Below, piece by piece: positions 1-64,000 of a stretch of 64,000 bases of DNA; positions within the stretch are counted from its first letter, which is position 1, and the number at the start of each line of letters is the position of its first letter. The translations under genes were made by a program, and so were the position numbers. This stretch comes from Hydrotalea flava (lineage in GTDB: Bacteria; Bacteroidota; Bacteroidia; Chitinophagales; Chitinophagaceae): assembly GCF_001623405.1 (NCBI RefSeq), contig NZ_LUHG01000082.1, positions 19,651 through 83,650 of the forward strand. The letters are read 5' to 3'. The notes below the pieces were generated by a model. It made no database searches, had not been told where the DNA came from, and saw only the letters and a list, made by a program, of their open reading frames with translations.

Positions 1-37
1 ATTTATCTTTTTTTGCAGCCATTTGCCAACCGGGTTG

Positions 38-1162
38 ATGGCTGCATCAACTGATACGATTAGCGCTCACATGCTGATTCATTTATTAGCTCAACAACAG
101 GTACAGTCTGCTAAGTTTTTTACAACAGGCACATTTCCATCATACAGAACATACCGGTACAATACATCTAAACCAGATGATAATATATTTTTTACGGGAC
201 TCATTGTATTCACACTAAAACAATTATATCCTTTAGCAGACAGTGCCGATAAAATTTTAATTGATTCCATCATCGAACGTGCAAAGTCTGCTTTCAAAAA
301 ATTTAAAAATAAAAAGGGAAGAAATACTTATAATTTCTGGGCAACCCATCCTTCTGTAGTATTTCCAAATGGTGGTTGGTTAAATCTGATGAACCGATCT
401 ATGGCGCTTCCCGATGATATGGATGATACGGTAATTGACTTGTTGGCTTTAGGCACAGATAGCATCTCTGCCAGTGCAGTACATTTACTGATGCAACAAT
501 ATACCAATCATTTAAATGGTAAAATAATTCGCAATACAAAGAAGCCACTTAAAAAATTACGGGCATATTCTACATGGTTTGGGAAAAAAATGCCCATTGA
601 TTTTGATGTATGTGTTTTGGCCAATATACTCTATTTTGTTCAGGCCTATCATTTACCTTTCACAAAAGCAGATAGTGCCTCGGTGGGTCTTTTAAAAATA
701 AGTATTGAAAAAAAATACATTTTAAACAGCAGTGCGATCATATCCCCACATTATCAAAGAACCCCGGTAATTTTGTATCATTTGGCCCGTTTAATGAGTT
801 TGTCTGGTTTTGATTTGCTGGACGAATCTAAACCTGTACTCATGCAAACAGCGCATCAAATTTTATCAAATTCATCTACTAATTATTTTGATAAAATAAT
901 TGTTGCAACCGCTTTATTAAGATGGAGTGAAAATATAAATTCTCCCTTAAAAATGGGTGTACCTCAAATCCAAAACTTTTTTAAGAATAATCAATTTGTA
1001 TTTTTTAAGGCCAATATGGGTTCTATTTTACCCAATCCTTTTAAAATGATATTTGAAAAACTGAATATTGGACAGTTTAATTATTATTCACCAGCATACA
1101 ATATTGTTTTGTTATTAGAATATCTTTTGTTGCAACAACAATACAATCAGGCTCATCCTTAA
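38..1162 (+). CDS. Hypothetical protein with DxDD motif, possible alpha/alpha-barrel
   Basis: I do not recognise this protein with certainty. From the ATG at 38 it has 374 residues and is rich in predicted helices. Around residues 126-131 it carries PDDMDDTV, which contains DxDD followed by T. That arrangement resembles the catalytic-acid motif of class II terpene cyclases, and a GGW sits just upstream. The size fits a single alpha-toroid domain, but I see no repeated QW motifs, so cyclase function is only a guess. The frame is open to base 2 and an in-frame TTG lies at 23, so a longer or edge-truncated form is possible. A T-rich TTTGC stretch at 12-16 could be a promoter for the 38 start. 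The stop codon at 1160-1162 is part of the yggS promoter box. Confidence 0.55.
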   Translation: MAASTDTISAHMLIHLLAQQQVQSAKFFTTGTFPSYRTYRYNTSKPDDNIFFTGLIVFTLKQLYPLADSADKILIDSIIERAKSAFKKFKNKKGRNTYNFWATHPSVVFPNGGWLNLMNRSMALPDDMDDTVIDLLALGTDSISASAVHLLMQQYTNHLNGKIIRNTKKPLKKLRAYSTWFGKKMPIDFDVCVLANILYFVQAYHLPFTKADSASVGLLKISIEKKYILNSSAIISPHYQRTPVILYHLARLMSLSGFDLLDESKPVLMQTAHQILSNSSTNYFDKIIVATALLRWSENINSPLKMGVPQIQNFFKNNQFVFFKANMGSILPNPFKMIFEKLNIGQFNYYSPAYNIVLLLEYLLLQQQYNQAHP

Positions 1163-1167
1163 ATTTG
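1160..1167 (+). promoter_or_regulatory. -7 box TAAATTTG of yggS
   Basis: The sequence matches the Bacteroidota -7 consensus TAnnTTTG and is followed by C. It overlaps the stop codon of the previous gene and ends four bases before the yggS ATG, so transcription from it would give an almost leaderless mRNA (inference). Confidence 0.6.
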
Positions 1168-1171
1168 CACT

Positions 1172-1840
1172 ATGGCAGCAGCAATAGAAGTATATCAGCA
1201 AATTTTACAGGAATTAAATGTAACCAACACTACTTTAATTGCGGTTAGCAAAACCAAACCGGTTGAAGATATTGTAGCTTTATACAACGCCGGTCAAAGA
1301 GATTTTGGTGAAAATTATGTTCAGGAGTTGATAGATAAAGCTGCATTATTACCTACAGATATTCAATGGCATTTTATTGGTCATTTACAAAAAAACAAAG
1401 TAAAATACATTGCACCTTTTGTTTATTTAATTCATGGGGTAGATAGTTTGTCTTTACTGGCTGAAATTAATAAACAAGGGCTAAAATGTAACCGGGTTAT
1501 TGATTGTTTGTTACAAGTTTATATTGCAAAAGAAGAAACAAAGTTTGGATTGAATGCGGAGGAACTAACCGAAATACTATCAACTGTTCAATCAGGTATT
1601 TTTTCAAATATTCGGTTAAAGGGATTAATGGGTATGGCAAGCTTTACTGAAAATCAATCTCAAATTAAATCAGAGTTTCAATATTTGAAGCATTTGTTTG
1701 AAAGCTGTAAAAAAAAATATCAAAAGCTATCAGATTTCACCATTCTTTCTATGGGAATGAGTAGCGATTATAAAATTGCCATTGCATGTGGCAGCAATAT
1801 GGTACGTATTGGCAGTTTATTATTTGGCAGCAGGTCATAA
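1172..1840 (+). CDS. yggS: YggS/PROSC-family PLP homeostasis protein
   Basis: This 222-residue protein belongs to the YggS/PLPBP family. These are single-domain alanine-racemase-fold proteins that bind pyridoxal phosphate and buffer vitamin B6 and amino/keto-acid pools in the cytoplasm without known catalysis. Visible landmarks are the PLP lysine in AVSKTKP (K27), DFGENYVQE (44-52), WHFIGHLQKNK (66-76), the GLMGMASF strand and the C-terminal CGSNMVRIGS phosphate-binding segment. The length is normal for the family. It has its own -7 box and a strong terminator follows. Another B6 gene, pdxJ, lies about 27 kb away. Confidence 0.95.
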   Translation: MAAAIEVYQQILQELNVTNTTLIAVSKTKPVEDIVALYNAGQRDFGENYVQELIDKAALLPTDIQWHFIGHLQKNKVKYIAPFVYLIHGVDSLSLLAEINKQGLKCNRVIDCLLQVYIAKEETKFGLNAEELTEILSTVQSGIFSNIRLKGLMGMASFTENQSQIKSEFQYLKHLFESCKKKYQKLSDFTILSMGMSSDYKIAIACGSNMVRIGSLLFGSRS

Positions 1841-1864
1841 TCATTCTTAATTTCGTATAATGGA

Positions 1865-1911
1865 ATCTGGTTTTGAATTGATATTTATCAAAACAAAACC
1901 AGATAATTTTT
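1865..1911 (+). terminator. Terminator after yggS
   Basis: A perfect 11-bp stem (ATCTGGTTTTG, 1865-1875, with CAAAACCAGAT, 1894-1904) has an 18-base loop and is followed by AATTTTT. It lies between convergent genes. Confidence 0.75.
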
Positions 1912-1948
1912 GAGCAGTATTCTTTTAAAATTTCAATCCAATTTTATC

Positions 1949-3241
1949 TTAAGGATGTGTTTTTGTATATTGAAAAACGATATTACAAAAAGCTTTTACA
2001 CCTACAGACAACATACTGTCATCAATATAGAAATCCGGAGTATGATGTGGTGGCGCTTTTGCAGGGTCCATTCCCTTGGGCATTCCACCTAAAAAGAAAA
2101 AGAATGCAGGCGCTTTATCACCATAAAAAGAAAAATCCTCGGCTCCGGTAGTCCAGTCAGATTCTGATACATTATTTTTCCCTGCAGCCAGTTCTAATGC
2201 CGGTAAAGTTGCTTTCACTAATTCGGGGTTATTGTAAGTAACTTCTGTTTTTGTATCAATAGAAACTGTTGCAGTTGCACCGGATGCTTCTGCAATTTTT
2301 TCTGCCGTGCGTATCATTCTTTCATGCACATCTTTCTGCATTTTACTGTCTAATGTTCTAATGGTGCCTTCCATTGTTAATGTTTCCGGAATAATGTTGC
2401 TGCGCACTCCACTATTAATTTTACCAACAGTAATTACAACAGGTGCTTTGGTTAATTCTTCCTGTCTGCTTACAATGGTTTGAAAACTCTGAATAATTTG
2501 TGCAGCTATTACAATAGGATCAATTCCGCTCCAGGGTTGCGAGCCATGCGAAGATTTACCTTTTACTTTTACGGTAAACCAATCGCTGGAAGCCATGGTA
2601 GCTCCGGATTTATATTTTATTTTTCCGATTTCGGTTTGAGAATTGATGTGTAAACCAAAAATAGCATCTACTTTCGGATGGTCCATTACCCCTTCTTTAA
2701 TCATTAAAGGTGCACCACCTTCTTCATTACCGGGAGGGCCTTCTTCGGCAGGTTGAAATATGAAAACAACGGTACCGGGTACTTCATTTCTCATTTTTGT
2801 AAGCACTGTAGCCGTTCCCATTAAAATAGCAATATGAGAATCATGCCCACAGGCATGCATTACGCCCACTTTATTGCCTTCATATTCTCCGGTAACTTTA
2901 CTGGCAAATGGTAATTGAACGCGTTCAACAACAGGTAGTGCATCTATATCGGCCCTTAAAGCTACAACGGGGCCAGGCTTGCCGCCTTTTAAGATGGCCA
3001 CTACACCGGTTTTAGCAACAGGATATTGTACATTTAATCCTAATTTTTTTAAATAAGCTGCAATGTAGGCGCCTGTATTGTATTCTCTGTTCGATAACTC
3101 AGGGAATTGATGGAAATGTCTTCGCCAGGTAATTACCGAATCATTTACAGCATTTGCATAAGTATTAATGGTATTTGTTTCATTTTGCGCAAATGCCAGT
3201 GAAGGCAGCATTAGTAAAAACAGTAGTTTGGCAACTTTCAT
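1949..3241 (-). CDS. Secreted M20-family amidohydrolase (peptidase M20D type)
   Basis: The 430-residue protein starts with a signal peptide (MKVAKLLFLLMLPSLAFAQ), so it should act in the periplasm or outside. It has the M20D layout of IAA-amino-acid hydrolase and N-acyl-amino-acid amidohydrolase enzymes. RRHFHQFPELS (40-50) comes first. Metal-binding MHACGHD (128-134) and PAEEGP (164-169) follow, and a dimerisation insert starts near 220. A C-terminal GAEDFSF metal motif ends the domain. These enzymes remove acyl or peptidyl groups from amino acids, but the substrate cannot be read from sequence. It is transcribed alone, with a separate serine hydrolase about 70 bp upstream on the same strand. 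Confidence 0.9.
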   Translation of the reverse strand: MKVAKLLFLLMLPSLAFAQNETNTINTYANAVNDSVITWRRHFHQFPELSNREYNTGAYIAAYLKKLGLNVQYPVAKTGVVAILKGGKPGPVVALRADIDALPVVERVQLPFASKVTGEYEGNKVGVMHACGHDSHIAILMGTATVLTKMRNEVPGTVVFIFQPAEEGPPGNEEGGAPLMIKEGVMDHPKVDAIFGLHINSQTEIGKIKYKSGATMASSDWFTVKVKGKSSHGSQPWSGIDPIVIAAQIIQSFQTIVSRQEELTKAPVVITVGKINSGVRSNIIPETLTMEGTIRTLDSKMQKDVHERMIRTAEKIAEASGATATVSIDTKTEVTYNNPELVKATLPALELAAGKNNVSESDWTTGAEDFSFYGDKAPAFFFFLGGMPKGMDPAKAPPHHTPDFYIDDSMLSVGVKAFCNIVFQYTKTHP

Positions 3242-3312
3242 AATGTTCGTTTTGATGGTTGGTATTCAAATGTAATGATTGCTTGGTATAAAATTACTTA
3301 CTGCTGGTTACA

Positions 3313-4836
3313 TTATTTTTTTATAAACAGATAGGGATCAAATTCAACAAAATCGCTGGCTTTAATTGGAATGCCTGTTACGGTATTATTTTTGGTTAAA
3401 AAGGAAGTAGTAAAAACGCCAAAAGCCGGGTTGTTATAAGTGAGCAGCCATTCATCATTATCCAAATATTGCAGTGTTGCCATTAAGTTTTGATGGCTGT
3501 TGAATTTGATCAATAAATTGCCTGGATTATTTTTTTCTTCAGAAATAGTGATCGTTCCATATAATGTATTTTCATATTGACCTGTATAGGATTTTAAAGG
3601 TAACGGTGGTGTATTGCCTTTAATTCGATCTTTCCATCCATCTATCTTTTTTATTGCTCTTGTTTCTTCATCTAAAAATCCGGGCAATACTGTTTTACTT
3701 AAATTTTCAAAAGGTAATTTTAAATAGGCATTTAAAATTTGATAGCGTAGTAATTCAAAAAAATCCTGATTATCCTGATTGGTAAGAATGGTGATACCCA
3801 GATTTTCTTCGGGAACAAAACAGGTATTGGTTACAAATCCAAATGCCCCACCGGTATGCCAGAAAACCTGTTTGCCATGGTAATCAGTTTCGAATATACC
3901 GAGTCCATAACCACTAAAATGTGACTCACCTCTTTTACGGCTGGAGATGATGGTAGCCATATCTCGGGTTGTTCTTAGAACTTCCCAGGGAATAATTCTT
4001 TTGCCATTATACCTGCCACTGTCTAATTGCATCATCAGCCATTTGGAAAGGTCGGAAACACAACTTAACAAACTTCCTGCCGGGCCTAAATTATCTACCT
4101 GATCGTAGGGGAGCAGTTGTAGTTTGCCCGAGAATGCAGTGGTATGTGGCTTGGCAGCGTTGGGCATTCTGCTGATACCATAGCCTAAGGTTTGTGTATG
4201 CTCCATTCCTAATGGTTGTATTAAACTATCGTATACATAAACTTCCCAGGGTTTTCCGGTAACTTTCGGTATAATTTCACCTGCAGTTAAAAAGCAGCTA
4301 TTGCAATAACCAAAATCCTGCCTGAAAGTACCCGATGGTTTTAAATAGCGCATTTTGTACATGATTTCATGCCGCGAATTTTTGCTGTCCCAAAAAGAAA
4401 AATCGCCCTGAAATGTTTTGGTACCCAAATGATGCGATAGCATATCATGAATGGTTACCATTTTGGTTACGGCAGAATCATACAATTGAAAATCGGGAAA
4501 ATATTTTATAATCTTATCATTTAAAGAAAGCTGATGATCATAAGCCAATTGTGCAAGAGAGGTAGCTGTAAATAATTTTGAATTACTGGCTATCATAAAA
4601 AGCGTGTTTTCATCAACAGGCGCTTTTGTTGTAACATCTCTTACGCCAAAGCCTTTCATTACTATTATTTTGCCATCTTTTATAATAGCAATGGCTAAAC
4701 CGGGAATATTCCAGTCCTGCATGCCCTGCTCAATGTAGGTATTTAAACTATCTTTAATAAAAGTAGGTTGCGCATTTAGCTTGGTAGTGCCGGTACAAAG
4801 CAAAATGAAACTTAGAAAGCTGATCAATTTTCTCAT
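3313..4836 (-). CDS. Serine hydrolase of the beta-lactamase / class C PBP family
   Basis: The protein has 507 residues and a signal peptide ending near LNAQ (residue 23). The penicillin-binding fold is shown by SNSK at 84-87 (catalytic Ser84, Lys87), YCN at 177-179 (the YxN motif) and HTGG at 327-330 in place of KTG. About 110 C-terminal residues beyond the catalytic domain look like the beta-barrel appendage common in these esterase/D-aminopeptidase-like proteins. Likely activity is periplasmic esterase, peptidase or beta-lactam-interacting; a true AmpC role is not supported. It follows the M20 gene in the same direction and may work on similar peptides (inference). Confidence 0.88.
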   Translation of the reverse strand: MRKLISFLSFILLCTGTTKLNAQPTFIKDSLNTYIEQGMQDWNIPGLAIAIIKDGKIIVMKGFGVRDVTTKAPVDENTLFMIASNSKLFTATSLAQLAYDHQLSLNDKIIKYFPDFQLYDSAVTKMVTIHDMLSHHLGTKTFQGDFSFWDSKNSRHEIMYKMRYLKPSGTFRQDFGYCNSCFLTAGEIIPKVTGKPWEVYVYDSLIQPLGMEHTQTLGYGISRMPNAAKPHTTAFSGKLQLLPYDQVDNLGPAGSLLSCVSDLSKWLMMQLDSGRYNGKRIIPWEVLRTTRDMATIISSRKRGESHFSGYGLGIFETDYHGKQVFWHTGGAFGFVTNTCFVPEENLGITILTNQDNQDFFELLRYQILNAYLKLPFENLSKTVLPGFLDEETRAIKKIDGWKDRIKGNTPPLPLKSYTGQYENTLYGTITISEEKNNPGNLLIKFNSHQNLMATLQYLDNDEWLLTYNNPAFGVFTTSFLTKNNTVTGIPIKASDFVEFDPYLFIKK

Positions 4837-4935
4837 AAAAATTAAAATATAGAGTGGAAGGTACTACATGCAAAGTGAACTGTTTCAAATTGCTTTAAAA
4901 ATATTCGTTTTCATCAGTTATCATATCATCTATTA

Positions 4936-5802
4936 TTATTGGAACAATATTGGCATAACAGTGTAACCTTGTTTACGGAATAATGCAATTAATCCTTCAT
5001 TTCCACCTAAATGTCCGGCACCAACAGCTATAAAACAGGAAGTTGCTTGCATTAATTGTGTTAATTTGGTTACCCAATTTTTATTGCGCTGAACCACCAG
5101 TTCATTTTGGTATTGTAGTAAATCATCCTCAGTGGTCAGACTTTGTTGAATGCTATCTATGTTCATACGTTTGTACATTGCCACCATATTTTTAAGTTCT
5201 ATTTTCGACCGATTGAAATGCAGCAGCGTTTCTTTTAACATATTGGCTTGTTGTTGGTAAGGTATGTCATCCAATATTTTAAATTGAAAACCGGCTGTTT
5301 CTAAACCCTCAATTGGAATATGATGCTGTTCTGCAATTTTTTGAATAGAAGTTTCTAAAGAAATGGGAGTGCAGCCCATTAATGCAGGATATAAGAACGA
5401 AGTAATTAGAATGGGTTTATAAAATTGAAAAAAACTGAGATTAATATTTGTTTTCTCTTGAAAAATATGATTCATAGAATCATAAGCAGGCGTGGATACA
5501 AAATTTTTAAGTGTTTGATTGTTTTGCATGGTCATTTCCTGCATCATGTTATTAAATAGAGAAGGGTCGTCTAATTTAATTTCAAAATAAACGGTATCAA
5601 CTTTTTGAATGATGCTGGAAATGGTATCTGGAAGTATAAATTCATTAGGGCATAATAAGTGGAAGGTACCGAAGATATAGGCATTGGCTGGAAGATGATT
5701 GCCTGATATGCGCCAGAGCAATGATTGTTGTTGCGGCTCTTGTGACTGTAATAGCAACGGTAATAAAAATAAAAAGAGGTAATATTTCCATTTTGTATTC
5801 AT
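4936..5802 (-). CDS. TraB/GumN family protein
   Basis: The protein has 288 residues with an N-terminal hydrophobic signal segment (residues 6-19). The TraB/GumN fold is indicated by the GTFH motif at 45-48, the YFEIKLDD segment near 70 and the C-terminal GAGHLGG motif near 260 that precedes EGLIALFRKQGYTV. The family has been proposed to contain metalloproteases related to Tiki, with the GxxH and GxGH histidines as metal ligands, but bacterial members have no assigned substrate. It is separated from the metal efflux operon upstream by a hairpin terminator and is probably transcribed on its own. Confidence 0.85.
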   Translation of the reverse strand: MNTKWKYYLFLFLLPLLLQSQEPQQQSLLWRISGNHLPANAYIFGTFHLLCPNEFILPDTISSIIQKVDTVYFEIKLDDPSLFNNMMQEMTMQNNQTLKNFVSTPAYDSMNHIFQEKTNINLSFFQFYKPILITSFLYPALMGCTPISLETSIQKIAEQHHIPIEGLETAGFQFKILDDIPYQQQANMLKETLLHFNRSKIELKNMVAMYKRMNIDSIQQSLTTEDDLLQYQNELVVQRNKNWVTKLTQLMQATSCFIAVGAGHLGGNEGLIALFRKQGYTVMPILFQ

Positions 5803-5840
5803 GTAATAGTTTTTTGATGAAGAAGCAATACAGCATAATA

Positions 5841-5870
5841 AAGCCGCTTCATGAAGATAAGAAGCGGCTT
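5841..5870 (-). terminator. Terminator downstream of the RND efflux operon
   Basis: A 10-bp stem AAGCCGCTTC / GAAGCGGCTT with a 10-base loop lies just after the pump gene stop codon. The T-tract on the minus strand is short (TTTATTAT). Confidence 0.65.
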
Positions 5871-5899
5871 TTAATTTCTACTAAAATTAATATAGAGAA

Positions 5900-8800
5900 T
5901 TAGCTTTTTGTTTCAGTAGTATTATCATTATCTGTGAGCGACTTATGTTTATTATCTACATTTCTGTAAGCCCATCCAAAGATTAATGGGAATACCCATA
6001 GCGAAAAGATCATGGCACATAAAATACCTCCAATTACAACTCTGGCCAAAGGTCTGGAACTTTCAGAACCAATACCATGTGAGATGGCCGCAGGCAATAA
6101 ACCAATGGCTGCCATTAAGGCGGTCATCATTACAGGGCGTATGCGCGATTTAACCCCTTCTTTAATGGCTGAGTATAATGTATTGGACGCACCCTTTATG
6201 TTTTCAAGATTGTGCTTAAATACTGTTATCAGTAAAACCCCATCCTGAATACAAATACCAAATAAGGCTATAAAACCAATACCTGCGGAGATACTGAAAT
6301 TGGTACCCGTTATATGCAGTGCTGCAATTCCACCCACTATTGCAAAAGGCACATTTAAAAAAACAAGCCCGGCATCTTTTAAATTGCCAAACATGGTAAA
6401 CAGCAATAGAAAAATTAATAATAAGCTGATGGGAACTACCTGTGCCAGTCTATGTTCGGCTCTTTTCTGATTTTCAAAATCGCCCTGCCATGCCATGGTG
6501 TAACCGCGTTTTAATTGTACAGCCTGGTCAACTTTTTTCTGCGCTTCTGCAATCGTACTGCCCATGTCTCTATCGCGTACAGAAAATTTAAGTGCAGAGT
6601 AACGTTGGTTATCATCCCTGAAAATTAAGCAGGGGCCTGTTTTTTCTGTGATGGTGGCAATTTCTTTAATGGGCACTTTAGAGCCACTTTGTGTTGGCAC
6701 CAAAAGGTTCCCAATATCTTCCGGTGTTTTTCTGAAATTTTCCGGAAGGCGAATACGAATATCAAATGTTTTAATACCCTCATACAATGTTGAGGCTGCT
6801 AAACCGCCTATAGCCATAGCAACCACTGCATTGGCATCGGCAGTGGCAACGCCATACATGGCCATTTTGTTCTGATCAAGATTTACATCTAACTCCGGTT
6901 GCCCAATGTTATGGATCACACCCAAATCGGTAATGCCACGAACATTTTTCAAGATATTATATACTTCCTGTATTTTGCCTTCCATATAATTTAAAGAATC
7001 ACCATATACTTTTACACTGATGGAACCTTTTACACCGGAAACAGCTTCTTCTACATTATCCATAATGGGCTGCGAAAAGTTTAGGTCAATACCTGGTATA
7101 TTGGATAAAGATTTGTTCATTTCTGCAATCAATTCATCTTTGCTAATTTTAGGTTTCCAGGAATCTTCGGGATATAGCATCACAGAAAATTCATTGTTGT
7201 AAAATCCAGCTACATCTGTACCATCATCGGGCCGGCCTGTTTGCGATACTGCATATTTTACTTGTGGAAAGCCCATTAAAATTTTACGAACCTGTTTTGA
7301 AATTTCAACCGATTTATCTAAGGAAATGCTGTAAGGTGTTTGCACCCTTAACCAGATAGAACCTTCATCTAATTCAGGTAAAAACTCAGAGCCCAGGTAT
7401 TTGAAAGAATAAAGACCACCTACCATAATTACCAATGCAATGGGTACAACCCATTTTCTTCTTTTGTAAGCACCTGCAAATCCTTTCTGCATAAAACCAG
7501 TGAGGGCTTCTACAAAAGGATTGTGTTTTTCGTGCACATTTTTTCTAAGCAATAAGCTTATTAAAACAGGTACCAGTGTTAGTGTTGTAATCAGTGCACC
7601 CAATAAGGCAAAACCCAATGTATAAGCCAATGGCGAGAACATTTTCCCTTCCACTTTCTGAAAAGCAAAAATGGGTAAGAGGCCTGTTATAATAATCACT
7701 TTTGCAAAGAAAATAGCTTTCCCTAATTGGGCTCCATTTTTCCTGATTAACCCTAGTTTGGCAATTTTATTGAATCGCTCCATGCCCATTTCTTTGGCTT
7801 TATGGTCAAGTATTACAAACATACCTTCCACCATGACGACCGCACCATCTATAATAATACCAAAGTCAACTGCACCCAATGATAACAAATTGGCACTCAT
7901 GCCCATTAAGCGCAAACAAATAAAGGCAAACAACAAGGCCATGGGGATAATAATGGAAACAATTAAAGTGGTACGCCAGTTAAACATGAAGAGCGAAACC
8001 AATAAGGTAACCAGCAATATGCCTTCCACCAAATTATGCAGTACGGTATGTGTTGCATAATTAATTAAATCGGTTCTATCGTAATAAGGAACAATTTGTG
8101 TATCAGCAGGTAAAATAAACTGATTCAGTTTATCTATTTTATCTTTAATGGCATTCAATACTTTGGTAGGATTTTCACCTTTGCGCATTAAGATAATGGC
8201 TTCTACTACATCGGGTTCATCGGTTGCAACCCTTGTTCCATCCTTGTTTACCAAGCCATTTGAACGGGCTACCCAGCCTAAGCGGGGTAAGTTAGAAATT
8301 TCAACGTTAGCAACATCTTTTACCAGTACCGGTACCCCGTTGATGTTTTCAATAATGATGTTTTTGATTTCATTAATATCATTCAATAAACCAATACCTC
8401 GCACTACAAAAGCCTGGTTATTTTGAATAATAACATCTCCGCCAATATTAATATTTGTTTTTTGTACAGCAGTAAATACATCGAGCGGAGTAATACCCAG
8501 ATTGGTGAGTTTTTCGGGGTTTACCTGTATTTCATAAGTTTTAGTTTTTCCGCCAAAACTTACAATATCGCCAACACCGGGAACGGAGCGCAATTGACGA
8601 TCAATGACCCAGTCTTGCATGGTTTTTAATTCTCTTACATCTCTGATATTGCTTTTGAGGGTATAGCGATAAATTTCGCCGGTTGGGCCGGTAGGAGGTT
8701 GAACTGAAGGATTAACGCCTGCAGGAAGATTGGCATTACCCAACAAATTCATTACCTGCTGACGGGCTTGTGGGTCTTTTACATTATCATCAAATATCAA

Positions 8801-9091
8801 TTTTACATAGGACAAGCCAAAAATGGTTGATGAACGAAGACTCACTTTATCTTGTACCGGATTCATGGCCAATTCTATAGGAATGGTAACAAACTTTTCA
8901 ACCTCTTCTGCGCTTCGGCCTGGCCATTGGGTGATAATGCTAATTTCAGTATTGGTAACGTCAGGAAATGCTTCAATGGGCATATTTTTAAAAGTAATAA
9001 TACCCACAATAATCATGGCCAACGACGCCAATAGTATAAAAAATTTATTTTTAAGCGAAAATCCAATTACGCTTTTTAATATTTTGATCAT
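5900..9091 (-). CDS. Heavy-metal efflux RND pump (CzcA/CusA family)
   Basis: This is a full-length 1063-residue inner-membrane RND transporter. Proton antiport drives metal-ion export through the adaptor and outer-membrane channel encoded just upstream. The first TM helix spans about 12-32. NMPIEAFPDVTNTEI (36-50) is typical of this family. TM4 carries AVDFGIIIDGAVVMVE (407-422), with the charged D409, D415 and E422 pattern of metal-exporting RND proteins rather than drug pumps. Two large periplasmic domains and twelve TM segments are evident. The metal (Co/Zn/Cd or Cu/Ag) cannot be decided from sequence. It is the last gene of the operon, 25 bp after the adaptor. Confidence 0.95.
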   Translation of the reverse strand: MIKILKSVIGFSLKNKFFILLASLAMIIVGIITFKNMPIEAFPDVTNTEISIITQWPGRSAEEVEKFVTIPIELAMNPVQDKVSLRSSTIFGLSYVKLIFDDNVKDPQARQQVMNLLGNANLPAGVNPSVQPPTGPTGEIYRYTLKSNIRDVRELKTMQDWVIDRQLRSVPGVGDIVSFGGKTKTYEIQVNPEKLTNLGITPLDVFTAVQKTNINIGGDVIIQNNQAFVVRGIGLLNDINEIKNIIIENINGVPVLVKDVANVEISNLPRLGWVARSNGLVNKDGTRVATDEPDVVEAIILMRKGENPTKVLNAIKDKIDKLNQFILPADTQIVPYYDRTDLINYATHTVLHNLVEGILLVTLLVSLFMFNWRTTLIVSIIIPMALLFAFICLRLMGMSANLLSLGAVDFGIIIDGAVVMVEGMFVILDHKAKEMGMERFNKIAKLGLIRKNGAQLGKAIFFAKVIIITGLLPIFAFQKVEGKMFSPLAYTLGFALLGALITTLTLVPVLISLLLRKNVHEKHNPFVEALTGFMQKGFAGAYKRRKWVVPIALVIMVGGLYSFKYLGSEFLPELDEGSIWLRVQTPYSISLDKSVEISKQVRKILMGFPQVKYAVSQTGRPDDGTDVAGFYNNEFSVMLYPEDSWKPKISKDELIAEMNKSLSNIPGIDLNFSQPIMDNVEEAVSGVKGSISVKVYGDSLNYMEGKIQEVYNILKNVRGITDLGVIHNIGQPELDVNLDQNKMAMYGVATADANAVVAMAIGGLAASTLYEGIKTFDIRIRLPENFRKTPEDIGNLLVPTQSGSKVPIKEIATITEKTGPCLIFRDDNQRYSALKFSVRDRDMGSTIAEAQKKVDQAVQLKRGYTMAWQGDFENQKRAEHRLAQVVPISLLLIFLLLFTMFGNLKDAGLVFLNVPFAIVGGIAALHITGTNFSISAGIGFIALFGICIQDGVLLITVFKHNLENIKGASNTLYSAIKEGVKSRIRPVMMTALMAAIGLLPAAISHGIGSESSRPLARVVIGGILCAMIFSLWVFPLIFGWAYRNVDNKHKSLTDNDNTTETKS

Positions 9092-9116
9092 TGCTTCAGA
9101 TTGAAATAAATGAAAA

Positions 9117-10220
9117 CTAATTGTTTAGAGTATCATAAATTAAAAGTGCTTGCGAGGCAATAATGCGATCGCCTACGTCAATGCCGGAAGCAATATAAGT
9201 TTTATCGCCAATGGTATTGATAACCTCTACTGGCGTAATGACGGCTACGCCATTACCCTGGTATTTTAAAACATAATACCGGCTGTTATCGAACACCAAT
9301 GCTTTAGATGAAATGCAAATAGATTGTTTGTTTTCTTTATTGGTAACCAATATACTGGCAAACATTTGTGGTTTTAATGCATAATCATTATTGGGCAAAA
9401 CCACTTTTACTTTCATTACTTTATTGGTGGGGTCTAACACATTCATCATTTTATCAACCCTGCCTTTAAATATGCGGTTGGGATATGAAATAGTGGTTAC
9501 ATCAACCGGGTTGCCGAGATGAATTTTACTGATATTCGATTCATATACATTGGCATAAATCCAAACATCTTTCAAATCAGAAATTGTAAAAAGGTTAGAG
9601 CTATTATCAGTTCTTATGGCTGTATTATTGGTTACATTTTTTTGAACAATAAAACCACTGATAGGTGCTTTAATCACATAATTGCCTTGTGTATTATTAC
9701 CATTAATTTTTAAAACTCTATTCACCATTTCTAGTTGGGCTACAGCTTGTTGATAAGCAGCTTCAGCTGCATTTACATCTAATTGTGAGGCAAGTCCACT
9801 TTTAAATAAATCGCGTTGAGCATCTAAATTTTTCTTGGCAACCGCTAAGTTAGTTTCTGCATTCACTAAGCTGTTGCTATATCCAGCCATTTCACTACTT
9901 TTAATAACAGCCAATATCTGACCTTTTTGAACATAATCTCCCAATTGTACTTTTACATCTTCCACATTACCACTTACTAACGGATATACATTTACTTGTT
10001 TATCCTGATTAAAATCAACAGTTCCGGTTAAGGTTAATGCGTCTACAAGTGGGCATTTTTGAACTGTATCTATTTTTAATGTTTTTAATAATGAGTCAGG
10101 AATTACATATTGTTGCCTTTCTTCTTTTTTTACCGATTCCTCTTTGCAGGCGGTAATACTGCATATAGAAACGGCTATAAAAAAAGCGGATACTATCCAT
10201 TTGTTATTAATATTTTTCAT
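9117..10220 (-). CDS. RND metal efflux adaptor lipoprotein (CusB/CzcB type)
   Basis: The protein has 367 residues. An N-terminal lipobox (SITAC, acylated Cys25) makes it a periplasmic membrane-fusion lipoprotein. A barrel-sandwich/lipoyl half motif (VYPLVSGNVEDVKVQLGDYV, about 81-100) precedes a coiled-coil hairpin (about 115-170). The returning lipoyl half (YVIKAPISGFIVQ) and a beta-barrel domain complete the membrane-fusion fold. The protein links the pump to the outer-membrane channel. No His-rich metal-binding N-terminus is visible. It lies 18 bp downstream of the channel gene. Confidence 0.93.
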   Translation of the reverse strand: MKNINNKWIVSAFFIAVSICSITACKEESVKKEERQQYVIPDSLLKTLKIDTVQKCPLVDALTLTGTVDFNQDKQVNVYPLVSGNVEDVKVQLGDYVQKGQILAVIKSSEMAGYSNSLVNAETNLAVAKKNLDAQRDLFKSGLASQLDVNAAEAAYQQAVAQLEMVNRVLKINGNNTQGNYVIKAPISGFIVQKNVTNNTAIRTDNSSNLFTISDLKDVWIYANVYESNISKIHLGNPVDVTTISYPNRIFKGRVDKMMNVLDPTNKVMKVKVVLPNNDYALKPQMFASILVTNKENKQSICISSKALVFDNSRYYVLKYQGNGVAVITPVEVINTIGDKTYIASGIDVGDRIIASQALLIYDTLNN

Positions 10221-10238
10221 ACTTGAATATTTCAGGGT

Positions 10239-11519
10239 TTAATAAAGTGATGTTCCAGTATAATAATTTAGATCTTCAAATGCGCTGATGCGGTTGAATT
10301 TAATGGAATTGATTTGTAATGTATTTTGTTTATAAGCATCATAAAAATCTAAAAAGTCCAGCAAACTAATATTTCGTTTTTTGTAATTCGATAAAACTTC
10401 ATCCTTCAACCGGTCAAAATCTTTTCCGAAAGCCGGATCAATTTTTTGGTACAATGCGGAATTGTCGTATGCCTTTTGCAAAGCCCGGTATATTTGTGCT
10501 TCAATACTTGCCTCCGTACTTTTTTGGCTGGTGGTACTATAATCAATCATCGACTTTGCCGATTTGATATTACCCTGATTTCTGTTGAAAATAGGAATAT
10601 CTATTCCAAAACCAACATTATTAAAGTTTTGTATATAGTTGCCTTGTTGGTCATATCCTAATTGCAGGGCAAGATCGGGAACAGCCAAAGCTTTTTGCAG
10701 GTCATAATTTTGTTTACTCATATCTGTATAAGCCTTTGCAATTTTAAGATCGGTTCTGGCCTGATAAGCCGAATCGATTAATATCGCAATAGGATATTTG
10801 GCAGGGCTGATTTTTGCCAGTTCGGTTTCATTAACTTCCGGTTGTATAAAACTGTCTTTTAACTGCAATACCAGCCGCAATTCACTTTCTGTATCATTAA
10901 TTTGATTGATTAAATCGTTGTATTCGCTTTCTAAGCTATACAATTGCGCTTTAATTCTAACTACTTCTTTTTCGGCAATATATCCCCTTGATTGTTGTTG
11001 TTCAAAGGCTTTTACCACTTGCAGCAACGATTGAATTTCCTGTTGGTATACTTTAGAGGATTGCGTTAAATAATAAATATTATAAAAATCGGTTCTTAGT
11101 GTATACCGTAAAGTGCGCATTAAATCATAAAACTGATATTCAGCCAACTTGGCATTGGTTTCGGCCAGTTTAATTTGCTTATTTCTTTTGCCTGCCAAAA
11201 TAATCATTTGTGAAAGCGTAGCCTGAATTTCGCCTTCCGAACCAAAGGGCAGCACTTTTTTTGAAACTGGCTGCAGCATCATTTGCGAAATGTTGATATT
11301 CGGATTGGGATAAAGTTTGGCTTGTATAATTAATGCCTTTTGCGCATCTACATTATAACGTTGGGCTAAAAGCAGCAAATTATTTTGCAAGAAGATACTT
11401 TCAGCACTATCTATACTTAAATGGACAGTATCACTAGTGGGAGGTTGCCATTGTGCCATTGCAATTCGGGAACAAAGCAATATTGCCCCAAACAAAAAAA
11501 TCGTTTTTAGTTTTTGCAT
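10239..11519 (-). CDS. TolC-family outer membrane channel (CusC/CzcC type)
   Basis: The protein has 426 residues with a signal peptide ending at AMAQ (about residue 23). Two related long-helical halves with alternating Gln/Ala/Tyr-rich coiled coils form the outer-membrane efflux protein repeat structure, for example around VRIKAQLYSLESEYNDLINQ in the first half. It supplies the outer-membrane exit duct for the metal pump encoded downstream. The first structural gene of the tripartite system, it follows the small protein gene by 98 bp. Confidence 0.92.
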   Translation of the reverse strand: MQKLKTIFLFGAILLCSRIAMAQWQPPTSDTVHLSIDSAESIFLQNNLLLLAQRYNVDAQKALIIQAKLYPNPNINISQMMLQPVSKKVLPFGSEGEIQATLSQMIILAGKRNKQIKLAETNAKLAEYQFYDLMRTLRYTLRTDFYNIYYLTQSSKVYQQEIQSLLQVVKAFEQQQSRGYIAEKEVVRIKAQLYSLESEYNDLINQINDTESELRLVLQLKDSFIQPEVNETELAKISPAKYPIAILIDSAYQARTDLKIAKAYTDMSKQNYDLQKALAVPDLALQLGYDQQGNYIQNFNNVGFGIDIPIFNRNQGNIKSAKSMIDYSTTSQKSTEASIEAQIYRALQKAYDNSALYQKIDPAFGKDFDRLKDEVLSNYKKRNISLLDFLDFYDAYKQNTLQINSIKFNRISAFEDLNYYTGTSLY

Positions 11520-11617
11520 ATAAAACCTGTAATATTCTATGAATAAATTATATCTGTTAAAATACTAAGCATTTGTCAATATTTCAACCAAATACACACA
11601 ATAATTGTAAAATAATT

Positions 11618-12022
11618 TTATGCTATGAATGGCTTTGGAGGGGGAGGTGTGATTTCGCGGATAAACAGTAAAGTAAAAAATTCGTTTCTGCTTCTACGGT
11701 AAGTATTATCCTCCACATGTTGAAGCGGGATTAATTTAACAGGTAGTTGCTGGCAAATTTTTACATCAAAATGTTTGATGTTTTGAGATTCTCTGGCATT
11801 GTGTTTACAATATTCCGGGAAGGCATCTTTATTGCCTAAAATAATTTCATCGAAATATTCTACCATTGAATTTAAATAGTTAAAATCGCTGATAGTATTT
11901 CTGTGTTTATGTGGATGAAAATCGATAGAGTCCATGCTGAAGTTTAAAATTTGCAGGGCTACAACCAATAAGAGGAATTTCGTTACAAAACTTTTTATTC
12001 TATTTTTAAATAATACATCCAC
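11618..12022 (-). CDS. Small His/Cys-containing membrane-anchored protein of the metal efflux operon
   Basis: A 134-residue protein of unknown function starts with GTG, five bases after a TAAATTTG -7 box. One hydrophobic N-terminal segment (about 11-28) suggests export or anchoring. The mature part carries possible metal ligands: DFHPHKHRN (34-42), EYCKHN (69-74) and a later ICQQ cysteine. The C-terminus is EITPPPPKPFIA. Its place at the head of the RND metal-efflux operon, with no terminator before the channel gene, suggests a metal-sensing or metal-handling role (inference). I know of similar small genes before CzcC-like channels in Bacteroidota, but no function is established. Confidence 0.7.
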   Translation of the reverse strand: MDVLFKNRIKSFVTKFLLLVVALQILNFSMDSIDFHPHKHRNTISDFNYLNSMVEYFDEIILGNKDAFPEYCKHNARESQNIKHFDVKICQQLPVKLIPLQHVEDNTYRRSRNEFFTLLFIREITPPPPKPFIA

Positions 12023-12027
12023 GTTTG

Positions 12028-12035
12028 CAAATTTA
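12028..12035 (-). promoter_or_regulatory. -7 box TAAATTTG of the metal efflux operon
   Basis: It matches TAnnTTTG on the minus strand and ends five bases before the GTG start. It supports the GTG start and an almost leaderless transcript. Confidence 0.55.
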
Positions 12036-12132
12036 AAAATAATACGGGCTAATCGGATATATCTGCATACTTTAATAATCTTTTAACGTAGAACATTTAG
12101 GCTGGCTGCTTTACTTCTACGACTGATTATAT

Positions 12133-12166
12133 AAAAAACCTGTTGCATGGGTACAACAGGTTTTTT
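12133..12166 (-). terminator. Terminator after secDF
   Basis: A 13-bp stem AAAAAACCTGTTG / CAACAGGTTTTTT with an 8-base loop gives T-tracts in both directions. It follows the secDF stop codon by 25 bp. Confidence 0.85.
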
Positions 12167-12190
12167 AAATTAAATTTATTGATGTTGCAA

Positions 12191-15100
12191 TTATTTCTTT
12201 TCAGAAGAATCGCCCAGTGGTTTATCTTTTGCCATATCAACCAAAATCGGTGCGGCAACAAATATGGAAGAGTAAGTACCGGTAATTACACCAATTAACA
12301 TTGCGAAAGAAAATCCGCGGGTAACCTCACCACCAAATATGAATAATATTAACAAGGTGAGAAATACGGTTAATGATGTCATAATGGTACGACTCAATGT
12401 ATCATTAATCGATTTATTGATAATGGCTCCTTTTGTGGCCCCTTTCATTAAGTGACTGTTTTCCCTGATTCTGTCGAACACAATTACGGTATCGTTCATA
12501 GAGAAACCAATTACGGTTAAGATGGCCGCAATAAAATGCTGATCAATTTCTAATGGGAATGGTACAATTTTTCTAAAGAAAGAGAATACAGCCAAAGTAA
12601 CGCATACATCATGCATTAAAGAGAAAATAGTACCCAGCGAATATCTCCAGTCTCTAAAACGGATGAAAATATACAAACATATAATAATCACTGCAATGAT
12701 GGTTGCTTTTTTGGCACCTGCTTTCAAATCATCTGAGATAGAAGGCTGAACAGTTTGAGAACTTTGCTTGTATTTTTTATCAAAATCGTAGAAAGTAGTA
12801 CCGGCCGGTAAATAATTCTTCAATCCTTCAAATATAGTATGTTCTACAATTGAATCAGTATTGGGTTTTGATTCTTTAATCAGATAAGCTGTTGTAATAT
12901 TTAACTGATTATTGGTTCCAACTGTTTTAATTATCGGCAATTCACCACCCAAAACAGGACGCAATTCATCGGCTAATTTTTGCTGATTTACCGGTTTATC
13001 GAACTTAACGGTATAGCTACGCCCCCCTTCAAATTCAACGCCTTCATCAAAACCATTGAAATAAGAGGCAATTCCCAATGTAAATACAATGGCAGAAATA
13101 ATATAAGTAATTTTTCTATACTCAATAAATTTGAATGCAGAATGTTTAAATATTTTTCTGGAGATGGCAGTGAAATAGTTAAAGTGGCGCTTCCTGGTCA
13201 TGTATATATCGGTAATCATTCTGGAAACCAGAATACCACAGAACAGTGATAATAAAATACCGATAATTTGTGTGGTAGCAAATCCTAACACAGGACCCAA
13301 TCCAAAATAAGCCAAAATAATAGCGGTTAACAAAGTAGTTACGTGGGCATCTAATACAGGTGCCAATGAACGTTTATAACCGTCGTTAATTGCATTTTGA
13401 TAGCTTTTACCCTTGGTAAGTTCTTCTTTAATTCTTTCAAATATAATAACGTTCGTATCTACCGCCATACCTACCGTTAATACCAAACCTGCTATACCGG
13501 CTGCGGTAAGGGTAAATCCTAATGCACTCAATATACCTATGGTAAATAGTAAGTTTAGGATTAATGCAATATTGGCTACCCAACCACCATTGTTATAATA
13601 AATAAGCATTAAAGAGAATATAACCAGGAAGGAGATAAAGAATGCCAAAGCACCACCTTTAATGGCTGCACTACCCAAAGTAGGCCCTACAATTTGTTCC
13701 TGTACAATTTTGGCAGGAGCAGTTAATTTACCACTGGTTAATATTTCGGCAAGGTCTTGTGCTTCTTTAACAGTATAGTTACCGGAAATTTGTGAATTAC
13801 CGGTTGTAATGGCATCATTTACATTGGGTGCAGAGTAAACAAAATTATCTAATACAATAGCAATAGGTTTGTCAATATTTCTGGCAGTCATTTTTGCCCA
13901 GATATTGGTACCCACATTATCCATTGACATGCTGATTACCACACGGCCTCTTTCATCATTATCCTGACGTGCATTGGTAACATGTTCACCTTCTAATTCA
14001 GCCTGTCCGTTGTCTAAAGTTTTGATAGCATATAGATTCAGGAAATTTTTTGCCTTAGGATCATCACTGGTATTATCGGGTTTACCATACATGAACACGA
14101 GGTTAGATGGAAATTTGCTTTTCACAATATCCATATTGAAGTACCTGTTAAACGTGCCTGTATCTTTAACCTGAATCATGGCAATAACACCCGGATATAC
14201 CACTTTGCCGGTAGCATTACGATAGGGTTGCGGGCCGGGTAACAACAATCTTCTTAACGGATTTTCATTGTTTTTGAATGTGGTAGAATCGGTTGTAGTG
14301 GTATTGTTATTTGAAGCAGATGATAATTGCGATAATGTAGCGGTTTGTGTTGTATCTGTTTTTTCTGATTTTTTTGCTACAGGTGCAGTTTCCGATTTTG
14401 CTTTTGCAGTATCAGTAGCTTTGATGCCATTTAAATAATCCTGTAAAGCTTTGTCTGCACTTAATAAACCATTCACTAACTCCGGATTTTCGGCGGTATA
14501 CACTTCAAAGAATTGTAAGTTGGCAGTAGATTGCAGGTAATTTCTAACCCTTTCCGGATCAGTAATGCCGGCCAATTCTACATTGATAATCCCTTTGGCA
14601 GGATCGGGGTTGATATTGGGAGAAGAAACCCCAAATTTATCAATACGTGTTCTTAAAACCCGTAATGTGTTATTAAAAGCAGCAGTAGCCTGTTCTCTTA
14701 AATAATTGGTAACATCATCATTAGATGTGTTGTATTTTAATTTGCCATTACTTCTGGCTACAAAGAATGGTGCCAATTGTGCATTGGGATTAATTTTTTT
14801 GTATTCATCAATAAACAGGGTAATTAAATCTGCTCCACTATTTGCTTTTTTATTGACTGCAGCTGCTAAAGCCTGATTAAATTGTGGGTCTTTGGTATAA
14901 TCGGCCAACGATTTGATTAAAGCATCTAACTGTACTTCTAAAGTAACACTCATACCTCCCTGCAAATCAAGCCCCAATAATAGTTCTTTATCTTTTGCGC
15001 TGCGGTAGGTTGTTAAACCGAATGGCCCAATTTTAAAATCTTGGGTACTGTCCAATAACCTTTTGTATTCAGCTTCTTTTAACTGTTTTAAGGTATCGGC

Positions 15101-15289
15101 ATACAAATCCCGCAAATCAGTATTATCAGGATATTTTACTGATGGGGCAGGGTAGGCCTGTACATATTTTTCGGCCTTGGCTTCCATGGCACTTTCGTGG
15201 CTCTTTACAATCCATGTAAAAGAGAGCTGGTAAATACAAATTAAAATAAGAGCAATCGTAAAAAATCGCACTAAACCTTTCAGTTGCAT
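12191..15289 (-). CDS. secDF: Fused protein translocase subunit SecDF
   Basis: This 1032-residue protein joins SecD and SecF, a fusion common in Bacteroidota. It uses the proton gradient to help protein export through SecYEG at the inner membrane. SecD begins with a TM helix (about 8-27) and the LLGLDLQGGMSVTLEV motif (about 104-119). A periplasmic P1 domain follows, with a low-complexity Ser/Thr/Asn/Lys linker near 300-340. SecD TM helices run from about 540, and SecF starts near 700 with FEGGRSYTVKF and ends with NDTVIVFDRIRE-type motifs. Both halves show the conserved TM aspartates (VGMAVDTNVIIFERI and GFSMNDTVIVFDRI). It is a single-gene unit with its own terminator. Confidence 0.97.
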   Translation of the reverse strand: MQLKGLVRFFTIALILICIYQLSFTWIVKSHESAMEAKAEKYVQAYPAPSVKYPDNTDLRDLYADTLKQLKEAEYKRLLDSTQDFKIGPFGLTTYRSAKDKELLLGLDLQGGMSVTLEVQLDALIKSLADYTKDPQFNQALAAAVNKKANSGADLITLFIDEYKKINPNAQLAPFFVARSNGKLKYNTSNDDVTNYLREQATAAFNNTLRVLRTRIDKFGVSSPNINPDPAKGIINVELAGITDPERVRNYLQSTANLQFFEVYTAENPELVNGLLSADKALQDYLNGIKATDTAKAKSETAPVAKKSEKTDTTQTATLSQLSSASNNNTTTTDSTTFKNNENPLRRLLLPGPQPYRNATGKVVYPGVIAMIQVKDTGTFNRYFNMDIVKSKFPSNLVFMYGKPDNTSDDPKAKNFLNLYAIKTLDNGQAELEGEHVTNARQDNDERGRVVISMSMDNVGTNIWAKMTARNIDKPIAIVLDNFVYSAPNVNDAITTGNSQISGNYTVKEAQDLAEILTSGKLTAPAKIVQEQIVGPTLGSAAIKGGALAFFISFLVIFSLMLIYYNNGGWVANIALILNLLFTIGILSALGFTLTAAGIAGLVLTVGMAVDTNVIIFERIKEELTKGKSYQNAINDGYKRSLAPVLDAHVTTLLTAIILAYFGLGPVLGFATTQIIGILLSLFCGILVSRMITDIYMTRKRHFNYFTAISRKIFKHSAFKFIEYRKITYIISAIVFTLGIASYFNGFDEGVEFEGGRSYTVKFDKPVNQQKLADELRPVLGGELPIIKTVGTNNQLNITTAYLIKESKPNTDSIVEHTIFEGLKNYLPAGTTFYDFDKKYKQSSQTVQPSISDDLKAGAKKATIIAVIIICLYIFIRFRDWRYSLGTIFSLMHDVCVTLAVFSFFRKIVPFPLEIDQHFIAAILTVIGFSMNDTVIVFDRIRENSHLMKGATKGAIINKSINDTLSRTIMTSLTVFLTLLILFIFGGEVTRGFSFAMLIGVITGTYSSIFVAAPILVDMAKDKPLGDSSEKK

Positions 15290-15387
15290 ACTAGTAAGGG
15301 TTTATAAAATTTTAGAGTGGGCAAAGATAGGGGAATGAAAATGATATTTAATTAGAAATTAACAACAGTAAAATTGTTTAAAAAAAA

Positions 15388-15873
15388 TTATTGTACATCC
15401 ACCAGATTCACATCAAAAAATAGCGGCGCATTGGGGGGTATCGGGCCACTGCCAATACATCCGTAAGCCAAAACAGAAGGAATAACCATTTTAATTTCGC
15501 CTCCTTTCTTAATCAGCGGAATGGCAATTTGCCAGCCCTGAATCAGTGAATACAAATTCCATCCTGTTTGACTGGCATTGGGCTGCATATCGAAGGTGGT
15601 TCCATTTAATAATTTTCCGGTATATGTTATATATATTTTTGAATTGAGTGAAGGGGTTGCGCCTGTTCCCGATGTGATAATTTGATATAAAATGCCACTG
15701 GTATCAGTTTGGTAGGTAATGCCATTGGCCACACAAAAGGCTACCATGGCATTTTTTTCTGAAGCTACCGTTGCTGACTGGCAAGGAGCACCTCCACCGG
15801 AATTGGATTTTGAACAGGCAGAAAAAAAGATTACTGAAATAAAAGCGGCTGTTAACAGTTGCTTCACCATCAT
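15388..15873 (-). CDS. FKBP-type peptidyl-prolyl isomerase lipoprotein
   Basis: From the ATG at 15873 the protein has 161 residues. It begins MMVKQLLTAAFISVIFFSACSK, a lipoprotein signal with a FSAC lipobox. The longer frame reaches 15939 but would overlap the upstream gene and bury the signal peptide. The C-terminal half is an FKBP domain: YITYTGKLLNGTTFD, IQGWQIAIPLIKKGG and IPSVLAYG. It should catalyse prolyl cis/trans isomerisation or assist folding in the periplasm or at the outer membrane. Gaps in the domain (a YGCIGSGPIPPNAPL loop) are normal for the family. It lies 7 bp after the 121-residue membrane protein gene and is probably cotranscribed. Confidence 0.88.
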   Translation of the reverse strand: MMVKQLLTAAFISVIFFSACSKSNSGGGAPCQSATVASEKNAMVAFCVANGITYQTDTSGILYQIITSGTGATPSLNSKIYITYTGKLLNGTTFDMQPNASQTGWNLYSLIQGWQIAIPLIKKGGEIKMVIPSVLAYGCIGSGPIPPNAPLFFDVNLVDVQ

Positions 15874-15880
15874 TGTTTTT

Positions 15881-16246
15881 TTATGAATGAGTAGAATTGT
15901 TTGGGTTGTTAGAACCAGTTGTTGTATTATTTTTTTCAAGTTTTCGTTTTTTGGATAGTAATTCTAAATAATGCTGCTGGTTCATTTCCCATCGGTAATT
16001 CCTGTACAAAAAAGCCATAAATATTGAAATGATGAGAATGATCAACAATAAAAAAAATGGGTTTAGTTTGGTATGCGCTTCCATATCTGCACGTTCATAC
16101 CATCCGGCAGCTATCAGCAAAATGATGCCTGCACCCATACTGATTCCTGATGAAAATCCTTTCAATAATGTGCGGACACTGGTTTTTTGCTTTTCCCCGT
16201 TAGCAGACCAATAAACAATAAATTTTTCTTCCTCCTCGGTTAACAT
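15881..16246 (-). CDS. Hypothetical two-TM membrane protein
   Basis: This 121-residue protein is not recognised. It has a charged N-terminus (LTEEEEKF), TM helices at about 35-48 and 63-81, and a basic, Asn-rich cytoplasmic tail. The ATG is placed four bases after a TACATTTG promoter box, which supports this start. It leads a small operon with the FKBP lipoprotein gene. A membrane-envelope role is plausible from the neighbour but unproven. Confidence 0.7.
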   Translation of the reverse strand: MLTEEEEKFIVYWSANGEKQKTSVRTLLKGFSSGISMGAGIILLIAAGWYERADMEAHTKLNPFFLLLIILIISIFMAFLYRNYRWEMNQQHYLELLSKKRKLEKNNTTTGSNNPNNSTHS

Positions 16247-16250
16247 GTCG

Positions 16251-16258
16251 CAAATGTA
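16251..16258 (-). promoter_or_regulatory. -7 box TACATTTG
   Basis: It matches TAnnTTTG on the minus strand, is followed by C, and ends four bases before the ATG at 16246. It suggests an almost leaderless mRNA. Confidence 0.6.
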
Positions 16259-16314
16259 ATATTTAAGCTTTCAAAATTGCTGCTATGGTATAAAAAATCG
16301 ATTTTTTGGGTTAA

Positions 16315-16356
16315 AATGTCAAAATCAGGTATTACATATTGTATCTACCTGACATT
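16315..16356. promoter_or_regulatory. Overlapping inverted repeats upstream of the YhhN-like gene
   Basis: CAGGTA (16326-16331) pairs with TACCTG (16346-16351), and AATGTCA (16315-16321) pairs with TGACATT (16350-16356). The pairs overlap at their right arms. The site lies between divergent genes and could be an operator, but no regulator is assignable. Confidence 0.3.
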
Positions 16357-16443
16357 ATTATACTTTTAGCATACATTTTTTTAAAACAGAAATTATATTC
16401 CTGAATCGGCTTATTTTCGTAGCATACACTTAAAATTAACTGC

Positions 16444-17130
16444 ATGCGCTTACTTAAAAAGCATGGCATATTGGTATTCTGGTTTTTTTTATTGGCCGAT
16501 TGTTACCTCCTTCTTACAGAAAAAGAGCAATTGCAGATATTTACTAAACCCTTGTTAATACCCATTTTGCTTTTCTTTATTTTTTTAAACGCAAAACATA
16601 ATTTGTTTAAACATACTAAAACATTGGTGTTTTTAGCATTCGTATTTGCCTGGATAGGCGATATTTTGTTAATGGGGAAAGGAACCCTTTTCTTTATTTT
16701 CGGAATGGTGGCATTTATTGTTGCACACATTTTTTTCATCATTACTTTTTTAAGAATGCACCAGCCTGAACTAAAACATAGCCAGGAAGCATTTATTGGT
16801 GTGGTTATTTTGTTTTGTTGGAATTATTTAATCTTTCACTTTATTGGTGCCAATTTAGGGGGCATGAAATGGCCTATACTAATATATATGTTGATAATTA
16901 GTACAATGGCTGTTAGTACGGTTAATTTATTAAGTAGTAGAAGCAAGAAAAATTTAGCCATTAATTTTTTTATACCTGGCGCTGCATTGTTCATGATTTC
17001 TGATTCGGTACTGGCATTAAAAATGTTTTTATATACCGATGTATCTTTTCTTGGTGTAGTAGTAATGGTAAGTTATGGTTATGCGCTGAGTTTATTGGCA
17101 GATGGGTTTACCCGTTATTTTAGGGGATAA
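16444..17130 (+). CDS. YhhN/TMEM86 family membrane protein (lysoplasmalogenase-like)
   Basis: The 228-residue integral membrane protein has about eight TM helices. It carries the YhhN-family signatures WIGDILLM (about 64-71) and GMVAFIVAHIFFIITF (about 83-98), and an ISDSVLA segment near 181. Vertebrate TMEM86 members hydrolyse the vinyl-ether bond of lysoplasmalogens; the bacterial substrate is uncertain. The conserved Asp residues in the TM helices are present. It is a single plus-strand gene between minus-strand units. A weak 7-bp hairpin follows at 17136-17154. Confidence 0.85.
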   Translation: MRLLKKHGILVFWFFLLADCYLLLTEKEQLQIFTKPLLIPILLFFIFLNAKHNLFKHTKTLVFLAFVFAWIGDILLMGKGTLFFIFGMVAFIVAHIFFIITFLRMHQPELKHSQEAFIGVVILFCWNYLIFHFIGANLGGMKWPILIYMLIISTMAVSTVNLLSSRSKKNLAINFFIPGAALFMISDSVLALKMFLYTDVSFLGVVVMVSYGYALSLLADGFTRYFRG

Positions 17131-17135
17131 AAAAA

Positions 17136-17154
17136 TACCTCATAAAATGAGGTA
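17136..17154. terminator. Weak hairpin between convergent genes
   Basis: TACCTCA / TGAGGTA pair with a 5-base loop. The A-run on its left would be a T-tract only on the minus strand. This is a weak candidate. Confidence 0.35.
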
Positions 17155-17274
17155 AGGATTGTTAAAGTCATCATCTTTCTTCAGTAAAAAATAATTCAAA
17201 ACTTTTTTCCACCATTGTATCCATTTCATAGTTCAACTGTTTTGTCATAAAACAATAAAGGAATTGATTGGAAA

Positions 17275-17317
17275 AAAAATCCCGAAAAAAATAATGACTA
17301 TTCGTTTCGGGATTTTT
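17275..17317 (-). terminator. Terminator after groEL
   Basis: A 13-bp stem AAAAATCCCGAAA / TTTCGGGATTTTT lies 23 bp beyond the groEL stop codon. T-rich arms serve both directions. Confidence 0.85.
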
Positions 17318-17339
17318 ATATGTTGTATGGTTAGAAGGA

Positions 17340-18974
17340 TTAGTAACCCATTCCGCCCATATCAGGTGCAGGATGTGCTGCAGGTGCTTCCGGTTTTGGT
17401 TTGTCGGCAATTACACATTCGGTAGTTAAGAACATACCTGCAATAGATGCGGCATTTTCTAAAGCTACGCGGCTAACTTTTGTAGGATCAATAACGCCGG
17501 CTTTAAACAGGTTTTCGTATTGTTCTGTTCTGGCATTGAAACCAAAATCACCTTTGCCTTCTTTAATTTTTTGCACTACAATTGAACCGTCAACACCGGT
17601 ATTGGTAGTTAAGATGCGGATGGGTTCTTCCAAAGCACGGCGAATAATGGCCATACCGGTTTGTTCATCAGCAATTTGGCCTTTAATTTTGTTTTCCAAT
17701 ACCTCAATGGCGCGGATGTAAGCAACACCACCGCCGGGAACAATGCCTTCTTCAACGGCTGCTCTTGTAGCATGTAAAGCATCATCCACACGGTCTTTCT
17801 TTTCTTTCATTTCCACCTCGGTAGCTGCGCCAACATACAATACTGCAACACCCCCGGCTAATTTAGCCAAACGTTCCTGCAGTTTTTCTCTGTCGTAATC
17901 AGAGGTAGTATTTTCAATTTGTGCTTTGATTTGATTCACTCTTGCTGTGATATCTTGTTTTTTACCTTTTCCGCCAACAATAGTAGTATTGTCTTTGTCG
18001 ATGGTAACAGAAGCAGCCTGTCCTAAGTAACTTAAATCAGCATTTTCTAATTTAAATCCTTGTTCTTCGCTTACTACAGTACCTGCAGTTAAAATAGCAA
18101 TATCGTTCAACATTTCTTTTCTTCTGTCGCCAAATCCGGGAGCTTTTACAGCAGCCACTTTAATGGTACCACGCAATTTGTTCACCACCAATGTAGCCAA
18201 TGCTTCCCCTTCTAAATCCTCTGCAATAATTAATAACGGACGGCCACTTTGCGCAACTTTTTCAAGTATGTGCAAAATATCTTTCATGGCAGAAATTTTC
18301 TTATCATATATTAATATGTAAGGGTTCTGCAATTCAGCTTCCATTTTTTCGCTGTTGGTAACAAAGTAAGGAGAGATATAGCCACGATCGAATTGCATAC
18401 CTTCTACAACATCAACTGTAGTATCGGTTCCTTTAGCTTCTTCAACGGTAATAACACCTTCTTTACCCACTTTTAAGAAAGCTTCTGCAATTAATTTACC
18501 GATGGTTTCATCGTTATTGGCAGAAATAGTTGCCACCTGTTGTATTTTTTTAGAATCATTTCCAACAGTTTGGCTTTGTGCTTTCAGGTTTTCAACCACT
18601 AAGCTAACAGCTTTATCAATACCACGTTTTAAATCCATTGGATTGGCACCGGATGCAACCATTTTTAAACCTTCACTAATAATCGCTTGTGCCAAAACGG
18701 TAGCAGTTGTAGTTCCATCACCGGCTAAATCGGCGGTTTTAGAAGCCACTTCTTTTACCATTTGTGCGCCCATATTTTCAATAGGGTCTTCTAATTCAAT
18801 TTCTTTTGCAACGGTAACACCATCTTTAGTTACCTGAGGTGCACCGAATTTTTTCTCAATTACAACATTTCTGCCTTTAGGCCCTAATGTTACTTTTACG
18901 GCGTTGGCTAATACATCAACACCTTTTTTCATTTTATTTCTTGCTTCAATGTCGAAGAAAATTTGTTTTGCCAT
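17340..18974 (-). CDS. groL: 60-kDa chaperonin GroEL
   Basis: The protein has 544 residues, the usual length. With GroES it forms the ATP-driven folding chamber in the cytoplasm. The sequence matches along its whole length: [16 protein letters not shown] near 27-42, the ATP-site [11 protein letters not shown] (about 86-96), and GGGVAYIRA near 413. It ends in the Gly/Met-rich tail PDMGGMGY. It lies 109 bp after groES and is followed by a strong terminator. Control is probably at the groES promoter region, where a 14-bp element shared with hsp20 occurs. Confidence 0.99.
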
Positions 18975-19083
18975 CTTTTATTTTTTAAAAGTTTGGAAAT
19001 ATTTTGTTTGAATATTTTTTCGAAAATGGATAAGATTCTCAATTAATGCATCATTCGGTTAGGATGTTTGAATGGCTGATGAA

Positions 19084-19365
19084 TTAAACTATCGCCAAAA
19101 TATCGCTTTCCCGCATAATTAATAAATCTTCTCCTTCAATTTGAATTTCAGTTCCGGCATATTTACCATATAAAACGGTATCGCCTACTTTTACAGTTAA
19201 AGGTTCATCTTTTTTACCGGCCCCGGCAGCAACAATAGTTCCTTTTTGGGGTTTTTCTTTTGCAGTATCAGGAATGATAATTCCACCTGCTGTTTTTTCT
19301 TCTGCCGCAGCAGGCTTAACAATTACCCTGTCATGTAATGGAGTAACGTTTACTTTTTTAGCCAT
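19084..19365 (-). CDS. groS: 10-kDa co-chaperonin GroES
   Basis: The 93-residue protein has all GroES landmarks: [10 protein letters not shown] at the start, the mobile loop [18 protein letters not shown] (about 22-39), the roof segment and [14 protein letters not shown]. It caps the GroEL ring. The gene is first in the groES-groEL operon. No CIRCE repeat (TTAGCACTC-N9-GAGTGCTAA) is present upstream, but a GC-richer 14-bp element at 19430-19443 is shared with the hsp20 upstream region. Confidence 0.98.
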
Positions 19366-19429
19366 ACGTTATAGATTTTTAGTTGTTAAAAGAAAACTGA
19401 TTTTGATGAAACGTTACTTGCTATTTTTA

Positions 19430-19443
19430 TGCCACCGCGACAT
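19430..19443 (-). promoter_or_regulatory. Candidate heat-shock element upstream of groES
   Basis: On the minus strand it reads ATGTCGCGGTGGCA, followed by TAAAAATA. Two copies of nearly the same sequence lie upstream of hsp20 (58673-58717), giving the consensus ATGTCRCRRWGGCA. The copy is 64 bp from the groES ATG. A heat-shock role is inferred only from the two chaperone genes. Confidence 0.5.
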
Positions 19444-19655
19444 AACAAGTCAAATTTGCAGACTTTGCCTATTTTCTTTTCAGTAAATTCCCCAGCTTGG
19501 CAGCAATCTTTGGTTAAGTAACCTTCATAAAATAAGCTAAGTGTCAAAATTTCACACCCTAACCATTTTTTATCGACTACCCGGATAAAAGAAAAAAAAC
19601 TTTTTTTTCAATCCAAATGAAATCACACTTCGTAAGTGTCATTAAACTGTCATTT

Positions 19656-20075
19656 ATGAAAACAACAAAAATACTTCGTATAGGGGCCATTACCCTCTCT
19701 GTTTTAGTGGTTGTTTTATTTGTTCACATTTATTGGGTGACCCGGCCCCAAAAAATAGATGTAAACAGTATTGCAATGGCACGGATAGATTTTAAAACGC
19801 CATTAACCGAACAACAAGGTGCCGCCATTACCGAGTGGTTGTATGCCCAAAAAGGGGTTTTACATGTTTTATGTAATACTAAAACCAGGATTGCAGTGTT
19901 TACCTTTTATCCTGCTCAAATAAATGCCACTCAATTAACGGCTCAATTATCAAAATCAATGGCACTGCCGGCCAGCCGTTATTTGCCTTCTTCGGAAGAA
20001 ATGGCTTCCGGTTGTCCGGTACTGCCTAATTCAACCGAGAAAAAGCTGATGCAAATGGTTCAATCTGTTTTTTAA
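19656..20075 (+). CDS. Hypothetical membrane-anchored protein with HMA-like domain
   Basis: From the ATG at 19656 the protein has 139 residues; an alternative ATG at 19617 would add 13. A single TM helix (about 8-26) is followed by a roughly 70-residue beta-alpha-beta domain. ARIDFKTPLTEQQGAAITEWL, then the segment around VLHVLCNTKTRIAVFTFYP, resembles a heavy-metal-associated (HMA) fold. The CxxC metal motif is absent and only single cysteines remain. It is followed 29 bp later by an exported truncated-globin lipoprotein, so the two may act together in the periplasm (inference). The fold assignment is by pattern and needs a structure search. Confidence 0.6.
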   Translation: MKTTKILRIGAITLSVLVVVLFVHIYWVTRPQKIDVNSIAMARIDFKTPLTEQQGAAITEWLYAQKGVLHVLCNTKTRIAVFTFYPAQINATQLTAQLSKSMALPASRYLPSSEEMASGCPVLPNSTEKKLMQMVQSVF

Positions 20076-20104
20076 TCATTCTTAAACAATAAAAATTCAA
20101 CACA

Positions 20105-20668
20105 ATGAAAAAAGTACAAACCGTATTTCTGGTAACCGCATTTTTTGCAGCCATCGCTTTATTGGGCAGTTCGTGTAAAAAAAGTGACAGCGCGCCGTCT
20201 GTAATGACACAAACATTATATGATTCTTTAGGTGGAACAACAATGGTACCTGACCCGGCTGTTCAGGGTGCCATGATTGAAAAAGGGCGTTTGGGTATTC
20301 GTTCGGTAGTTGATAGCGCCATTTTTGTAATTGCTGCCGATACAAACATTAATGTCTACTTTAAAGTTTTGTTACAGGAAGTTTCATCCGGAAATTTGAG
20401 TGGATTTAAGGCTTTGAGCAAAAATTTAACTGATTTTTTCTGTGTAGGCACCGGTGCTAAAAACTTTACTTATGGTGGGAAAGATATGGTATCTGCCCAT
20501 AATCCTGCCACCAATCCACGTATGAATGGCAAAGCAATGAACGATGATTTTGATTCATTTATTAAGGATGTGGTTGTGGCAGCCAAGAAAAATGGATTAC
20601 CCGATTATTTGATTGCAAGATTAGGTACCATTATTAATTCACTGCGTTCGCAAGTGGTGCAGGCATAA
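20105..20668 (+). CDS. Exported lipoprotein with group 1 truncated-hemoglobin-like domain
   Basis: The protein has 187 residues and a lipobox (LLGSSC, Cys24). The remainder aligns by eye with group 1 truncated hemoglobins. TLYDSLGG (37-44) matches the typical N-terminal IYDKIGG. VVDSAIFVIAAD (68-79) matches the B helix, and LTDFFCVGTG plus TYGGKDMVSAH (122-132) match the E-F region, with His132 as the proximal haem ligand. The B10 position, normally Tyr, is Ile73. Most truncated hemoglobins are cytoplasmic, so a lipid-anchored one is unusual. It may bind haem, sense gas or handle NO/O2, or may be a haemless derivative. A strong terminator follows. Confidence 0.75.
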   Translation: MKKVQTVFLVTAFFAAIALLGSSCKKSDSAPSVMTQTLYDSLGGTTMVPDPAVQGAMIEKGRLGIRSVVDSAIFVIAADTNINVYFKVLLQEVSSGNLSGFKALSKNLTDFFCVGTGAKNFTYGGKDMVSAHNPATNPRMNGKAMNDDFDSFIKDVVVAAKKNGLPDYLIARLGTIINSLRSQVVQA

Positions 20669-20707
20669 AACATAGTTGGTACTATAGTTAGGTAAATGTT
20701 GCGTGGT

Positions 20708-20748
20708 AAGTCCGCTATTTCCGGGGATGGATAATAGCGGACTTTTTT
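20708..20748 (+). terminator. Terminator after the globin-like lipoprotein gene
   Basis: A 12-bp stem AAGTCCGCTATT / AATAGCGGACTT is followed by TTTTT. Confidence 0.88.
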
Positions 20749-20821
20749 TATACCTATATTGTAATATTGTAAAAGTGTACATCTGTTACTCAATCACATT
20801 TGGAAACTACGTATAAACCAT

Positions 20822-20829
20822 TACTTTTG
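20822..20829 (+). promoter_or_regulatory. -7 box TACTTTTG of nusB
   Basis: It matches TAnnTTTG and is followed by C. It lies 26 bp before the nusB ATG, leaving a short untranslated leader. Confidence 0.55.
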
Positions 20830-20855
20830 CTGCCACTAAAACAGTTCTTTCAGCA

Positions 20856-21785
20856 ATGATTAGCAGACGAAATATACGCGTTAAAGTAATGCAGTTAATC
20901 TACATTATTGAGAGTGCAAAAGATCCTGAGTGCTTTAAAAATCCGGTACAACAACTTGAAAATAATTTTAAAAAAACCGGTGAACTCTTTGTTTACCTGC
21001 TTTATTTTTTAACCGAAGTTGCAAAGTATGCAGAGCAGGACGCCCGTTTAAAAGCCAGTAAAAATATTACCAGTTTTGAAGATTTGAATGTCAGTACTAA
21101 AATTGCAGGGAACCAAATCCTGTGGAATATTTTAGAATTGCCAGCCATTCAGGAGGCCATCAAATCCAATCAACCGGATAAAATGATTGACAGGGAACTG
21201 GTAAAAAAAATTTATCACAATATGATCATCTCTACAGAGTATAAAACCTATATTCTGGAAGAAGGTCGCGATTTAAAGAAGGAAAAAGCCATTTTACTCT
21301 ATATTTTTAATCAGTTCATTTTACCGAATGAAGATTTTGAAGCACATGTAGAGTATTATTTCCCCAATTGGCAGGATGATGGCGATATGATGATGCAATC
21401 CATTACAGAAATCATTCAAAAACCGGCGGCAAGTAATTTTCCGCAATTATTATCGGAAGATAAATGGAAGTTTGCCAAAGATTTGCTGATGACAGCCATA
21501 GAAAAAAAAAGTTTTACATTGAGCATCATTAAACCCAAATTAAATAATTGGGATGCAGAAAGAATTGCATTATTAGATATGATTATTATGCGTTTGGGTG
21601 TATGTGAATTTCTTTATTTTGAAACCATTCCAACCAAAGTAACCATTAATGAGTACATTGATATTGCAAAAGAATATAGTACGCCGCAAAGCGGCCATTT
21701 TGTAAATGGCATTTTAGATTCTATTCACAAAGAGCTGGTGTCTGAAGGTAAAATTGAAAAAGTAGAATTTAAATCCGGGCAATAA
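20856..21785 (+). CDS. nusB: Transcription antitermination factor NusB (long form)
   Basis: The protein has 309 residues, about twice the length of E. coli NusB, as is usual in Bacteroidota. The start MISRRNIRVKVMQLIY matches the family N-terminus. The C-terminal part, WDAERIALLDMIIMRLGVCEFLYFE followed by TKVTINEYIDIAKEYSTPQSGHFVNGILD (about 232-292), is the canonical NusB core. The family binds boxA RNA with NusE and supports rRNA antitermination. A promoter box lies upstream, and DUF1573, yajC and coaE genes follow on the same strand. Confidence 0.93.
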   Translation: MISRRNIRVKVMQLIYIIESAKDPECFKNPVQQLENNFKKTGELFVYLLYFLTEVAKYAEQDARLKASKNITSFEDLNVSTKIAGNQILWNILELPAIQEAIKSNQPDKMIDRELVKKIYHNMIISTEYKTYILEEGRDLKKEKAILLYIFNQFILPNEDFEAHVEYYFPNWQDDGDMMMQSITEIIQKPAASNFPQLLSEDKWKFAKDLLMTAIEKKSFTLSIIKPKLNNWDAERIALLDMIIMRLGVCEFLYFETIPTKVTINEYIDIAKEYSTPQSGHFVNGILDSIHKELVSEGKIEKVEFKSGQ

Positions 21786-21793
21786 TACATTTG
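21786..21793 (+). promoter_or_regulatory. -7 box TACATTTG of the DUF1573 gene
   Basis: It matches TAnnTTTG, is followed by C and ends five bases before the ATG at 21799. It suggests an almost leaderless transcript starting just after nusB. Confidence 0.6.
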
Positions 21794-21798
21794 CAGCT

Positions 21799-22248
21799 AT
21801 GAAATTATTCCCATCAGTTACTATAACTTTACTGTTCTTTGCTATATTCGCCTGCAGTATGCATCATAAAGAAGCGAATACCGATATAAAAGCAGCATTA
21901 GATACTGCTCATTATACAACGGTAAAATGGTTAGATAGTACGGTTCAGTTTGGCAGCATACCTAAAGGTGAACATATTGCGGTGCGTTTTCGATGTAAAA
22001 ATACCGGTAATAAACCATTCATATTGGTGAATGTAAGACCTGAATGCGGTTGTACAGTAACCAGTTATACAAAACATCCCATAATGCCGGGTTCTGAAGG
22101 GTTAATTGAAGCGGCGTTTAACAGTGAACATGTGCCGGTGGGAAATGTGCGTAAAACGGTTATTGCCAATACCAATACCAAAAATGGAACGGAACATTAT
22201 TTGTTTTTTGAAGGGCAGGTTATTGCAGATAGTGTTGCCAACCATTAA
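21799..22248 (+). CDS. DUF1573 lipoprotein
   Basis: The 149-residue protein begins with a lipoprotein signal (FAIFAC, Cys19). Its DUF1573 immunoglobulin-like fold is shown by VQFGSIPKGEHIAVRFRCKNTG, then VRPECGCTVTSYTKHPIMPG and AAFNSEHVPVGNVRKTV. The family is abundant in Bacteroidota envelopes and has no assigned function. It has its own promoter box. It sits between nusB and yajC. Confidence 0.88.
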   Translation: MKLFPSVTITLLFFAIFACSMHHKEANTDIKAALDTAHYTTVKWLDSTVQFGSIPKGEHIAVRFRCKNTGNKPFILVNVRPECGCTVTSYTKHPIMPGSEGLIEAAFNSEHVPVGNVRKTVIANTNTKNGTEHYLFFEGQVIADSVANH

Positions 22249-22291
22249 CCATTACTTTGTATCTATTTAATCAATTATAAAACAGAATTAC

Positions 22292-22630
22292 ATGTTCAAT
22301 GTTATTTTAATGGCCGGTAATCCACAGCAGGGTGGTGGATCTATTCAATTGTTTTTAATGATTGCCATCATTGCCGTATTTTACTTTTTCATGATTCGTC
22401 CGCAGGCAAAAAAAGCCAAAGAGCAAAAAAAGTTTATCGATAACCTGCAAAAAGGGGATAAAATTGTTACACTTGCCGGCATACATGCCACTGTTAACAA
22501 GGTAAATGAAGATGGTACCCTGCAAATTGAAGTAAACCCGGGCAGCTATTTAAAAATTGAAAAATCTGCCATTAGTATGGAATGGACAGCAGCACTGAAT
22601 AAAGCAACTGCTGTTGCCGAAAAAAAATAA
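22292..22630 (+). CDS. yajC: Preprotein translocase accessory subunit YajC
   Basis: The 112-residue protein has one TM helix (about 19-36) ending in the diagnostic FFMIRPQAKKAKEQKKFIDNL. GDKIVTLAGIHATVNKV follows in the cytoplasmic part. YajC associates with SecDF-SecYEG at the inner membrane. Its length is normal. A TTACTTTG sequence near 22254 may be a variant -7 box. A strong terminator follows. Confidence 0.96.
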   Translation: MFNVILMAGNPQQGGGSIQLFLMIAIIAVFYFFMIRPQAKKAKEQKKFIDNLQKGDKIVTLAGIHATVNKVNEDGTLQIEVNPGSYLKIEKSAISMEWTAALNKATAVAEKK

Positions 22631-22646
22631 TTAATTTAAGTAAGTA

Positions 22647-22680
22647 AAACCCGGCTGTGCAAACATGGCCGGGTTTTTTA
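22647..22680 (+). terminator. Terminator after yajC
   Basis: A 9-bp GC-rich stem AAACCCGGC / GCCGGGTTT is followed by TTTT. The in-frame TTG at 22657 proposed for coaE falls inside this hairpin. Confidence 0.88.
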
Positions 22681-22716
22681 TGCACTTATATCAAAAGAGA
22701 AATACTAATTTTAACT

Positions 22717-23313
22717 ATGCTTAAAATAGGGTTAACAGGAGGAATTGGTAGTGGTAAGACAACCGTTGCAAATATTTTCAAAGTATTTGATATACCCGTG
22801 TTGGATGCAGATACTGTTGCAAAGGAATTAATGGAGAAAGATATTGCAGTTGTTACTGCCATTCGTAAAGTTTTTGGCAATGAAGTGTATCTGCATGGAA
22901 AATTAAACAGAGCTTATTTGGCTGGAATTGTTTTTAAGGATGAAAATAAGTTACATGCCCTAAATGCTATTGTACATCCGGCAACCATTGCTTTTGCTCA
23001 ACAATGGATGGCACAACAGCAATCTGCCTATGTAATTAAAGAAGCTGCTTTGTTTTTTGAATCGGGGTCAGATAAGGAAATGGACTATATGGTTGGGGTT
23101 TCAGCCCCTTTGGAATTAAGAATTGCAAGGGTAATGAAAAGAGATAACACCACAAGATCTGCCGTACTGGCACGGATGAATCAACAAATGGATGAAAATG
23201 AAAAATTAAAACGCTGCCAATTTGTACTGCAAAACGATGAAACACAACTACTATTGCCACAGATAATAAAATTACACAACCATTTTTTAGCATTAGCAAA
23301 AACAACTGTGTAA
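22717..23313 (+). CDS. coaE: Dephospho-CoA kinase
   Basis: From ATG 22717 the protein has 198 residues, the normal length. It catalyses the last step of coenzyme A synthesis, phosphorylating dephospho-CoA at the 3'-hydroxyl. MLKIGLTGGIGSGKTT contains the P-loop, LDADTVAKEL the substrate-binding Asp, and VIKEAALFFESG the family's mid-domain motif. The LID segment carries RVMKRDNTT. The 22657 frame start lies inside the yajC terminator and is rejected. Confidence 0.95.
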   Translation: MLKIGLTGGIGSGKTTVANIFKVFDIPVLDADTVAKELMEKDIAVVTAIRKVFGNEVYLHGKLNRAYLAGIVFKDENKLHALNAIVHPATIAFAQQWMAQQQSAYVIKEAALFFESGSDKEMDYMVGVSAPLELRIARVMKRDNTTRSAVLARMNQQMDENEKLKRCQFVLQNDETQLLLPQIIKLHNHFLALAKTTV

Positions 23314-23343
23314 TTCAGAAGTATAATGTTCCAATTGGATTGT

Positions 23344-23802
23344 TTAAAATATGTATTTGAATGCCCGGGAAATAAAAGGAATGACCAATGTTGCAAATCC
23401 GCCTGATATTCCAGCATAACCCATAAACTGCATACGAAATGCATCATTATAAATTGGAATTGCAAACTTGTTGCCAATATGGCTGGCAGCTATAAAAAGA
23501 AAAATGGTTAATACTCCAAAACCAATCATATAAATAGTGGCACCGGCCATTTTAAAATTTACAAACAAGAAATGGTATATTAAACTGGCAATAATCATAA
23601 ACAACATGGAAGAGAATATGATTGACGAAACATTTACAATTTCTGAATAAGTAAAATTGGTTAATGAACGCAATAAAAAATCGTAAAACAGATTAAAAAT
23701 TGTTAACAGATAACCTGCCAAAACGCCAACTGATAAATGTTTTGAGAGAGTGGTTTGTTGATATGTGTACTCCATAGATGAATTTTTAAAATTGATTGAC
23801 AT
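23344..23802 (-). CDS. Hypothetical four-TM membrane protein
   Basis: A 152-residue protein with four predicted TM segments (about 26-43, 57-78, 85-106 and 127-146). It is not recognised. Met10 (23775) is an alternative start. It faces coaE with no terminator hairpin between them. Its GYLLTIFNLFYDFLLR-type and GGFATLVIPF segments recall small Bacteroidota inner-membrane proteins of unknown role. Confidence 0.65.
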   Translation of the reverse strand: MSINFKNSSMEYTYQQTTLSKHLSVGVLAGYLLTIFNLFYDFLLRSLTNFTYSEIVNVSSIIFSSMLFMIIASLIYHFLFVNFKMAGATIYMIGFGVLTIFLFIAASHIGNKFAIPIYNDAFRMQFMGYAGISGGFATLVIPFISRAFKYIF

Positions 23803-23870
23803 GCTGTTTATTTTGTAAAATTAAAGAATGTGCCGCTGCTTTTAAAATTAAAATATGCTAAGCTAAACAT

Positions 23871-24854
23871 TTACTTTACAATAAGGTAACACCATCTTTT
23901 TAATTTCCCTTCAAAATCAAATGGTGTTGTGGCTCTTGTAATGTCTTTAATAGCAGCGGCTCTAATATTGTCCTTATCTATCACAAATCGGGTAAAATTG
24001 GTGCTGAAATATATTTTACCGCCTGTGGGTAATGCAGTCAGCACATCATTCAATAACTCCACATGATCACGTTGTATATCTAAAATATCCTTCATTCTTT
24101 TACTGTTACTAAAAGTGGGCGGGTCCATGATTACCAAATCAAAACTATTGGGTGGCAAAGTTTTTAAGTATGGTTTTACATCAGCATGTATAAAATGAAA
24201 TGCGTTTGCATTTTTCAATCGGTTAATCGAAAAGTTATCCTGAGCCCATTGTAAATATGTTTTCGATAAATCAATTGTTGTAACACTTGCAGCTTTTCCT
24301 GCTGCCGCATACACTGAAAAAGAACCGGTATAAGCAAATAAATTCAAAACACGTTTGCCACCAGCCTCGTTGCGAACCATTTGGCGGGTAATGCGGTGGT
24401 CTAAAAACAAGCCGGTATCTAAGTAGTCGGTTAAGTTTACTAAAAATTTTAACCCATTTTCTGTAACAGTAAAATATTGTTTGGTATTGCCTGTTTTTTC
24501 ATATTGATCGTTTCGGTTGGCCTTTCTTTTGCGTTCTTTAATGTAAATATTTTCGTTGGCTATCCCAAGATATTTGCTTATCAAAGCAACACAAGCCTCT
24601 AACCATTCCGTATGCTGCTCCTCTGTCATCTGGTGCCTGCGCTGGTATTCGGCTAAATACACTTTATCCTCATACAAGTCAATACAAAAAGGAAATTCTG
24701 GTAAATCATGATCATAAACCCGCCAGCAGGTAATATTTTGTTTTTTTGCAATTTTATATTTGTGTTTAAAAACCTTCATTAAGCGGTTCTCAAACATTGC
24801 AGCTTTTTGAGGTGAAAGAATGGAGCTGAAAGGGCTTTCATTGGGTGTATTCAT
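23871..24854 (-). CDS. RlmK/RlmI-type 23S rRNA methyltransferase
   Basis: From ATG 24854 the protein has 327 residues. It resembles the RlmK half of RlmKL, or RlmI: class I SAM-dependent methyltransferase with a small N-terminal part. The core shows NLTDYLDTGLFLDHR, SAM-binding VLNLFAYTGSFSVYAA and FIHADVKPYL. The catalytic-loop motif is DLVIMDPPTFSNSKRM and the C-terminus KIYFSTNFTRF. Likely target is a guanine or cytosine in 23S rRNA (m7G2069 for RlmK), which cannot be proved here. The start is set by a TAATTTTG box six bases upstream. Confidence 0.85.
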   Translation of the reverse strand: MNTPNESPFSSILSPQKAAMFENRLMKVFKHKYKIAKKQNITCWRVYDHDLPEFPFCIDLYEDKVYLAEYQRRHQMTEEQHTEWLEACVALISKYLGIANENIYIKERKRKANRNDQYEKTGNTKQYFTVTENGLKFLVNLTDYLDTGLFLDHRITRQMVRNEAGGKRVLNLFAYTGSFSVYAAAGKAASVTTIDLSKTYLQWAQDNFSINRLKNANAFHFIHADVKPYLKTLPPNSFDLVIMDPPTFSNSKRMKDILDIQRDHVELLNDVLTALPTGGKIYFSTNFTRFVIDKDNIRAAAIKDITRATTPFDFEGKLKRWCYLIVK

Positions 24855-24860
24855 AAAGCC

Positions 24861-24868
24861 CAAAATTA
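24861..24868 (-). promoter_or_regulatory. -7 box TAATTTTG of the rRNA methyltransferase gene
   Basis: It matches TAnnTTTG on the minus strand and ends six bases before ATG 24854. The longer reading frame to 24875 would place the promoter inside the gene. Confidence 0.55.
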
Positions 24869-25028
24869 AGTGCAATACTTAATGAATAGATAAAATTTTT
24901 CTACGGTAGCCTTGCTGAATAGAATGGTTGCCGTACAAGTGTGCGATGCAACCGGTGTTACATAGTAGTGCTGAAGCCGGTAACAAAATTATCTTCAACA
25001 GCATCGTTATATGCTTTAGAATATCAAC

Positions 25029-25036
25029 TACCTTTG
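25029..25036 (+). promoter_or_regulatory. -7 box TACCTTTG of rimO
   Basis: It matches TAnnTTTG, is followed by C and ends eight bases before ATG 25045. It argues against the 39-residue longer N-terminus. Confidence 0.6.
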
Positions 25037-25044
25037 CGCCGAAT

Positions 25045-26352
25045 ATGAAGTCAAAAACACTGAAACAAAATAAAATTAACATTATTACACTTGGTTGCAG
25101 TAAAAACCTGGTGGATAGTGAGGTACTGAGTGGGCAATTGATGGCCAATGCTATTCCGGTGGTGCATGAAAACATAAAAACCGACCATAATATTGTAGTG
25201 GTAAATACTTGCGGATTTATTGATAAAGCGAAAGAAGAAAGTATTGATACTATCTTGAATCAGGTAGAATTAAAACGTAGAGGGAAATTAGATAAAGTGT
25301 ATGTAACAGGTTGTTTGAGTGAACGCTACAGAAATGATTTGGAACAGGAAATACCCGAAGTTGATGCCTGGTTTGGTACCATGGAACTGCCTTTAATTTT
25401 AAAACAATTGGGTGCCGATTACAAATCTGAACTATTGGGCGAACGCTTATTAAGTACGCCAAAACATTATGCCTATCTTAAAATTAGTGAGGGCTGTAAC
25501 AGAACCTGTGCTTTTTGTGCCATACCCCTGATGCGGGGCGGCCATGTTAGTAAGCCTATTGAAGCCATTATTGCCGAAGCAGAAGCGTTGGTAAAAAAAG
25601 GGGTAAAGGAAATAATGCTCATAGCACAAGAATTAACTTATTATGGTTTAGATATATACAAAAAACGATCATTGCATATTTTGTTAGAACAATTGGCTGA
25701 TGTAAAAGGGTTGGAGTGGATACGTTTACATTATGCATATCCCAATAAATTTCCATTGGAAGTGTTGGCTGTAATGCGTGAAAAGAAAAACATTTGCAAT
25801 TATTTAGATATGCCCTTGCAGCATGCCAGCAATAACATGCTAAAGGCCATGCGCCGAAACAGCACTAAAGAAGAAATGAGTGCATTGATTAAAACCATAC
25901 GGGAGGAAGTACCGGGTATATGTTTACGTACAACACTAATTGCAGGTTTTCCGGGAGAAACGGAAGAAGATGTAACAGAATTGAAATCTTTTCTGGAAGA
26001 TCACCGCTTTGACAGAGTTGGAATTTTTACATACAGCCATGAAGAAAATACCGGCGCTTATACTTTAGAAGACAATATACCTGCTGAAGTAAAACAACAA
26101 AGAGCACAGGAAATAATGGAGGTACAGCAGGAAATTAGTTTAGAGAAAAATCAGGAAAAAGTTGGGCAGGTTTTTAAAGTGCTGATTGATAAAAAAGAAG
26201 CCGGACGCTATATTGGCAGAACAGAGTTTGATAGTGTTGAGGTGGATAATGAAGTAATTATTTCAACTGATCAAAAACTTTCTATTGGTGAATTTGTTAA
26301 TGTATGTATTACTAAAGCATACGATTATGATATTGAAGGTGAACTGGTATAA
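25045..26352 (+). CDS. rimO: Ribosomal protein S12 methylthiotransferase RimO
   Basis: The 435-residue radical-SAM enzyme methylthiolates Asp89 of ribosomal protein S12. An N-terminal UPF0004 domain carries cluster cysteines Cys18 (TLGCSKN), Cys56 and Cys90. The radical-SAM CNRTCAFC motif at 151-158 binds the second [4Fe-4S] cluster. A TRAM domain closes the C-terminus (about 370-433), with GRYIGRTEFDSVEVDN. The GCSKNLVDSEVLSGQL start is RimO-like, not MiaB-like. The frame runs back to 24928, but the extra 39 residues are unlike RimO and overlap the promoter. Confidence 0.95.
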   Translation: MKSKTLKQNKINIITLGCSKNLVDSEVLSGQLMANAIPVVHENIKTDHNIVVVNTCGFIDKAKEESIDTILNQVELKRRGKLDKVYVTGCLSERYRNDLEQEIPEVDAWFGTMELPLILKQLGADYKSELLGERLLSTPKHYAYLKISEGCNRTCAFCAIPLMRGGHVSKPIEAIIAEAEALVKKGVKEIMLIAQELTYYGLDIYKKRSLHILLEQLADVKGLEWIRLHYAYPNKFPLEVLAVMREKKNICNYLDMPLQHASNNMLKAMRRNSTKEEMSALIKTIREEVPGICLRTTLIAGFPGETEEDVTELKSFLEDHRFDRVGIFTYSHEENTGAYTLEDNIPAEVKQQRAQEIMEVQQEISLEKNQEKVGQVFKVLIDKKEAGRYIGRTEFDSVEVDNEVIISTDQKLSIGEFVNVCITKAYDYDIEGELV

Positions 26353-26420
26353 TACTGTGAATTGAAATAATTGCGCTGATTGCCTTTATTACCTTTTTTA
26401 ATAGAAACAAGCATTAATGC

Positions 26421-28019
26421 ATGGAAGCAACGTATCGTTATTTACCAATTGAGTCTACCGGTTTTTTTTCTAAAATTGCAGTAGATTATGTTCAACAAAA
26501 TAAAAGCTTAAGCCCTTTTTATCAACATGCAGTTTCTATAGAAGGTATTCAGGCCGCTATTCAGGCACGGCAACAAACAACCAATCATCGTCAATTATTG
26601 TATGATGTTTTGGTGGAACAATATGCAGGTTTAACCCTAACCCCGCTACAGCAAAATAACTTAGCGGCTATTTTGAGCGAAAATACCTTTACCATTACAA
26701 CGGCCCACCAACCTAATATTTTTACCGGCCCATTGTATTTTATTTACAAAATAATACACGCTGTTCAACTGGCTGATTATTTAAAAGAACAATTGCCCCA
26801 ATATTGTTTTGTTCCTTTTTACTACATGGGTAGTGAAGATGCTGATTTGGATGAATTGGGAACCATTACCATTGATGGCAAACAACTTACCTGGCAAACC
26901 AAACAAACAGGTGCAGTAGGCAGAATGAAGGTAGATCAGCCTTTTCTGCAACTGATTACGGAAATAAAAGGGCAAATTGATGTATTACCGTATGGTAAAG
27001 CATTAAGTACATTGTTCGCAAATGCCTATACGTTAGGCAAAACAATACAACAAGCAACTTTAGAACTGGCGCATGCTTTATTTGCTGATTTTGGTTTGCT
27101 GATTGTAATACCCGATAATACCCGTTTAAAAAAAGTATTTGAACCGGTTATTGTTAAAGAATTGACTGAACAGTTTTCGCATCAGGCAGTGGAAGCTACC
27201 ATCCGGGAAATGCAGCAGCATTATCCCATTCAAACACAAGGGCGAAGTATTAATTTATTTTATTTAATGGATACCTATCGGGAACGCATTGAATGGGAAA
27301 ATAATGTATTTGTTGTAAAAAAAGCCGGTTTGCAATTTAGTAAAGAAGCTATATTGGAAGAACTGCAACAGCATCCCGAACGATTTAGTGGAAATGTTAT
27401 TTTAAGGGGGTTATTTCAGGAAACTGTGTTACCCAATATTGTTTTTATTGGTGGCGGTGGCGAATTGGCTTATTGGTTAGAATTAAAGCGGGTTTTTGAA
27501 TCGGCAGGCGTGCCTTATCCTATGTTATTGTTGCGCAATTCGTTTGTTTTAATACAAGAACGTCGGTTGGAAATTTGGCGTTCGTTGCAATTTAGTGTAG
27601 AAGATTTATTTAAACCGGTATTGCATTTGCAAAATGAATATGCAAAAAGGCATAGCGATTATTCTTTATCATTAAATGATGAGATAGCGCAAATCAGCGC
27701 TATTTATGCGCTCATTTCGGCACATGCTGCTAAAGCAGATAGTGCTTTAACTACACATGTTCAGGTATTACAGCATCGGGCCATTGAAAAAATTGAACAA
27801 TTAGAGAAAAAAATGGCAAGAGCAGAAAGGCGAAAATATGCAACTGATATGCAACGAATTGCCAACATTAAAACACAATTATTTCCTAATAATAATCTGC
27901 AGGAGCGTGTGGAGAATTTTTCTGTCTTATATGGAAAACATGGCCCTGAATTATTTCATCATATTTATGCAGCTTCAAAATCATTTGGGCAGCAAATGGG
28001 CATTATTGCAATGTCTTAA
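26421..28019 (+). CDS. bshC: Bacillithiol biosynthesis cysteine-adding enzyme BshC
   Basis: The 532-residue protein matches BshC, which adds cysteine to glucosaminyl malate to complete bacillithiol. [19 protein letters not shown] (about 93-111) and [16 protein letters not shown] (about 134-149) are family motifs. [21 protein letters not shown] lies in the second half, and a long coiled coil is seen near 440-485. Normal length is about 530-540. Its stop codon overlaps the purE stop on the opposite strand. A bacilliredoxin gene (58798) in the same window supports bacillithiol use. Confidence 0.93.
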
Positions 28020-28537
28020 ATATCAAACTGATTTACCCAGTCTGATTTTATTTTAGAAATTTTTTCTTTTACTTCCTGTTCTAACTGATTTTTATATTGT
28101 TCTACCAAAGTACCTGTAATGGGTTCAAAAGCACCAATTATTTCTGCGGCCAAAATACCGGCATTTTTTGCAGCATTTAAGGCAACTGTAGCTACCGGCA
28201 CACCGTTGGGCATTTGCAGAATGGATAAAATAGAGTCCCACCCATCTATTGAGTTGGATGATTTGATGGGTACGCCAATAACCGGCAATGGCGTAATGGC
28301 AGCCAGCATGCCGGGTAAATGTGCCGCCCCACCGGCACCGGCAATTATTATTTTTAAGCCTCTTTGTTTTGCTTTTTGAGCATATTCAACCATACGCAAA
28401 GGCGTTCTGTGTGCTGAAACAATGGTTAATTCAAACGGTATTTTAAATTGTGTTAGCATATCTGCAGCAGCCTGCATTACGGGCAAATCGCTGTCGCTTC
28501 CCATTACAATACCTACTTTAATGTTTCCTGTTTCCAT
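28016..28537 (-). CDS. purE: N5-carboxyaminoimidazole ribonucleotide mutase PurE
   Basis: From ATG 28537 the protein has 173 residues. It converts N5-CAIR to CAIR in purine synthesis. The class I PurE motifs are [13 protein letters not shown] (9-21), SAHRTP (41-46) with the catalytic histidine, [13 protein letters not shown] (about 62-74) and a GVPI/SILQMP stretch. The longer frame to 28597 would overlap pdxJ and adds nothing PurE-like. The end overlaps bshC by 4 bp, stop to stop. No purK lies nearby. Confidence 0.95.
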
Positions 28538-28547
28538 ATCATTTTTT

Positions 28548-29279
28548 TTATACTGCAATTTGTAATTGCCGCTTATATAATTGAATGGTATTTTCAAAAC
28601 CCAAATACAATGCGTCGCAAATTAAGGCATGGCCAATGCTCACCTCATCCAAATTCGAAATATGTTGCCTGAAATAGTGAAGGTTATATAAATCTAAGTC
28701 GTGCCCTGCATTAATACCCAAACCTAAGGTGGACGCTAATTTTGCAGCTGACTGATAGGGTTGAATAGCCATTTCCTTTTTCCCTGCAGCAAATTCACGG
28801 GCATACATTTCTGTATACAATTCAATTCTGTCGGTATTGGTTTTGGCTGCGGCTTCTACCATTTTTAAATCCGGGTCTATAAAAATTGATACCCGGATTC
28901 CTGCCTTTTTAAATGTGCCGATGATATCTATTAAAAAATCTTTGTGTTGAATCGTGTCCCAGCCATGGTCGCTGGTTAATTGTTTTGTGGCATCGGGCAC
29001 TAATGTTACCTGATCTGGTTTAGCAGCCAGCACCAGCTCAACAAACTTTTGTTCAGATGGGTTTCCTTCTATATTAAATTCAGTAATAATCACTTTTTTA
29101 ATATCCAACACATCCTGGTAAGTAATATGCCGTTCATCAGGTCGGGGATGCACAGTAATACCTTCTGCACCAAAAAGCTGTGCATCGATAGCGGCTTTGA
29201 CTACATTGGGATTATTGCCGCCCCTGGCATTGCGTAAAGTGGCGATTTTGTTTATATTAACACTTAAGCGGGTATGCAT
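28548..29279 (-). CDS. pdxJ: Pyridoxine 5'-phosphate synthase PdxJ
   Basis: The 243-residue TIM-barrel enzyme condenses 1-deoxyxylulose 5-phosphate with aminoacetone phosphate to form pyridoxine phosphate. Its start, [18 protein letters not shown], is diagnostic. It continues with [14 protein letters not shown] (about 35-48), VTLVPD, the HGWD loop, [10 protein letters not shown] and [14 protein letters not shown]. The length is normal. It lies 10 bp upstream of purE, so the two are probably cotranscribed. A TTACTTTG sequence about 25 bp upstream may be a variant -7 box. Confidence 0.97.
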
Positions 29280-29412
29280 ACAATTGCACTATTTTTTGCA
29301 AAGTAATTATAAAAAATGTAAATGCTGCAGAGAATGATTGATATAGATTGCCTTTTTATAGATAACGGAATAAAAGGAGTTAAATGGTAATGTAGTTCAT
29401 TTAAAACAATGC

Positions 29413-29420
29413 TAACTTCG
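29413..29420 (+). promoter_or_regulatory. Variant -7 box TAACTTCG
   Basis: It resembles TAnnTTTG with C for the third T and is followed by C. The same octamer precedes the SET gene (32766-32773). Confidence 0.4.
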
Positions 29421-29457
29421 CAAAGAACATTTTAAACGTACAATTGTTTTAACTGTT

Positions 29458-31296
29458 ATGTCGTATGCCACATTAGAAACCTGCCTTCTGGATTTAGAAA
29501 AAAACGGTCACTTAGTGCGTGTTAAAGAAATGGTTGACCCGCATTTAGAAATGGCTGCTATTCATTTAAGGGTGCATGCTGCCGGCGGGCCTGCATTGTT
29601 ATTTGAGCATGTAAAGGGTACACCGTTTAGAGCTGCATCGAATATTTTTGGAACAGTTGAACGCAGTAAATTTATTTTTAGAGATACTTTTCAGTTAGTA
29701 CAGCAGTTAATTGAGTTAAAAGACAATCCTGCAAAAGCTTTACAATCGCCTTTTAAATATTTATACACCGGATGGGCTGCATTGAAAGCATTTCCCTTAA
29801 AAAATCCCATTCTAAAGCCGGTATTAGCTAATCAAATTCAAATCAGTGATTTGCCGTTAATACAGCACTGGCCTAATGATGGCGGGGCATTCGTTACGCT
29901 TCCGCAAGTGTATACGGAAGATGTTGAACAACCTGGCATTATGCATGCTAATCTTGGCATGTACCGCATTCAATTAACAGGGAATGATTATGTATTGAAT
30001 AAAGAAATTGGGTTGCATTATCAATTACACAGAGGTATTGGTATTCATCAAACAAAAGCCAATGCAAAAGGCGTTCCATTAAAAGTAAGCTGTTTTGTGG
30101 GTGGCCCGCCGGCACATAGTTTGGCAGCAGTAATGCCATTACCAGAGGGCATAAGCGAAATGACTTTTGCAGGGGCATTGGGTGCCAGAAGATTTCGTTA
30201 TACCTATGTAGATGGATTTGCCATTAGTACTGATGCTGATTTTGTAATTACGGGTGAAGTAATGCCGGGAGGAAACAAACCGGAAGGACCATTTGGTGAC
30301 CATTTAGGTTATTATAGTTTGAAACATCCATTTCCTGTAATGAAAGTGCATAAGGTATTTGCAAAGAAAAATGCCATTTGGCCATTTACGGTTGTAGGCA
30401 GGCCACCACAGGAAGATACCAGTTTTGGAGCATTAATTCATGAACTTACCGGTAATGCTGTTACAAAGGAAATTCCGGGTGTGCGTGAAATTCATGCAGT
30501 GGATGCTGCAGGTGTACATCCTTTGTTGCTGGCTATTGGCAGCGAAAGATATACGCCATTTAATCCTGCCAGAGAGCCTGTAGAAATTTTAACCATTGCC
30601 AATCATATTTTGGGAACCGGCCAATTGAGTCTGGCTAAATTTTTATTCATTACTGCTGATGATACCAAACAGTTAACTACATCTAACGTACCTGAATTTA
30701 TGCAGTTTGTATTGGAGCGAATTGATTTTACCCGTGATGTGCATTTTTATACCAATACCAGTATTGATACATTGGATTACAGCGGAGCAGGATTCAACAA
30801 AGGCAGTAAGGTAGTATTTGCTGCATACGGAAATCCAATTAGGCGCTTATGCACTGAGGTGCCTGTTCAATTAAAAGAACTCCATTCTTTTGAAAATGCG
30901 CAACTGGTAATACCCGGGGTTATTGCCATAACAGCACAGCCTTATACAGATACAGATGCAGCAAAACAAACTTTAGAAATTTTAGAAACACAACTCAAAG
31001 AGAGATGGAATACATTGTCTGATGTGGCTTGTATTGTATTATGTGACAGCAGTGCATTTACTGCGGCTACCCTCAACAATTTTTTGTGGGTTACCTTTAC
31101 ACGTTCCAATCCATCGCATGATATACATGGTATTGGTGCCTTTATTGAAAACAAACATTGGGGTTGCAAAGGACCATTGGTAATTGATGCACGCATTAAA
31201 CCACATCATGCTCCTCCGGTTGAAGTATTGCCGGAAACCAATAAAAAAATCGATCCGCTTTTTGCAAAAAGCGGAAGTTTATATGGAATTGTATAA
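29458..31296 (+). CDS. UbiD-family decarboxylase
   Basis: The 612-residue protein belongs to the UbiD family of prenylated-FMN-dependent, reversible (de)carboxylases. MPLPEGISEMTFAGALG, RFRYTYVDGF, PFGDHLGYYSLKHPFPVMKV and RPPQEDTSFGALIHE are recognisable. The cytoplasmic enzyme removes a carboxyl group from an aromatic or unsaturated acid. In Bacteroidota without ubiquinone, such a long member more likely serves menaquinone synthesis (as in the futalosine route) than ubiquinone, but no mqn or men gene is in the window, so this stays open. No UbiX partner lies nearby. Confidence 0.88.
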   Translation: MSYATLETCLLDLEKNGHLVRVKEMVDPHLEMAAIHLRVHAAGGPALLFEHVKGTPFRAASNIFGTVERSKFIFRDTFQLVQQLIELKDNPAKALQSPFKYLYTGWAALKAFPLKNPILKPVLANQIQISDLPLIQHWPNDGGAFVTLPQVYTEDVEQPGIMHANLGMYRIQLTGNDYVLNKEIGLHYQLHRGIGIHQTKANAKGVPLKVSCFVGGPPAHSLAAVMPLPEGISEMTFAGALGARRFRYTYVDGFAISTDADFVITGEVMPGGNKPEGPFGDHLGYYSLKHPFPVMKVHKVFAKKNAIWPFTVVGRPPQEDTSFGALIHELTGNAVTKEIPGVREIHAVDAAGVHPLLLAIGSERYTPFNPAREPVEILTIANHILGTGQLSLAKFLFITADDTKQLTTSNVPEFMQFVLERIDFTRDVHFYTNTSIDTLDYSGAGFNKGSKVVFAAYGNPIRRLCTEVPVQLKELHSFENAQLVIPGVIAITAQPYTDTDAAKQTLEILETQLKERWNTLSDVACIVLCDSSAFTAATLNNFLWVTFTRSNPSHDIHGIGAFIENKHWGCKGPLVIDARIKPHHAPPVEVLPETNKKIDPLFAKSGSLYGIV

Positions 31297-31300
31297 GCTG

Positions 31301-32710
31301 TTACAATAATATGCCTCTTAAAAGAAGATAGGCAACACTGAAATAAATAATCAGGCCGGTAACATCCACCAATGTTGCCACAAAAGGCGCGGAAGAAACT
31401 GCAGGGTCGGCCCCCAATTTTTTAAGCAACATAGGTAACATTGAGCCGGATAGGGTTCCCCATAAAACCACTCCAATTAAACTTACTCCAACCGTAAATC
31501 CAATTAACAACCAGTGGGTACCATATAAGTCCTGAATAATGCCATGCTGCATTAAAACATGCCAGGATGCAATTCTGATAAAACCAATGAGTCCCAAGAT
31601 ACTTCCTAAAATAATTCCACTGCTAATTTCTCTGCGCATTACCCGCCACCAGTCGGTTAAAGAAACTTCGCCCACTGCCATTGCCTGAATAATAAGGGTA
31701 GAGGCCTGCGAGCCGCTATTGCCGCCACTCGACATAATGAGTGGAACAAATATGGATAAAACAACAGCTTTTTCAATTTCATCGGCAAAATAGGCCATCG
31801 CTGTTGCAGTTAGCATTTCACTTAAAAATAAAACGATGAGCCATCCTACTCTTTTTTTGATGAGTTTAAAAAAAGAGATATCCAAATAAGGCTCATCTAA
31901 TGCCTCCGTTCCACCTATTTTTTGTATGTCTTCACTAAATTCTTCATTGGTTACCCAAAGTATATCATCAATGGTAACAATGCCCAATAAAATATTATTG
32001 TCATCCACTACCGGTAAAGCTACCCGGTTATTCATTTTAAAAATTTTACCGGCATATTCCTGATCGTCATGTACATTCAATGTAATGACTCTTCCATCCA
32101 TAATTTCAGAAACCAAAGCGTTGGGTGGCGCCAATAAAATATCCTTAATACGTATATCATCTAATAATTTCCCCTTTTGGTTAATGACATAAATAACATC
32201 AATGGTTTCGCTATTCTTGGCAAATTTTCGGATAGTAGCAAAAACTTCCTCTATGGTATTGTATTCATATACATACACATAGTCGGGTGTCATTAAGCGG
32301 CCTACAGAATCTTCCGGATAACCTAATAAAGCCAATGTAATTTTTCTTTCTTCTGGATTGAGTAGTTTAATTAAATCGCGAATAATATGATTGGGCAATT
32401 CTGCTAAAAAAGCAGTTCTGTCATCGGGTGGCAATTCATTCAGTAATTCAGCAGTTTTGGCAGGTGGTAAGGCTTTAATAATGTCTTTCTGTTGCGCAAT
32501 ATCTAAAATTTTAAAAACATTGATGGCTCGGTGAATAGACATGTTAGAGAGGATGGTAGCCTCTTCATCCGGAAATTGGTTCACCAATTCAACAACATCG
32601 CTGATATGCAGGTTATTTAAAAAATAGGAAAGCCCTTCTTTGTTATCAGATTGCAGATAATGCAGGAATTGATCTTCTTTGGAAATATTTTTTTTAAAAA
32701 TTGCAGCCAT
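31301..32710 (-). CDS. mgtE: Magnesium transporter MgtE
   Basis: The 469-residue protein has the MgtE layout. It starts with an N-terminal superhelical regulatory domain (about 20-130) with LPPAKTAELLNELPPDDRTAFLAELP. Two CBS domains follow (about 135-260). The C-terminal part has five TM helices, with the GGNSGSQASTLIIQAMA selectivity segment (about 333-349) and SSAPFVATLVDVTGLIIYF. It takes up Mg2+ through a gated channel at the inner membrane, with the N domain sensing cytoplasmic Mg2+. It is a single gene ending 5 bp from the convergent UbiD gene. Confidence 0.96.
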   Translation of the reverse strand: MAAIFKKNISKEDQFLHYLQSDNKEGLSYFLNNLHISDVVELVNQFPDEEATILSNMSIHRAINVFKILDIAQQKDIIKALPPAKTAELLNELPPDDRTAFLAELPNHIIRDLIKLLNPEERKITLALLGYPEDSVGRLMTPDYVYVYEYNTIEEVFATIRKFAKNSETIDVIYVINQKGKLLDDIRIKDILLAPPNALVSEIMDGRVITLNVHDDQEYAGKIFKMNNRVALPVVDDNNILLGIVTIDDILWVTNEEFSEDIQKIGGTEALDEPYLDISFFKLIKKRVGWLIVLFLSEMLTATAMAYFADEIEKAVVLSIFVPLIMSSGGNSGSQASTLIIQAMAVGEVSLTDWWRVMRREISSGIILGSILGLIGFIRIASWHVLMQHGIIQDLYGTHWLLIGFTVGVSLIGVVLWGTLSGSMLPMLLKKLGADPAVSSAPFVATLVDVTGLIIYFSVAYLLLRGILL

Positions 32711-32765
32711 ATTGCAATTTAAGCCTTTAACAGAGGAAGAAAAAATTTGAGATACTGAATTCTGC

Positions 32766-32773
32766 TAACTTCG
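32766..32773 (+). promoter_or_regulatory. Variant -7 box TAACTTCG of the SET gene
   Basis: It is identical to the octamer upstream of the UbiD gene. It lies 20 bp before ATG 32794. Confidence 0.4.
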
Positions 32774-32793
32774 CCTACATTAGTGAATAAGAA

Positions 32794-33177
32794 ATGATAT
32801 TACCAGATTTAATCATAGCACCCTCTCCAAAAGGAGGGAGAGGAGTATTTGCTTTAGCCGTTATACCATCCGGAACCATTATTGAAATTTCACCGGTGTT
32901 GGTTTTTAGTAAGCAGGAACGTTTGATTGTAGAGCAAACTTTGTTATATAATTACATTTTTGAGTGGGGTAGGTCGCGGAAGCTGGCAGCATTAGGGTTA
33001 GGCTATCTATCTTTATACAATCATGATTATGATGCTAATGCTGATTATACGATGGATTTTGAAAGCGCATTAATGACGATTACTACTGTAAAAAAAATTA
33101 ATAAAGGCGATGAGATTTTTATTAATTACAATGCAAATCCAAATGATACAACAAAAATTTGGTTCGATGCAAAGTAA
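32794..33177 (+). CDS. Small SET-domain protein (putative protein lysine methyltransferase)
   Basis: The 127-residue protein is almost entirely a minimal SET domain. GGRGVFAL (14-21) is the N-terminal SAM-binding motif. YNHDYDANA (75-83) corresponds to the NHS/CxPN-type core and GDEIFINYN (105-113) to the GEELxxxY motif near the active site. SET enzymes transfer methyl from SAM to lysine; the bacterial target is unknown. No pre- or post-SET cysteine clusters are present. It stands alone with its own promoter box and terminator. Confidence 0.87.
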   Translation: MILPDLIIAPSPKGGRGVFALAVIPSGTIIEISPVLVFSKQERLIVEQTLLYNYIFEWGRSRKLAALGLGYLSLYNHDYDANADYTMDFESALMTITTVKKINKGDEIFINYNANPNDTTKIWFDAK

Positions 33178-33195
33178 TGTGATACAGTTATAAAA

Positions 33196-33217
33196 GGGGC
33201 TGTAAGAATACAGCCCC
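33196..33217 (+). terminator. Terminator after the SET gene
   Basis: An 8-bp stem GGGGCTGT / ACAGCCCC has the loop AAGAAT. The following GTTATT is only weakly T-rich. Confidence 0.65.
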
Positions 33218-33247
33218 GTTATTCACCAAAACCCAACTATAAAAAAA

Positions 33248-34531
33248 TTACCAATACTGATAGCCAATTAGTCGTGCTAATTCAATTTTAGCCAGGCATA
33301 ATTGGTATTCATATTGCAATCTGGTTAAAGCAGCCCTTTGCACGTTGGTACTGGCATTGGTTAACTCTAAATTGGTGCCTGTACCATTTAAAAACCGGGA
33401 AGCGGCTAATTTTTCTGCATATACAGCTTCTTCAATTTGTCCGGTTGTATTTTGAATTCGTTCCATATTACTTTTAATATCGGTAAGGGCTTGCTGAATA
33501 TTTTTTCGATAATTGTTATTTAAAGTTTCCTGTGCCAATTCATTTTGTTTTACAATATTTTGTGCCAGTTTAACCTGCTGTTTGATTTTACCGCCATTAT
33601 AAATAGGAATGGTGATTCCAACACCTGCAACATAATTAAAACGGGGATTTTCAACTTCAGGAACATATCCATTTTTGTAACCTGCTGCTGCCTGTAAACC
33701 TACTATTGGTTTATTGGAAAGTTTGGCAATATTTACATCGCTTAAAGCCTCTTTTATTTTATCTTTCATAATAAAAAAATCCATATTGGTGGCTTGTGCA
33801 ATGCTGATTAAATCATCAATATTATTGGGGGTTGTTAAATCAAAATCGAATGTTGTTCCATTTTCAAAATTGGTGCCGGTAGTATATGCCAGTAAATTGA
33901 GTTGCTTTTGTAATGAATTTAGAAGATCAACTTTTCTGTTTTGTTCATTATCAATTGCGGCTTGTATATTCAATACATCAATTTTAAGTGCATCGCCATT
34001 TTTTAATTTTGCATCTACTATTTTTTTATTGTCATTTAAAAACTTTAAAACACTATCCTGAATTGCAATTGCTTTTTTCAAATAAATCATATTATAATAA
34101 ATAATGGAAACCTGATTGGCTAATTGCGATTTTACATTTGCAAGATTATGTGTGGCAGTTTGCAATTCATCTTTCGATTTTTCAATATTGGCTTTCAATC
34201 TTCCAAAATCAAATAATGCATATTGCACATTCATACTGGCATTCATACTGTTAACAGGTGCAAACTGAAAATCAGTACCACCTAAAGGAATGGTGATTTT
34301 AGGTTGTATGTATGCATAACTGGCATTACCGGTAATTTCCGGCATATTATTCAGTTTGGTGAGTTCTAATTTTTCTTGTGCAGTACTAATGGTATTATTT
34401 ACTTCTTTTACTTTGGGATAAAAAGTAAAAGATTGATTAATTAAATTTTTTAATTCTGTGTTTACCTGTACTTGTGCCCGGCAAAAGAAAGCCATTAAAA
34501 CAAATAATATTAAAAAATTATATTTTTTCAT
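33248..34531 (-). CDS. TolC-family outer membrane efflux protein
   Basis: The 427-residue protein has a signal peptide ending near FCRAQ (residue 20) and two long-helical repeats of the outer-membrane efflux protein family. YALFDFGRLKANIEKSKDELQ marks the first half; GVGITIPIYNGGKIKQQVKLA marks the second. It is the last gene of the tetR-emrA-emrB-tolC-type operon, 47 bp after the transporter, and should be its exit duct. Confidence 0.92.
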   Translation of the reverse strand: MKKYNFLILFVLMAFFCRAQVQVNTELKNLINQSFTFYPKVKEVNNTISTAQEKLELTKLNNMPEITGNASYAYIQPKITIPLGGTDFQFAPVNSMNASMNVQYALFDFGRLKANIEKSKDELQTATHNLANVKSQLANQVSIIYYNMIYLKKAIAIQDSVLKFLNDNKKIVDAKLKNGDALKIDVLNIQAAIDNEQNRKVDLLNSLQKQLNLLAYTTGTNFENGTTFDFDLTTPNNIDDLISIAQATNMDFFIMKDKIKEALSDVNIAKLSNKPIVGLQAAAGYKNGYVPEVENPRFNYVAGVGITIPIYNGGKIKQQVKLAQNIVKQNELAQETLNNNYRKNIQQALTDIKSNMERIQNTTGQIEEAVYAEKLAASRFLNGTGTNLELTNASTNVQRAALTRLQYEYQLCLAKIELARLIGYQYW

Positions 34532-34578
34532 TTTCCGTATTTTAATTCATTTTACATTTTAAATATTACCTCATTTAT

Positions 34579-36165
34579 TTAATGTGCTTCACTGGCTGCT
34601 TTCATCATAGCTGCTTTTTCAGCAGTACTTTGTTTTTTCACTCTTAAAAATGCCACTAATGGTATTACTATTATAAAAAATATTGCCACTAGTCTAAACG
34701 TATCCAGATAAGCTAAGTAATAGGATTGTCTTTCTACCGAAGCATTAACAAAACCATAAGCCTGATGGGTTGCATCTTGTAAGCCGGCACCTGTTTTAGA
34801 AATCAAGCCATTTGCAATAGTTTGCACACGCTGCAATAATAATGGTGACCCTGCAGGCATATTGCTTACTATATCGCTTCTATGTTGCGCATATTGATGC
34901 GATATATAATTGTTGGCCATAGCAATACCAAAGGCACCGCCTAATTGCCGGATCATATTATTTAATGAAATACCTGCAGCATAATCTTTGGGTTCAAGTC
35001 CGGCTACTGCCTGATTAATAAGTGGTAATTGTACCATTGAAATGCCAATGGCTCTCAACAATAATGGGAAAAAGAAATCCCATTTTCCTACATCAGGACT
35101 AACTTGTGAAGTTAATATACTGTAAGCAGCAAACAATAAAAAACCTGCTACTACAAATGGAATGGGTGAAACTCCTTTACTCATAATTTTACCTACAATG
35201 GGTAACATTACAACGGCCATAAGGGTAGGAGGCAGTAAAGAAATACCGGTTTCATAAGCTGTAAAACCCAGTATCCGTTGTGCCAATACCGGATATACAA
35301 ATACGGATGTAAATAATCCTAATCCTGCAACAAATGTAAATATGGTAGTAAATGCCAGATTACGATTACCCAATACCCTTAAATTTACTGCAGGCTCTTT
35401 AATACTTAGCTCATAAATAATAAAGCCTACAATACTTATAACTGCAATAACAGAGCAAATACGAATGGCTTCACTACTAAACCAATCATCAGCTTCACCA
35501 CGTTCCAATACAAATTGTAAACAACCAATGCCTGCTGCCAGCAATAGTATACCGTTATAATCGATATGTATAGATTTTTTCTTTTTCCCTTCCCCTTCCT
35601 TTTTTTCAATAAAGTAAAAGGTAAGCATGGTAGCAATAATACCAATTGGAATATTGATCATAAAAATAAGCGGCCAGGAAGCGTGGTCTATAATATATCC
35701 GCCTAATGTTGGCCCCAATGTTGGCCCTAACACAACACCCATCCCAAACAATCCGGAAGCAATTGGCCGATCTTGTGGTTCAAATGCATCGAATAAAATA
35801 GCTTGGGAGGTGGATAGTAATGCACCACCACCAATACCTTGCACAAAACGCCACGCAATAATTTCAACCAGTGAGGATGATTGAGCGCACATATATGATG
35901 CTGCTGTAAAAATAACCATGGATACCAGATAATAATTTTTACGGCCAAAATATTCTGCTAAAAATCCTGTTAGGGGAATAATAATTACGTTTGCTATGGC
36001 ATAAGAAGTAATTACCCAGCTAATATCTTCTATACTTACGCCCAAACTTCCACTCATATCATTTAAAGCCACGTTTACAATAGATGTGTCAATTAATTCC
36101 ATTACGGCTGCCGTAACGGTAGTTAACACAATAATGGTACGGGCAAATCCTTTTGGTGTAGCCAT
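34579..36165 (-). CDS. DHA2-family MFS drug exporter (EmrB type)
   Basis: The 528-residue protein has 14 predicted TM segments, typical of EmrB/QacA (DHA2) proton antiporters. Family motifs are LIDTSIVNVALNDM (TM1 motif, about 23-36), WVITSYAIANVIIIPLTGFLAEYFGRK (about 50-76, motif A), RFVQGIGGGALL and a motif-C-like VLGPTLGPTLGGYII. It should export hydrophobic toxic compounds through the adaptor and outer-membrane channel of the same operon. It lies 9 bp after the adaptor gene. Confidence 0.94.
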   Translation of the reverse strand: MATPKGFARTIIVLTTVTAAVMELIDTSIVNVALNDMSGSLGVSIEDISWVITSYAIANVIIIPLTGFLAEYFGRKNYYLVSMVIFTAASYMCAQSSSLVEIIAWRFVQGIGGGALLSTSQAILFDAFEPQDRPIASGLFGMGVVLGPTLGPTLGGYIIDHASWPLIFMINIPIGIIATMLTFYFIEKKEGEGKKKKSIHIDYNGILLLAAGIGCLQFVLERGEADDWFSSEAIRICSVIAVISIVGFIIYELSIKEPAVNLRVLGNRNLAFTTIFTFVAGLGLFTSVFVYPVLAQRILGFTAYETGISLLPPTLMAVVMLPIVGKIMSKGVSPIPFVVAGFLLFAAYSILTSQVSPDVGKWDFFFPLLLRAIGISMVQLPLINQAVAGLEPKDYAAGISLNNMIRQLGGAFGIAMANNYISHQYAQHRSDIVSNMPAGSPLLLQRVQTIANGLISKTGAGLQDATHQAYGFVNASVERQSYYLAYLDTFRLVAIFFIIVIPLVAFLRVKKQSTAEKAAMMKAASEAH

Positions 36166-36174
36166 GAATTTTTT

Positions 36175-37221
36175 TTATTTGTTATTAGCAACTACATATA
36201 CACTTAAACCGGCCCTCAATAAATCTTTGAATTGATCAATATTGTCGAAATTTATTTTAACAGGCACACGTTGGGTAACTTTTACAAAGTTGCCGCTAGA
36301 ATTATCTGGAGGAAGCAAGGCAAATTTGGCACCTGTAGCATCACTTAAATTGGCAATGGTTCCTGTAATTTTTAAATTCGGATAAGCATCTATATTAATT
36401 TCAACTTTTTTGCCTCTATATAAATGGCGAAGCTGGTTTTCTTTAAAATTGGCCACTACCCAATAAGTACTATTGTCAACAATCGAAAACAATGGGGTAC
36501 CCTCTTGCACAAACTGGCCTTCGCTAACATTTCGTTTGCCAATTTTTCCCGATTGTGGTGCAAAAATTTTAGTGTAAGTTAATTTCAGTTTTTGTTGGTC
36601 AATTTTTGCTTGTTGCACAGCAATAGATGCTTCGGCTTTTTCAACAGAAGCTCTTAAAACTGCCAATCTGCTATCGGCTGCATTATAATCTTTATGCGAA
36701 TTTTGGTATTGTTGCAAAGCTGTTTCGTAATTGTACTGCGAGTCATCCAATTGTTTTTTGGTAATGGCTTCTGCTGCAAATAAATTTTTATCTCTATCCA
36801 AATCCTGTTGCGCTTTCTTCAGTCTTAATTCGCTTAAGTCAATATTTCCTTTGTTTACTTTTAAAGCAACCAATGCATTATTTAAAGTAGCTCTGGCATT
36901 TACAATATCTATTTTTGTTTGAGCCAAAGTAGCCTCCATTTCTTTCAGTTGCAACAATAAATCTGCATCATCAATTTCTGCCACCAGTTGTCCGGATTTT
37001 ACACTGTCGTAATCTCTTACATACAATGTTTTAATATAACCTGAAACCCTCGGTAAAACAGGTGTAATTTGCCCCTCTACCTCTGCATCGTCGGTAGTTT
37101 CATGGGTTAGTGCAAATTTTATTTTATCGAATATAAAATATCCTGCCACCAATAAAACCGCAATGAGTATAATTAATCTGATGGGTGATTTTTTCTTTTG
37201 TTCCTGTGCTTGCTGTTCCAT
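36175..37221 (-). CDS. EmrA/HlyD-family membrane fusion protein
   Basis: The 348-residue periplasmic adaptor has one N-terminal TM helix (about 14-32). VLPRVSGYIKTLYVRDYDSVKSGQLVAEID is the lipoyl half motif. A long alpha-hairpin (about 85-215) is followed by LTYTKIFAPQSGKIGKRNV and a beta-barrel part. It bridges the MFS pump to the outer-membrane channel. It lies 23 bp after the tetR gene. Confidence 0.93.
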   Translation of the reverse strand: MEQQAQEQKKKSPIRLIILIAVLLVAGYFIFDKIKFALTHETTDDAEVEGQITPVLPRVSGYIKTLYVRDYDSVKSGQLVAEIDDADLLLQLKEMEATLAQTKIDIVNARATLNNALVALKVNKGNIDLSELRLKKAQQDLDRDKNLFAAEAITKKQLDDSQYNYETALQQYQNSHKDYNAADSRLAVLRASVEKAEASIAVQQAKIDQQKLKLTYTKIFAPQSGKIGKRNVSEGQFVQEGTPLFSIVDNSTYWVVANFKENQLRHLYRGKKVEINIDAYPNLKITGTIANLSDATGAKFALLPPDNSSGNFVKVTQRVPVKINFDNIDQFKDLLRAGLSVYVVANNK

Positions 37222-37244
37222 TTATTTTGATGATTTATTTTTTA

Positions 37245-37868
37245 TTATTGTAATAATGTAGAATGAACCATTTGTTGAATGTGTGTAACGAGTCGTTTCC
37301 TAAATTGTTCATTGGAGTAAGGATTAAAATCTTTATTACTTTCTCTGAAAATATATACACAACAAATTTGTTTCGATTTCAGTACCTGATTAATGGTTCC
37401 AATAATGCTGGCAAAAAGGAGGGGAGCATCTACCTTTTTAAATACTTTTTTTCGAATCCCTTTTTCAATAATTTTTGTAAAATTGTTGATGTTCTGTGTA
37501 ACAACCTCAATCACTTTTTGATGCAAATCTTCTCGCTGCGATACCAGCATTTCCTGTTCCATTACCTTATGAAAATCTGGATAGGATAAGAAGCGATTTA
37601 CATAAGCTTCTATAATTAAATCAATTTTTTCAATTTCAGTAAGGTTTTTATCATTTTCCAAATCCTCAATTCGCCCCTTTATATAGCGAACCTTTTCTTC
37701 TACTATGGCTTCAAACAATTTCTCTTTTGAACCAAAGTAGTAGTTTACCATAGCAATATTCACTTCTGCTTTCTGTGCTAAATCACGAATGGATGTACCC
37801 TCAAATCCCTTCTCTGAAAAAAGGGAAATGGCGGTTTGCATAATCAATTCCTTCTTGTCTATACTCAT
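37245..37868 (-). CDS. TetR-family repressor of the efflux operon
   Basis: From ATG 37868 the protein has 207 residues. The N-terminal helix-turn-helix is typical: LIMQTAISLFSEKGFEGTSIRDLAQKAEVNIAMVNYYFGSKEKLFE (about 7-52). The C-terminal ligand domain is generic. It heads the four-gene efflux operon, so it probably represses its own operon and is released by an exported compound. A tandem palindrome at 37897-37925, starting 28 bp before the gene, is the likely operator. The frame to 37889 adds seven residues and is less likely. Confidence 0.9.
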   Translation of the reverse strand: MSIDKKELIMQTAISLFSEKGFEGTSIRDLAQKAEVNIAMVNYYFGSKEKLFEAIVEEKVRYIKGRIEDLENDKNLTEIEKIDLIIEAYVNRFLSYPDFHKVMEQEMLVSQREDLHQKVIEVVTQNINNFTKIIEKGIRKKVFKKVDAPLLFASIIGTINQVLKSKQICCVYIFRESNKDFNPYSNEQFRKRLVTHIQQMVHSTLLQ

Positions 37869-37896
37869 AGTGTAACTATTAAAATGCAAATTTTAA

Positions 37897-37925
37897 ACAA
37901 ATGTTTGAATTAAACAAACGTTTGA
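37897..37925. promoter_or_regulatory. Tandem TetR-type operator
   Basis: ACAAATGTTTGA (37897-37908) and ACAAACGTTTGA (37914-37925) are two copies of one 12-mer. The second contains the perfect 10-bp palindrome CAAACGTTTG. Their starts are 17 bp apart. The site lies between tetR and the divergent GH1 gene. Confidence 0.65.
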
Positions 37926-37992
37926 TTTATTTTTATCAAATTTTAATGTGTATATCAAAATAATCATGGAATTTTAGGACATTCAAATTAAT

Positions 37993-39354
37993 ATGTATAC
38001 AGCTACATCGTTCAATGCAGCAGATTTTGGTTCTGATTTTTTATGGGGTATTGCCATTGCAGCCGCACAAAATGAAGGTGCTCATAATTTATATGGACGC
38101 GGCCCCTCCATTTGGGACCAGTTTGCCATTCGTAGCGGAAAAATTAAGGGGAATGCCAAACCTGATGAGTGTTGCGATTTTTACCACCGTTATAAAAATG
38201 ATTTGCAGTTAGTAAAACAGATGGGATTTAAAGTATTTCGTTTTTCAATTTCCTGGAGCCGAATTATACCGAATGGAACCGGTTCTGTGAATAAAGAAGG
38301 AATTCTTTTTTATCATCATGTTATAGATGAATGTATTGCTTTAGGGTTAACACCCTGTATCACTCTCTATCATTGGGATTTACCATTGGCATTGCAAAAG
38401 GAGGGTGGATGGACTTCACATTCCTTACTTAAATGGTTTACAAAATATGTTACGGTTTGTATGCACGAATATGGCAATAAAGTAAAGCAGTGGATTATTC
38501 TGAATGAACCAATGGGGTTTACCTCATTGGGGTATATGCTGGGTAAACATGCACCAGGGAAATCGGGTATACAACAATTTTTTGCTGCTGTACATAATGC
38601 GGTATTGGCTCAGGCTGAAGGCGGCAGAATTGTTCGTGCAATGGTGCCAGACGCAGTGATTGGTATCACATTTTCGTGCAGTGAAGTTGTACCGGCTTCA
38701 GAAAAAAAAGCAGATATTGTGGCATCCAAAAAAATGGATATTTTATTAAACCGATTATTTATTGAACCTGCTTTGGGTATGGGTTATCCTTCGGATGATT
38801 TTATTTTAATGGATCGATTACACCTTTATACCAAAGCATGGAAATATACCGAAAGGATGAAATTTGATTTTGATTTTATCGGCCTTCAAAATTATTTTCC
38901 CGTTACGGTAGCCCATCAGGCTATGATTCCTTATGTGCAGGCTATTGAGGTGAAAGCTGCCAAACGTAAAGTACCGCATACTGATTTGGGATGGGAAATT
39001 AATGCAAAAAGTTTTTATAATATTTTAAAACAGTTCGCAGATTATCCGAATGTAAATAAAATGATTATAACTGAAAATGGTGCCTGCTTTAAAGATAAAC
39101 TGCACAATGGTATGATTCATGATGTGCAGCGTATTGCATATTTTAAGAGTTATTTAGGGGCACTGTTACAAGCAAAAAAAGATGGAATACCTATAAAAGG
39201 ATATTATGTATGGACATTAACCGATAATTTTGAATGGTCAGAAGGTTTTCAGGCTCCATTTGGGTTGGTACATGTTGATTTTAAAACGCAACAACGTACC
39301 ATCAAAAATTCAGGTTTCTGGTGGCAGCAATTTTTATTAAACACAAAACAATGA
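37993..39354 (+). CDS. Glycoside hydrolase family 1 (beta-glucosidase-like)
   Basis: The 453-residue cytoplasmic enzyme matches GH1. The N-terminal FLWGIAIAAAQNEGA and FRFSISWSRIIPNG (about 82-95) are family signatures. ILNEP carries the acid/base Glu172 and IITENGA the nucleophile Glu361. LTDNFEWSEGFQAPFGLVHVDF is the aglycone-side motif. It should hydrolyse beta-glucosides or related beta-glycosides with retention of configuration. No signal peptide is seen. It overlaps the next gene by ATGA, suggesting translational coupling, and it is divergent from the tetR operon. Confidence 0.94.
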   Translation: MYTATSFNAADFGSDFLWGIAIAAAQNEGAHNLYGRGPSIWDQFAIRSGKIKGNAKPDECCDFYHRYKNDLQLVKQMGFKVFRFSISWSRIIPNGTGSVNKEGILFYHHVIDECIALGLTPCITLYHWDLPLALQKEGGWTSHSLLKWFTKYVTVCMHEYGNKVKQWIILNEPMGFTSLGYMLGKHAPGKSGIQQFFAAVHNAVLAQAEGGRIVRAMVPDAVIGITFSCSEVVPASEKKADIVASKKMDILLNRLFIEPALGMGYPSDDFILMDRLHLYTKAWKYTERMKFDFDFIGLQNYFPVTVAHQAMIPYVQAIEVKAAKRKVPHTDLGWEINAKSFYNILKQFADYPNVNKMIITENGACFKDKLHNGMIHDVQRIAYFKSYLGALLQAKKDGIPIKGYYVWTLTDNFEWSEGFQAPFGLVHVDFKTQQRTIKNSGFWWQQFLLNTKQ

Positions 39355-40622
39355 TTAAAACAATGATTAAAGCAATAATGCAAAACGAACAACGAAAATT
39401 CATTTTATTTTTTCTTTTCATTACTTTTTTTGTTACACAACAAGTAAATGCCCAAAGTATTTGGACTGCGGGTATGAAACGTCCGGATGGGAATACTATA
39501 GTATTTAATTTTCAATTGGCTACCCTGCAGCACAAAGCCGTTTTGTATCTGTTAAATGGTTCGGATAAATTTTTGGTGGACAGTGTTCAATTCAGAAACG
39601 ATTCTGTTTTTATACAGATGCCTGTATTTGAATCGCAGTTTAAAGCCAAAGTACTGGCACCTGATTTATGGCAGGGGGTTTGGAAAAAAGAAACCTCCAC
39701 AATACCTGTTGAATTACCTTTTACAGCAACGGTTCAACCAGATAAATTTCAACAAACAAGCCCTGCTTCTGCTAATTTATCGGGCAGATGGCAGGTAACA
39801 TTCACCAGACCCAACGGAACTTTACGGCCTGCCATTGCTGAATTTAAACAAAACGGTAACAATATTACAGGTACATTTTTAACACCCAGTGGCGATTACA
39901 GATACCTGAGTGGAATTGTAACCGGCGATACATTAAAGCTCTCTACTTTTGATGGAGGCCATGCTTATCTTTTTGAGGCCATTGCTGAAAACGACACCAT
40001 TTTAAAAAATGGTTTTTTTTATTCTGATGCTACGGCTACTGAAAAATTTTCTGCTATTAAAAACAGCAACGCACAATTGCCCGATTCAATTGCTGCCACT
40101 TATATGAAACCCGGTGAAACAACATTGCATTTTACTTTTCCCGATTTAAATCATCATCCGGTTTCTTTGCAGGATGCTGCGTTTAAAAATAAAGTAGTGG
40201 TTTTGCAAATTATGGGTTCCTGGTGCCCTAACTGCATGGATGAAACACAATTCCTCAGTAAGTTTTATGATGCCTATAAAGATAAAGGCCTTGCAGTCAT
40301 TGCTTTGGCTTATGAATTGAGTACTGACTTTAACCGATCAAAAGCCAGTCTTGAAAAATTTCAGCATCGGTTTAATGTACAATATCCCATTTTAATTACA
40401 GGCGCAGCGGTAAATGATAGTTTGAAAACAGAGAAAACTTTACCGGCTTTACAGTCCATTAAAGTATTTCCAACGCTTATCTTTATTGGTAAAGATGGGA
40501 AAGTTGCCAAAATAGATACCGGCTTTTATGGCCCGGGTTCAGGTGAATATTATAAAAAATTTCAGGAAGATTTTGAACATACTATACAATATTTGTTGCA
40601 GCAAAATAGTACTACAGAATAA
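39351..40622 (+). CDS. TlpA-like thioredoxin-domain protein, exported
   Basis: The start ATG overlaps the GH1 stop codon, giving 423 residues; Met10 (MQNEQRK, 39378) is an alternative start. A signal peptide (FILFFLFITFFVTQQVNAQ) directs export. About 250 residues of beta-rich sequence precede a C-terminal thioredoxin fold of the TlpA/ResA type with GSWCPNCMDE (CPNC active site) and a cis-Pro region KVFPTLIFIG. It likely reduces or shuttles disulfides in the periplasm. Such domain combinations are common in Bacteroidota envelopes. Coupling to a glycosidase is unexplained. Confidence 0.88.
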   Translation: MIKTMIKAIMQNEQRKFILFFLFITFFVTQQVNAQSIWTAGMKRPDGNTIVFNFQLATLQHKAVLYLLNGSDKFLVDSVQFRNDSVFIQMPVFESQFKAKVLAPDLWQGVWKKETSTIPVELPFTATVQPDKFQQTSPASANLSGRWQVTFTRPNGTLRPAIAEFKQNGNNITGTFLTPSGDYRYLSGIVTGDTLKLSTFDGGHAYLFEAIAENDTILKNGFFYSDATATEKFSAIKNSNAQLPDSIAATYMKPGETTLHFTFPDLNHHPVSLQDAAFKNKVVVLQIMGSWCPNCMDETQFLSKFYDAYKDKGLAVIALAYELSTDFNRSKASLEKFQHRFNVQYPILITGAAVNDSLKTEKTLPALQSIKVFPTLIFIGKDGKVAKIDTGFYGPGSGEYYKKFQEDFEHTIQYLLQQNSTTE

Positions 40623-40747
40623 TTCTAAGTATTTGTGAAATTTTAAGCAACGGATTGTAACTTTATCTATCAACATTTGCGGGTAAATGAAATCATGTAA
40701 ACAATTATTTCATTCATTTTTTTCATTCACTAAAACTGTATTGCTAT

Positions 40748-41212
40748 ATGAAAACAATTCGTCAATTTTTAATTGCTATATTAATTATTGCAGCCCTTAC
40801 TGCATTGTATATCGGATTTAGCTTAATCAACGATTCCAGTGGCCGTTCATTAGGATTGTCATACGATGATTTACAAGGCACTCCATTTTCATCTTATAGC
40901 ACACCGGGTTGGTTATTGGTTGTTTTTATTGGCTTGGGAAGCCTGATTGCAGCCTGGGGCTGCATACAGCATATTGCATTTCATCCTATTCTTGTTATGG
41001 CAGAAGGTATTATTTTTGCTATTTGGATTATAATACAAATTACCATTACCGGTAACATTAATTTCCCTATTATTTTGTTTGCATTGTTTGCACTTGCCCT
41101 TATTTTATTAGGCAATCTGTTACGCAAAAAAATGTTACAACCTACGCATCACCCACCGCAAACGCACCAATACAAGCATCGCGTTAAAAAAACAACTTCA
41201 CATAAAAAGTAA
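40748..41212 (+). CDS. Hypothetical four-TM membrane protein with His-rich tail
   Basis: The 154-residue protein has TM segments near 5-25, 55-75, 81-103 and 108-126 and a basic, His-rich C-terminus (THHPPQTHQYKHRVKK). It is not recognised. It stands alone before a bidirectional terminator shared with dps. The His cluster may be metal-binding or chance. Confidence 0.65.
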   Translation: MKTIRQFLIAILIIAALTALYIGFSLINDSSGRSLGLSYDDLQGTPFSSYSTPGWLLVVFIGLGSLIAAWGCIQHIAFHPILVMAEGIIFAIWIIIQITITGNINFPIILFALFALALILLGNLLRKKMLQPTHHPPQTHQYKHRVKKTTSHKK

Positions 41213-41220
41213 TTTCATAA

Positions 41221-41248
41221 AAAAACCGGGTAATAATCCCGGTTTTTT
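41221..41248. terminator. Bidirectional terminator between the membrane protein gene and dps
   Basis: A 9-bp stem AAAACCGGG / CCCGGTTTT has the loop TAATAAT, with A-run and T-run on the two sides. Confidence 0.85.
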
Positions 41249-41271
41249 ATGCGCTAAAATTGCTTCAACTT

Positions 41272-41742
41272 TTATTTAAGATAACTTCTTACAAACCATG
41301 CCCATTTTTCGTGCATTTTCAACAAACCGGTTAAAAAATCTGCATTTCCCAAATCCTTGTATTCGTCAGAAAATAAAACAATATCATTGCGTAAACTGCG
41401 AATCATGGTTTCGTGATCATTCAACAAATTTTCTAATTGTTTCTTTTGGTTATTGGTATATTCTTCTTCCAATAAGTTGGTTAAAGCTAAAAAATCTTTT
41501 AGTCTGCCTTCTGCATAATGGCCTAACATTCTAACTCGTTCAGCAATTTCGTCAATTATTTCATCAATGCCATTGTACATATCTTCATAAAATTTATGCA
41601 TTTCAATAAAGTTGCTGCCTTCAATATTCCAATGGCAATTCCTTACTTTAGTGTATAGTACATATTCATCGGCCAATATCTGGTTTAATTTTTTTGCGGC
41701 TGATTGCGCATGTTGATCGTTGATTCCAATATTTGCTTTCAT
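41272..41742 (-). CDS. dps: Dps-type ferritin, DNA-binding/iron-storage protein
   Basis: The 156-residue protein is a Dps miniferritin. The inter-subunit ferroxidase ligands are visible: His37 in CHWNIEG, then Asp64 and Glu68 in DEIIDEIAERV. The protein stores iron with H2O2 as oxidant and protects DNA under stress. There is no long N-terminal basic tail, so DNA binding is uncertain. A -7-like TAATTTTG lies about 25 bp upstream of the ATG, and an 18-bp interrupted palindrome lies 80 bp upstream. Confidence 0.95.
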   Translation of the reverse strand: MKANIGINDQHAQSAAKKLNQILADEYVLYTKVRNCHWNIEGSNFIEMHKFYEDMYNGIDEIIDEIAERVRMLGHYAEGRLKDFLALTNLLEEEYTNNQKKQLENLLNDHETMIRSLRNDIVLFSDEYKDLGNADFLTGLLKMHEKWAWFVRSYLK

Positions 41743-41821
41743 AAAATTTATTTTTAATGGCTTCTTGCAAAATTAGCAAATAAATTTAATTATCTTGTTA
41801 TAAGATTGCTATAAATTGCGT

Positions 41822-41839
41822 GTATTACATCTGTAATAC
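41822..41839. promoter_or_regulatory. 18-bp palindrome upstream of dps
   Basis: GTATTACA TC TGTAATAC is a perfect 8-2-8 inverted repeat. It lies 80 bp upstream of dps and 113 bp before the his leader promoter, so it could serve either. The regulator is unknown. Confidence 0.5.
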
Positions 41840-41951
41840 GGAATATTTTCTTTTCTATTCAAGTGTTTAGGCTATTTTGAATTTTCGATGGCAGCATACA
41901 TTCCGGTGTACTGTTATTCTAAAAAAAATTTCTCCTTTCCAATCAATACCT

Positions 41952-41959
41952 TACTTTTG
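41952..41959 (+). promoter_or_regulatory. -7 box TACTTTTG of the his operon leader
   Basis: It matches TAnnTTTG and is followed by C. It lies 18 bp before the leader peptide ATG, so the leader transcript would start near 41963. Confidence 0.65.
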
Positions 41960-41977
41960 CTGCGTAATTAAAAATCA

Positions 41978-42028
41978 ATGAATTTAAACAACGTATACAT
42001 GCATCATCATACACTGCCTACTTTGTAA
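41978..42028 (+). CDS. Histidine operon leader peptide
   Basis: This short ORF of 16 codons encodes MNLNNVYMHHHTLPTL and ends with TAA at 42026-42028. Three consecutive His codons (CAT CAT CAT, 42002-42010) are the expected sensor of charged tRNA-His. It sits between a -7 box and a terminator hairpin, just before hisG. Translation has not been shown; the call rests on codon content and context. Confidence 0.8.
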   Translation: MNLNNVYMHHHTLPTL

Positions 42029-42097
42029 GCAGACGATGTTTGGTGTTTATACTTTTCATAACATTTGAAGCTTACTCCGGTAAGCTTTTTTTATTTT
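42025..42097 (+). promoter_or_regulatory. his transcription attenuator (antiterminator and terminator)
   Basis: The terminator stem AAGCTTAC (42068-42075) / GTAAGCTT (42080-42087), capped by a UCCG tetraloop, is followed by a U-rich tract to 42097. The strand GTAAGC at 42025-42030, overlapping the leader stop, can pair with GCTTAC (42070-42075). An inner pairing ATGTT (42036-42040) with AACAT (42060-42064) extends this alternative hairpin. A ribosome stalled at the His codons would leave 42025-42030 free and block the terminator; one at the stop codon would mask it. Confidence 0.8.
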
Positions 42098-42127
42098 ACA
42101 AACATTCACAAAATTGTGAAAAACAAA

Positions 42128-42997
42128 ATGCGTATGCAAAACGAAAAATTAAAATTGGCAATTCAAAAAAGTGGCAGATTACATGATGATTCGATGAAAT
42201 TATTAAAGGAATGTGGTATTGATATTACCAATGGTGTAAATAAATTAAAAACCGAAGCCAGCAATTTCCCCATTGAAGTATTTTTTTTAAGAGACGATGA
42301 TATACCGCAATATGTAGAAGATGCTGTTGCAGATATTGGATTTGTTGGTGAAAATGTGGTGTATGAAAAAAATAAAAAGGTAACTGTGGTTGAAAAATTG
42401 GGTTTTGGAAAATGCAGATTGTCTATTGCCGTTAGAAAAGGCGATGTGTATGCCGGGCCGGAATATTTGCAGGGTAAAAAAATTGCAACCAGTTATCCCG
42501 TTTTATTACAACAGTACTTACAACAAAAAAATATCAATGCCGAAATACATGAAATTAGCGGCAGTGTTGAAATTGCGCCGGGAATTGGTTTAGCAGATGC
42601 TATTTGTGATTTGGTAAGCAGCGGTTCAACTTTATTTATGAATGGATTGGCAGAATCGGAAGTAATTTTAAATTCACAGGCAGTATTAATTCAAAATGAA
42701 CAATTACCACAGCACAAACAACAATTACTGAACAAATTATTGTTTCGTATACAGGCAGTAAAAAAAGCTAAGAATAACAAATACGTTTTATTAAATGCGC
42801 CCAACCATAAATTAGCTGAAATCATTGCTTTGTTGCCGGGTATGAAAAGCCCAACGGTACTGCCCTTGGCAGAACAAGGGTGGAGCAGTGTGCATAGTGT
42901 ATTAAGCGAAAATCAATTTTGGGATATTATTGAACAATTGAAACAAGCCGGCGCTCAGGGCATTTTAGTAGTACCCATTGAAAAAATGATTATTTAA
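42128..42997 (+). CDS. hisG: ATP phosphoribosyltransferase HisG (long form)
   Basis: This catalyses the first step of histidine synthesis, joining ATP and PRPP. From ATG 42128 it has 289 residues; Met3 (42134) is equally possible. KLKLAIQKSGRLHDDSMKLLKECGI is the family start, and the PRPP-site segment SGSTLFMNGLAE lies near 183-194. The C-terminal ACT-like domain of long-form HisG (about 214-289) is present and would allow feedback inhibition by histidine. The open frame back to 42065 lies inside the attenuator and is rejected. It is the first structural gene after the attenuator; hisD follows 12 bp later. Confidence 0.96.
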   Translation: MRMQNEKLKLAIQKSGRLHDDSMKLLKECGIDITNGVNKLKTEASNFPIEVFFLRDDDIPQYVEDAVADIGFVGENVVYEKNKKVTVVEKLGFGKCRLSIAVRKGDVYAGPEYLQGKKIATSYPVLLQQYLQQKNINAEIHEISGSVEIAPGIGLADAICDLVSSGSTLFMNGLAESEVILNSQAVLIQNEQLPQHKQQLLNKLLFRIQAVKKAKNNKYVLLNAPNHKLAEIIALLPGMKSPTVLPLAEQGWSSVHSVLSENQFWDIIEQLKQAGAQGILVVPIEKMII

Positions 42998-43009
42998 AAA
43001 AGTTTTGTC

Positions 43010-44293
43010 ATGCAAATTTTTGAAAATCCTTCCCATCAGCAATGGAAAGCAATATTACAACGTCCGGCATTAGATAATGCCGGTTTGCAGGCTACCGTGC
43101 AAAATATTTTGCAGGAAGTACACAAGAATGGTGATGCAGCTATTCGTGCATTTACACATTCACTGGATAAAGTTTTATTGGATAATTTTGCGGTGCAGGA
43201 AGCTGAGATTGCATCTGCAAGCTTCAAAATAAAACCTGAACTTAAAAATGCCATTCAGGTTGCAGTTAATAACATTACATTATTTCATGAAAAGCAATTA
43301 CAACCTGTTGAGAAAATTGAAACAATGCCGGGTGTTACCTGCTGGCGCAAATCAGTACCTATTGAGAAAGTTGGATTGTATATACCCGGTGGTTCAGCTC
43401 CTTTATTTTCAACCCTGTTAATGTTGGCTATTCCTGCAAAAATTGCCGGTTGTAAAGAAATTGTTTTGTGTACGCCTCCACGTAAAGATGGTACCGTTGA
43501 TGAAGTAATATTATATACAGCATCCTTACTTGGAATTAAAAAAGTATTCAGTATTGGAGGAGTACAGGCCATTGGCGCCATGGCATACGGCACCAATACC
43601 ATACCGCAGGTATATAAAATTTTTGGACCGGGTAATCAGTATGTAACCGCTGCTAAGCAATTGATACAACAGGAGGGTGTTGCTATTGACATGCCTGCCG
43701 GCCCCAGCGAAGTATGCGTATTGGCCGATGAATCGGCTAATGCAGCATTTATTGCAGCAGATTTATTATCGCAGGCTGAGCATGGACCAGATAGTCAGGT
43801 AATGTTGGTAACAACACATGCTTCATTGGTAACCTTGGTCTTGGAGGAAATTGAAAAGCAACTGAAGGTTTTGCCTCGTAAAACATTAGCTAAAAAATCT
43901 TTGGATAATAGCAAATGTATTGTACTTCAAAAAATGGAGGAAGCCATTGCATTTGTAAATGCTTATGCAGCCGAACATTTAATTCTGCACTGCCGGCAAC
44001 CGGAACTGATTGCCGAACACATTACCAATGCAGGTTCTGTATTTTTAGGTGCTTATTCTCCTGAAAGTGTAGGCGATTATGCCAGTGGCACCAATCATAC
44101 CCTTCCCACCAATGGTTTTGCAAAAGCTTATAGTGGTGTAAGTGTAGACTCATTTGTAAAAAAAATTACCTATCAGCAACTATCACAGGATGGATTGGCA
44201 TTAATTGGCCCATCAGTAGCATTAATGGCAGCAGCAGAAAGATTGGATGCGCACCGTAATGCTGTTCAAATCCGATTAAATACGATGGAATAA
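43010..44293 (+). CDS. hisD: Histidinol dehydrogenase HisD
   Basis: The 427-residue zinc enzyme oxidises L-histidinol to L-histidine with two NAD+. Conserved segments are VGLYIPGGSAPLFSTLLMLAIPAKIAGC (about 121-148), VAIDMPAGPSEVCVLAD (about 223-239), the AEHG metal-ligand region and SVFLGAYSPESVGDYASGTNHTLPT (about 343-367). The length is normal. It is the second gene of hisGDC. Confidence 0.98.
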   Translation: MQIFENPSHQQWKAILQRPALDNAGLQATVQNILQEVHKNGDAAIRAFTHSLDKVLLDNFAVQEAEIASASFKIKPELKNAIQVAVNNITLFHEKQLQPVEKIETMPGVTCWRKSVPIEKVGLYIPGGSAPLFSTLLMLAIPAKIAGCKEIVLCTPPRKDGTVDEVILYTASLLGIKKVFSIGGVQAIGAMAYGTNTIPQVYKIFGPGNQYVTAAKQLIQQEGVAIDMPAGPSEVCVLADESANAAFIAADLLSQAEHGPDSQVMLVTTHASLVTLVLEEIEKQLKVLPRKTLAKKSLDNSKCIVLQKMEEAIAFVNAYAAEHLILHCRQPELIAEHITNAGSVFLGAYSPESVGDYASGTNHTLPTNGFAKAYSGVSVDSFVKKITYQQLSQDGLALIGPSVALMAAAERLDAHRNAVQIRLNTME

Positions 44294-44320
44294 TGTTTTC
44301 TGTTTAAAAAATCATATATC

Positions 44321-45370
44321 ATGTCATTCTCACTACAACAATTAATTAGAAAAAATATTGCTGCATTAAAACCCTACTCCTCTGCAAGAGATGAATTTAG
44401 CGGGGATGCTTCGGTTTTTTTAGACGCCAATGAAAACAGTCTGGGTTCTCCATTACTGAAATGGTATAACCGTTATCCCGATCCGCATCAAAAAAAATTA
44501 AAAGCTGCCATAAGCTCCGTAAAATCAGTTCCCGCCTCACAAATATTTTTAGGAAACGGCAGTGACGAATGTATTGATGTTTTATACAGAACTTTTTGTG
44601 AACCGGGAGTTGATAATGTAATTATTTGCCCGCCTACCTACGGCATGTACGAGGTATCAGCTGCCATTAATAATATTGAAATAAGAAAAGCACCTTTAAC
44701 AGAGCATTTTCAGTTAGATACCATTCATTTGGAAAATTTGGTAGACATTCACACTAAAATTATTTGGCTTTGTTCTCCCAACAATCCAACCGGTAATTCA
44801 TTGAATCGGGTTGATATTGAAACCATTCTCAACAATTACAACGGCATTGTTGTAATAGATGAGGCATACATTAATTTTTCGCGCCAAAAATCTTTTATTC
44901 AGGAGCTATCCGATTATCCTAATCTTGTTATTCTGCAAACTTTTAGTAAAGCATGGGGACTGGCCGGTTTACGATTGGGAATGGCTTTTGCTCATGAATT
45001 GATTGTGGAAATTATGGATAAAGTAAAGCCACCCTACAACATTAATCAGGTTACACAAGATTTAGTAACGGAAGCATTACAGGAAGTAGGAATGGTAAAT
45101 GATATGATTAAAGAAATAGTAGCCATGCGTGAGGCGTTAGCAAAAGTATTTCTTCAAATTCCCGTAGTTGAGAAAGTATACCCATCGGATGCTAATTTTT
45201 TATTAGTACAGGTAAAAAATGCATCATCGGTTTATAACTATTTATTAACAAAAGGTATTGTGGTGCGTGACAGAAGTAATGTGCAGCTATGCGAAGGTTG
45301 TTTGCGCATTACCATTGGTACTGAAAAAGAAAACACTTTATTGGTAGATGCCCTTGCAGCCATTGAATAG
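44321..45370 (+). CDS. hisC: Histidinol-phosphate aminotransferase HisC
   Basis: The 349-residue PLP enzyme converts imidazole-acetol phosphate to histidinol phosphate. The fold type I signature is clear: LDANENSLG near the start, NPTGN, DEAYINF and FSKAWGLAGLRLG (about 207-219) with the PLP lysine. It lies 27 bp after hisD. No terminator hairpin is evident before the next gene, which starts 130 bp later after a TATATTTG-like sequence. Confidence 0.97.
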   Translation: MSFSLQQLIRKNIAALKPYSSARDEFSGDASVFLDANENSLGSPLLKWYNRYPDPHQKKLKAAISSVKSVPASQIFLGNGSDECIDVLYRTFCEPGVDNVIICPPTYGMYEVSAAINNIEIRKAPLTEHFQLDTIHLENLVDIHTKIIWLCSPNNPTGNSLNRVDIETILNNYNGIVVIDEAYINFSRQKSFIQELSDYPNLVILQTFSKAWGLAGLRLGMAFAHELIVEIMDKVKPPYNINQVTQDLVTEALQEVGMVNDMIKEIVAMREALAKVFLQIPVVEKVYPSDANFLLVQVKNASSVYNYLLTKGIVVRDRSNVQLCEGCLRITIGTEKENTLLVDALAAIE

Positions 45371-45499
45371 CATCAATTATTTGCTTTAAAACTAAAATCT
45401 TTATTTATCTTTAGAAGCCCAAAGACAATTGAAGCCAATTGCAATCATTTAAAAACTATTTTCCCGCATTTTCTCACTTGTAATATAAAATATATTTGT

Positions 45500-46801
45500 A
45501 TGAAAAAATTATTTTTATCATTAGCAGTAACCACTATCTCTGCATTTTTTGTGCAGGTGCATAGTACTGTTTACAATGATTCAACCATTCAAAAACCAGC
45601 AGTTATTGTGCCTGATCCCGATAATGCAGGATTGATTTTACCCAAAGGATTCGGTGCTTTAAAAGTTACTGATGCTTATGGTAAGCCCAGGCATATTACT
45701 GTAACTCCGGAAGGATATATTTATGTAAAATTGGCTCGTTTATTTAACGGCAATGGTATTTATTTACTGAAAGATAAAAATGGTGATGGAAGGGTAGATG
45801 AAGGTAACGGATTTGGAAATTATATAGGTACCGGCATAGCATTGAAAAATGGTTATTTATATGCTTCATCCGATGAAAATGTTTATCGTTATAAACTGAA
45901 TAATCAGCATGAAGTATTAACACCCAATCAACCTGAAGAAATTATTCATGGGTTATTGAACAGAAGAGAACATGAATCTAAATCCATTACATTAGATAAT
46001 GATGGCAATATTTATGTAAATGTTGGTGCTTACTCCAATGCCTGTCAGGTACAAGACAGAGTAGCAGGCAGTCCGGGTATGAAACCCTGCCCCATATTAG
46101 ATTCTGCCGGAGGTATTTGGCAATTTAAAGCCGATCAACTCCATCAAACTTATGGTAACGGTGTGCATTATGCTACAGGTTTACGTAATGTAGTAGGATT
46201 AGACTGGAATACACAAACCAATTCACTGTTTGTTATGCAACATGGTCGTGATCAGTTGCATGATAACTGGCCCAATTTATATACCATACAACAAAGTGCC
46301 GAATTACCGGCTGAATGTATGTATGAATTGTATAAAGGTGCGAATGCCGGATGGCCATATATTTATTACGATCAAATACAACACAAAAAAATTTTAGCGC
46401 CCGAATATGGTGGCGATGGTAAAAAAACAGCAGGTGAAGATGCCATCAATCCTGTTATTGCGTTTCCCGGTCATTTAGCCCCGGATGGTTTATTATTTTA
46501 TACCGGAAATATGTTTCCCGAAAAATATAAGCACGGTGCTTTTATTGCTTTTCATGGTAGTTGGAACAGAGCACCTTTACCACAGGAAGGTTATTACGTG
46601 GTATTTGTACCTTTTAAAGATGGTAAGCCTACCGGAAAATGGGAAGTATTTGCCAATGGTTTTGCAGGAAAAGCACCCATCACATCGGCTCGAAATGCAC
46701 ACCGTCCCTGTGGTTTAGCGCAAGGCCCTGATGGTTCTTTATATGTAACAGACGATAATAAAGGTGCCATTTACAGAATTATTTATACCGGTAAAGAATA
46801 A
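45500..46801 (+). CDS. Exported sugar dehydrogenase of the PQQ-type (sorbosone dehydrogenase-like)
   Basis: The 433-residue protein has a signal peptide (residues 1-22) and a six-bladed propeller-like repeat pattern typical of PQQ-dependent glucose/sorbosone dehydrogenases. Matching segments are RHITVTPEGYIYVKL, KNGDGRVDEGNGFG, GIALKNGYLYASSDENVYRY, ATGLRNVVGLDWNTQTNSL and HGRDQLHDNWP; LAQGPDGSLYVTDDNKGAIYRI ends the propeller. It should oxidise a sugar or sugar aldehyde in the periplasm and pass electrons on. The next gene is a c-type cytochrome, the obvious acceptor. The pair splits the his genes. A Ca2+-dependent quinone-independent paralog cannot be excluded. Confidence 0.88.
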   Translation: MKKLFLSLAVTTISAFFVQVHSTVYNDSTIQKPAVIVPDPDNAGLILPKGFGALKVTDAYGKPRHITVTPEGYIYVKLARLFNGNGIYLLKDKNGDGRVDEGNGFGNYIGTGIALKNGYLYASSDENVYRYKLNNQHEVLTPNQPEEIIHGLLNRREHESKSITLDNDGNIYVNVGAYSNACQVQDRVAGSPGMKPCPILDSAGGIWQFKADQLHQTYGNGVHYATGLRNVVGLDWNTQTNSLFVMQHGRDQLHDNWPNLYTIQQSAELPAECMYELYKGANAGWPYIYYDQIQHKKILAPEYGGDGKKTAGEDAINPVIAFPGHLAPDGLLFYTGNMFPEKYKHGAFIAFHGSWNRAPLPQEGYYVVFVPFKDGKPTGKWEVFANGFAGKAPITSARNAHRPCGLAQGPDGSLYVTDDNKGAIYRIIYTGKE

Positions 46802-46912
46802 TGCCATATACATGATAATAGATTTTTTGTAAGACTTAAAATATGCTTTACTAAGGATGGTGCTCATGATGTTTGAAAAAATTACTGAATTCCAAATTAT
46901 TAATTTTTATAC

Positions 46913-47338
46913 ATGTTAAAAAAATATAGTTTTTTAATTATTGGTTTGTTTTTTATTTGGATATTTTCCGCTGCTATCCCCCCATTTCAAAATACAAGCA
47001 ATAAAGCATCCATGCAGCGCGGAGAAAAAGTGTATAATAAAGTTTGTCTTCCCTGCCACATGGCCGATGGGGGAGGTGTACCCAATATGAATCCGCCACT
47101 CATTCAAACTTCTTATGTACTGGGCGATAAAACAAAATTGATTTCAATTGTTTTGCATGGCATGACCGACAGAGTTGCTATTGATGGTGATTATTATTCT
47201 AATAATATGGCACCTCATAACGATTTAACAGATCAACAAATTGCAGATGTACTCACTTTTGTACGCAACAGTTTTGGTAACAAAGCCAGTGCCATTACTC
47301 CGACTGAAGTAAAATTAGTAAGATTTAAAAAAAAGTAA
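46913..47338 (+). CDS. Monohaem c-type cytochrome
   Basis: The 141-residue protein has an N-terminal signal segment ([23 protein letters not shown]). CLPCH at 45-49 is the haem-binding CxxCH, and Met99 in YYSNNMAPH is the likely second axial ligand. VPNMNPPL and the C-terminal [15 protein letters not shown] fit class I cytochromes. It lies 112 bp after the sugar dehydrogenase gene and probably accepts its electrons. Confidence 0.9.
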
Positions 47339-47375
47339 TTACAAATTATTCTTTTCAGATTATATCTCTTCATGC

Positions 47376-48515
47376 ATGAAAAAAATATTATTTATTGATC
47401 GTGACGGTACGATTATTAATGAAGTTCCACCCACTTACCAGATAGACAGTTTTGAAAAATTAAGTTTTTACCCAAAGGTATTTCGTTATTTGGGTTTAAT
47501 TGCAACAGAATTAGATTTTGAATTGGTGATGGTAACCAATCAGGATGGCTTGGGTACAACTGCTTTTCCGGAAAATAGTTTTTGGCCAGTGCAAGATTTT
47601 ATAATGAAATGTTTGTTACAGGAGGGAATTGAATTTAGTGCGGTACATATTGATAAAAGTTTTCCTGAAGAAAATGCCCCAACCAGAAAACCCGGCACCG
47701 GAATGTTAACTGAATACATCAATAATAGTAACTACGATCTGGAACATTCATATGTAATTGGTGATAGAATTACCGATGTACAGTTGGCTAAAAATTTAGG
47801 TTGCAAAGCTATTTGGCTGAATATGGATGAAACCTTAGGAAGTAATGAAATACAGCATGCCAGTACTGAATTAGAACCCTGTATTGCATTGAAAACATTA
47901 GACTGGAGTGATATTTATGCATTTTTAAAATTAAAAAGCAGAACTGTTATTCATGAGCGTAAAACCAATGAAACAAAAATTTTTATAGAGTTAAATCTGG
48001 ATGGAAATGGCAGTTCAGAAATTCATACAGGCATTGGTTTCTTTGATCATATGTTAGATCAGGTGGCCAGACATGGCAAAATTGATTTAAAAATTAATGC
48101 ACAGGGCGATTTACATATTGATGAACACCATACCATAGAAGATACAGGCATTGCACTGGGCGAAGCATTTGCCTTGGCATTACAGGATAAAAGAGGCATG
48201 GAGCGTTATGGCTTTGCATTACCAATGGATGAAGCTTCGGCGAAAGTGTTGATTGATTTTGGCGGTAGAAACTGGTTGGTTTGGGATGCTGAATTTAAAC
48301 GTGAAAAAATTGGTGACATGCCCACTGAAATGTTTTTTCATTTTTTTAAATCGTTTACAGATGCAGCCAAATGCAACTTAAATGTTTCCTGCAAAGGAGA
48401 AAATGAGCACCATAAAATTGAAGCCATTTTTAAAGCCTTTGCAAAAGCCATTCAAATGGCTATTAAAAGAGATCCGTTTAGTAATTATTTACCCAGCACA
48501 AAAGGGGTTTTGTAA
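47376..48515 (+). CDS. hisB: Bifunctional HisB: histidinol-phosphatase / imidazoleglycerol-phosphate dehydratase
   Basis: The 379-residue protein has two domains. Residues 1-170 form a HAD-type histidinol phosphatase: [11 protein letters not shown] holds the nucleophile Asp8 and Asp10, then VTNQDGLGT, then [13 protein letters not shown] with part of the metal loop. Residues about 190-379 form imidazoleglycerol-phosphate dehydratase, with [48 protein letters not shown] and a C-terminal [14 protein letters not shown]. The fusion is known in enterobacteria and Bacteroidota. It catalyses steps 6 and 8 of the pathway. Its stop codon begins the direct repeat of the next element. Confidence 0.97.
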
Positions 48516-48526
48516 TGATAATTTTT
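48513..48526 (+). repeat. Left direct repeat TAATGATAATTTTT
   Basis: This 14-mer begins at the hisB stop codon and is repeated at 48701-48714. With the next bases (CATTG versus ATTG) the similarity extends to 18-19 bp. Confidence 0.7.
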
Positions 48527-48531
48527 CATTG

Positions 48532-48700
48532 TTGTCCGATTAAAATTGTAAAATAATGGCTCAAACCCTTTACAGAACCATATTTCAGCCGATTTCAAAA
48601 GAAGGGGTACTCCCTCCAATTTTGAAACAATCATTTTTTAGCCTGTAATTCTTTACAGCAAAAGATTACAGCGATTTTTAAGTTAAGTTTTGTCGGACAA
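48532..48700. mobile_element. MITE-like element or IS remnant with terminal inverted repeats
   Basis: The 169-bp segment starts TTGTCCGATTAAAATT and its opposite end read in reverse is TTGTCCGACAAAACTT, 13 of 16 identical. It is flanked by direct repeats of at least 14 bp. Inside is a 30-codon ORF at 48556-48648 (MAQTLYRTIFQ...) with no visible transposase motif. These features fit a deleted insertion element. I cannot name the family, but some IS4/IS1634-type elements make long target repeats. Confidence 0.65.
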
Positions 48701-48714
48701 TAATGATAATTTTT
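48701..48714 (+). repeat. Right direct repeat TAATGATAATTTTT
   Basis: It abuts the right inverted repeat directly and matches 48513-48526. Confidence 0.7.
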
Positions 48715-48745
48715 ATTGAAATAGTAGCCATTAAAATGTGGTAAA

Positions 48746-49957
48746 CTATTTACTTGTTTTTTTTATAATAACAGTTTTCCCGTTTATTTTCAACCAAAAA
48801 TAACCAAGCAGCATGGCAATAATGGTGGCCAGCAAAACAGATATTTTAGCCACATCTTGTTCTGTAGTTGTTTTAAAAGCAAGTGTTGCAATAAAAATAC
48901 TCATGGTAAAGCCAATGCCTGCCAACATTCCGGCACCAATCATATGATGCCAGTTTACCTTGGCCGGTAAAACTGCCCAGCCTCGTTTTACAATTAAATA
49001 GGAAATACCACAGATGCCTAATGGCTTTCCAATCACCAATCCGGCAATGATGCCCCAACTTAACGAACTATCCAATGCTTCAGTAAAGTGGCTGGGTAAT
49101 ATTATGGCAGTATTGGCCAGTGCAAAGATGGGTATGATGATAAAATAAACCGGAAGATGCAATTTAACTTCAAAATTTACAATGTCTTTAATGGGTATAA
49201 AAAAAGCAAATAGTACACCTGCTACCGTTGCATGTATACCTGAGTTAAACATAAAATACCAGAGTAAAATTCCTGATACAATATGCATCCACCCAAATTT
49301 TTTATTGGAACGTTGTAACCACCAGAGCAAAACAATGGTTATTGTGCAGCCTAATAAATAGCCTAAATGTAATTTTCCACCATAAAAAAGTGCAATAACA
49401 ACGATAGCACCTAAATCATCAATAATGGCCAATGCCGTTAAAAATATTTTAAGATTTACCGGTACTTTATTACCTAATAAAGAAGCAATACCTAATGAAA
49501 AAGCAATATCTGTTGCAGTTGGAATAGCCCATCCGCTCATAAATGCCGTATCGCGGTTAAACTGAATGAATAAAATGGCCGGCACCAGCATGCCGCCCAC
49601 AGCACCTAAAGAAGGAAGTAAAGCTTTTCTTAATGTATTCAATTCGCCCTGTACTACTTCTCTTTTTATTTCCATTCCTGCCAGGAAGAAAAAAAACGCC
49701 ATTAAGAAATCATTGATTATCAAAACAGGCGAATTGGGTAAATGAATACCGAATATATTGAAACTGTGTGCTTCTGTTCCATTAAAATGAATATGCCAGA
49801 TATGTGTAAAGTACACTCCTAAATTTGGAATGTTGCTGAGTAATAATGAAAGTGCAGTACATGCCAATAATATAATACCAATTGACCTGCTATCATGCAT
49901 AAATGCCAATAGCGGATAAAACCATTTTTGTGTTTCTTTTTTGTGGGCAACACTCAT
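48746..49957 (-). CDS. nhaA: Na+/H+ antiporter NhaA
   Basis: From ATG 49957 the protein has 403 residues and about eleven TM helices. It exchanges Na+ for H+ at the inner membrane to control sodium and alkaline pH. Family motifs are NDFLMAFFFFLAGMEIKREVVQGEL (about 76-100), GWAIPTATDIAFSLGIASLLG (about 136-156), and ALAIIDDLGAIVVIALFY (about 169-186) with the paired functional aspartates. The in-frame TTG at 49963 is a less likely start. It is convergent with hisB. Confidence 0.97.
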   Translation of the reverse strand: MSVAHKKETQKWFYPLLAFMHDSRSIGIILLACTALSLLLSNIPNLGVYFTHIWHIHFNGTEAHSFNIFGIHLPNSPVLIINDFLMAFFFFLAGMEIKREVVQGELNTLRKALLPSLGAVGGMLVPAILFIQFNRDTAFMSGWAIPTATDIAFSLGIASLLGNKVPVNLKIFLTALAIIDDLGAIVVIALFYGGKLHLGYLLGCTITIVLLWWLQRSNKKFGWMHIVSGILLWYFMFNSGIHATVAGVLFAFFIPIKDIVNFEVKLHLPVYFIIIPIFALANTAIILPSHFTEALDSSLSWGIIAGLVIGKPLGICGISYLIVKRGWAVLPAKVNWHHMIGAGMLAGIGFTMSIFIATLAFKTTTEQDVAKISVLLATIIAMLLGYFWLKINGKTVIIKKTSK

Positions 49958-50053
49958 ATACAAATTATTTAAGCAGTTAATTGAAATGATGCTGATCTTA
50001 AATGTATCATTTCAATTAGGTAATGTTAGCATTCAATGAAGCAGAAAAAATGG

Positions 50054-50782
50054 TTATTGTTTTTGATGCATGGCATACAAAATACCTCCCAACAAATGCC
50101 CGAGAAATAATGGATCACTATAAGATGCATCGGTATGGCCTAAAGCAGTGTAAAATGCCCGGCCGCCATCAAATGAATGATACCAACTCATAGGATGGTA
50201 ATCGCCATTTTCACCACCTTTATAACTTTTTTCATTAATGGTTATCAATACATGTACACTGTCCCAATGTGTATCTTTAAAATTATACCATTCATCCCAA
50301 CGGTTCCATGTTGACGGTAGATGTTTGGTAGCAATGAATTTTTTATCTACTATATTTAGTTTAGCGTTTTGCTGTGCGGGATGGCTTTTGAAATAGGCGC
50401 CCACTAATCGGTTGTACCAAGGCCAGCCATATTCCGTATCGGTAGCTGCATGTACGCCCACAAAACCACCTCCGTGTTCAATATATTGCTGAAATGCCCG
50501 TTTTTGTTCAGCATTTAAAACGGTGCCTGTTGTACTTAAAAAAATAGCAGCCTTATATTGTTTCAGATTTTGTTCTGTAAACGCAGCACCATCGGTAGTA
50601 GTATCTACTATAAAATGATTCTCTTTTCCCAACTTTTCAATGGCTTTAATACCTGCAGCAATGGATTCATGGTGATATCCCATTGTTTTGCTGAATACCA
50701 AAACTTTTGCTTCTTTTTTTGAAAAAGAACTTATGAATACAAATGCGAATAAATAAATGATATTTTTAAAAAATTTTTTCAT
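50054..50782 (-). CDS. ThuA-like domain protein, exported
   Basis: The 242-residue protein has a signal peptide (about 1-20) and a ThuA-like (glutamine amidotransferase-like) fold. VLVFSKTMGYHHESI is the first strand and loop. AIFLSTTGTVLNAEQKRAFQQYIEHGGGFVGVHAATDTEYGWPWY carries the nucleophile-elbow-like GVHAATD. YHPMSWYHSFDGGRAFYTALGHTDASY is diagnostic of ThuA proteins. The family is linked to trehalose and sugar use; the reaction here is unknown. It is followed by nhaA and preceded by a Dabb gene on the same strand. Confidence 0.88.
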   Translation of the reverse strand: MKKFFKNIIYLFAFVFISSFSKKEAKVLVFSKTMGYHHESIAAGIKAIEKLGKENHFIVDTTTDGAAFTEQNLKQYKAAIFLSTTGTVLNAEQKRAFQQYIEHGGGFVGVHAATDTEYGWPWYNRLVGAYFKSHPAQQNAKLNIVDKKFIATKHLPSTWNRWDEWYNFKDTHWDSVHVLITINEKSYKGGENGDYHPMSWYHSFDGGRAFYTALGHTDASYSDPLFLGHLLGGILYAMHQKQ

Positions 50783-50905
50783 ATTGCAATGAATAGATTA
50801 TAATGAAATTGAGTTGCCAGATATGATAATTTTGTTTGAAAATTTTTAAGTTTTAAATATGCCCAAGTTTATAGAAATGTGTAAAGTTTAAAATACTGAT
50901 TGCTT

Positions 50906-51226
50906 TCATTCGGGTTTTACTGAATCAAATACCACTACTTTTTCCCACAAATGGCTGCAGGTTTCAATAAAATATAAATGAATAGGATGGGTTTGATAAA
51001 TTTCTTCATTTGTTATATTTTCAAAAATGGCCAACCATGAAAAATGATAGCCTCTTTCTATTACACTTCTATTGGTTGCAGCAGGCACTCCTATATGAAA
51101 ACTTTTAATTTCAGGAACTTTGCTGAGTGCCTGTAAACCTTTGTATAATTCCTGATGTGCCTGAGCATTCTGCGGTTCTTTTAACCAAAAATATACATGG
51201 TGAATAAAATAATTAGATGGTATCAT
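50906..51226 (-). CDS. Dabb-family stress-responsive alpha/beta-barrel protein
   Basis: The 106-residue protein is a single Dabb (dimeric A/B barrel) domain. HHVYFWLKEPQ, a FHIGVPAAT segment, and YHFSWLAIFENITNEEIYQTHPIHLYFIET are typical. Dabb proteins form dimeric ferredoxin-like barrels and the biochemical role is usually unknown. It lies upstream of the ThuA-like gene on the same strand, with 123 bp between them. Confidence 0.85.
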   Translation of the reverse strand: MIPSNYFIHHVYFWLKEPQNAQAHQELYKGLQALSKVPEIKSFHIGVPAATNRSVIERGYHFSWLAIFENITNEEIYQTHPIHLYFIETCSHLWEKVVVFDSVKPE

Positions 51227-51444
51227 TGTTGTTACTTTAATGTTTATTGGGTTTAAAAATATTTTAATCTAATTGTATTGAATGGTGTACCGGTTTATTT
51301 TTTAAAAGCTTCAAATTTAATTCAACAGTATAATTAACCATTTTTCAACAATTTAAATTATGGCTTTTATTGAACAACTTAAAACTTTAAGACAATCCTT
51401 TTTGTATAGTTTCAATATTTTTAACAAATATCAATTCAAATTTT

Positions 51445-53025
51445 CTATTTGAATTCTCCAAAAAATACTCGTAGTGTATCTGCAATTTCCCCTAAAGTAC
51501 AATAATGTTCAACGGCCTCAATTACTACCGGCATTATATTAGTGTTCTGTACGGCTGCGGTTTTAATATTATTCAAACAACGTTCTACGTCAGCAGCATT
51601 GCGCTTTGCTCTTAACTGTTCTAGTTTTTTTATCTGAACTAAGCGAATACTATCATCAATTTTAAACCCAGGTATGGTGGTGTCATCTGCTACTGTAAAT
51701 TGATTAACGCCTACGATAACTTTTTCACCCGATTCAATTTGTTGTTGATAATGGTATGCACTTTTTGCTATTTCATTTTGAATAAATCCTTCTTCAATGG
51801 CAGCAACACTTCCGCCCATAGCATCAATTTGTTGTATCAGTTCCCAAGCTTTATGCTCCACTTCATTGGTAAGTGATTCAATAAAATAACTACCTGCAAG
51901 CGGGTCAACCGTGTCAGCAATACCACTCTCAAACGCTACAATTTGCTGGGTTCTTAAAGCAGTTCTGGCGGCTTCTTCAGTTGGTAAACTCAATGCCTCA
52001 TCATATCCGTTTGTGTGTAAGCTTTGTGTGCCACCCAAAACTGCTGCTACAGTTTGTAAAGTAACGCGACTAATATTATTGATGGGCTGTTGTGCAGTAA
52101 GGGTACTACCACCTGTTTGTGTATGAAAGCGCAGCATCATTGCTTTCTCGTCTGTGGCTCCCATTGATTGCATGATTGTAGCCCACATACGCCTCGCGGC
52201 TCTGAATTTGGCTACTTCTTCAAATAAATTGTTATGCGCATTAAAGAAGAAGGAGAGTCGTTTTCCGAAAACATTAATATCTAATCCTTTTTCTAATGCA
52301 GCCTGCACATAGGCCTTACCGTTACTTAATGTAAATGCAATTTCCTGTACTGCAGTGCTGCCTGCTTCACGTATATGATACCCTGAAATAGAGATGGTAT
52401 TCCATTTGGGTAATTCTTTTGCACACCATTCAAAAATATCGGTAATAATGCGCATGGAGGGTTTAGGGGGGTATATGTAAGTGCCTCTGGCAGCATATTC
52501 TTTCAATATATCGTTTTGTATGGTTCCTGAAATTTTTGTCAAATCGGCCCCTTGTTTTTTAGCAAGTGCTACATACAAAGCCAATAAAATAAAACCGGTT
52601 GCATTAATGGTCATAGAAGTAGATACCTTTTCAAGTGCAATGCCGGCAAATAATTGTTCCATATCTTCAATACTATTAATGGCAACACCCACTTTCCCAA
52701 CTTCGCCTTCGGCTAATGGATGATCACTATCATACCCAATTTGTGTGGGAAGATCAAATGCCACACTTAAACCACTAACACCCTGTGCCAATAGATAATG
52801 GTATCTTTTATTGCTTTCTTCTGCTGTTGAAAATCCGGAATATTGGCGCATTGTCCATAATTTGCCCCGGTACATATCCGGTTGAATTCCTCTGGTAAAT
52901 GGGAATTTCCCCGGCATCTCAGTTACTATTTTATCTTTTAGTGGAAGTATATCTTTTGCGCTATACACCGGTTGTATGGTAATGCCTGCATCTGTTTTTT
53001 TTTCTTCTAAACTCATAGCATTCAT
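51445..53025 (-). CDS. Methylmalonyl-CoA mutase catalytic chain without B12 domain
   Basis: The 526-residue protein covers only the substrate-binding TIM barrel of acyl-CoA mutases. [46 protein letters not shown] (about 57-101) and [17 protein letters not shown] are diagnostic. Tyr in RQYSGFST and Arg in [10 protein letters not shown] (MCM-like Tyr89 and Arg207 positions) favour methylmalonyl-CoA over isobutyryl-CoA. The C-terminal adenosylcobalamin-binding domain is absent, so a separate B12 subunit must exist elsewhere. It lies 5 bp downstream of a hypothetical membrane-anchored protein gene. Confidence 0.9.
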
Positions 53026-53030
53026 TTTTA

Positions 53031-53543
53031 TTACAAAACCTGTTTGGCTTCGTGGCTAATAATTTCACTGGCTACTTCATATAAATTGCCTTTTTTATCT
53101 GTCATTAAATATTCTAACAATAATTTGTTTAGGTCTACTCCCGAAGCATTGGGTGGTAAATTATTCGCCAATTGATTGATGATATAAATATTTTGATCTT
53201 TTAAATTCTTAACAGCTTTCCAGGCATCGGCACTTACATAAATTTGTTGCGTAATATTATGTTCAAATTCTTGTTTGATGGTTTGGGTTAATAATACTTG
53301 TGCTTCTCTTGCAGAAATACCCGGCGTATTTAATCGGGCAATTAAGTTGGGAAGTGCAATTCTTTCAACAAATAAAACAAGTCTTTCATAGGCCTGCAGT
53401 TGCATTAGTTTTGTGTTGGCATCATTTGCGAGATTTTGGCCGGATGCAGATTCCTTCGTTTTATTTTTACCCGGCCAGTTATTCCACAACACATTCAAAA
53501 TTAAAAGGGCTATTAATATACTAAAAATCACTGTTTGATTCAT
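53031..53543 (-). CDS. Hypothetical single-TM protein
   Basis: From ATG 53543 the protein has 170 residues. An N-terminal TM helix (about 4-19) precedes a helical, Gln/Asn-rich part ([21 protein letters not shown], then [29 protein letters not shown]). I do not recognise it. It is upstream of and close to the mutase gene and probably cotranscribed with it. The longer frame to 53597 adds residues that are not conserved-looking. Confidence 0.7.
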
Positions 53544-53656
53544 TCTGCCATATTTTAAACAAAAATAGATGAAAGTAAATGGAATACCACCATTCACTTA
53601 TATACTAAATTTCGTTAAACGTAAATGCTTTGATTCATTAAATTGGGAAACGAATG

Positions 53657-53664
53657 TAAATTTG
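53657..53664 (+). promoter_or_regulatory. -7 box TAAATTTG of the A-type Fe-S carrier gene
   Basis: It matches TAnnTTTG. It lies 29 bp upstream of ATG 53694 and inside the longer reading frame, which supports the shorter start. Confidence 0.55.
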
Positions 53665-53693
53665 TATTGTATTTAGAGAAATTGATTTTTAGT

Positions 53694-54041
53694 ATGGCAA
53701 CAGTAACAACATCTGTACCGGTAAGTTTTACAACAAGTGCTTTGCAGGAAATTAAGCGTTTGATGCAGGAAGAAGGTTGTGATAACAGCAAACTTTTGCG
53801 GGTGGGCGTAAAAGGAGGGGGGTGCAGTGGCATGACTTATATTTTAGGATTTGATAAACAAGAACCTGCAGATCATATTTATGAAGTGGAGGGCTTGCCA
53901 TTTTTAATGAATAAAAGCCATGAATTGTATTTGTATGGTATGCAAATTGACTGGCAGGATGGTTTGAACAACAGGGGATTTACTTTTTCTAATCCCAATG
54001 CTTCAGCTACTTGCGGTTGTGGAAGTTCATTTGCTGTGTAG
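53694..54041 (+). CDS. A-type iron-sulfur carrier (IscA/ErpA/HesB family)
   Basis: From ATG 53694 the protein has 115 residues, the usual length for A-type carriers. The three Fe-S cysteines are visible: VGVKGGGCSGMTYILGF and the C-terminal ATCGCGSSFAV. It delivers Fe-S clusters to apo-enzymes. The open frame back to 53643 (17 more residues) is not conserved-looking. It is a single gene before a terminator. Confidence 0.94.
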   Translation: MATVTTSVPVSFTTSALQEIKRLMQEEGCDNSKLLRVGVKGGGCSGMTYILGFDKQEPADHIYEVEGLPFLMNKSHELYLYGMQIDWQDGLNNRGFTFSNPNASATCGCGSSFAV

Positions 54042-54060
54042 CATTATAGCTATTGCATTT

Positions 54061-54091
54061 AAAAGCCCCGTTATTGCAACGAGGCTTTTTT
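54061..54091. terminator. Terminator between the IscA-like gene and etfA
   Basis: AAAAGCC-C-CGTT pairs with AACG-A-GGCTTTT (one mismatch), with T-rich flanks on both strands. Confidence 0.75.
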
Positions 54092-54099
54092 ATGAAGAG

Positions 54100-55062
54100 T
54101 TATTTGCTTCTCATTTCCTTTATGGCAGCTGTTAATTTGGGCACTACTTCAAATGCGTCACCTACAATGCCATAATCAGCTGCTTTAAAAAATGGTGCTT
54201 CCGGATCTTTATTAATCACCACAATGGTTTTACTTCTGTTTACTCCCGCCAAATGCTGAATAGCTCCCGAAATGCCAATGGCAATGTATAAATTGGGGGC
54301 AATTTGTACGCCGGTTTGTCCAACATGCTCATGGTGTGGCCTCCAATGTGCATCGGCAACCGGACGGCTACAAGCAGTTGCAGCATGTAATACATGTGCT
54401 AAATCTTCAATCATTCCCCAATTTTCAGGGCCTTTTAAACCGCGTCCACCGCTTACTACAATATCGGCTTCACTTAATGGCACTTCACCGCTTACTTTGT
54501 TGGTTGCCAATATTTTTACCGATGCGGCAGGTACCTCAACATCTAATGCTTCAACAGTTGCATTTCCGGTTGTAGTTTGTACTCCAAAACTATTCGGGTT
54601 CAATGTAATGACTTTAATTGGAGTGGTAATATTTACCAATGCAAATGCTTTGCCGCTAAATACTGTTTTTTTAACTACAAAACCATTGGTGGTATCGGGC
54701 AATGCACAGGCGCCTGCAACCAAGCCTGCTTTTAACTGAACGGCCACTCCGGGTGCAACCGCTTTACCGGTTTGTGTATGGCTGAATACTACTACTGAAG
54801 CTTCTAATTGTTTAACAACTGCAGCAATTACCTGCGCAAATACCAGCGCATCTACATGATTGAAACTGTCATTTTGGGCCTGATATACTTTGCTGATACC
54901 ATAATTACCCAATTGCGTTAGATCGTCTGCTACATTTCCCAACACCAATGCCAATGCGTTGGTATTGAATTGTTTTGCGATAGCTGCCCCATAGGCTGCA
55001 GCCTCAAAAGATGCTTTTTTTAAATGACCATCTGACTGATCGATAAATATTAAAACTGACAT
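54100..55062 (-). CDS. etfA: Electron transfer flavoprotein subunit alpha
   Basis: From ATG 55062 the protein has 320 residues. MSVLIFIDQSDGHLKKASFEAAAYGA begins the alpha domain. The FAD domain is shown by VVSGGRGLKGPENWGMIEDLA, HEHVGQTGVQIAPNLYIAIGISGAIQHLAGV and VINKDPEAPFFKAADYGIVGD. The heterodimer with EtfB carries electrons from acyl-CoA and other dehydrogenases to the quinone pool. The frame back to 55098 adds 12 unlikely residues. It lies 77 bp after etfB. Confidence 0.96.
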   Translation of the reverse strand: MSVLIFIDQSDGHLKKASFEAAAYGAAIAKQFNTNALALVLGNVADDLTQLGNYGISKVYQAQNDSFNHVDALVFAQVIAAVVKQLEASVVVFSHTQTGKAVAPGVAVQLKAGLVAGACALPDTTNGFVVKKTVFSGKAFALVNITTPIKVITLNPNSFGVQTTTGNATVEALDVEVPAASVKILATNKVSGEVPLSEADIVVSGGRGLKGPENWGMIEDLAHVLHAATACSRPVADAHWRPHHEHVGQTGVQIAPNLYIAIGISGAIQHLAGVNRSKTIVVINKDPEAPFFKAADYGIVGDAFEVVPKLTAAIKEMRSK

Positions 55063-55139
55063 ATTTTTTTTATTTTTCGAATGAAATATATTTGGCATCC
55101 AAGTGCATTTTTAATGTCTTGGATGTATTTGATGAATAC

Positions 55140-55883
55140 TTAAATTACTTTTGCTTCTTCATGCAATAGTTTAACCAACGTAGCCACATCATCTGCTGTC
55201 ACCAATTTAACACCGGCTTTTGCAGGTGGTAATTCATATTGAACAATATGGGTTAATGCCTCTGTGGCAACAGGTGCAACCACTTTTAACGGCTTGGTTC
55301 TGGCAGCCATAATGCCACGCATATTCGGGATGCGTTGTTCGGCCATTCCTTTTTGACAACTAATGACAGCAGGAAGTGTTACTTCATCAACTTCTTCACC
55401 ACCTTCTATTTCTCTCGTAACTTTTGCCTGACTTCCATTCAACTCAAATTGTGTAGCAAGTGCTATGTAGGGCATCTGCAACATTTCAGCTAACATGCCA
55501 CCTACTGCAGAGCCATTGTAATCGATGGTTTCCTTTCCTGTAAAAATTAAATCATAACTCCCTTCTTTTGCAACAGCAGCAATTTGTGTAGCAATTACAT
55601 AACTATCATCACTTTCTGTATCTACTCTAATAGCTTCATCGCCACCCAAGGCCAGTGCTTTACGAATAATGACATCACAATCAGCGCCACCAACCGTAAT
55701 TAAATGTAAAATAACAGAAGGATCTTTTTCTTTTAATTCAATCGCTTTTATCAATGCATACCATTCATCATAAGGATTGATGATCCATTGAACACCTGCA
55801 TCTTCAAATTGCGTATTGTTGTTTTTAAAAGCAATTTTTGCAGTAGTATCAGGTGTTTTACTAATACAAACCAAAATTTTCAT
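55140..55883 (-). CDS. etfB: Electron transfer flavoprotein subunit beta
   Basis: From ATG 55883 the protein has 247 residues. MKILVCISKTPDTTAKIAF is the usual EtfB start. INPYDEWYALIKAIELKE and LIFTGKETIDYNGSAVGGMLAEML are conserved, and VTREIEGGEEVDEVTLPAVISCQKGMAEQRIPNMRGIMAA is the AMP-site signature of beta subunits. It is the first gene of etfB-etfA. Confidence 0.96.
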   Translation of the reverse strand: MKILVCISKTPDTTAKIAFKNNNTQFEDAGVQWIINPYDEWYALIKAIELKEKDPSVILHLITVGGADCDVIIRKALALGGDEAIRVDTESDDSYVIATQIAAVAKEGSYDLIFTGKETIDYNGSAVGGMLAEMLQMPYIALATQFELNGSQAKVTREIEGGEEVDEVTLPAVISCQKGMAEQRIPNMRGIMAARTKPLKVVAPVATEALTHIVQYELPPAKAGVKLVTADDVATLVKLLHEEAKVI

Positions 55884-56092
55884 ATGTGCGTTTTTTAGAT
55901 GAAACAATATTTTTCAACCATTTGTTACATTTGTGCACTAATTCAATAAATTAGTTGTTTATGCAACTATTAGCAAATATAATAAGCTTTTTATACAAAG
56001 CATGTGCCGTTCAAAAAAACTTCCATTAATTTTAAAATTTGTACCTGTTATTTTTTCTAACTCAATAAATTGCTGCACAAAATTTTTTAAAA

Positions 56093-56404
56093 ATGAATAG
56101 AATTGAGCAGTTAAAGAACTTTTTGAAAGAAAATCCAAAGGATAATTTTTTAAGACATTCACTTGCATTGGAATACATAAAAATGGGAGATGATCTGAAA
56201 GCAAGAATACTGTTTGAAGAAATCTTAGCCAATTCGCCCGATTATGTAGGCAGTTACTATCATCTGGCAAAACTGCTGGAAAGGCTGGAACAAACGCCAT
56301 TAGCTATTGAATGGTATGAAAAAGGAATGCTGGCTGCAAAAAATGCCAATGATCAGCATACTTATAACGAATTGCAATCTGCTTATGAAGATTTGATTGA
56401 TTAA
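56093..56404 (+). CDS. Small TPR protein
   Basis: The 103-residue cytoplasmic protein has about two and a half tetratricopeptide repeats. [68 protein letters not shown] runs through most of it. It likely serves as a protein-interaction adaptor; no partner can be assigned. It lies 59 bp upstream of the urocanase gene on the same strand. The antisense frame at 55959-56300 is a shadow. Confidence 0.85.
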
Positions 56405-56463
56405 GGTATTTTAAAAGTGCTGACTGTATAATTTTTTATAACTTTAATGCTAAAACGATTGCC

Positions 56464-58143
56464 ATGTTAGCTACTGAATCTGCTGTATTTCATCCGGAGA
56501 AATATAAAACACCCGTCGGAAATCATTTAAACTGCAAAGGTTGGGTTCAGGAAGCTGCTTTGCGTATGTTATTGAATAATTTAAATCCTGAAGTAGCAGA
56601 AAAGCCGGAAGAATTGATTGTATATGGCGGGAGAGGAAAGGCTGCCAGAAATATTCCATCACTCGATTTGATTATTAAGGCGCTGAAAGATTTAAATAAC
56701 AATGAAACCCTTTTGATACAAAGCGGTAAACCGGTTGCAATTTTAACCACGCATGAAGATGCGCCCAGGGTTTTAATTTCAAATTCGCAGTTAGTGCCCA
56801 AATGGGCTACCTGGGAACATTTTGATTTGCTGGAGAAGAAGGGATTGATGATGTATGGTCAAATGACTGCCGGTAGTTGGATCTATATCGGTTCACAAGG
56901 AATTGTGCAGGGTACATTTGAAACCTTTGCTGCTGTAGCTAAAAAACATTTCCATGGTTCACTTTCAGGTATTTTAACTGTTACAGCCGGTTTAGGCGGT
57001 ATGGGTGGTGCACAACCGCTGGCTATTACTATGAATGATGGTGTTTGTCTGGTAGCCGAAGTGGAAGAATGGCGTATTGATAAAAGATTACAAACCCGTT
57101 ATCTGGATATAAAATGCCTGGCAATTGATGAAGCAATAGATAAAGCTTTAGACGCAAAAAAGAATAAACAAGCTTTAAGTATTGGGGTGCTTTGCAATGC
57201 AGTTCATTTACTGGAACGATTGATTGAGAGAAATATTCCGGTTGATATTTTAACCGACCAGACCTCGGCCCATGATCCTTTAATCGGATATATTCCACAT
57301 ACCCTAACTAATGAGCAGGCCAATGTATTGCGTCATGATAACCCCGAGGCTTATACTGCTTTAAGTTATGAGAGCATGAAATTGCATGTTACCTACATGC
57401 TAACCTTGCAAAAAAATGGTGCCATTACTTTCGATTATGGCAACAATATCAGAGCTAGGGCAAAGGAAGCAGGTTTGCAAAATGCATTCAACTTTCCAGG
57501 GTTTGTCCCTGCCTATATTCGTCCATTGTTCTGTGAAGGAAAAGGCCCTTTTCGTTGGGCAGCACTCAGCGGTGATCCTGCCGATATTGCTGCAACCGAC
57601 CAATGTATACTTGAATTGTTTCCTGAAAATGCAGGCTTAAAAAAATGGATTACGATGGCACAACAACGCATTGTCTTTCAGGGGTTGCCCGCCAGAATTT
57701 GTTGGCTCGGACAAGGCGAAAGAGAAAAGGCCGGGTTGGCATTTAATGAACTGGTTAGAAAGGGTATTGTGAAAGCGCCAATTGTTATTGGACGTGACCA
57801 TTTGGATACCGGTTCTGTTGCTTCGCCTAACAGAGAAACGGAAGCCATGTTAGATGGAAGTGACGCTGTGGCCGATTGGCCTGTTTTAAACGCATTAATT
57901 AATACTGCTGCCGGAGCCAGTTGGGTAAGTCTGCATCATGGCGGCGGGGTAGGAATGGGCTATAGTATTCATGCGGGAATGGTGATTGTGGCGGATGGTA
58001 CAGATGCCGCAGCAAAAAGATTACAACGGGTGTTAAGAAATGATCCCGGAATGGGCGTAATTCGGCATGCAGATGCAGGTTACGATATTGCGCTGGATAT
58101 GCTTCGACAAAGTGGTTTGAGCATTACAGACCGCCTGCATTAA
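56464..58143 (+). CDS. hutU: Urocanate hydratase (urocanase)
   Basis: The 559-residue enzyme converts urocanate to imidazolone propionate in histidine breakdown using tightly bound NAD+. [22 protein letters not shown] (about 19-40), [11 protein letters not shown] (about 58-68), [14 protein letters not shown] (about 178-191, NAD site) and [15 protein letters not shown] (about 413-427) are conserved. [19 protein letters not shown] and [20 protein letters not shown] appear near the end. The length is normal. No hutH, hutI or hutG lies in the window. Confidence 0.97.
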
Positions 58144-58145
58144 AA

Positions 58146-58185
58146 AAACTGCCTGTTCTAAAATGTTCATTTCAACAGGCAGTTT
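58146..58185. terminator. Bidirectional terminator between hutU and hsp20
   Basis: A 12-bp stem AAACTGCCTGTT / AACAGGCAGTTT lies between the convergent genes with A/T-rich flanks. Confidence 0.8.
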
Positions 58186-58204
58186 AAAAATAATGATTTT
58201 TGAA

Positions 58205-58606
58205 TTATTGAACCGCAATGGTTTTTGTTACGGGTGCCTTTTCAGCTTTTATGGGCAATACTACCCTTAAAATACCATCCTGATAAGTTGCCTGAATAGT
58301 ATCAGTTTGAATGCCGTCGGTTAAACTGAATACTTTTTTAAAGGCGTGGGCAGTAAAATCCTGTTGTACAATTTTCTTTTTTTCATTTTCAACAGGTGTA
58401 GGTTGGTATTCAATTGTCAATAGCCCTTTATCTGCTTTCAATTGAAAATCTTGTTTATTTCTACCTGGTACCATTAATTCAATTTCAAATGCATTGGAGG
58501 TTTCATAAATATTAACAGGAACAGAAAAATTTCTACTCATTCCCCTGAAAGTATTCAAAAATGGATCGCGGTTTATATAACCGGGTTGTGTTGTGTGGTT
58601 GTACAT
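58205..58606 (-). CDS. Small heat-shock protein Hsp20
   Basis: The 133-residue protein has a typical alpha-crystallin domain (about 33-125). VNIYETSNAFEIELMVPGRNKQDFQLKADKGLLTIEY is the first part, and KKVFSLTDGIQTDTIQATYQDGILRVVLPIKAE includes the GILRVVLP motif. It is an ATP-independent holdase. A long inverted repeat at 58673-58717, sharing a 14-mer with groES, lies upstream and probably controls it. Confidence 0.94.
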   Translation of the reverse strand: MYNHTTQPGYINRDPFLNTFRGMSRNFSVPVNIYETSNAFEIELMVPGRNKQDFQLKADKGLLTIEYQPTPVENEKKKIVQQDFTAHAFKKVFSLTDGIQTDTIQATYQDGILRVVLPIKAEKAPVTKTIAVQ

Positions 58607-58672
58607 AATTTTTAATTTTTATTCTTACAAAGCTTTTCAAATCTTATTCCAATAGAAAAACATGAATAATAT

Positions 58673-58717
58673 ATGTCACAATGGCACTATTTTTTATTTT
58701 GTATGCCTTTGTGACAT
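58673..58717. promoter_or_regulatory. Long inverted repeat upstream of hsp20
   Basis: ATGTCACAATGGCA (58673-58686) and TGCCTTTGTGACAT (58704-58717) form 14-bp arms, 13 of 14 identical, around a 17-bp AT-rich spacer. Both arms match the element upstream of groES. The nearer arm is 66 bp from the hsp20 ATG. Confidence 0.6.
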
Positions 58718-58771
58718 TTTCGATTCAGGTAAAAAGCAACAATTGACTGATTCAATGATGCGGTTTTTGAT

Positions 58772-58779
58772 TAATTTTG
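58772..58779 (+). promoter_or_regulatory. -7 box TAATTTTG of the bacilliredoxin gene
   Basis: It matches TAnnTTTG and is followed by C. It overlaps the TTG at 58777 that opens the longer frame, so ATG 58798 is the real start. Confidence 0.6.
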
Positions 58780-58797
58780 CTTTCTAAAACAGAAAAT

Positions 58798-59214
58798 ATG
58801 TATCCCGAAGAGATTGTAATACCCATGAAGGCTGAATTAACCGAAAGTGGATTTGAGGAAATGCTAACAGCGGCCGATGTAGATGCCACCCTTCAAAAAG
58901 AAGGAACAACACTTGTAGTTGTAAACTCTGTTTGCGGTTGTGCAGCAGGTAGCTGCAGACCCGGGGTTTTAATGGCAGTGCATAATGCAACCAAAAAACC
59001 CACCCGTTTGGTAACCAGTTTTGCAGGTTTTGATATGGAGGCAGTAAACAAGATCAGAGAGCATTTATTGCCTTATCCGCCATCATCACCCGCTATTGCG
59101 CTTTTTAAAGATGGCAAATTAGTGAGTATGATTGAGCGCCATCAAATTGAAGGAAGACCGGCACAAGTGATTGCTCAATATTTAATTCATGAATTTGAAC
59201 AATATTGCAACTAA
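58798..59214 (+). CDS. Bacilliredoxin (BrxA/BrxB family)
   Basis: From ATG 58798 the protein has 138 residues. VNSVCGCAAGSCRPGVLMAVHN (about 42-63) carries the CGC active-site motif (Cys46, Cys48), and YPPSSPAIALFKDGKLVSMIERHQIEG is the rest of the fold. Bacilliredoxins remove bacillithiol from protein cysteines. bshC in the same window supports bacillithiol in this organism. Confidence 0.93.
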   Translation: MYPEEIVIPMKAELTESGFEEMLTAADVDATLQKEGTTLVVVNSVCGCAAGSCRPGVLMAVHNATKKPTRLVTSFAGFDMEAVNKIREHLLPYPPSSPAIALFKDGKLVSMIERHQIEGRPAQVIAQYLIHEFEQYCN

Positions 59215-59251
59215 TTCTTTGTACTTTGTTATAGATGTGTTAGTAATGTAC

Positions 59252-59280
59252 AAAGTCCCGTTTCTACGGGACTTTTCTTT
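59252..59280 (+). terminator. Terminator after the bacilliredoxin gene
   Basis: A 10-bp stem AAAGTCCCGT / ACGGGACTTT has the loop TTCT and is followed by TCTTT. Confidence 0.85.
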
Positions 59281-59361
59281 ATGCAACCATACAGAATAAT
59301 TTAAAGTTTTGGTATTTTCTAATTAACATTGCAATTCAAATTTTCACATCAAAAAAAGGCT

Positions 59362-60648
59362 ATGTATCCAAACCTGTATTATGTATTCAAAGACTTATTT
59401 GGGGTTGAATGGAACGGATTGAAATTAATTAACTCATTTGGTTTTTTTGTAGCCCTTTCTTTTGTAATATCTGCATGGATATTAACATTGGAATTGAAAC
59501 GTAAACAGTCAGCAGGAATTTTAACTTATACAGAAAAAACAATTTTAGTAGGAGGGGCAGCCACCACGCAGGAATTATTGCTGAATTTCTTTCTTGGATT
59601 CATCATGGGATTTAAAATTGTGGGTGCATTTTTGATACCAACAGCTCTGGCGGATCCGCAAAGTTTTATTTTATCTGCTCAGGGAAATTTACCAATGGGT
59701 ATTTTGTTGGGTGTATTATTTGCAGCATTAAAATGGTGGGAAAAAAACAAAGAAAAATTAGCAAAACCTGAAAAACGAATTATTAGAGTATGGCCGCAGG
59801 ATCGGGTGGGTGATATTGTAATTTATGCTGCCATATTTGGGTTTGCAGGAGCTAAAATTTTTAATAGCCTTGAAACCTGGGATGATTTTATCAGTGATCC
59901 TATAGGTTCTCTTATATCCTTCAGCGGACTTACTTTTTATGGTGGATTAATTTGTGCAACTATTGCTTTGTATTTCTATACCAAAAAACACAATATTCCT
60001 TTTATTGCTCTTTGCGATGCCGCAGCACCGGCTTTAATGCTGGCGTATGGTTTGGGCAGAATTGGTTGCCAAGTTGCCGGTGATGGCGATTGGGGAATTT
60101 TAAATAGCGCTTATGTAAGTAATGCACAAGGAAAATTAGTTCCAGCTACCGTTGAGCAGTTTACCAGAGCGCTGCAAGCTAATCAACACTACTATAGCGA
60201 ACAGTTTACAACTTTTAAAATTGAACACTTATCTGTTCACTCATTTTGGGGTTTACCCAATTGGCTGTTTGCTTACAATTATCCGCATAATGTAGTAAAT
60301 GAAGGCGTTCGTTTTGCTGATTGTACCGGTAATTATTGTTCTTATTTGCCTATTGGGGTTTTTCCAACACCATTGTATGAAATTGTAATGTGTCTGATTC
60401 TTTTTGGTATTTTGTGGATGCTGCGCAAAAAAATTGCAACACCTGGTCGATTATTCGCTATATATCTTATTTTGAATGGTTTAGAACGTTTTTTGATTGA
60501 AAAAATAAGGGTAAACACCCGTTATCATTTTTGGGGATTACAACCTACCCAGGCTGAATTAATTTCTAGTGCATTAGTAATTGCAGGAATTGTTCTTTAT
60601 TTTTACGCTAATAAAATTAAAATCAAACAATATCCTGTTCATACTTAA
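59362..60648 (+). CDS. Lgt-family prolipoprotein diacylglyceryl transferase, divergent and long
   Basis: From ATG 59362 the protein has 428 residues and several TM helices; typical Lgt proteins have about 260-300. LTFYGGLI (190-197), LGRIGCQVAGDGDWG (231-245), TPLYEIVMCLILFGILW and GRLFAIYLILNGLERFLIEKIR (362-383) are the Lgt core. Compared with E. coli Lgt, the HGGL His is Tyr and the GRIGNF Asn is Cys, while Arg and Glu in ERFLIE are kept. Extra sequence (about 246-330) lies between the motifs. It may be a true Lgt or a paralog with altered chemistry. The TTG frame from 59329 is less likely, since AAGG precedes the ATG. Confidence 0.82.
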   Translation: MYPNLYYVFKDLFGVEWNGLKLINSFGFFVALSFVISAWILTLELKRKQSAGILTYTEKTILVGGAATTQELLLNFFLGFIMGFKIVGAFLIPTALADPQSFILSAQGNLPMGILLGVLFAALKWWEKNKEKLAKPEKRIIRVWPQDRVGDIVIYAAIFGFAGAKIFNSLETWDDFISDPIGSLISFSGLTFYGGLICATIALYFYTKKHNIPFIALCDAAAPALMLAYGLGRIGCQVAGDGDWGILNSAYVSNAQGKLVPATVEQFTRALQANQHYYSEQFTTFKIEHLSVHSFWGLPNWLFAYNYPHNVVNEGVRFADCTGNYCSYLPIGVFPTPLYEIVMCLILFGILWMLRKKIATPGRLFAIYLILNGLERFLIEKIRVNTRYHFWGLQPTQAELISSALVIAGIVLYFYANKIKIKQYPVHT

Positions 60649-60679
60649 TCAATAATGCCTCTGCTGCATAAATAAGCTG

Positions 60680-60710
60680 ATGTCATCCTGTAAAATGGAT
60701 GACATTTTTT
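60680..60710 (+). terminator. Terminator after the Lgt-family gene
   Basis: A 9-bp stem ATGTCATCC / GGATGACAT is followed by TTTTT. Confidence 0.85.
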
Positions 60711-60885
60711 ATGCTTTTCAATCAATGCCGGATGCACTTAAATTTACTTTAAATTACTTAGAAGTTTTTGTATCGAATACTTCATTGCATCGTTCTATTC
60801 GTGTTTTGGTACAATATCCTATTCTTCCTTCCTAATTATTCGCCAGTCATCCATTAAAATAGCCATCCAATATAAAACAATATAC

Positions 60886-60898
60886 TATGCTTAGCATA
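60886..60898. promoter_or_regulatory. Palindrome TATGCT-T-AGCATA upstream of the TonB receptor gene
   Basis: A 6-1-6 inverted repeat ends five bases upstream of the -7 box, where a regulator could cover the promoter. The regulator is unknown. Confidence 0.4.
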
Positions 60899-60903
60899 CT
60901 ACT

Positions 60904-60911
60904 TAGTTTTG
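60904..60911 (+). promoter_or_regulatory. -7 box TAGTTTTG of the TonB receptor gene
   Basis: It matches TAnnTTTG. It lies 40 bp before ATG 60952. Confidence 0.5.
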
Positions 60912-60951
60912 TGATGTAATATTTATACACCAGAACTAAAAAATAAACATC

Positions 60952-63399
60952 ATGAAAAAAACTACATTTATTTTAACCCTGTTGGGCATAATAGTATGCT
61001 TTGTTACATCGGTTCGTGCCCAATCTTCACCAGGCCTTACCATAAAAGGTCAGGTAACAGCTCAGAAAAGAGCCATTGAAGCAGCCAATATCATGGTTTT
61101 AAATACGAAAGACTCAGCTATTGTTAAAATGGCTGTAACTGATAAATCCGGGCAATTTAAGGTTGATCATTTAAAAAGCGGCAGCTACTTAATTAAACTG
61201 ATTGCAATAGGTTATGAAACTTATTTTTCAAATCAGATTAAGTTATCGGCAGCTCAAACTATGGATATTCACTTAAAACCCGCCGAAAAAGAACTGGCCG
61301 GAGTTACTGTAACTTCTAAAAAGCCACTAATAGAACAAAAATTAGATAAAACAGTCATCAACGTAGATGCTTCTCCTTCCAATACCGGTTTAACTGCTAT
61401 GGATGTGCTGGAAAAGTCGCCGGGTGTGTTGGTAGATAAAGATGGGAATATTAGCCTGAAAGGAAAACCAGGTGTTTTGGTTTTATTAGATGGTAAACCT
61501 TCTTATTTAAGTGCAACAGATTTGGCTAATTTATTGAAAAGCATGTCTAGTAGTTCTATTGATCAAATTGAATTAATGACCAATCCACCAGCCAAATACG
61601 ATGCAGCCGGCAACTCTGGTATCATCAATATTAAAACCAAAAAATCAAAAACAGTAGGTTATAATGGTAGTGTTACGGTAGGATTGGGTCAGGGTGTTTA
61701 TCCTAAAAGCAACAACAGTATAAATCTGAATTATCGTAAAAATAAAGTGAATTTATTCGGGAATTTGAGTTACAACTATTATGGTGGCTTTCAGGATTTG
61801 AACATTACCAGAAATTTTAGGACTACTAATGGAGAAGATATCCTCTCTATTTTTAAGCAACAAAGTTTTATTAAGCGCACTCAAAATAACACTGCTTACA
61901 AAGTTGGGGTAGATTATTATGCTTCTAAAAAAACAACTTTGGGTGTTGTAGTAAATGGATTTTCCAATCCATCTACCGACAATAATCATAATACTACCAA
62001 TATTTTAGATCCCAATAGTGTTTTACAAAGTACCACACTGGCCAATTCTCAAATGATAAACAGTTTAAACAATATGGCGGTTAATCTCAATGGCAGACAT
62101 GTATTTGATAGCACAGGGAAAGAGCTTACCACAGATTTAGATTACGTGCACTACAATACCGGAAATGCGCAAATGTTTACCAATTCATTTTATGACAATA
62201 CCGGTAATAAAATCATGCCCGACCAGTTGTTAAGAGGAAGTTTGCCTTCTACCATTAATATTTATACTGCCAAAGCCGATTATACACAACAATTGAAGCA
62301 TACAATTAAAATGGAGGCCGGTTTTAAAGTGAGTTATATAAAAACTGATAATGATTCCCGCTATGACAACCAAATCAATAACCAATGGGTAAGGGATAGT
62401 GTCAGAAGTAATCATTTTATTTATGAAGAAAACATAAATGCAGCTTATGTATCGTTCAGCAAAGAATTATCAAAAAAATGGAGCATACAATTGGGTAGCA
62501 GGGTAGAAAATACACATGCTATGGGAATACAATTATTCAATGGGGCATCATTCGATAGAAATTATACCCAATTATTCCCAACATTATTTCTCGGGTATAT
62601 GCCAAATGATAAAAATAAGTTCTCATTAAATTATGGTAGACGTATACAACGCCCTGATTATGAATATTTAAATCCATTTTACTATTTCTTAGATAAGTAC
62701 ACTTACATTGTTGGTAATCCGTATTTACAACCACAAATTAGTCAGAATATAGAGCTAAACCACATTTACAAAGGATTTCTTACAACCAACTTAAGCTATG
62801 GTGTAATCAATGATTTAATTACACAGGTATTTAAACAAATTGACAGTACACATACCACTTATGTTATGAATGATAATATTGCCAAAGTGCAGAATTATAC
62901 TTTAAGTGTAAGTGCTTCATTTCCAATTACTAAATTTTGGAAAGTAAACTGGTATAATCAATTGAATTACAATCAATATGATGGATACGTAAATGAAGGG
63001 CCCATACATGTTTTTGGCATTAATTATGCTACCAATTTTACCAATAGTTTTGAGGTGAAAAAAGGTTGGTCATTTGAATTGAGTGGTTTTTACAGAACGC
63101 AAACTCAGGAAGGAACGATTGTTGGAAATGAAATGAGTCAGTTAAATTTTGCCATTAGCAAACAAGTACTGAAAAATAAAGGCAGTATTAAGTTAAACTG
63201 CCGCGACTTTTTGAACTTGCAGCATTTTAGTGGATATAGCAAGTATCAAAATATTGATATTCAAATATATAACAGATGGGATAACCGTGTTTTTAATGTA
63301 AGCTTTACTTATCGATTTGCAAAAGGAAAAGCAGGTGTTGCACCCAAAAAGTCTGCTGGTGCCATTGATGAAGCATCCAGAGTTAAATCGAATAATTAA
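60952..63399 (+). CDS. TonB-dependent receptor (outer membrane beta-barrel family)
   Basis: The 815-residue outer-membrane protein has a signal peptide (1-24), a CarboxypepD_reg-like domain (about 30-115), a plug (about 125-235) with MDVLEKSPGVLVDKDGNISLKGKPGVLVLLDGKPSYL, and a long beta-barrel. The barrel includes KFSLNYGRRIQRPDYEYLNPFYYFLDKYTYIVGNPYLQPQ, characteristic of this family. It ends in FRFAKG-type strands followed by a basic tail. The transported ligand is not readable. No SusD partner lies nearby, so it is not a Sus-type polysaccharide pair. Confidence 0.93.
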   Translation: MKKTTFILTLLGIIVCFVTSVRAQSSPGLTIKGQVTAQKRAIEAANIMVLNTKDSAIVKMAVTDKSGQFKVDHLKSGSYLIKLIAIGYETYFSNQIKLSAAQTMDIHLKPAEKELAGVTVTSKKPLIEQKLDKTVINVDASPSNTGLTAMDVLEKSPGVLVDKDGNISLKGKPGVLVLLDGKPSYLSATDLANLLKSMSSSSIDQIELMTNPPAKYDAAGNSGIINIKTKKSKTVGYNGSVTVGLGQGVYPKSNNSINLNYRKNKVNLFGNLSYNYYGGFQDLNITRNFRTTNGEDILSIFKQQSFIKRTQNNTAYKVGVDYYASKKTTLGVVVNGFSNPSTDNNHNTTNILDPNSVLQSTTLANSQMINSLNNMAVNLNGRHVFDSTGKELTTDLDYVHYNTGNAQMFTNSFYDNTGNKIMPDQLLRGSLPSTINIYTAKADYTQQLKHTIKMEAGFKVSYIKTDNDSRYDNQINNQWVRDSVRSNHFIYEENINAAYVSFSKELSKKWSIQLGSRVENTHAMGIQLFNGASFDRNYTQLFPTLFLGYMPNDKNKFSLNYGRRIQRPDYEYLNPFYYFLDKYTYIVGNPYLQPQISQNIELNHIYKGFLTTNLSYGVINDLITQVFKQIDSTHTTYVMNDNIAKVQNYTLSVSASFPITKFWKVNWYNQLNYNQYDGYVNEGPIHVFGINYATNFTNSFEVKKGWSFELSGFYRTQTQEGTIVGNEMSQLNFAISKQVLKNKGSIKLNCRDFLNLQHFSGYSKYQNIDIQIYNRWDNRVFNVSFTYRFAKGKAGVAPKKSAGAIDEASRVKSNN

Positions 63400-63421
63400 T
63401 TACAACATGATTTTACAAAAC

Positions 63422-64000
63422 TGTAATTGCTACTACTTAATCTGACAACCGGTTAAATTTAGAGCAGGTTTTTTTAAGGCATATGCGATAAAAATTATTG
63501 GTTAAAAGCGGTTGGGTTTTGATCAACCGCTTTATTATTTTCATCGGTCAGAATATTCCTGGCAGGTTGCTCCTCAGCAGAGCCTGCTTCCGCTTCTTCT
63601 GACATGCTAAAGTTAGCGTCTTTTTCCAAGAGTTCATCGATACGTTTTTCTTTGGCTAAATGCACACTGTCAATAAAAGTTTGCATGGGCGTTTTGCCAT
63701 AGCAGTATTTACCTGAGTGTGTCCGCTCTTCATTGTAGTGTCTTAGCCATTGGTCAAGATCCTGCTGCATTTGATCTACGGAGGTGTATATTTTTTTTCT
63801 GAAGGCTACTGCATAAAATTCTTCCTGAATGGTACGGTGAAAGCGTTCACAGATACCATTGGTTTGAGGGCTTCGGGCTTTCGTTTTTGAGTGTTCTATT
63901 CCTTCGATTTGAAGATACAATTCATACTCATGATACTCCGGCTTGCCACAGAATTCGGTTCCACGATCAGTTAAAATCCGCAGCAGTGGCAGTTGTTTAG
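63422..64000 (-). mobile_element. IS481-type insertion sequence, partial
   Basis: The window cuts the element, whose transposase reads leftward. Its outer end may be TGTAATTGCTAC at 63422, because IS481-family ends usually begin with TGT, but the other end is not available to confirm an inverted repeat. Confidence 0.5.
63495..64000 (-). CDS. IS481-family transposase, C-terminal part
   Basis: The frame is open to the window edge, so the N-terminus is missing; about 168 residues are present. It shows the integrase catalytic core: ILTDRGTEFCGKPEYHE contains the second Asp, and ARSPQTNGICERFHRTIQEEF contains the catalytic Glu. QWLRHYNEERTHSGKYCYGKTPMQTF closes the domain. The TDRGTEF and SPQTNGICERFHRT pattern is IS481-like rather than IS3-like. 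The C-terminal 40 residues are acidic. A hairpin AAAGCGGTTG / CAACCGCTTT (63505-63533) lies within the last codons. Confidence 0.9.
   Translation of the reverse strand, partial: KQLPLLRILTDRGTEFCGKPEYHEYELYLQIEGIEHSKTKARSPQTNGICERFHRTIQEEFYAVAFRKKIYTSVDQMQQDLDQWLRHYNEERTHSGKYCYGKTPMQTFIDSVHLAKEKRIDELLEKDANFSMSEEAEAGSAEEQPARNILTDENNKAVDQNPTAFNQ

Follow-up and report, generated by a model that had tools for sequence, protein, structure and literature searches.

The window, by which we mean the whole 64,000-nt stretch of DNA analysed here, carries a run of histidine genes on its forward strand. The first of these, hisG (42128..42997, with its start at the ATG at 42128 or alternatively at 42134), encodes the long form of the enzyme with a C-terminal domain and scores above cut-off with both TIGR00070 and TIGR03455; it is followed by hisD (43010..44293; TIGR00069), hisC (44321..45370; TIGR01141) and, beyond two non-his genes, a bifunctional hisB (47376..48515; NF003937). 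The two intervening genes (45500-47338) showed a weak likeness to a heme/PQQ-type dehydrogenase in one case and to a c-type cytochrome in the other, every match lying below cut-off. The window is nearest to the genus Hydrotalea (Chitinophagaceae); the nearest named relative by HisG identity was Hydrotalea sandarakina (89%), two genome bins being nearer (95% and 93%).

Upstream of hisG, and on the same strand, lies a sigma-A type -7 box, TACTTTTG (TAnnTTTG; 41952..41959), from which, by the box position of Flavobacterium psychrophilum (PMC9723704), a transcription start at about 41964 is predicted. A leader peptide ORF of 16 codons (MNLNNVYMHHHTLPTL; 41978..42028), which has counterparts in relatives, runs from the ATG at 41978-41980 to the stop codon TAA at 42026-42028 and includes three consecutive His codons (CATCATCAT; 42002..42010), the predicted stall site. 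Over the leader stop lies GTAAGC (arm 2; 42025..42030), which by pairing and folding would be the 5' strand of an antiterminator; its putative partner, GCTTAC (arm 3; 42070..42075), is common to the antiterminator and the terminator according to pairing, alignment and folding, and an inner antiterminator stem is predicted by folding in 42035..42066 (42035-42043 with 42057-42066). Folding and comparison with relatives place an intrinsic terminator hairpin, AAGCTTAC-TCCG-GTAAGCTT, with a UCCG loop, at 42068..42087, where it comprises arms 3 and 4, and a T-rich tract (42088..42097) extends from it to about 42097. The positions that the first-pass annotation had assigned to the -7 box, the 16-codon ORF with its HHH, the GTAAGC over the stop, the hairpin and the T-rich tract all hold in the sequence.

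The first-pass annotation had also described this layout as simpler than the enterobacterial one, which proved incorrect, as it had overlooked a protector arm. Folding predicts that the inner part of arm 1, CTGCCTAC (42014..42021), pairs with 42025-42032 and that the His codons, its outer part, pair with 42036-42046, such that the His and Leu-Pro codons are paired to sequence at and past the stop and the window has a full 1-2-3-4 arrangement. In equilibrium folds we took the ribosome to cover 13 nt, counted from the start of its A-site codon. Without a ribosome, the pairing probability was 0.81 for 1:2 and 0.00 for 2:3; that of 2:3 was 1.00 whichever of the three His codons the ribosome occupied; and with a ribosome at the stop that of 3:4 was 0.95. 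The window is thus predicted to behave as a three-state switch, the real choice of fold depending on how fast polymerase and ribosome move, in ways that equilibrium folds do not capture. For the window taken by itself, the 6-bp GTAAGC/GCTTAC pairing was marginal (p 0.09 vs 100 shuffles), and the pairing of the His codons with the stretch past arm 2 was not significant against shuffles (p 0.355). Because the window's own GTAAGC/GCTTAC pairing is only marginal, the case for an attenuator rests on comparison with relatives.

We compared 190 hisG upstream regions (184 distinct), consisting of 30 from relatives, 80 from named contigs (the best 80 of 248 confirmed) and 80 chosen phylum-wide from among the 252 genomes that gave a match out of 296 drawn. 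Regions were grouped by family; the set of the window's family (f1) holds 105 regions, of which 80 are named contigs assigned by closeness of HisG rather than by label. A leader was called as a short ORF with at least three His in seven codons and a terminator as a hairpin with a folding energy of at most -8 kcal/mol and T residues after it. The conserved His runs that the first-pass annotation had proposed looking for were found: within 300 nt of hisG, 170/184 regions had a His-rich leader and 149/184 a leader and terminator, as compared with 3/184 and 0/184 of the reverse complements and 74/1840 and 3/1840 of dinucleotide shuffles put through the same detector. The feature in the window is not a chance occurrence. 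Without the 300-nt limit, a His-rich ORF was identified in 174/184 regions, accompanied by a terminator in 154. In f1 the peptide approximates MKxxxHIHHHHxLPxG/R, with a median of five His per 9-codon stretch (range 3-6, n=104), the HHH of the window being at the low end.

Leader and terminator occurred together in nearly all f1 regions (103/105), in all those of f24 (16/16), f53 (5/5), f18 (4/4), f35 (4/4), f23 (3/3), f30 (2/2) and other families of the order (3/3), in part of those of f27 (3/7), f48 (3/5), f29 (1/2) and f40 (1/2), and in none of those of f22 (0/4), f42 (0/4), f28 (0/2) and f54 (0/2). Among families represented by a single region they were present in f14, f19, f43, f55, f57 and f64 (each 1/1) and were not detected in f9, f33, f37, f44, f60, f61, f66 and f69 (each 0/1). 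As judged from sequence, the putative attenuator is present in several families of the phylum and is widely conserved. The leader calls in f48 and in region L118 may be due to chance. No leader of any kind was called in 10/184 regions (L028, L160-L163, L167, L186 and L188-L190), and a further 20/184 had a His-rich ORF with no terminator that reached -8 kcal/mol. The latter situation, a His-rich ORF before hisG with no strong terminator detected, was seen in L148-L151, L180-L183, L122-L124 and L126, which belong to f22, f42 and part of f27; either these ORFs are subject to another mode of control or the terminator was overlooked. One region, L094, is on a contig titled Beijerinckiaceae, yet the hisG there resembles those of Chitinophagaceae and the small SRP RNA is of the Bacteroidales type, and this contig is probably a mislabelled bin.

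For the arms themselves we aligned the f1 regions, leaving out L026, L029, L030, L120, L100, L074, L088 and stretches of at least 150 nt and then removing rows at least 90% identical, which reduced 99 sequences to 73. RNAalifold predicted the terminator from the full-length alignment and, with arm 4 cut off, the 2:3 stem only. The 3:4 columns were 99.5% paired (maximum of shuffles 96.6%, 0/1000 as high). The 2:3 columns were 97.0% paired, falling to 24-52% when the partner was slid by 1-2 columns; their excess over partner shuffles was small (mean 95.8%, 1/1000 as high) because both arms vary little in the family, and due to this weak covariation within the family we relied on a test between families. 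The terminator arms are GGCTTACC/GGTARGCC in f1, CCCGTTTGAG/TCAAACGGG in f24, CCCCGGC in f35 and mixed in f53, and the partner strand in the leader varies along with them (GGTARGC in f1, CTCARGCG in f24 and GCCGG in f35). When arm 3 was swapped between families, each family's upstream stretch paired best with its own, the medians for own and other-family arms being -12.9 and -6.8 kcal/mol in f24, -16.8 and -8.0 in f35, -15.5 and -8.7 in f53, -19.1 and -7.3 in f27, and -13.6 and -4.5 in f23; the contrast was smaller in f1 (-13.1 vs -10.2 kcal/mol), as some other families have the same arm. This joint change of the competing strand and the 5' arm of the terminator between families provides good evidence of an antiterminator under selection. 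Of the covariation that the first-pass annotation had proposed checking, the part between families is borne out by the swap test, whereas within the family that of 2:3 is weak. Two regions with strong 2:3 pairing have letters unlike the family norm, namely L030, where the pairing reaches into the terminator loop, and L094, with the arms GGTTCGCC.

Locus by locus, 2:3 pairing exceeded 100 shuffles at p ≤ 0.05 in 112/154 loci, including 16/16 in f24 and 4/4 in f35, and did not reach this level in L118, L159 and L100, among others. Pairing of the His codons with the stretch past arm 2 reached p ≤ 0.05 in 74/103 f1 loci (median -13.1 vs -7.1 kcal/mol for shuffles). The placing of the antiterminator strand over the stop codon, to which the first-pass annotation had drawn attention, is real in the window and is found in 92/103 f1 loci but in only 6/16 of f24; it is not the feature that is conserved, and what recurs is a spacing of ~20-35 nt between the first His codon and arm 2 (group medians 21 to 35.5 nt). 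In folding, the probability of 2:3 in its best state with a stalled ribosome was above 0.5 in 150/154 loci, and that of 3:4 was above 0.8 in 152/154. Without a ribosome, 1:2 exceeded 0.5 in 65/154 loci (52/103 in f1) and 2:3 did so in 63/154. On these folding models the predicted antiterminator is general and the protector is not, such that read-through would often be predicted for untranslated leaders.

Leaders of the same design were identified before other amino acid genes. In the genome that includes the window, trpE is preceded by a Trp leader, MKNTINNMWWWHSNLFWGL, and pheA by a Phe leader, MKQITANTGFCFFFYYYFIQ, each with a terminator. In the first set of loci from the family, a WW leader with terminator was present at 12/12 trpE loci and a Phe/Tyr-rich leader at 9/13 pheA loci, with two further pheA loci besides. 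Against shuffles, 2:3 pairing reached p ≤ 0.05 in 7/12 trp leaders, the window genome's own (0.169) not being among them, and in 8/8 phe leaders tested; for another short ORF, of L216, the value was 0.53. At the pheA locus L217 (G000:C31), a gap of 7 nt separates the -7 box from the ATG of the Phe leader, arm 2 comes immediately after the stop and the terminator is CCCGGC/GCCGGG. A Val/Ile/Leu leader was not found at 11 ilvB loci with the present criterion; the genes upstream of ilvB were outside this search, and no absence is claimed.

We consider it very probable that the region ahead of hisG acts as a ribosome-mediated attenuator of transcription, with charged histidinyl-tRNA as its signal, a reading based on sequence comparison and folding models. 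Between promoter and hisG lie a His-rich ORF, a strand overlapping its stop that is able to pair with the 5' arm of the terminator, and an intrinsic terminator; this His-rich leader, terminator and stop-proximal competing strand recur in relatives, where the competing strand covaries with the terminator arm, so that the first-pass reading of the locus as an attenuator stands. That pheA and trpE of this genome are preceded by leaders of like design also counts in its favour. In the proposed mechanism, the His and Leu-Pro codons would, with no ribosome present, pair at and just past arm 2 and leave arm 3 free for the terminator; a ribosome stalled at a His codon would cover arm 1, 2:3 would pair and RNA polymerase would continue into hisGDC; and with histidine plentiful a ribosome at the stop would cover arm 2, letting the terminator form near 42088-42097. 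The pace of the ribosome at the His codons is thus predicted to decide transcription of the his genes.

It is improbable that the terminator is constitutive, or answers some other signal such as a protein or small ligand, and that the His-rich ORF is incidental. ORF and terminator are separable, as there are regions in f22 (4/4), f42 (4/4) and f27 (4/7) with a His-rich ORF and no detectable terminator; however, the two co-occur in 149/184 regions vs 3/1840 shuffles, the spacing between the His run and arm 2 is a recurring one, the leaders of like design ahead of the Trp and Phe genes are rich in Trp and Phe respectively, and no Rfam ligand-binding family matched here. We give a similarly low standing to the idea that the leader ribosome blocks Rho-dependent termination or governs translation of hisG, with the hairpin playing a minor part: in the window as in its family set (103/105 regions) the terminator is intact with its U tract, and joint sequence change couples it to arm 2, although the terminator-less His-rich ORFs of f22 and f42 would, if functional, need another route. 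Conservation of the arms as coding sequence or DNA repeats rather than as RNA switches, to which the position of arm 2 within or over leader codons and the recurring LPxG/R end of the family peptide might point, is the least credible, as arm 2 lies past the stop and outside the codons in L027, L059, L078 and L097 with the pairing retained, and as f24, with different letters and codons (CAARGCG), still pairs with its own arm 3.

An exact TAnnTTTG was located within 45 nt before the leader ATG in 121/157 leaders (shuffle expectation 5.45). In f1 the box was present in 97/104 leaders, with a gap to the ATG of at most 10 nt in 85 and of 14-20 nt in 12 (median 7), and it lies 7-9 nt before the ATG in eight phe leaders and 19 nt before it in one ORF of L225. 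For ordinary ORFs having a box at most 60 nt away, the gap was 10 nt or less in 4/15 (3/9 in the window and 1/6 at other loci), a difference from the 85/97 leaders with a Fisher p of 2e-6, uncorrected for relatedness and drawn on a small background. Leader mRNAs that start at or near the AUG are known from rhizobial trpL and from mycobacterial or corynebacterial leaders. In the F. psychrophilum transcriptome the -7 box is reported to span -12 to -5 (PMC9723704), such that a gap of 4 makes the AUG the first base and a gap of 7 leaves a 3-nt 5' UTR. With a box usually 4-10 nt before the leader ATG, Chitinophagaceae outside Hydrotalea are thus predicted to have near-leaderless leaders; the window has a gap of 18 nt and three relatives of its genus gaps of 15-17 nt, so this claim is not valid for the genus Hydrotalea. 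The leaders here are like the rhizobial, mycobacterial and corynebacterial ones in that the mRNA would begin at or near the AUG, and differ in that this is predicted, from the -7 box distance, and not for the window's genus. For comparison, the figures given by the respective reports are 5.5% for leaderless mRNAs (PMC9723704) and ~3.7% for 5' UTRs under 10 nt in Bacteroides thetaiotaomicron (PMC7366714).

The Trp leader has a further link to histidine. Behind the Trp leader of the window's genome, with its WWWH, the genes trpEGDCFB-x-A-hisHAF form a single run, all oriented alike and no more than 60 nt apart (L256, G000:C8:71500-84300, 303-9743, reverse strand), which places half of the histidine pathway downstream of a Trp leader at this locus. 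In a draw of 60 genomes from the family, 48 had trpE and a usable upstream region; hisH was downstream of trpE on the same contig and strand in 30/48, was not in 14 and was unclear in 4. A WW-H leader was present in 28/30 of the hisH-linked genomes (one of the others having WWWQ and in one the leader not being found) vs 9/14 of the unlinked ones (Fisher p 0.010 for genomes with a leader, uncorrected for relatedness). Against a simple dual sensor of Trp and His, the His codon is often kept in unlinked genomes, WWWH has a single His codon, and a ribosome stalled at that His would extend to about the start of arm 2. It is a tentative and rather doubtful proposal that Bacteroidota regulate the synthesis of His, Trp and Phe through a common set of leader-peptide attenuators, almost leaderless in Chitinophagaceae, where the 70S ribosome would load onto the 5' end just as it emerges from RNA polymerase and coupling would need no Shine-Dalgarno step, and that the composite WWWH leader of trp-hisHAF senses both of the amino acids whose genes it governs.

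The enterobacterial his operon is controlled by a ribosome-mediated attenuator with a run of seven His codons, and Rfam includes a His leader family (RF00514). The putative Chitinophagaceae attenuator is like it in having a leader with His codons and mutually exclusive protector, antiterminator and terminator pairings before hisG, and unlike it in the lack of a sequence or covariance match, in having 3-6 His codons rather than seven and in its different arm sequences. A covariance search identified no Rfam His leader in the window at E-values up to 10, nor one reaching the gathering score in a search of the window together with 19 relatives, and the same was true of the T-box riboswitch; other Rfam matches in the surroundings were all sub-threshold and were judged to be chance.

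In 2010, leader-peptide systems had to the authors' knowledge not been shown outside Proteobacteria and Actinobacteria, and Firmicutes were then added (PMC2965389); the hisZ/hisS* leaders of Firmicutes described there have the same combination of His-codon leader and premature terminator and differ in the genes they precede and in phylum. The F. psychrophilum transcriptome paper (2021) reports strong clues for leader-peptide attenuation before amino-acid operons, and 5' elements of hisG and pheA that are conserved in Flavobacteriaceae and have no Rfam matches (PMC9723704). What the present comparison adds to that paper's account of these elements is the arms, the switch model and the spread past the family, to Chitinophagaceae and several other families. 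Leader-like sORFs are mentioned for B. thetaiotaomicron, his not being among them in the parts of that report consulted (PMC7366714), and a further source describes leader genes in many phyla and cites a 2010 comparative paper that may cover Bacteroidetes (PMC4833913). We found little experimental work on attenuation in Bacteroidota in the literature. As there are these earlier clues from Flavobacterium, and a comparative paper that possibly covers Bacteroidetes, the novelty is modest: what is new is the extent, the anatomy and the turnover of the arms, and not the kind of system.

Bacteroidota generally begin translation without Shine-Dalgarno pairing, and the his leader offers a concrete reporter of transcription-translation coupling in a phylum with this manner of initiation, as a working attenuator would need a ribosome close behind RNA polymerase on a transcript of ~130 nt. 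The families with differing arm sequences make up a natural series in which the logic of an RNA switch would be kept as its letters change, and those with a His-rich ORF and no terminator hint at a second, unexplained mode.
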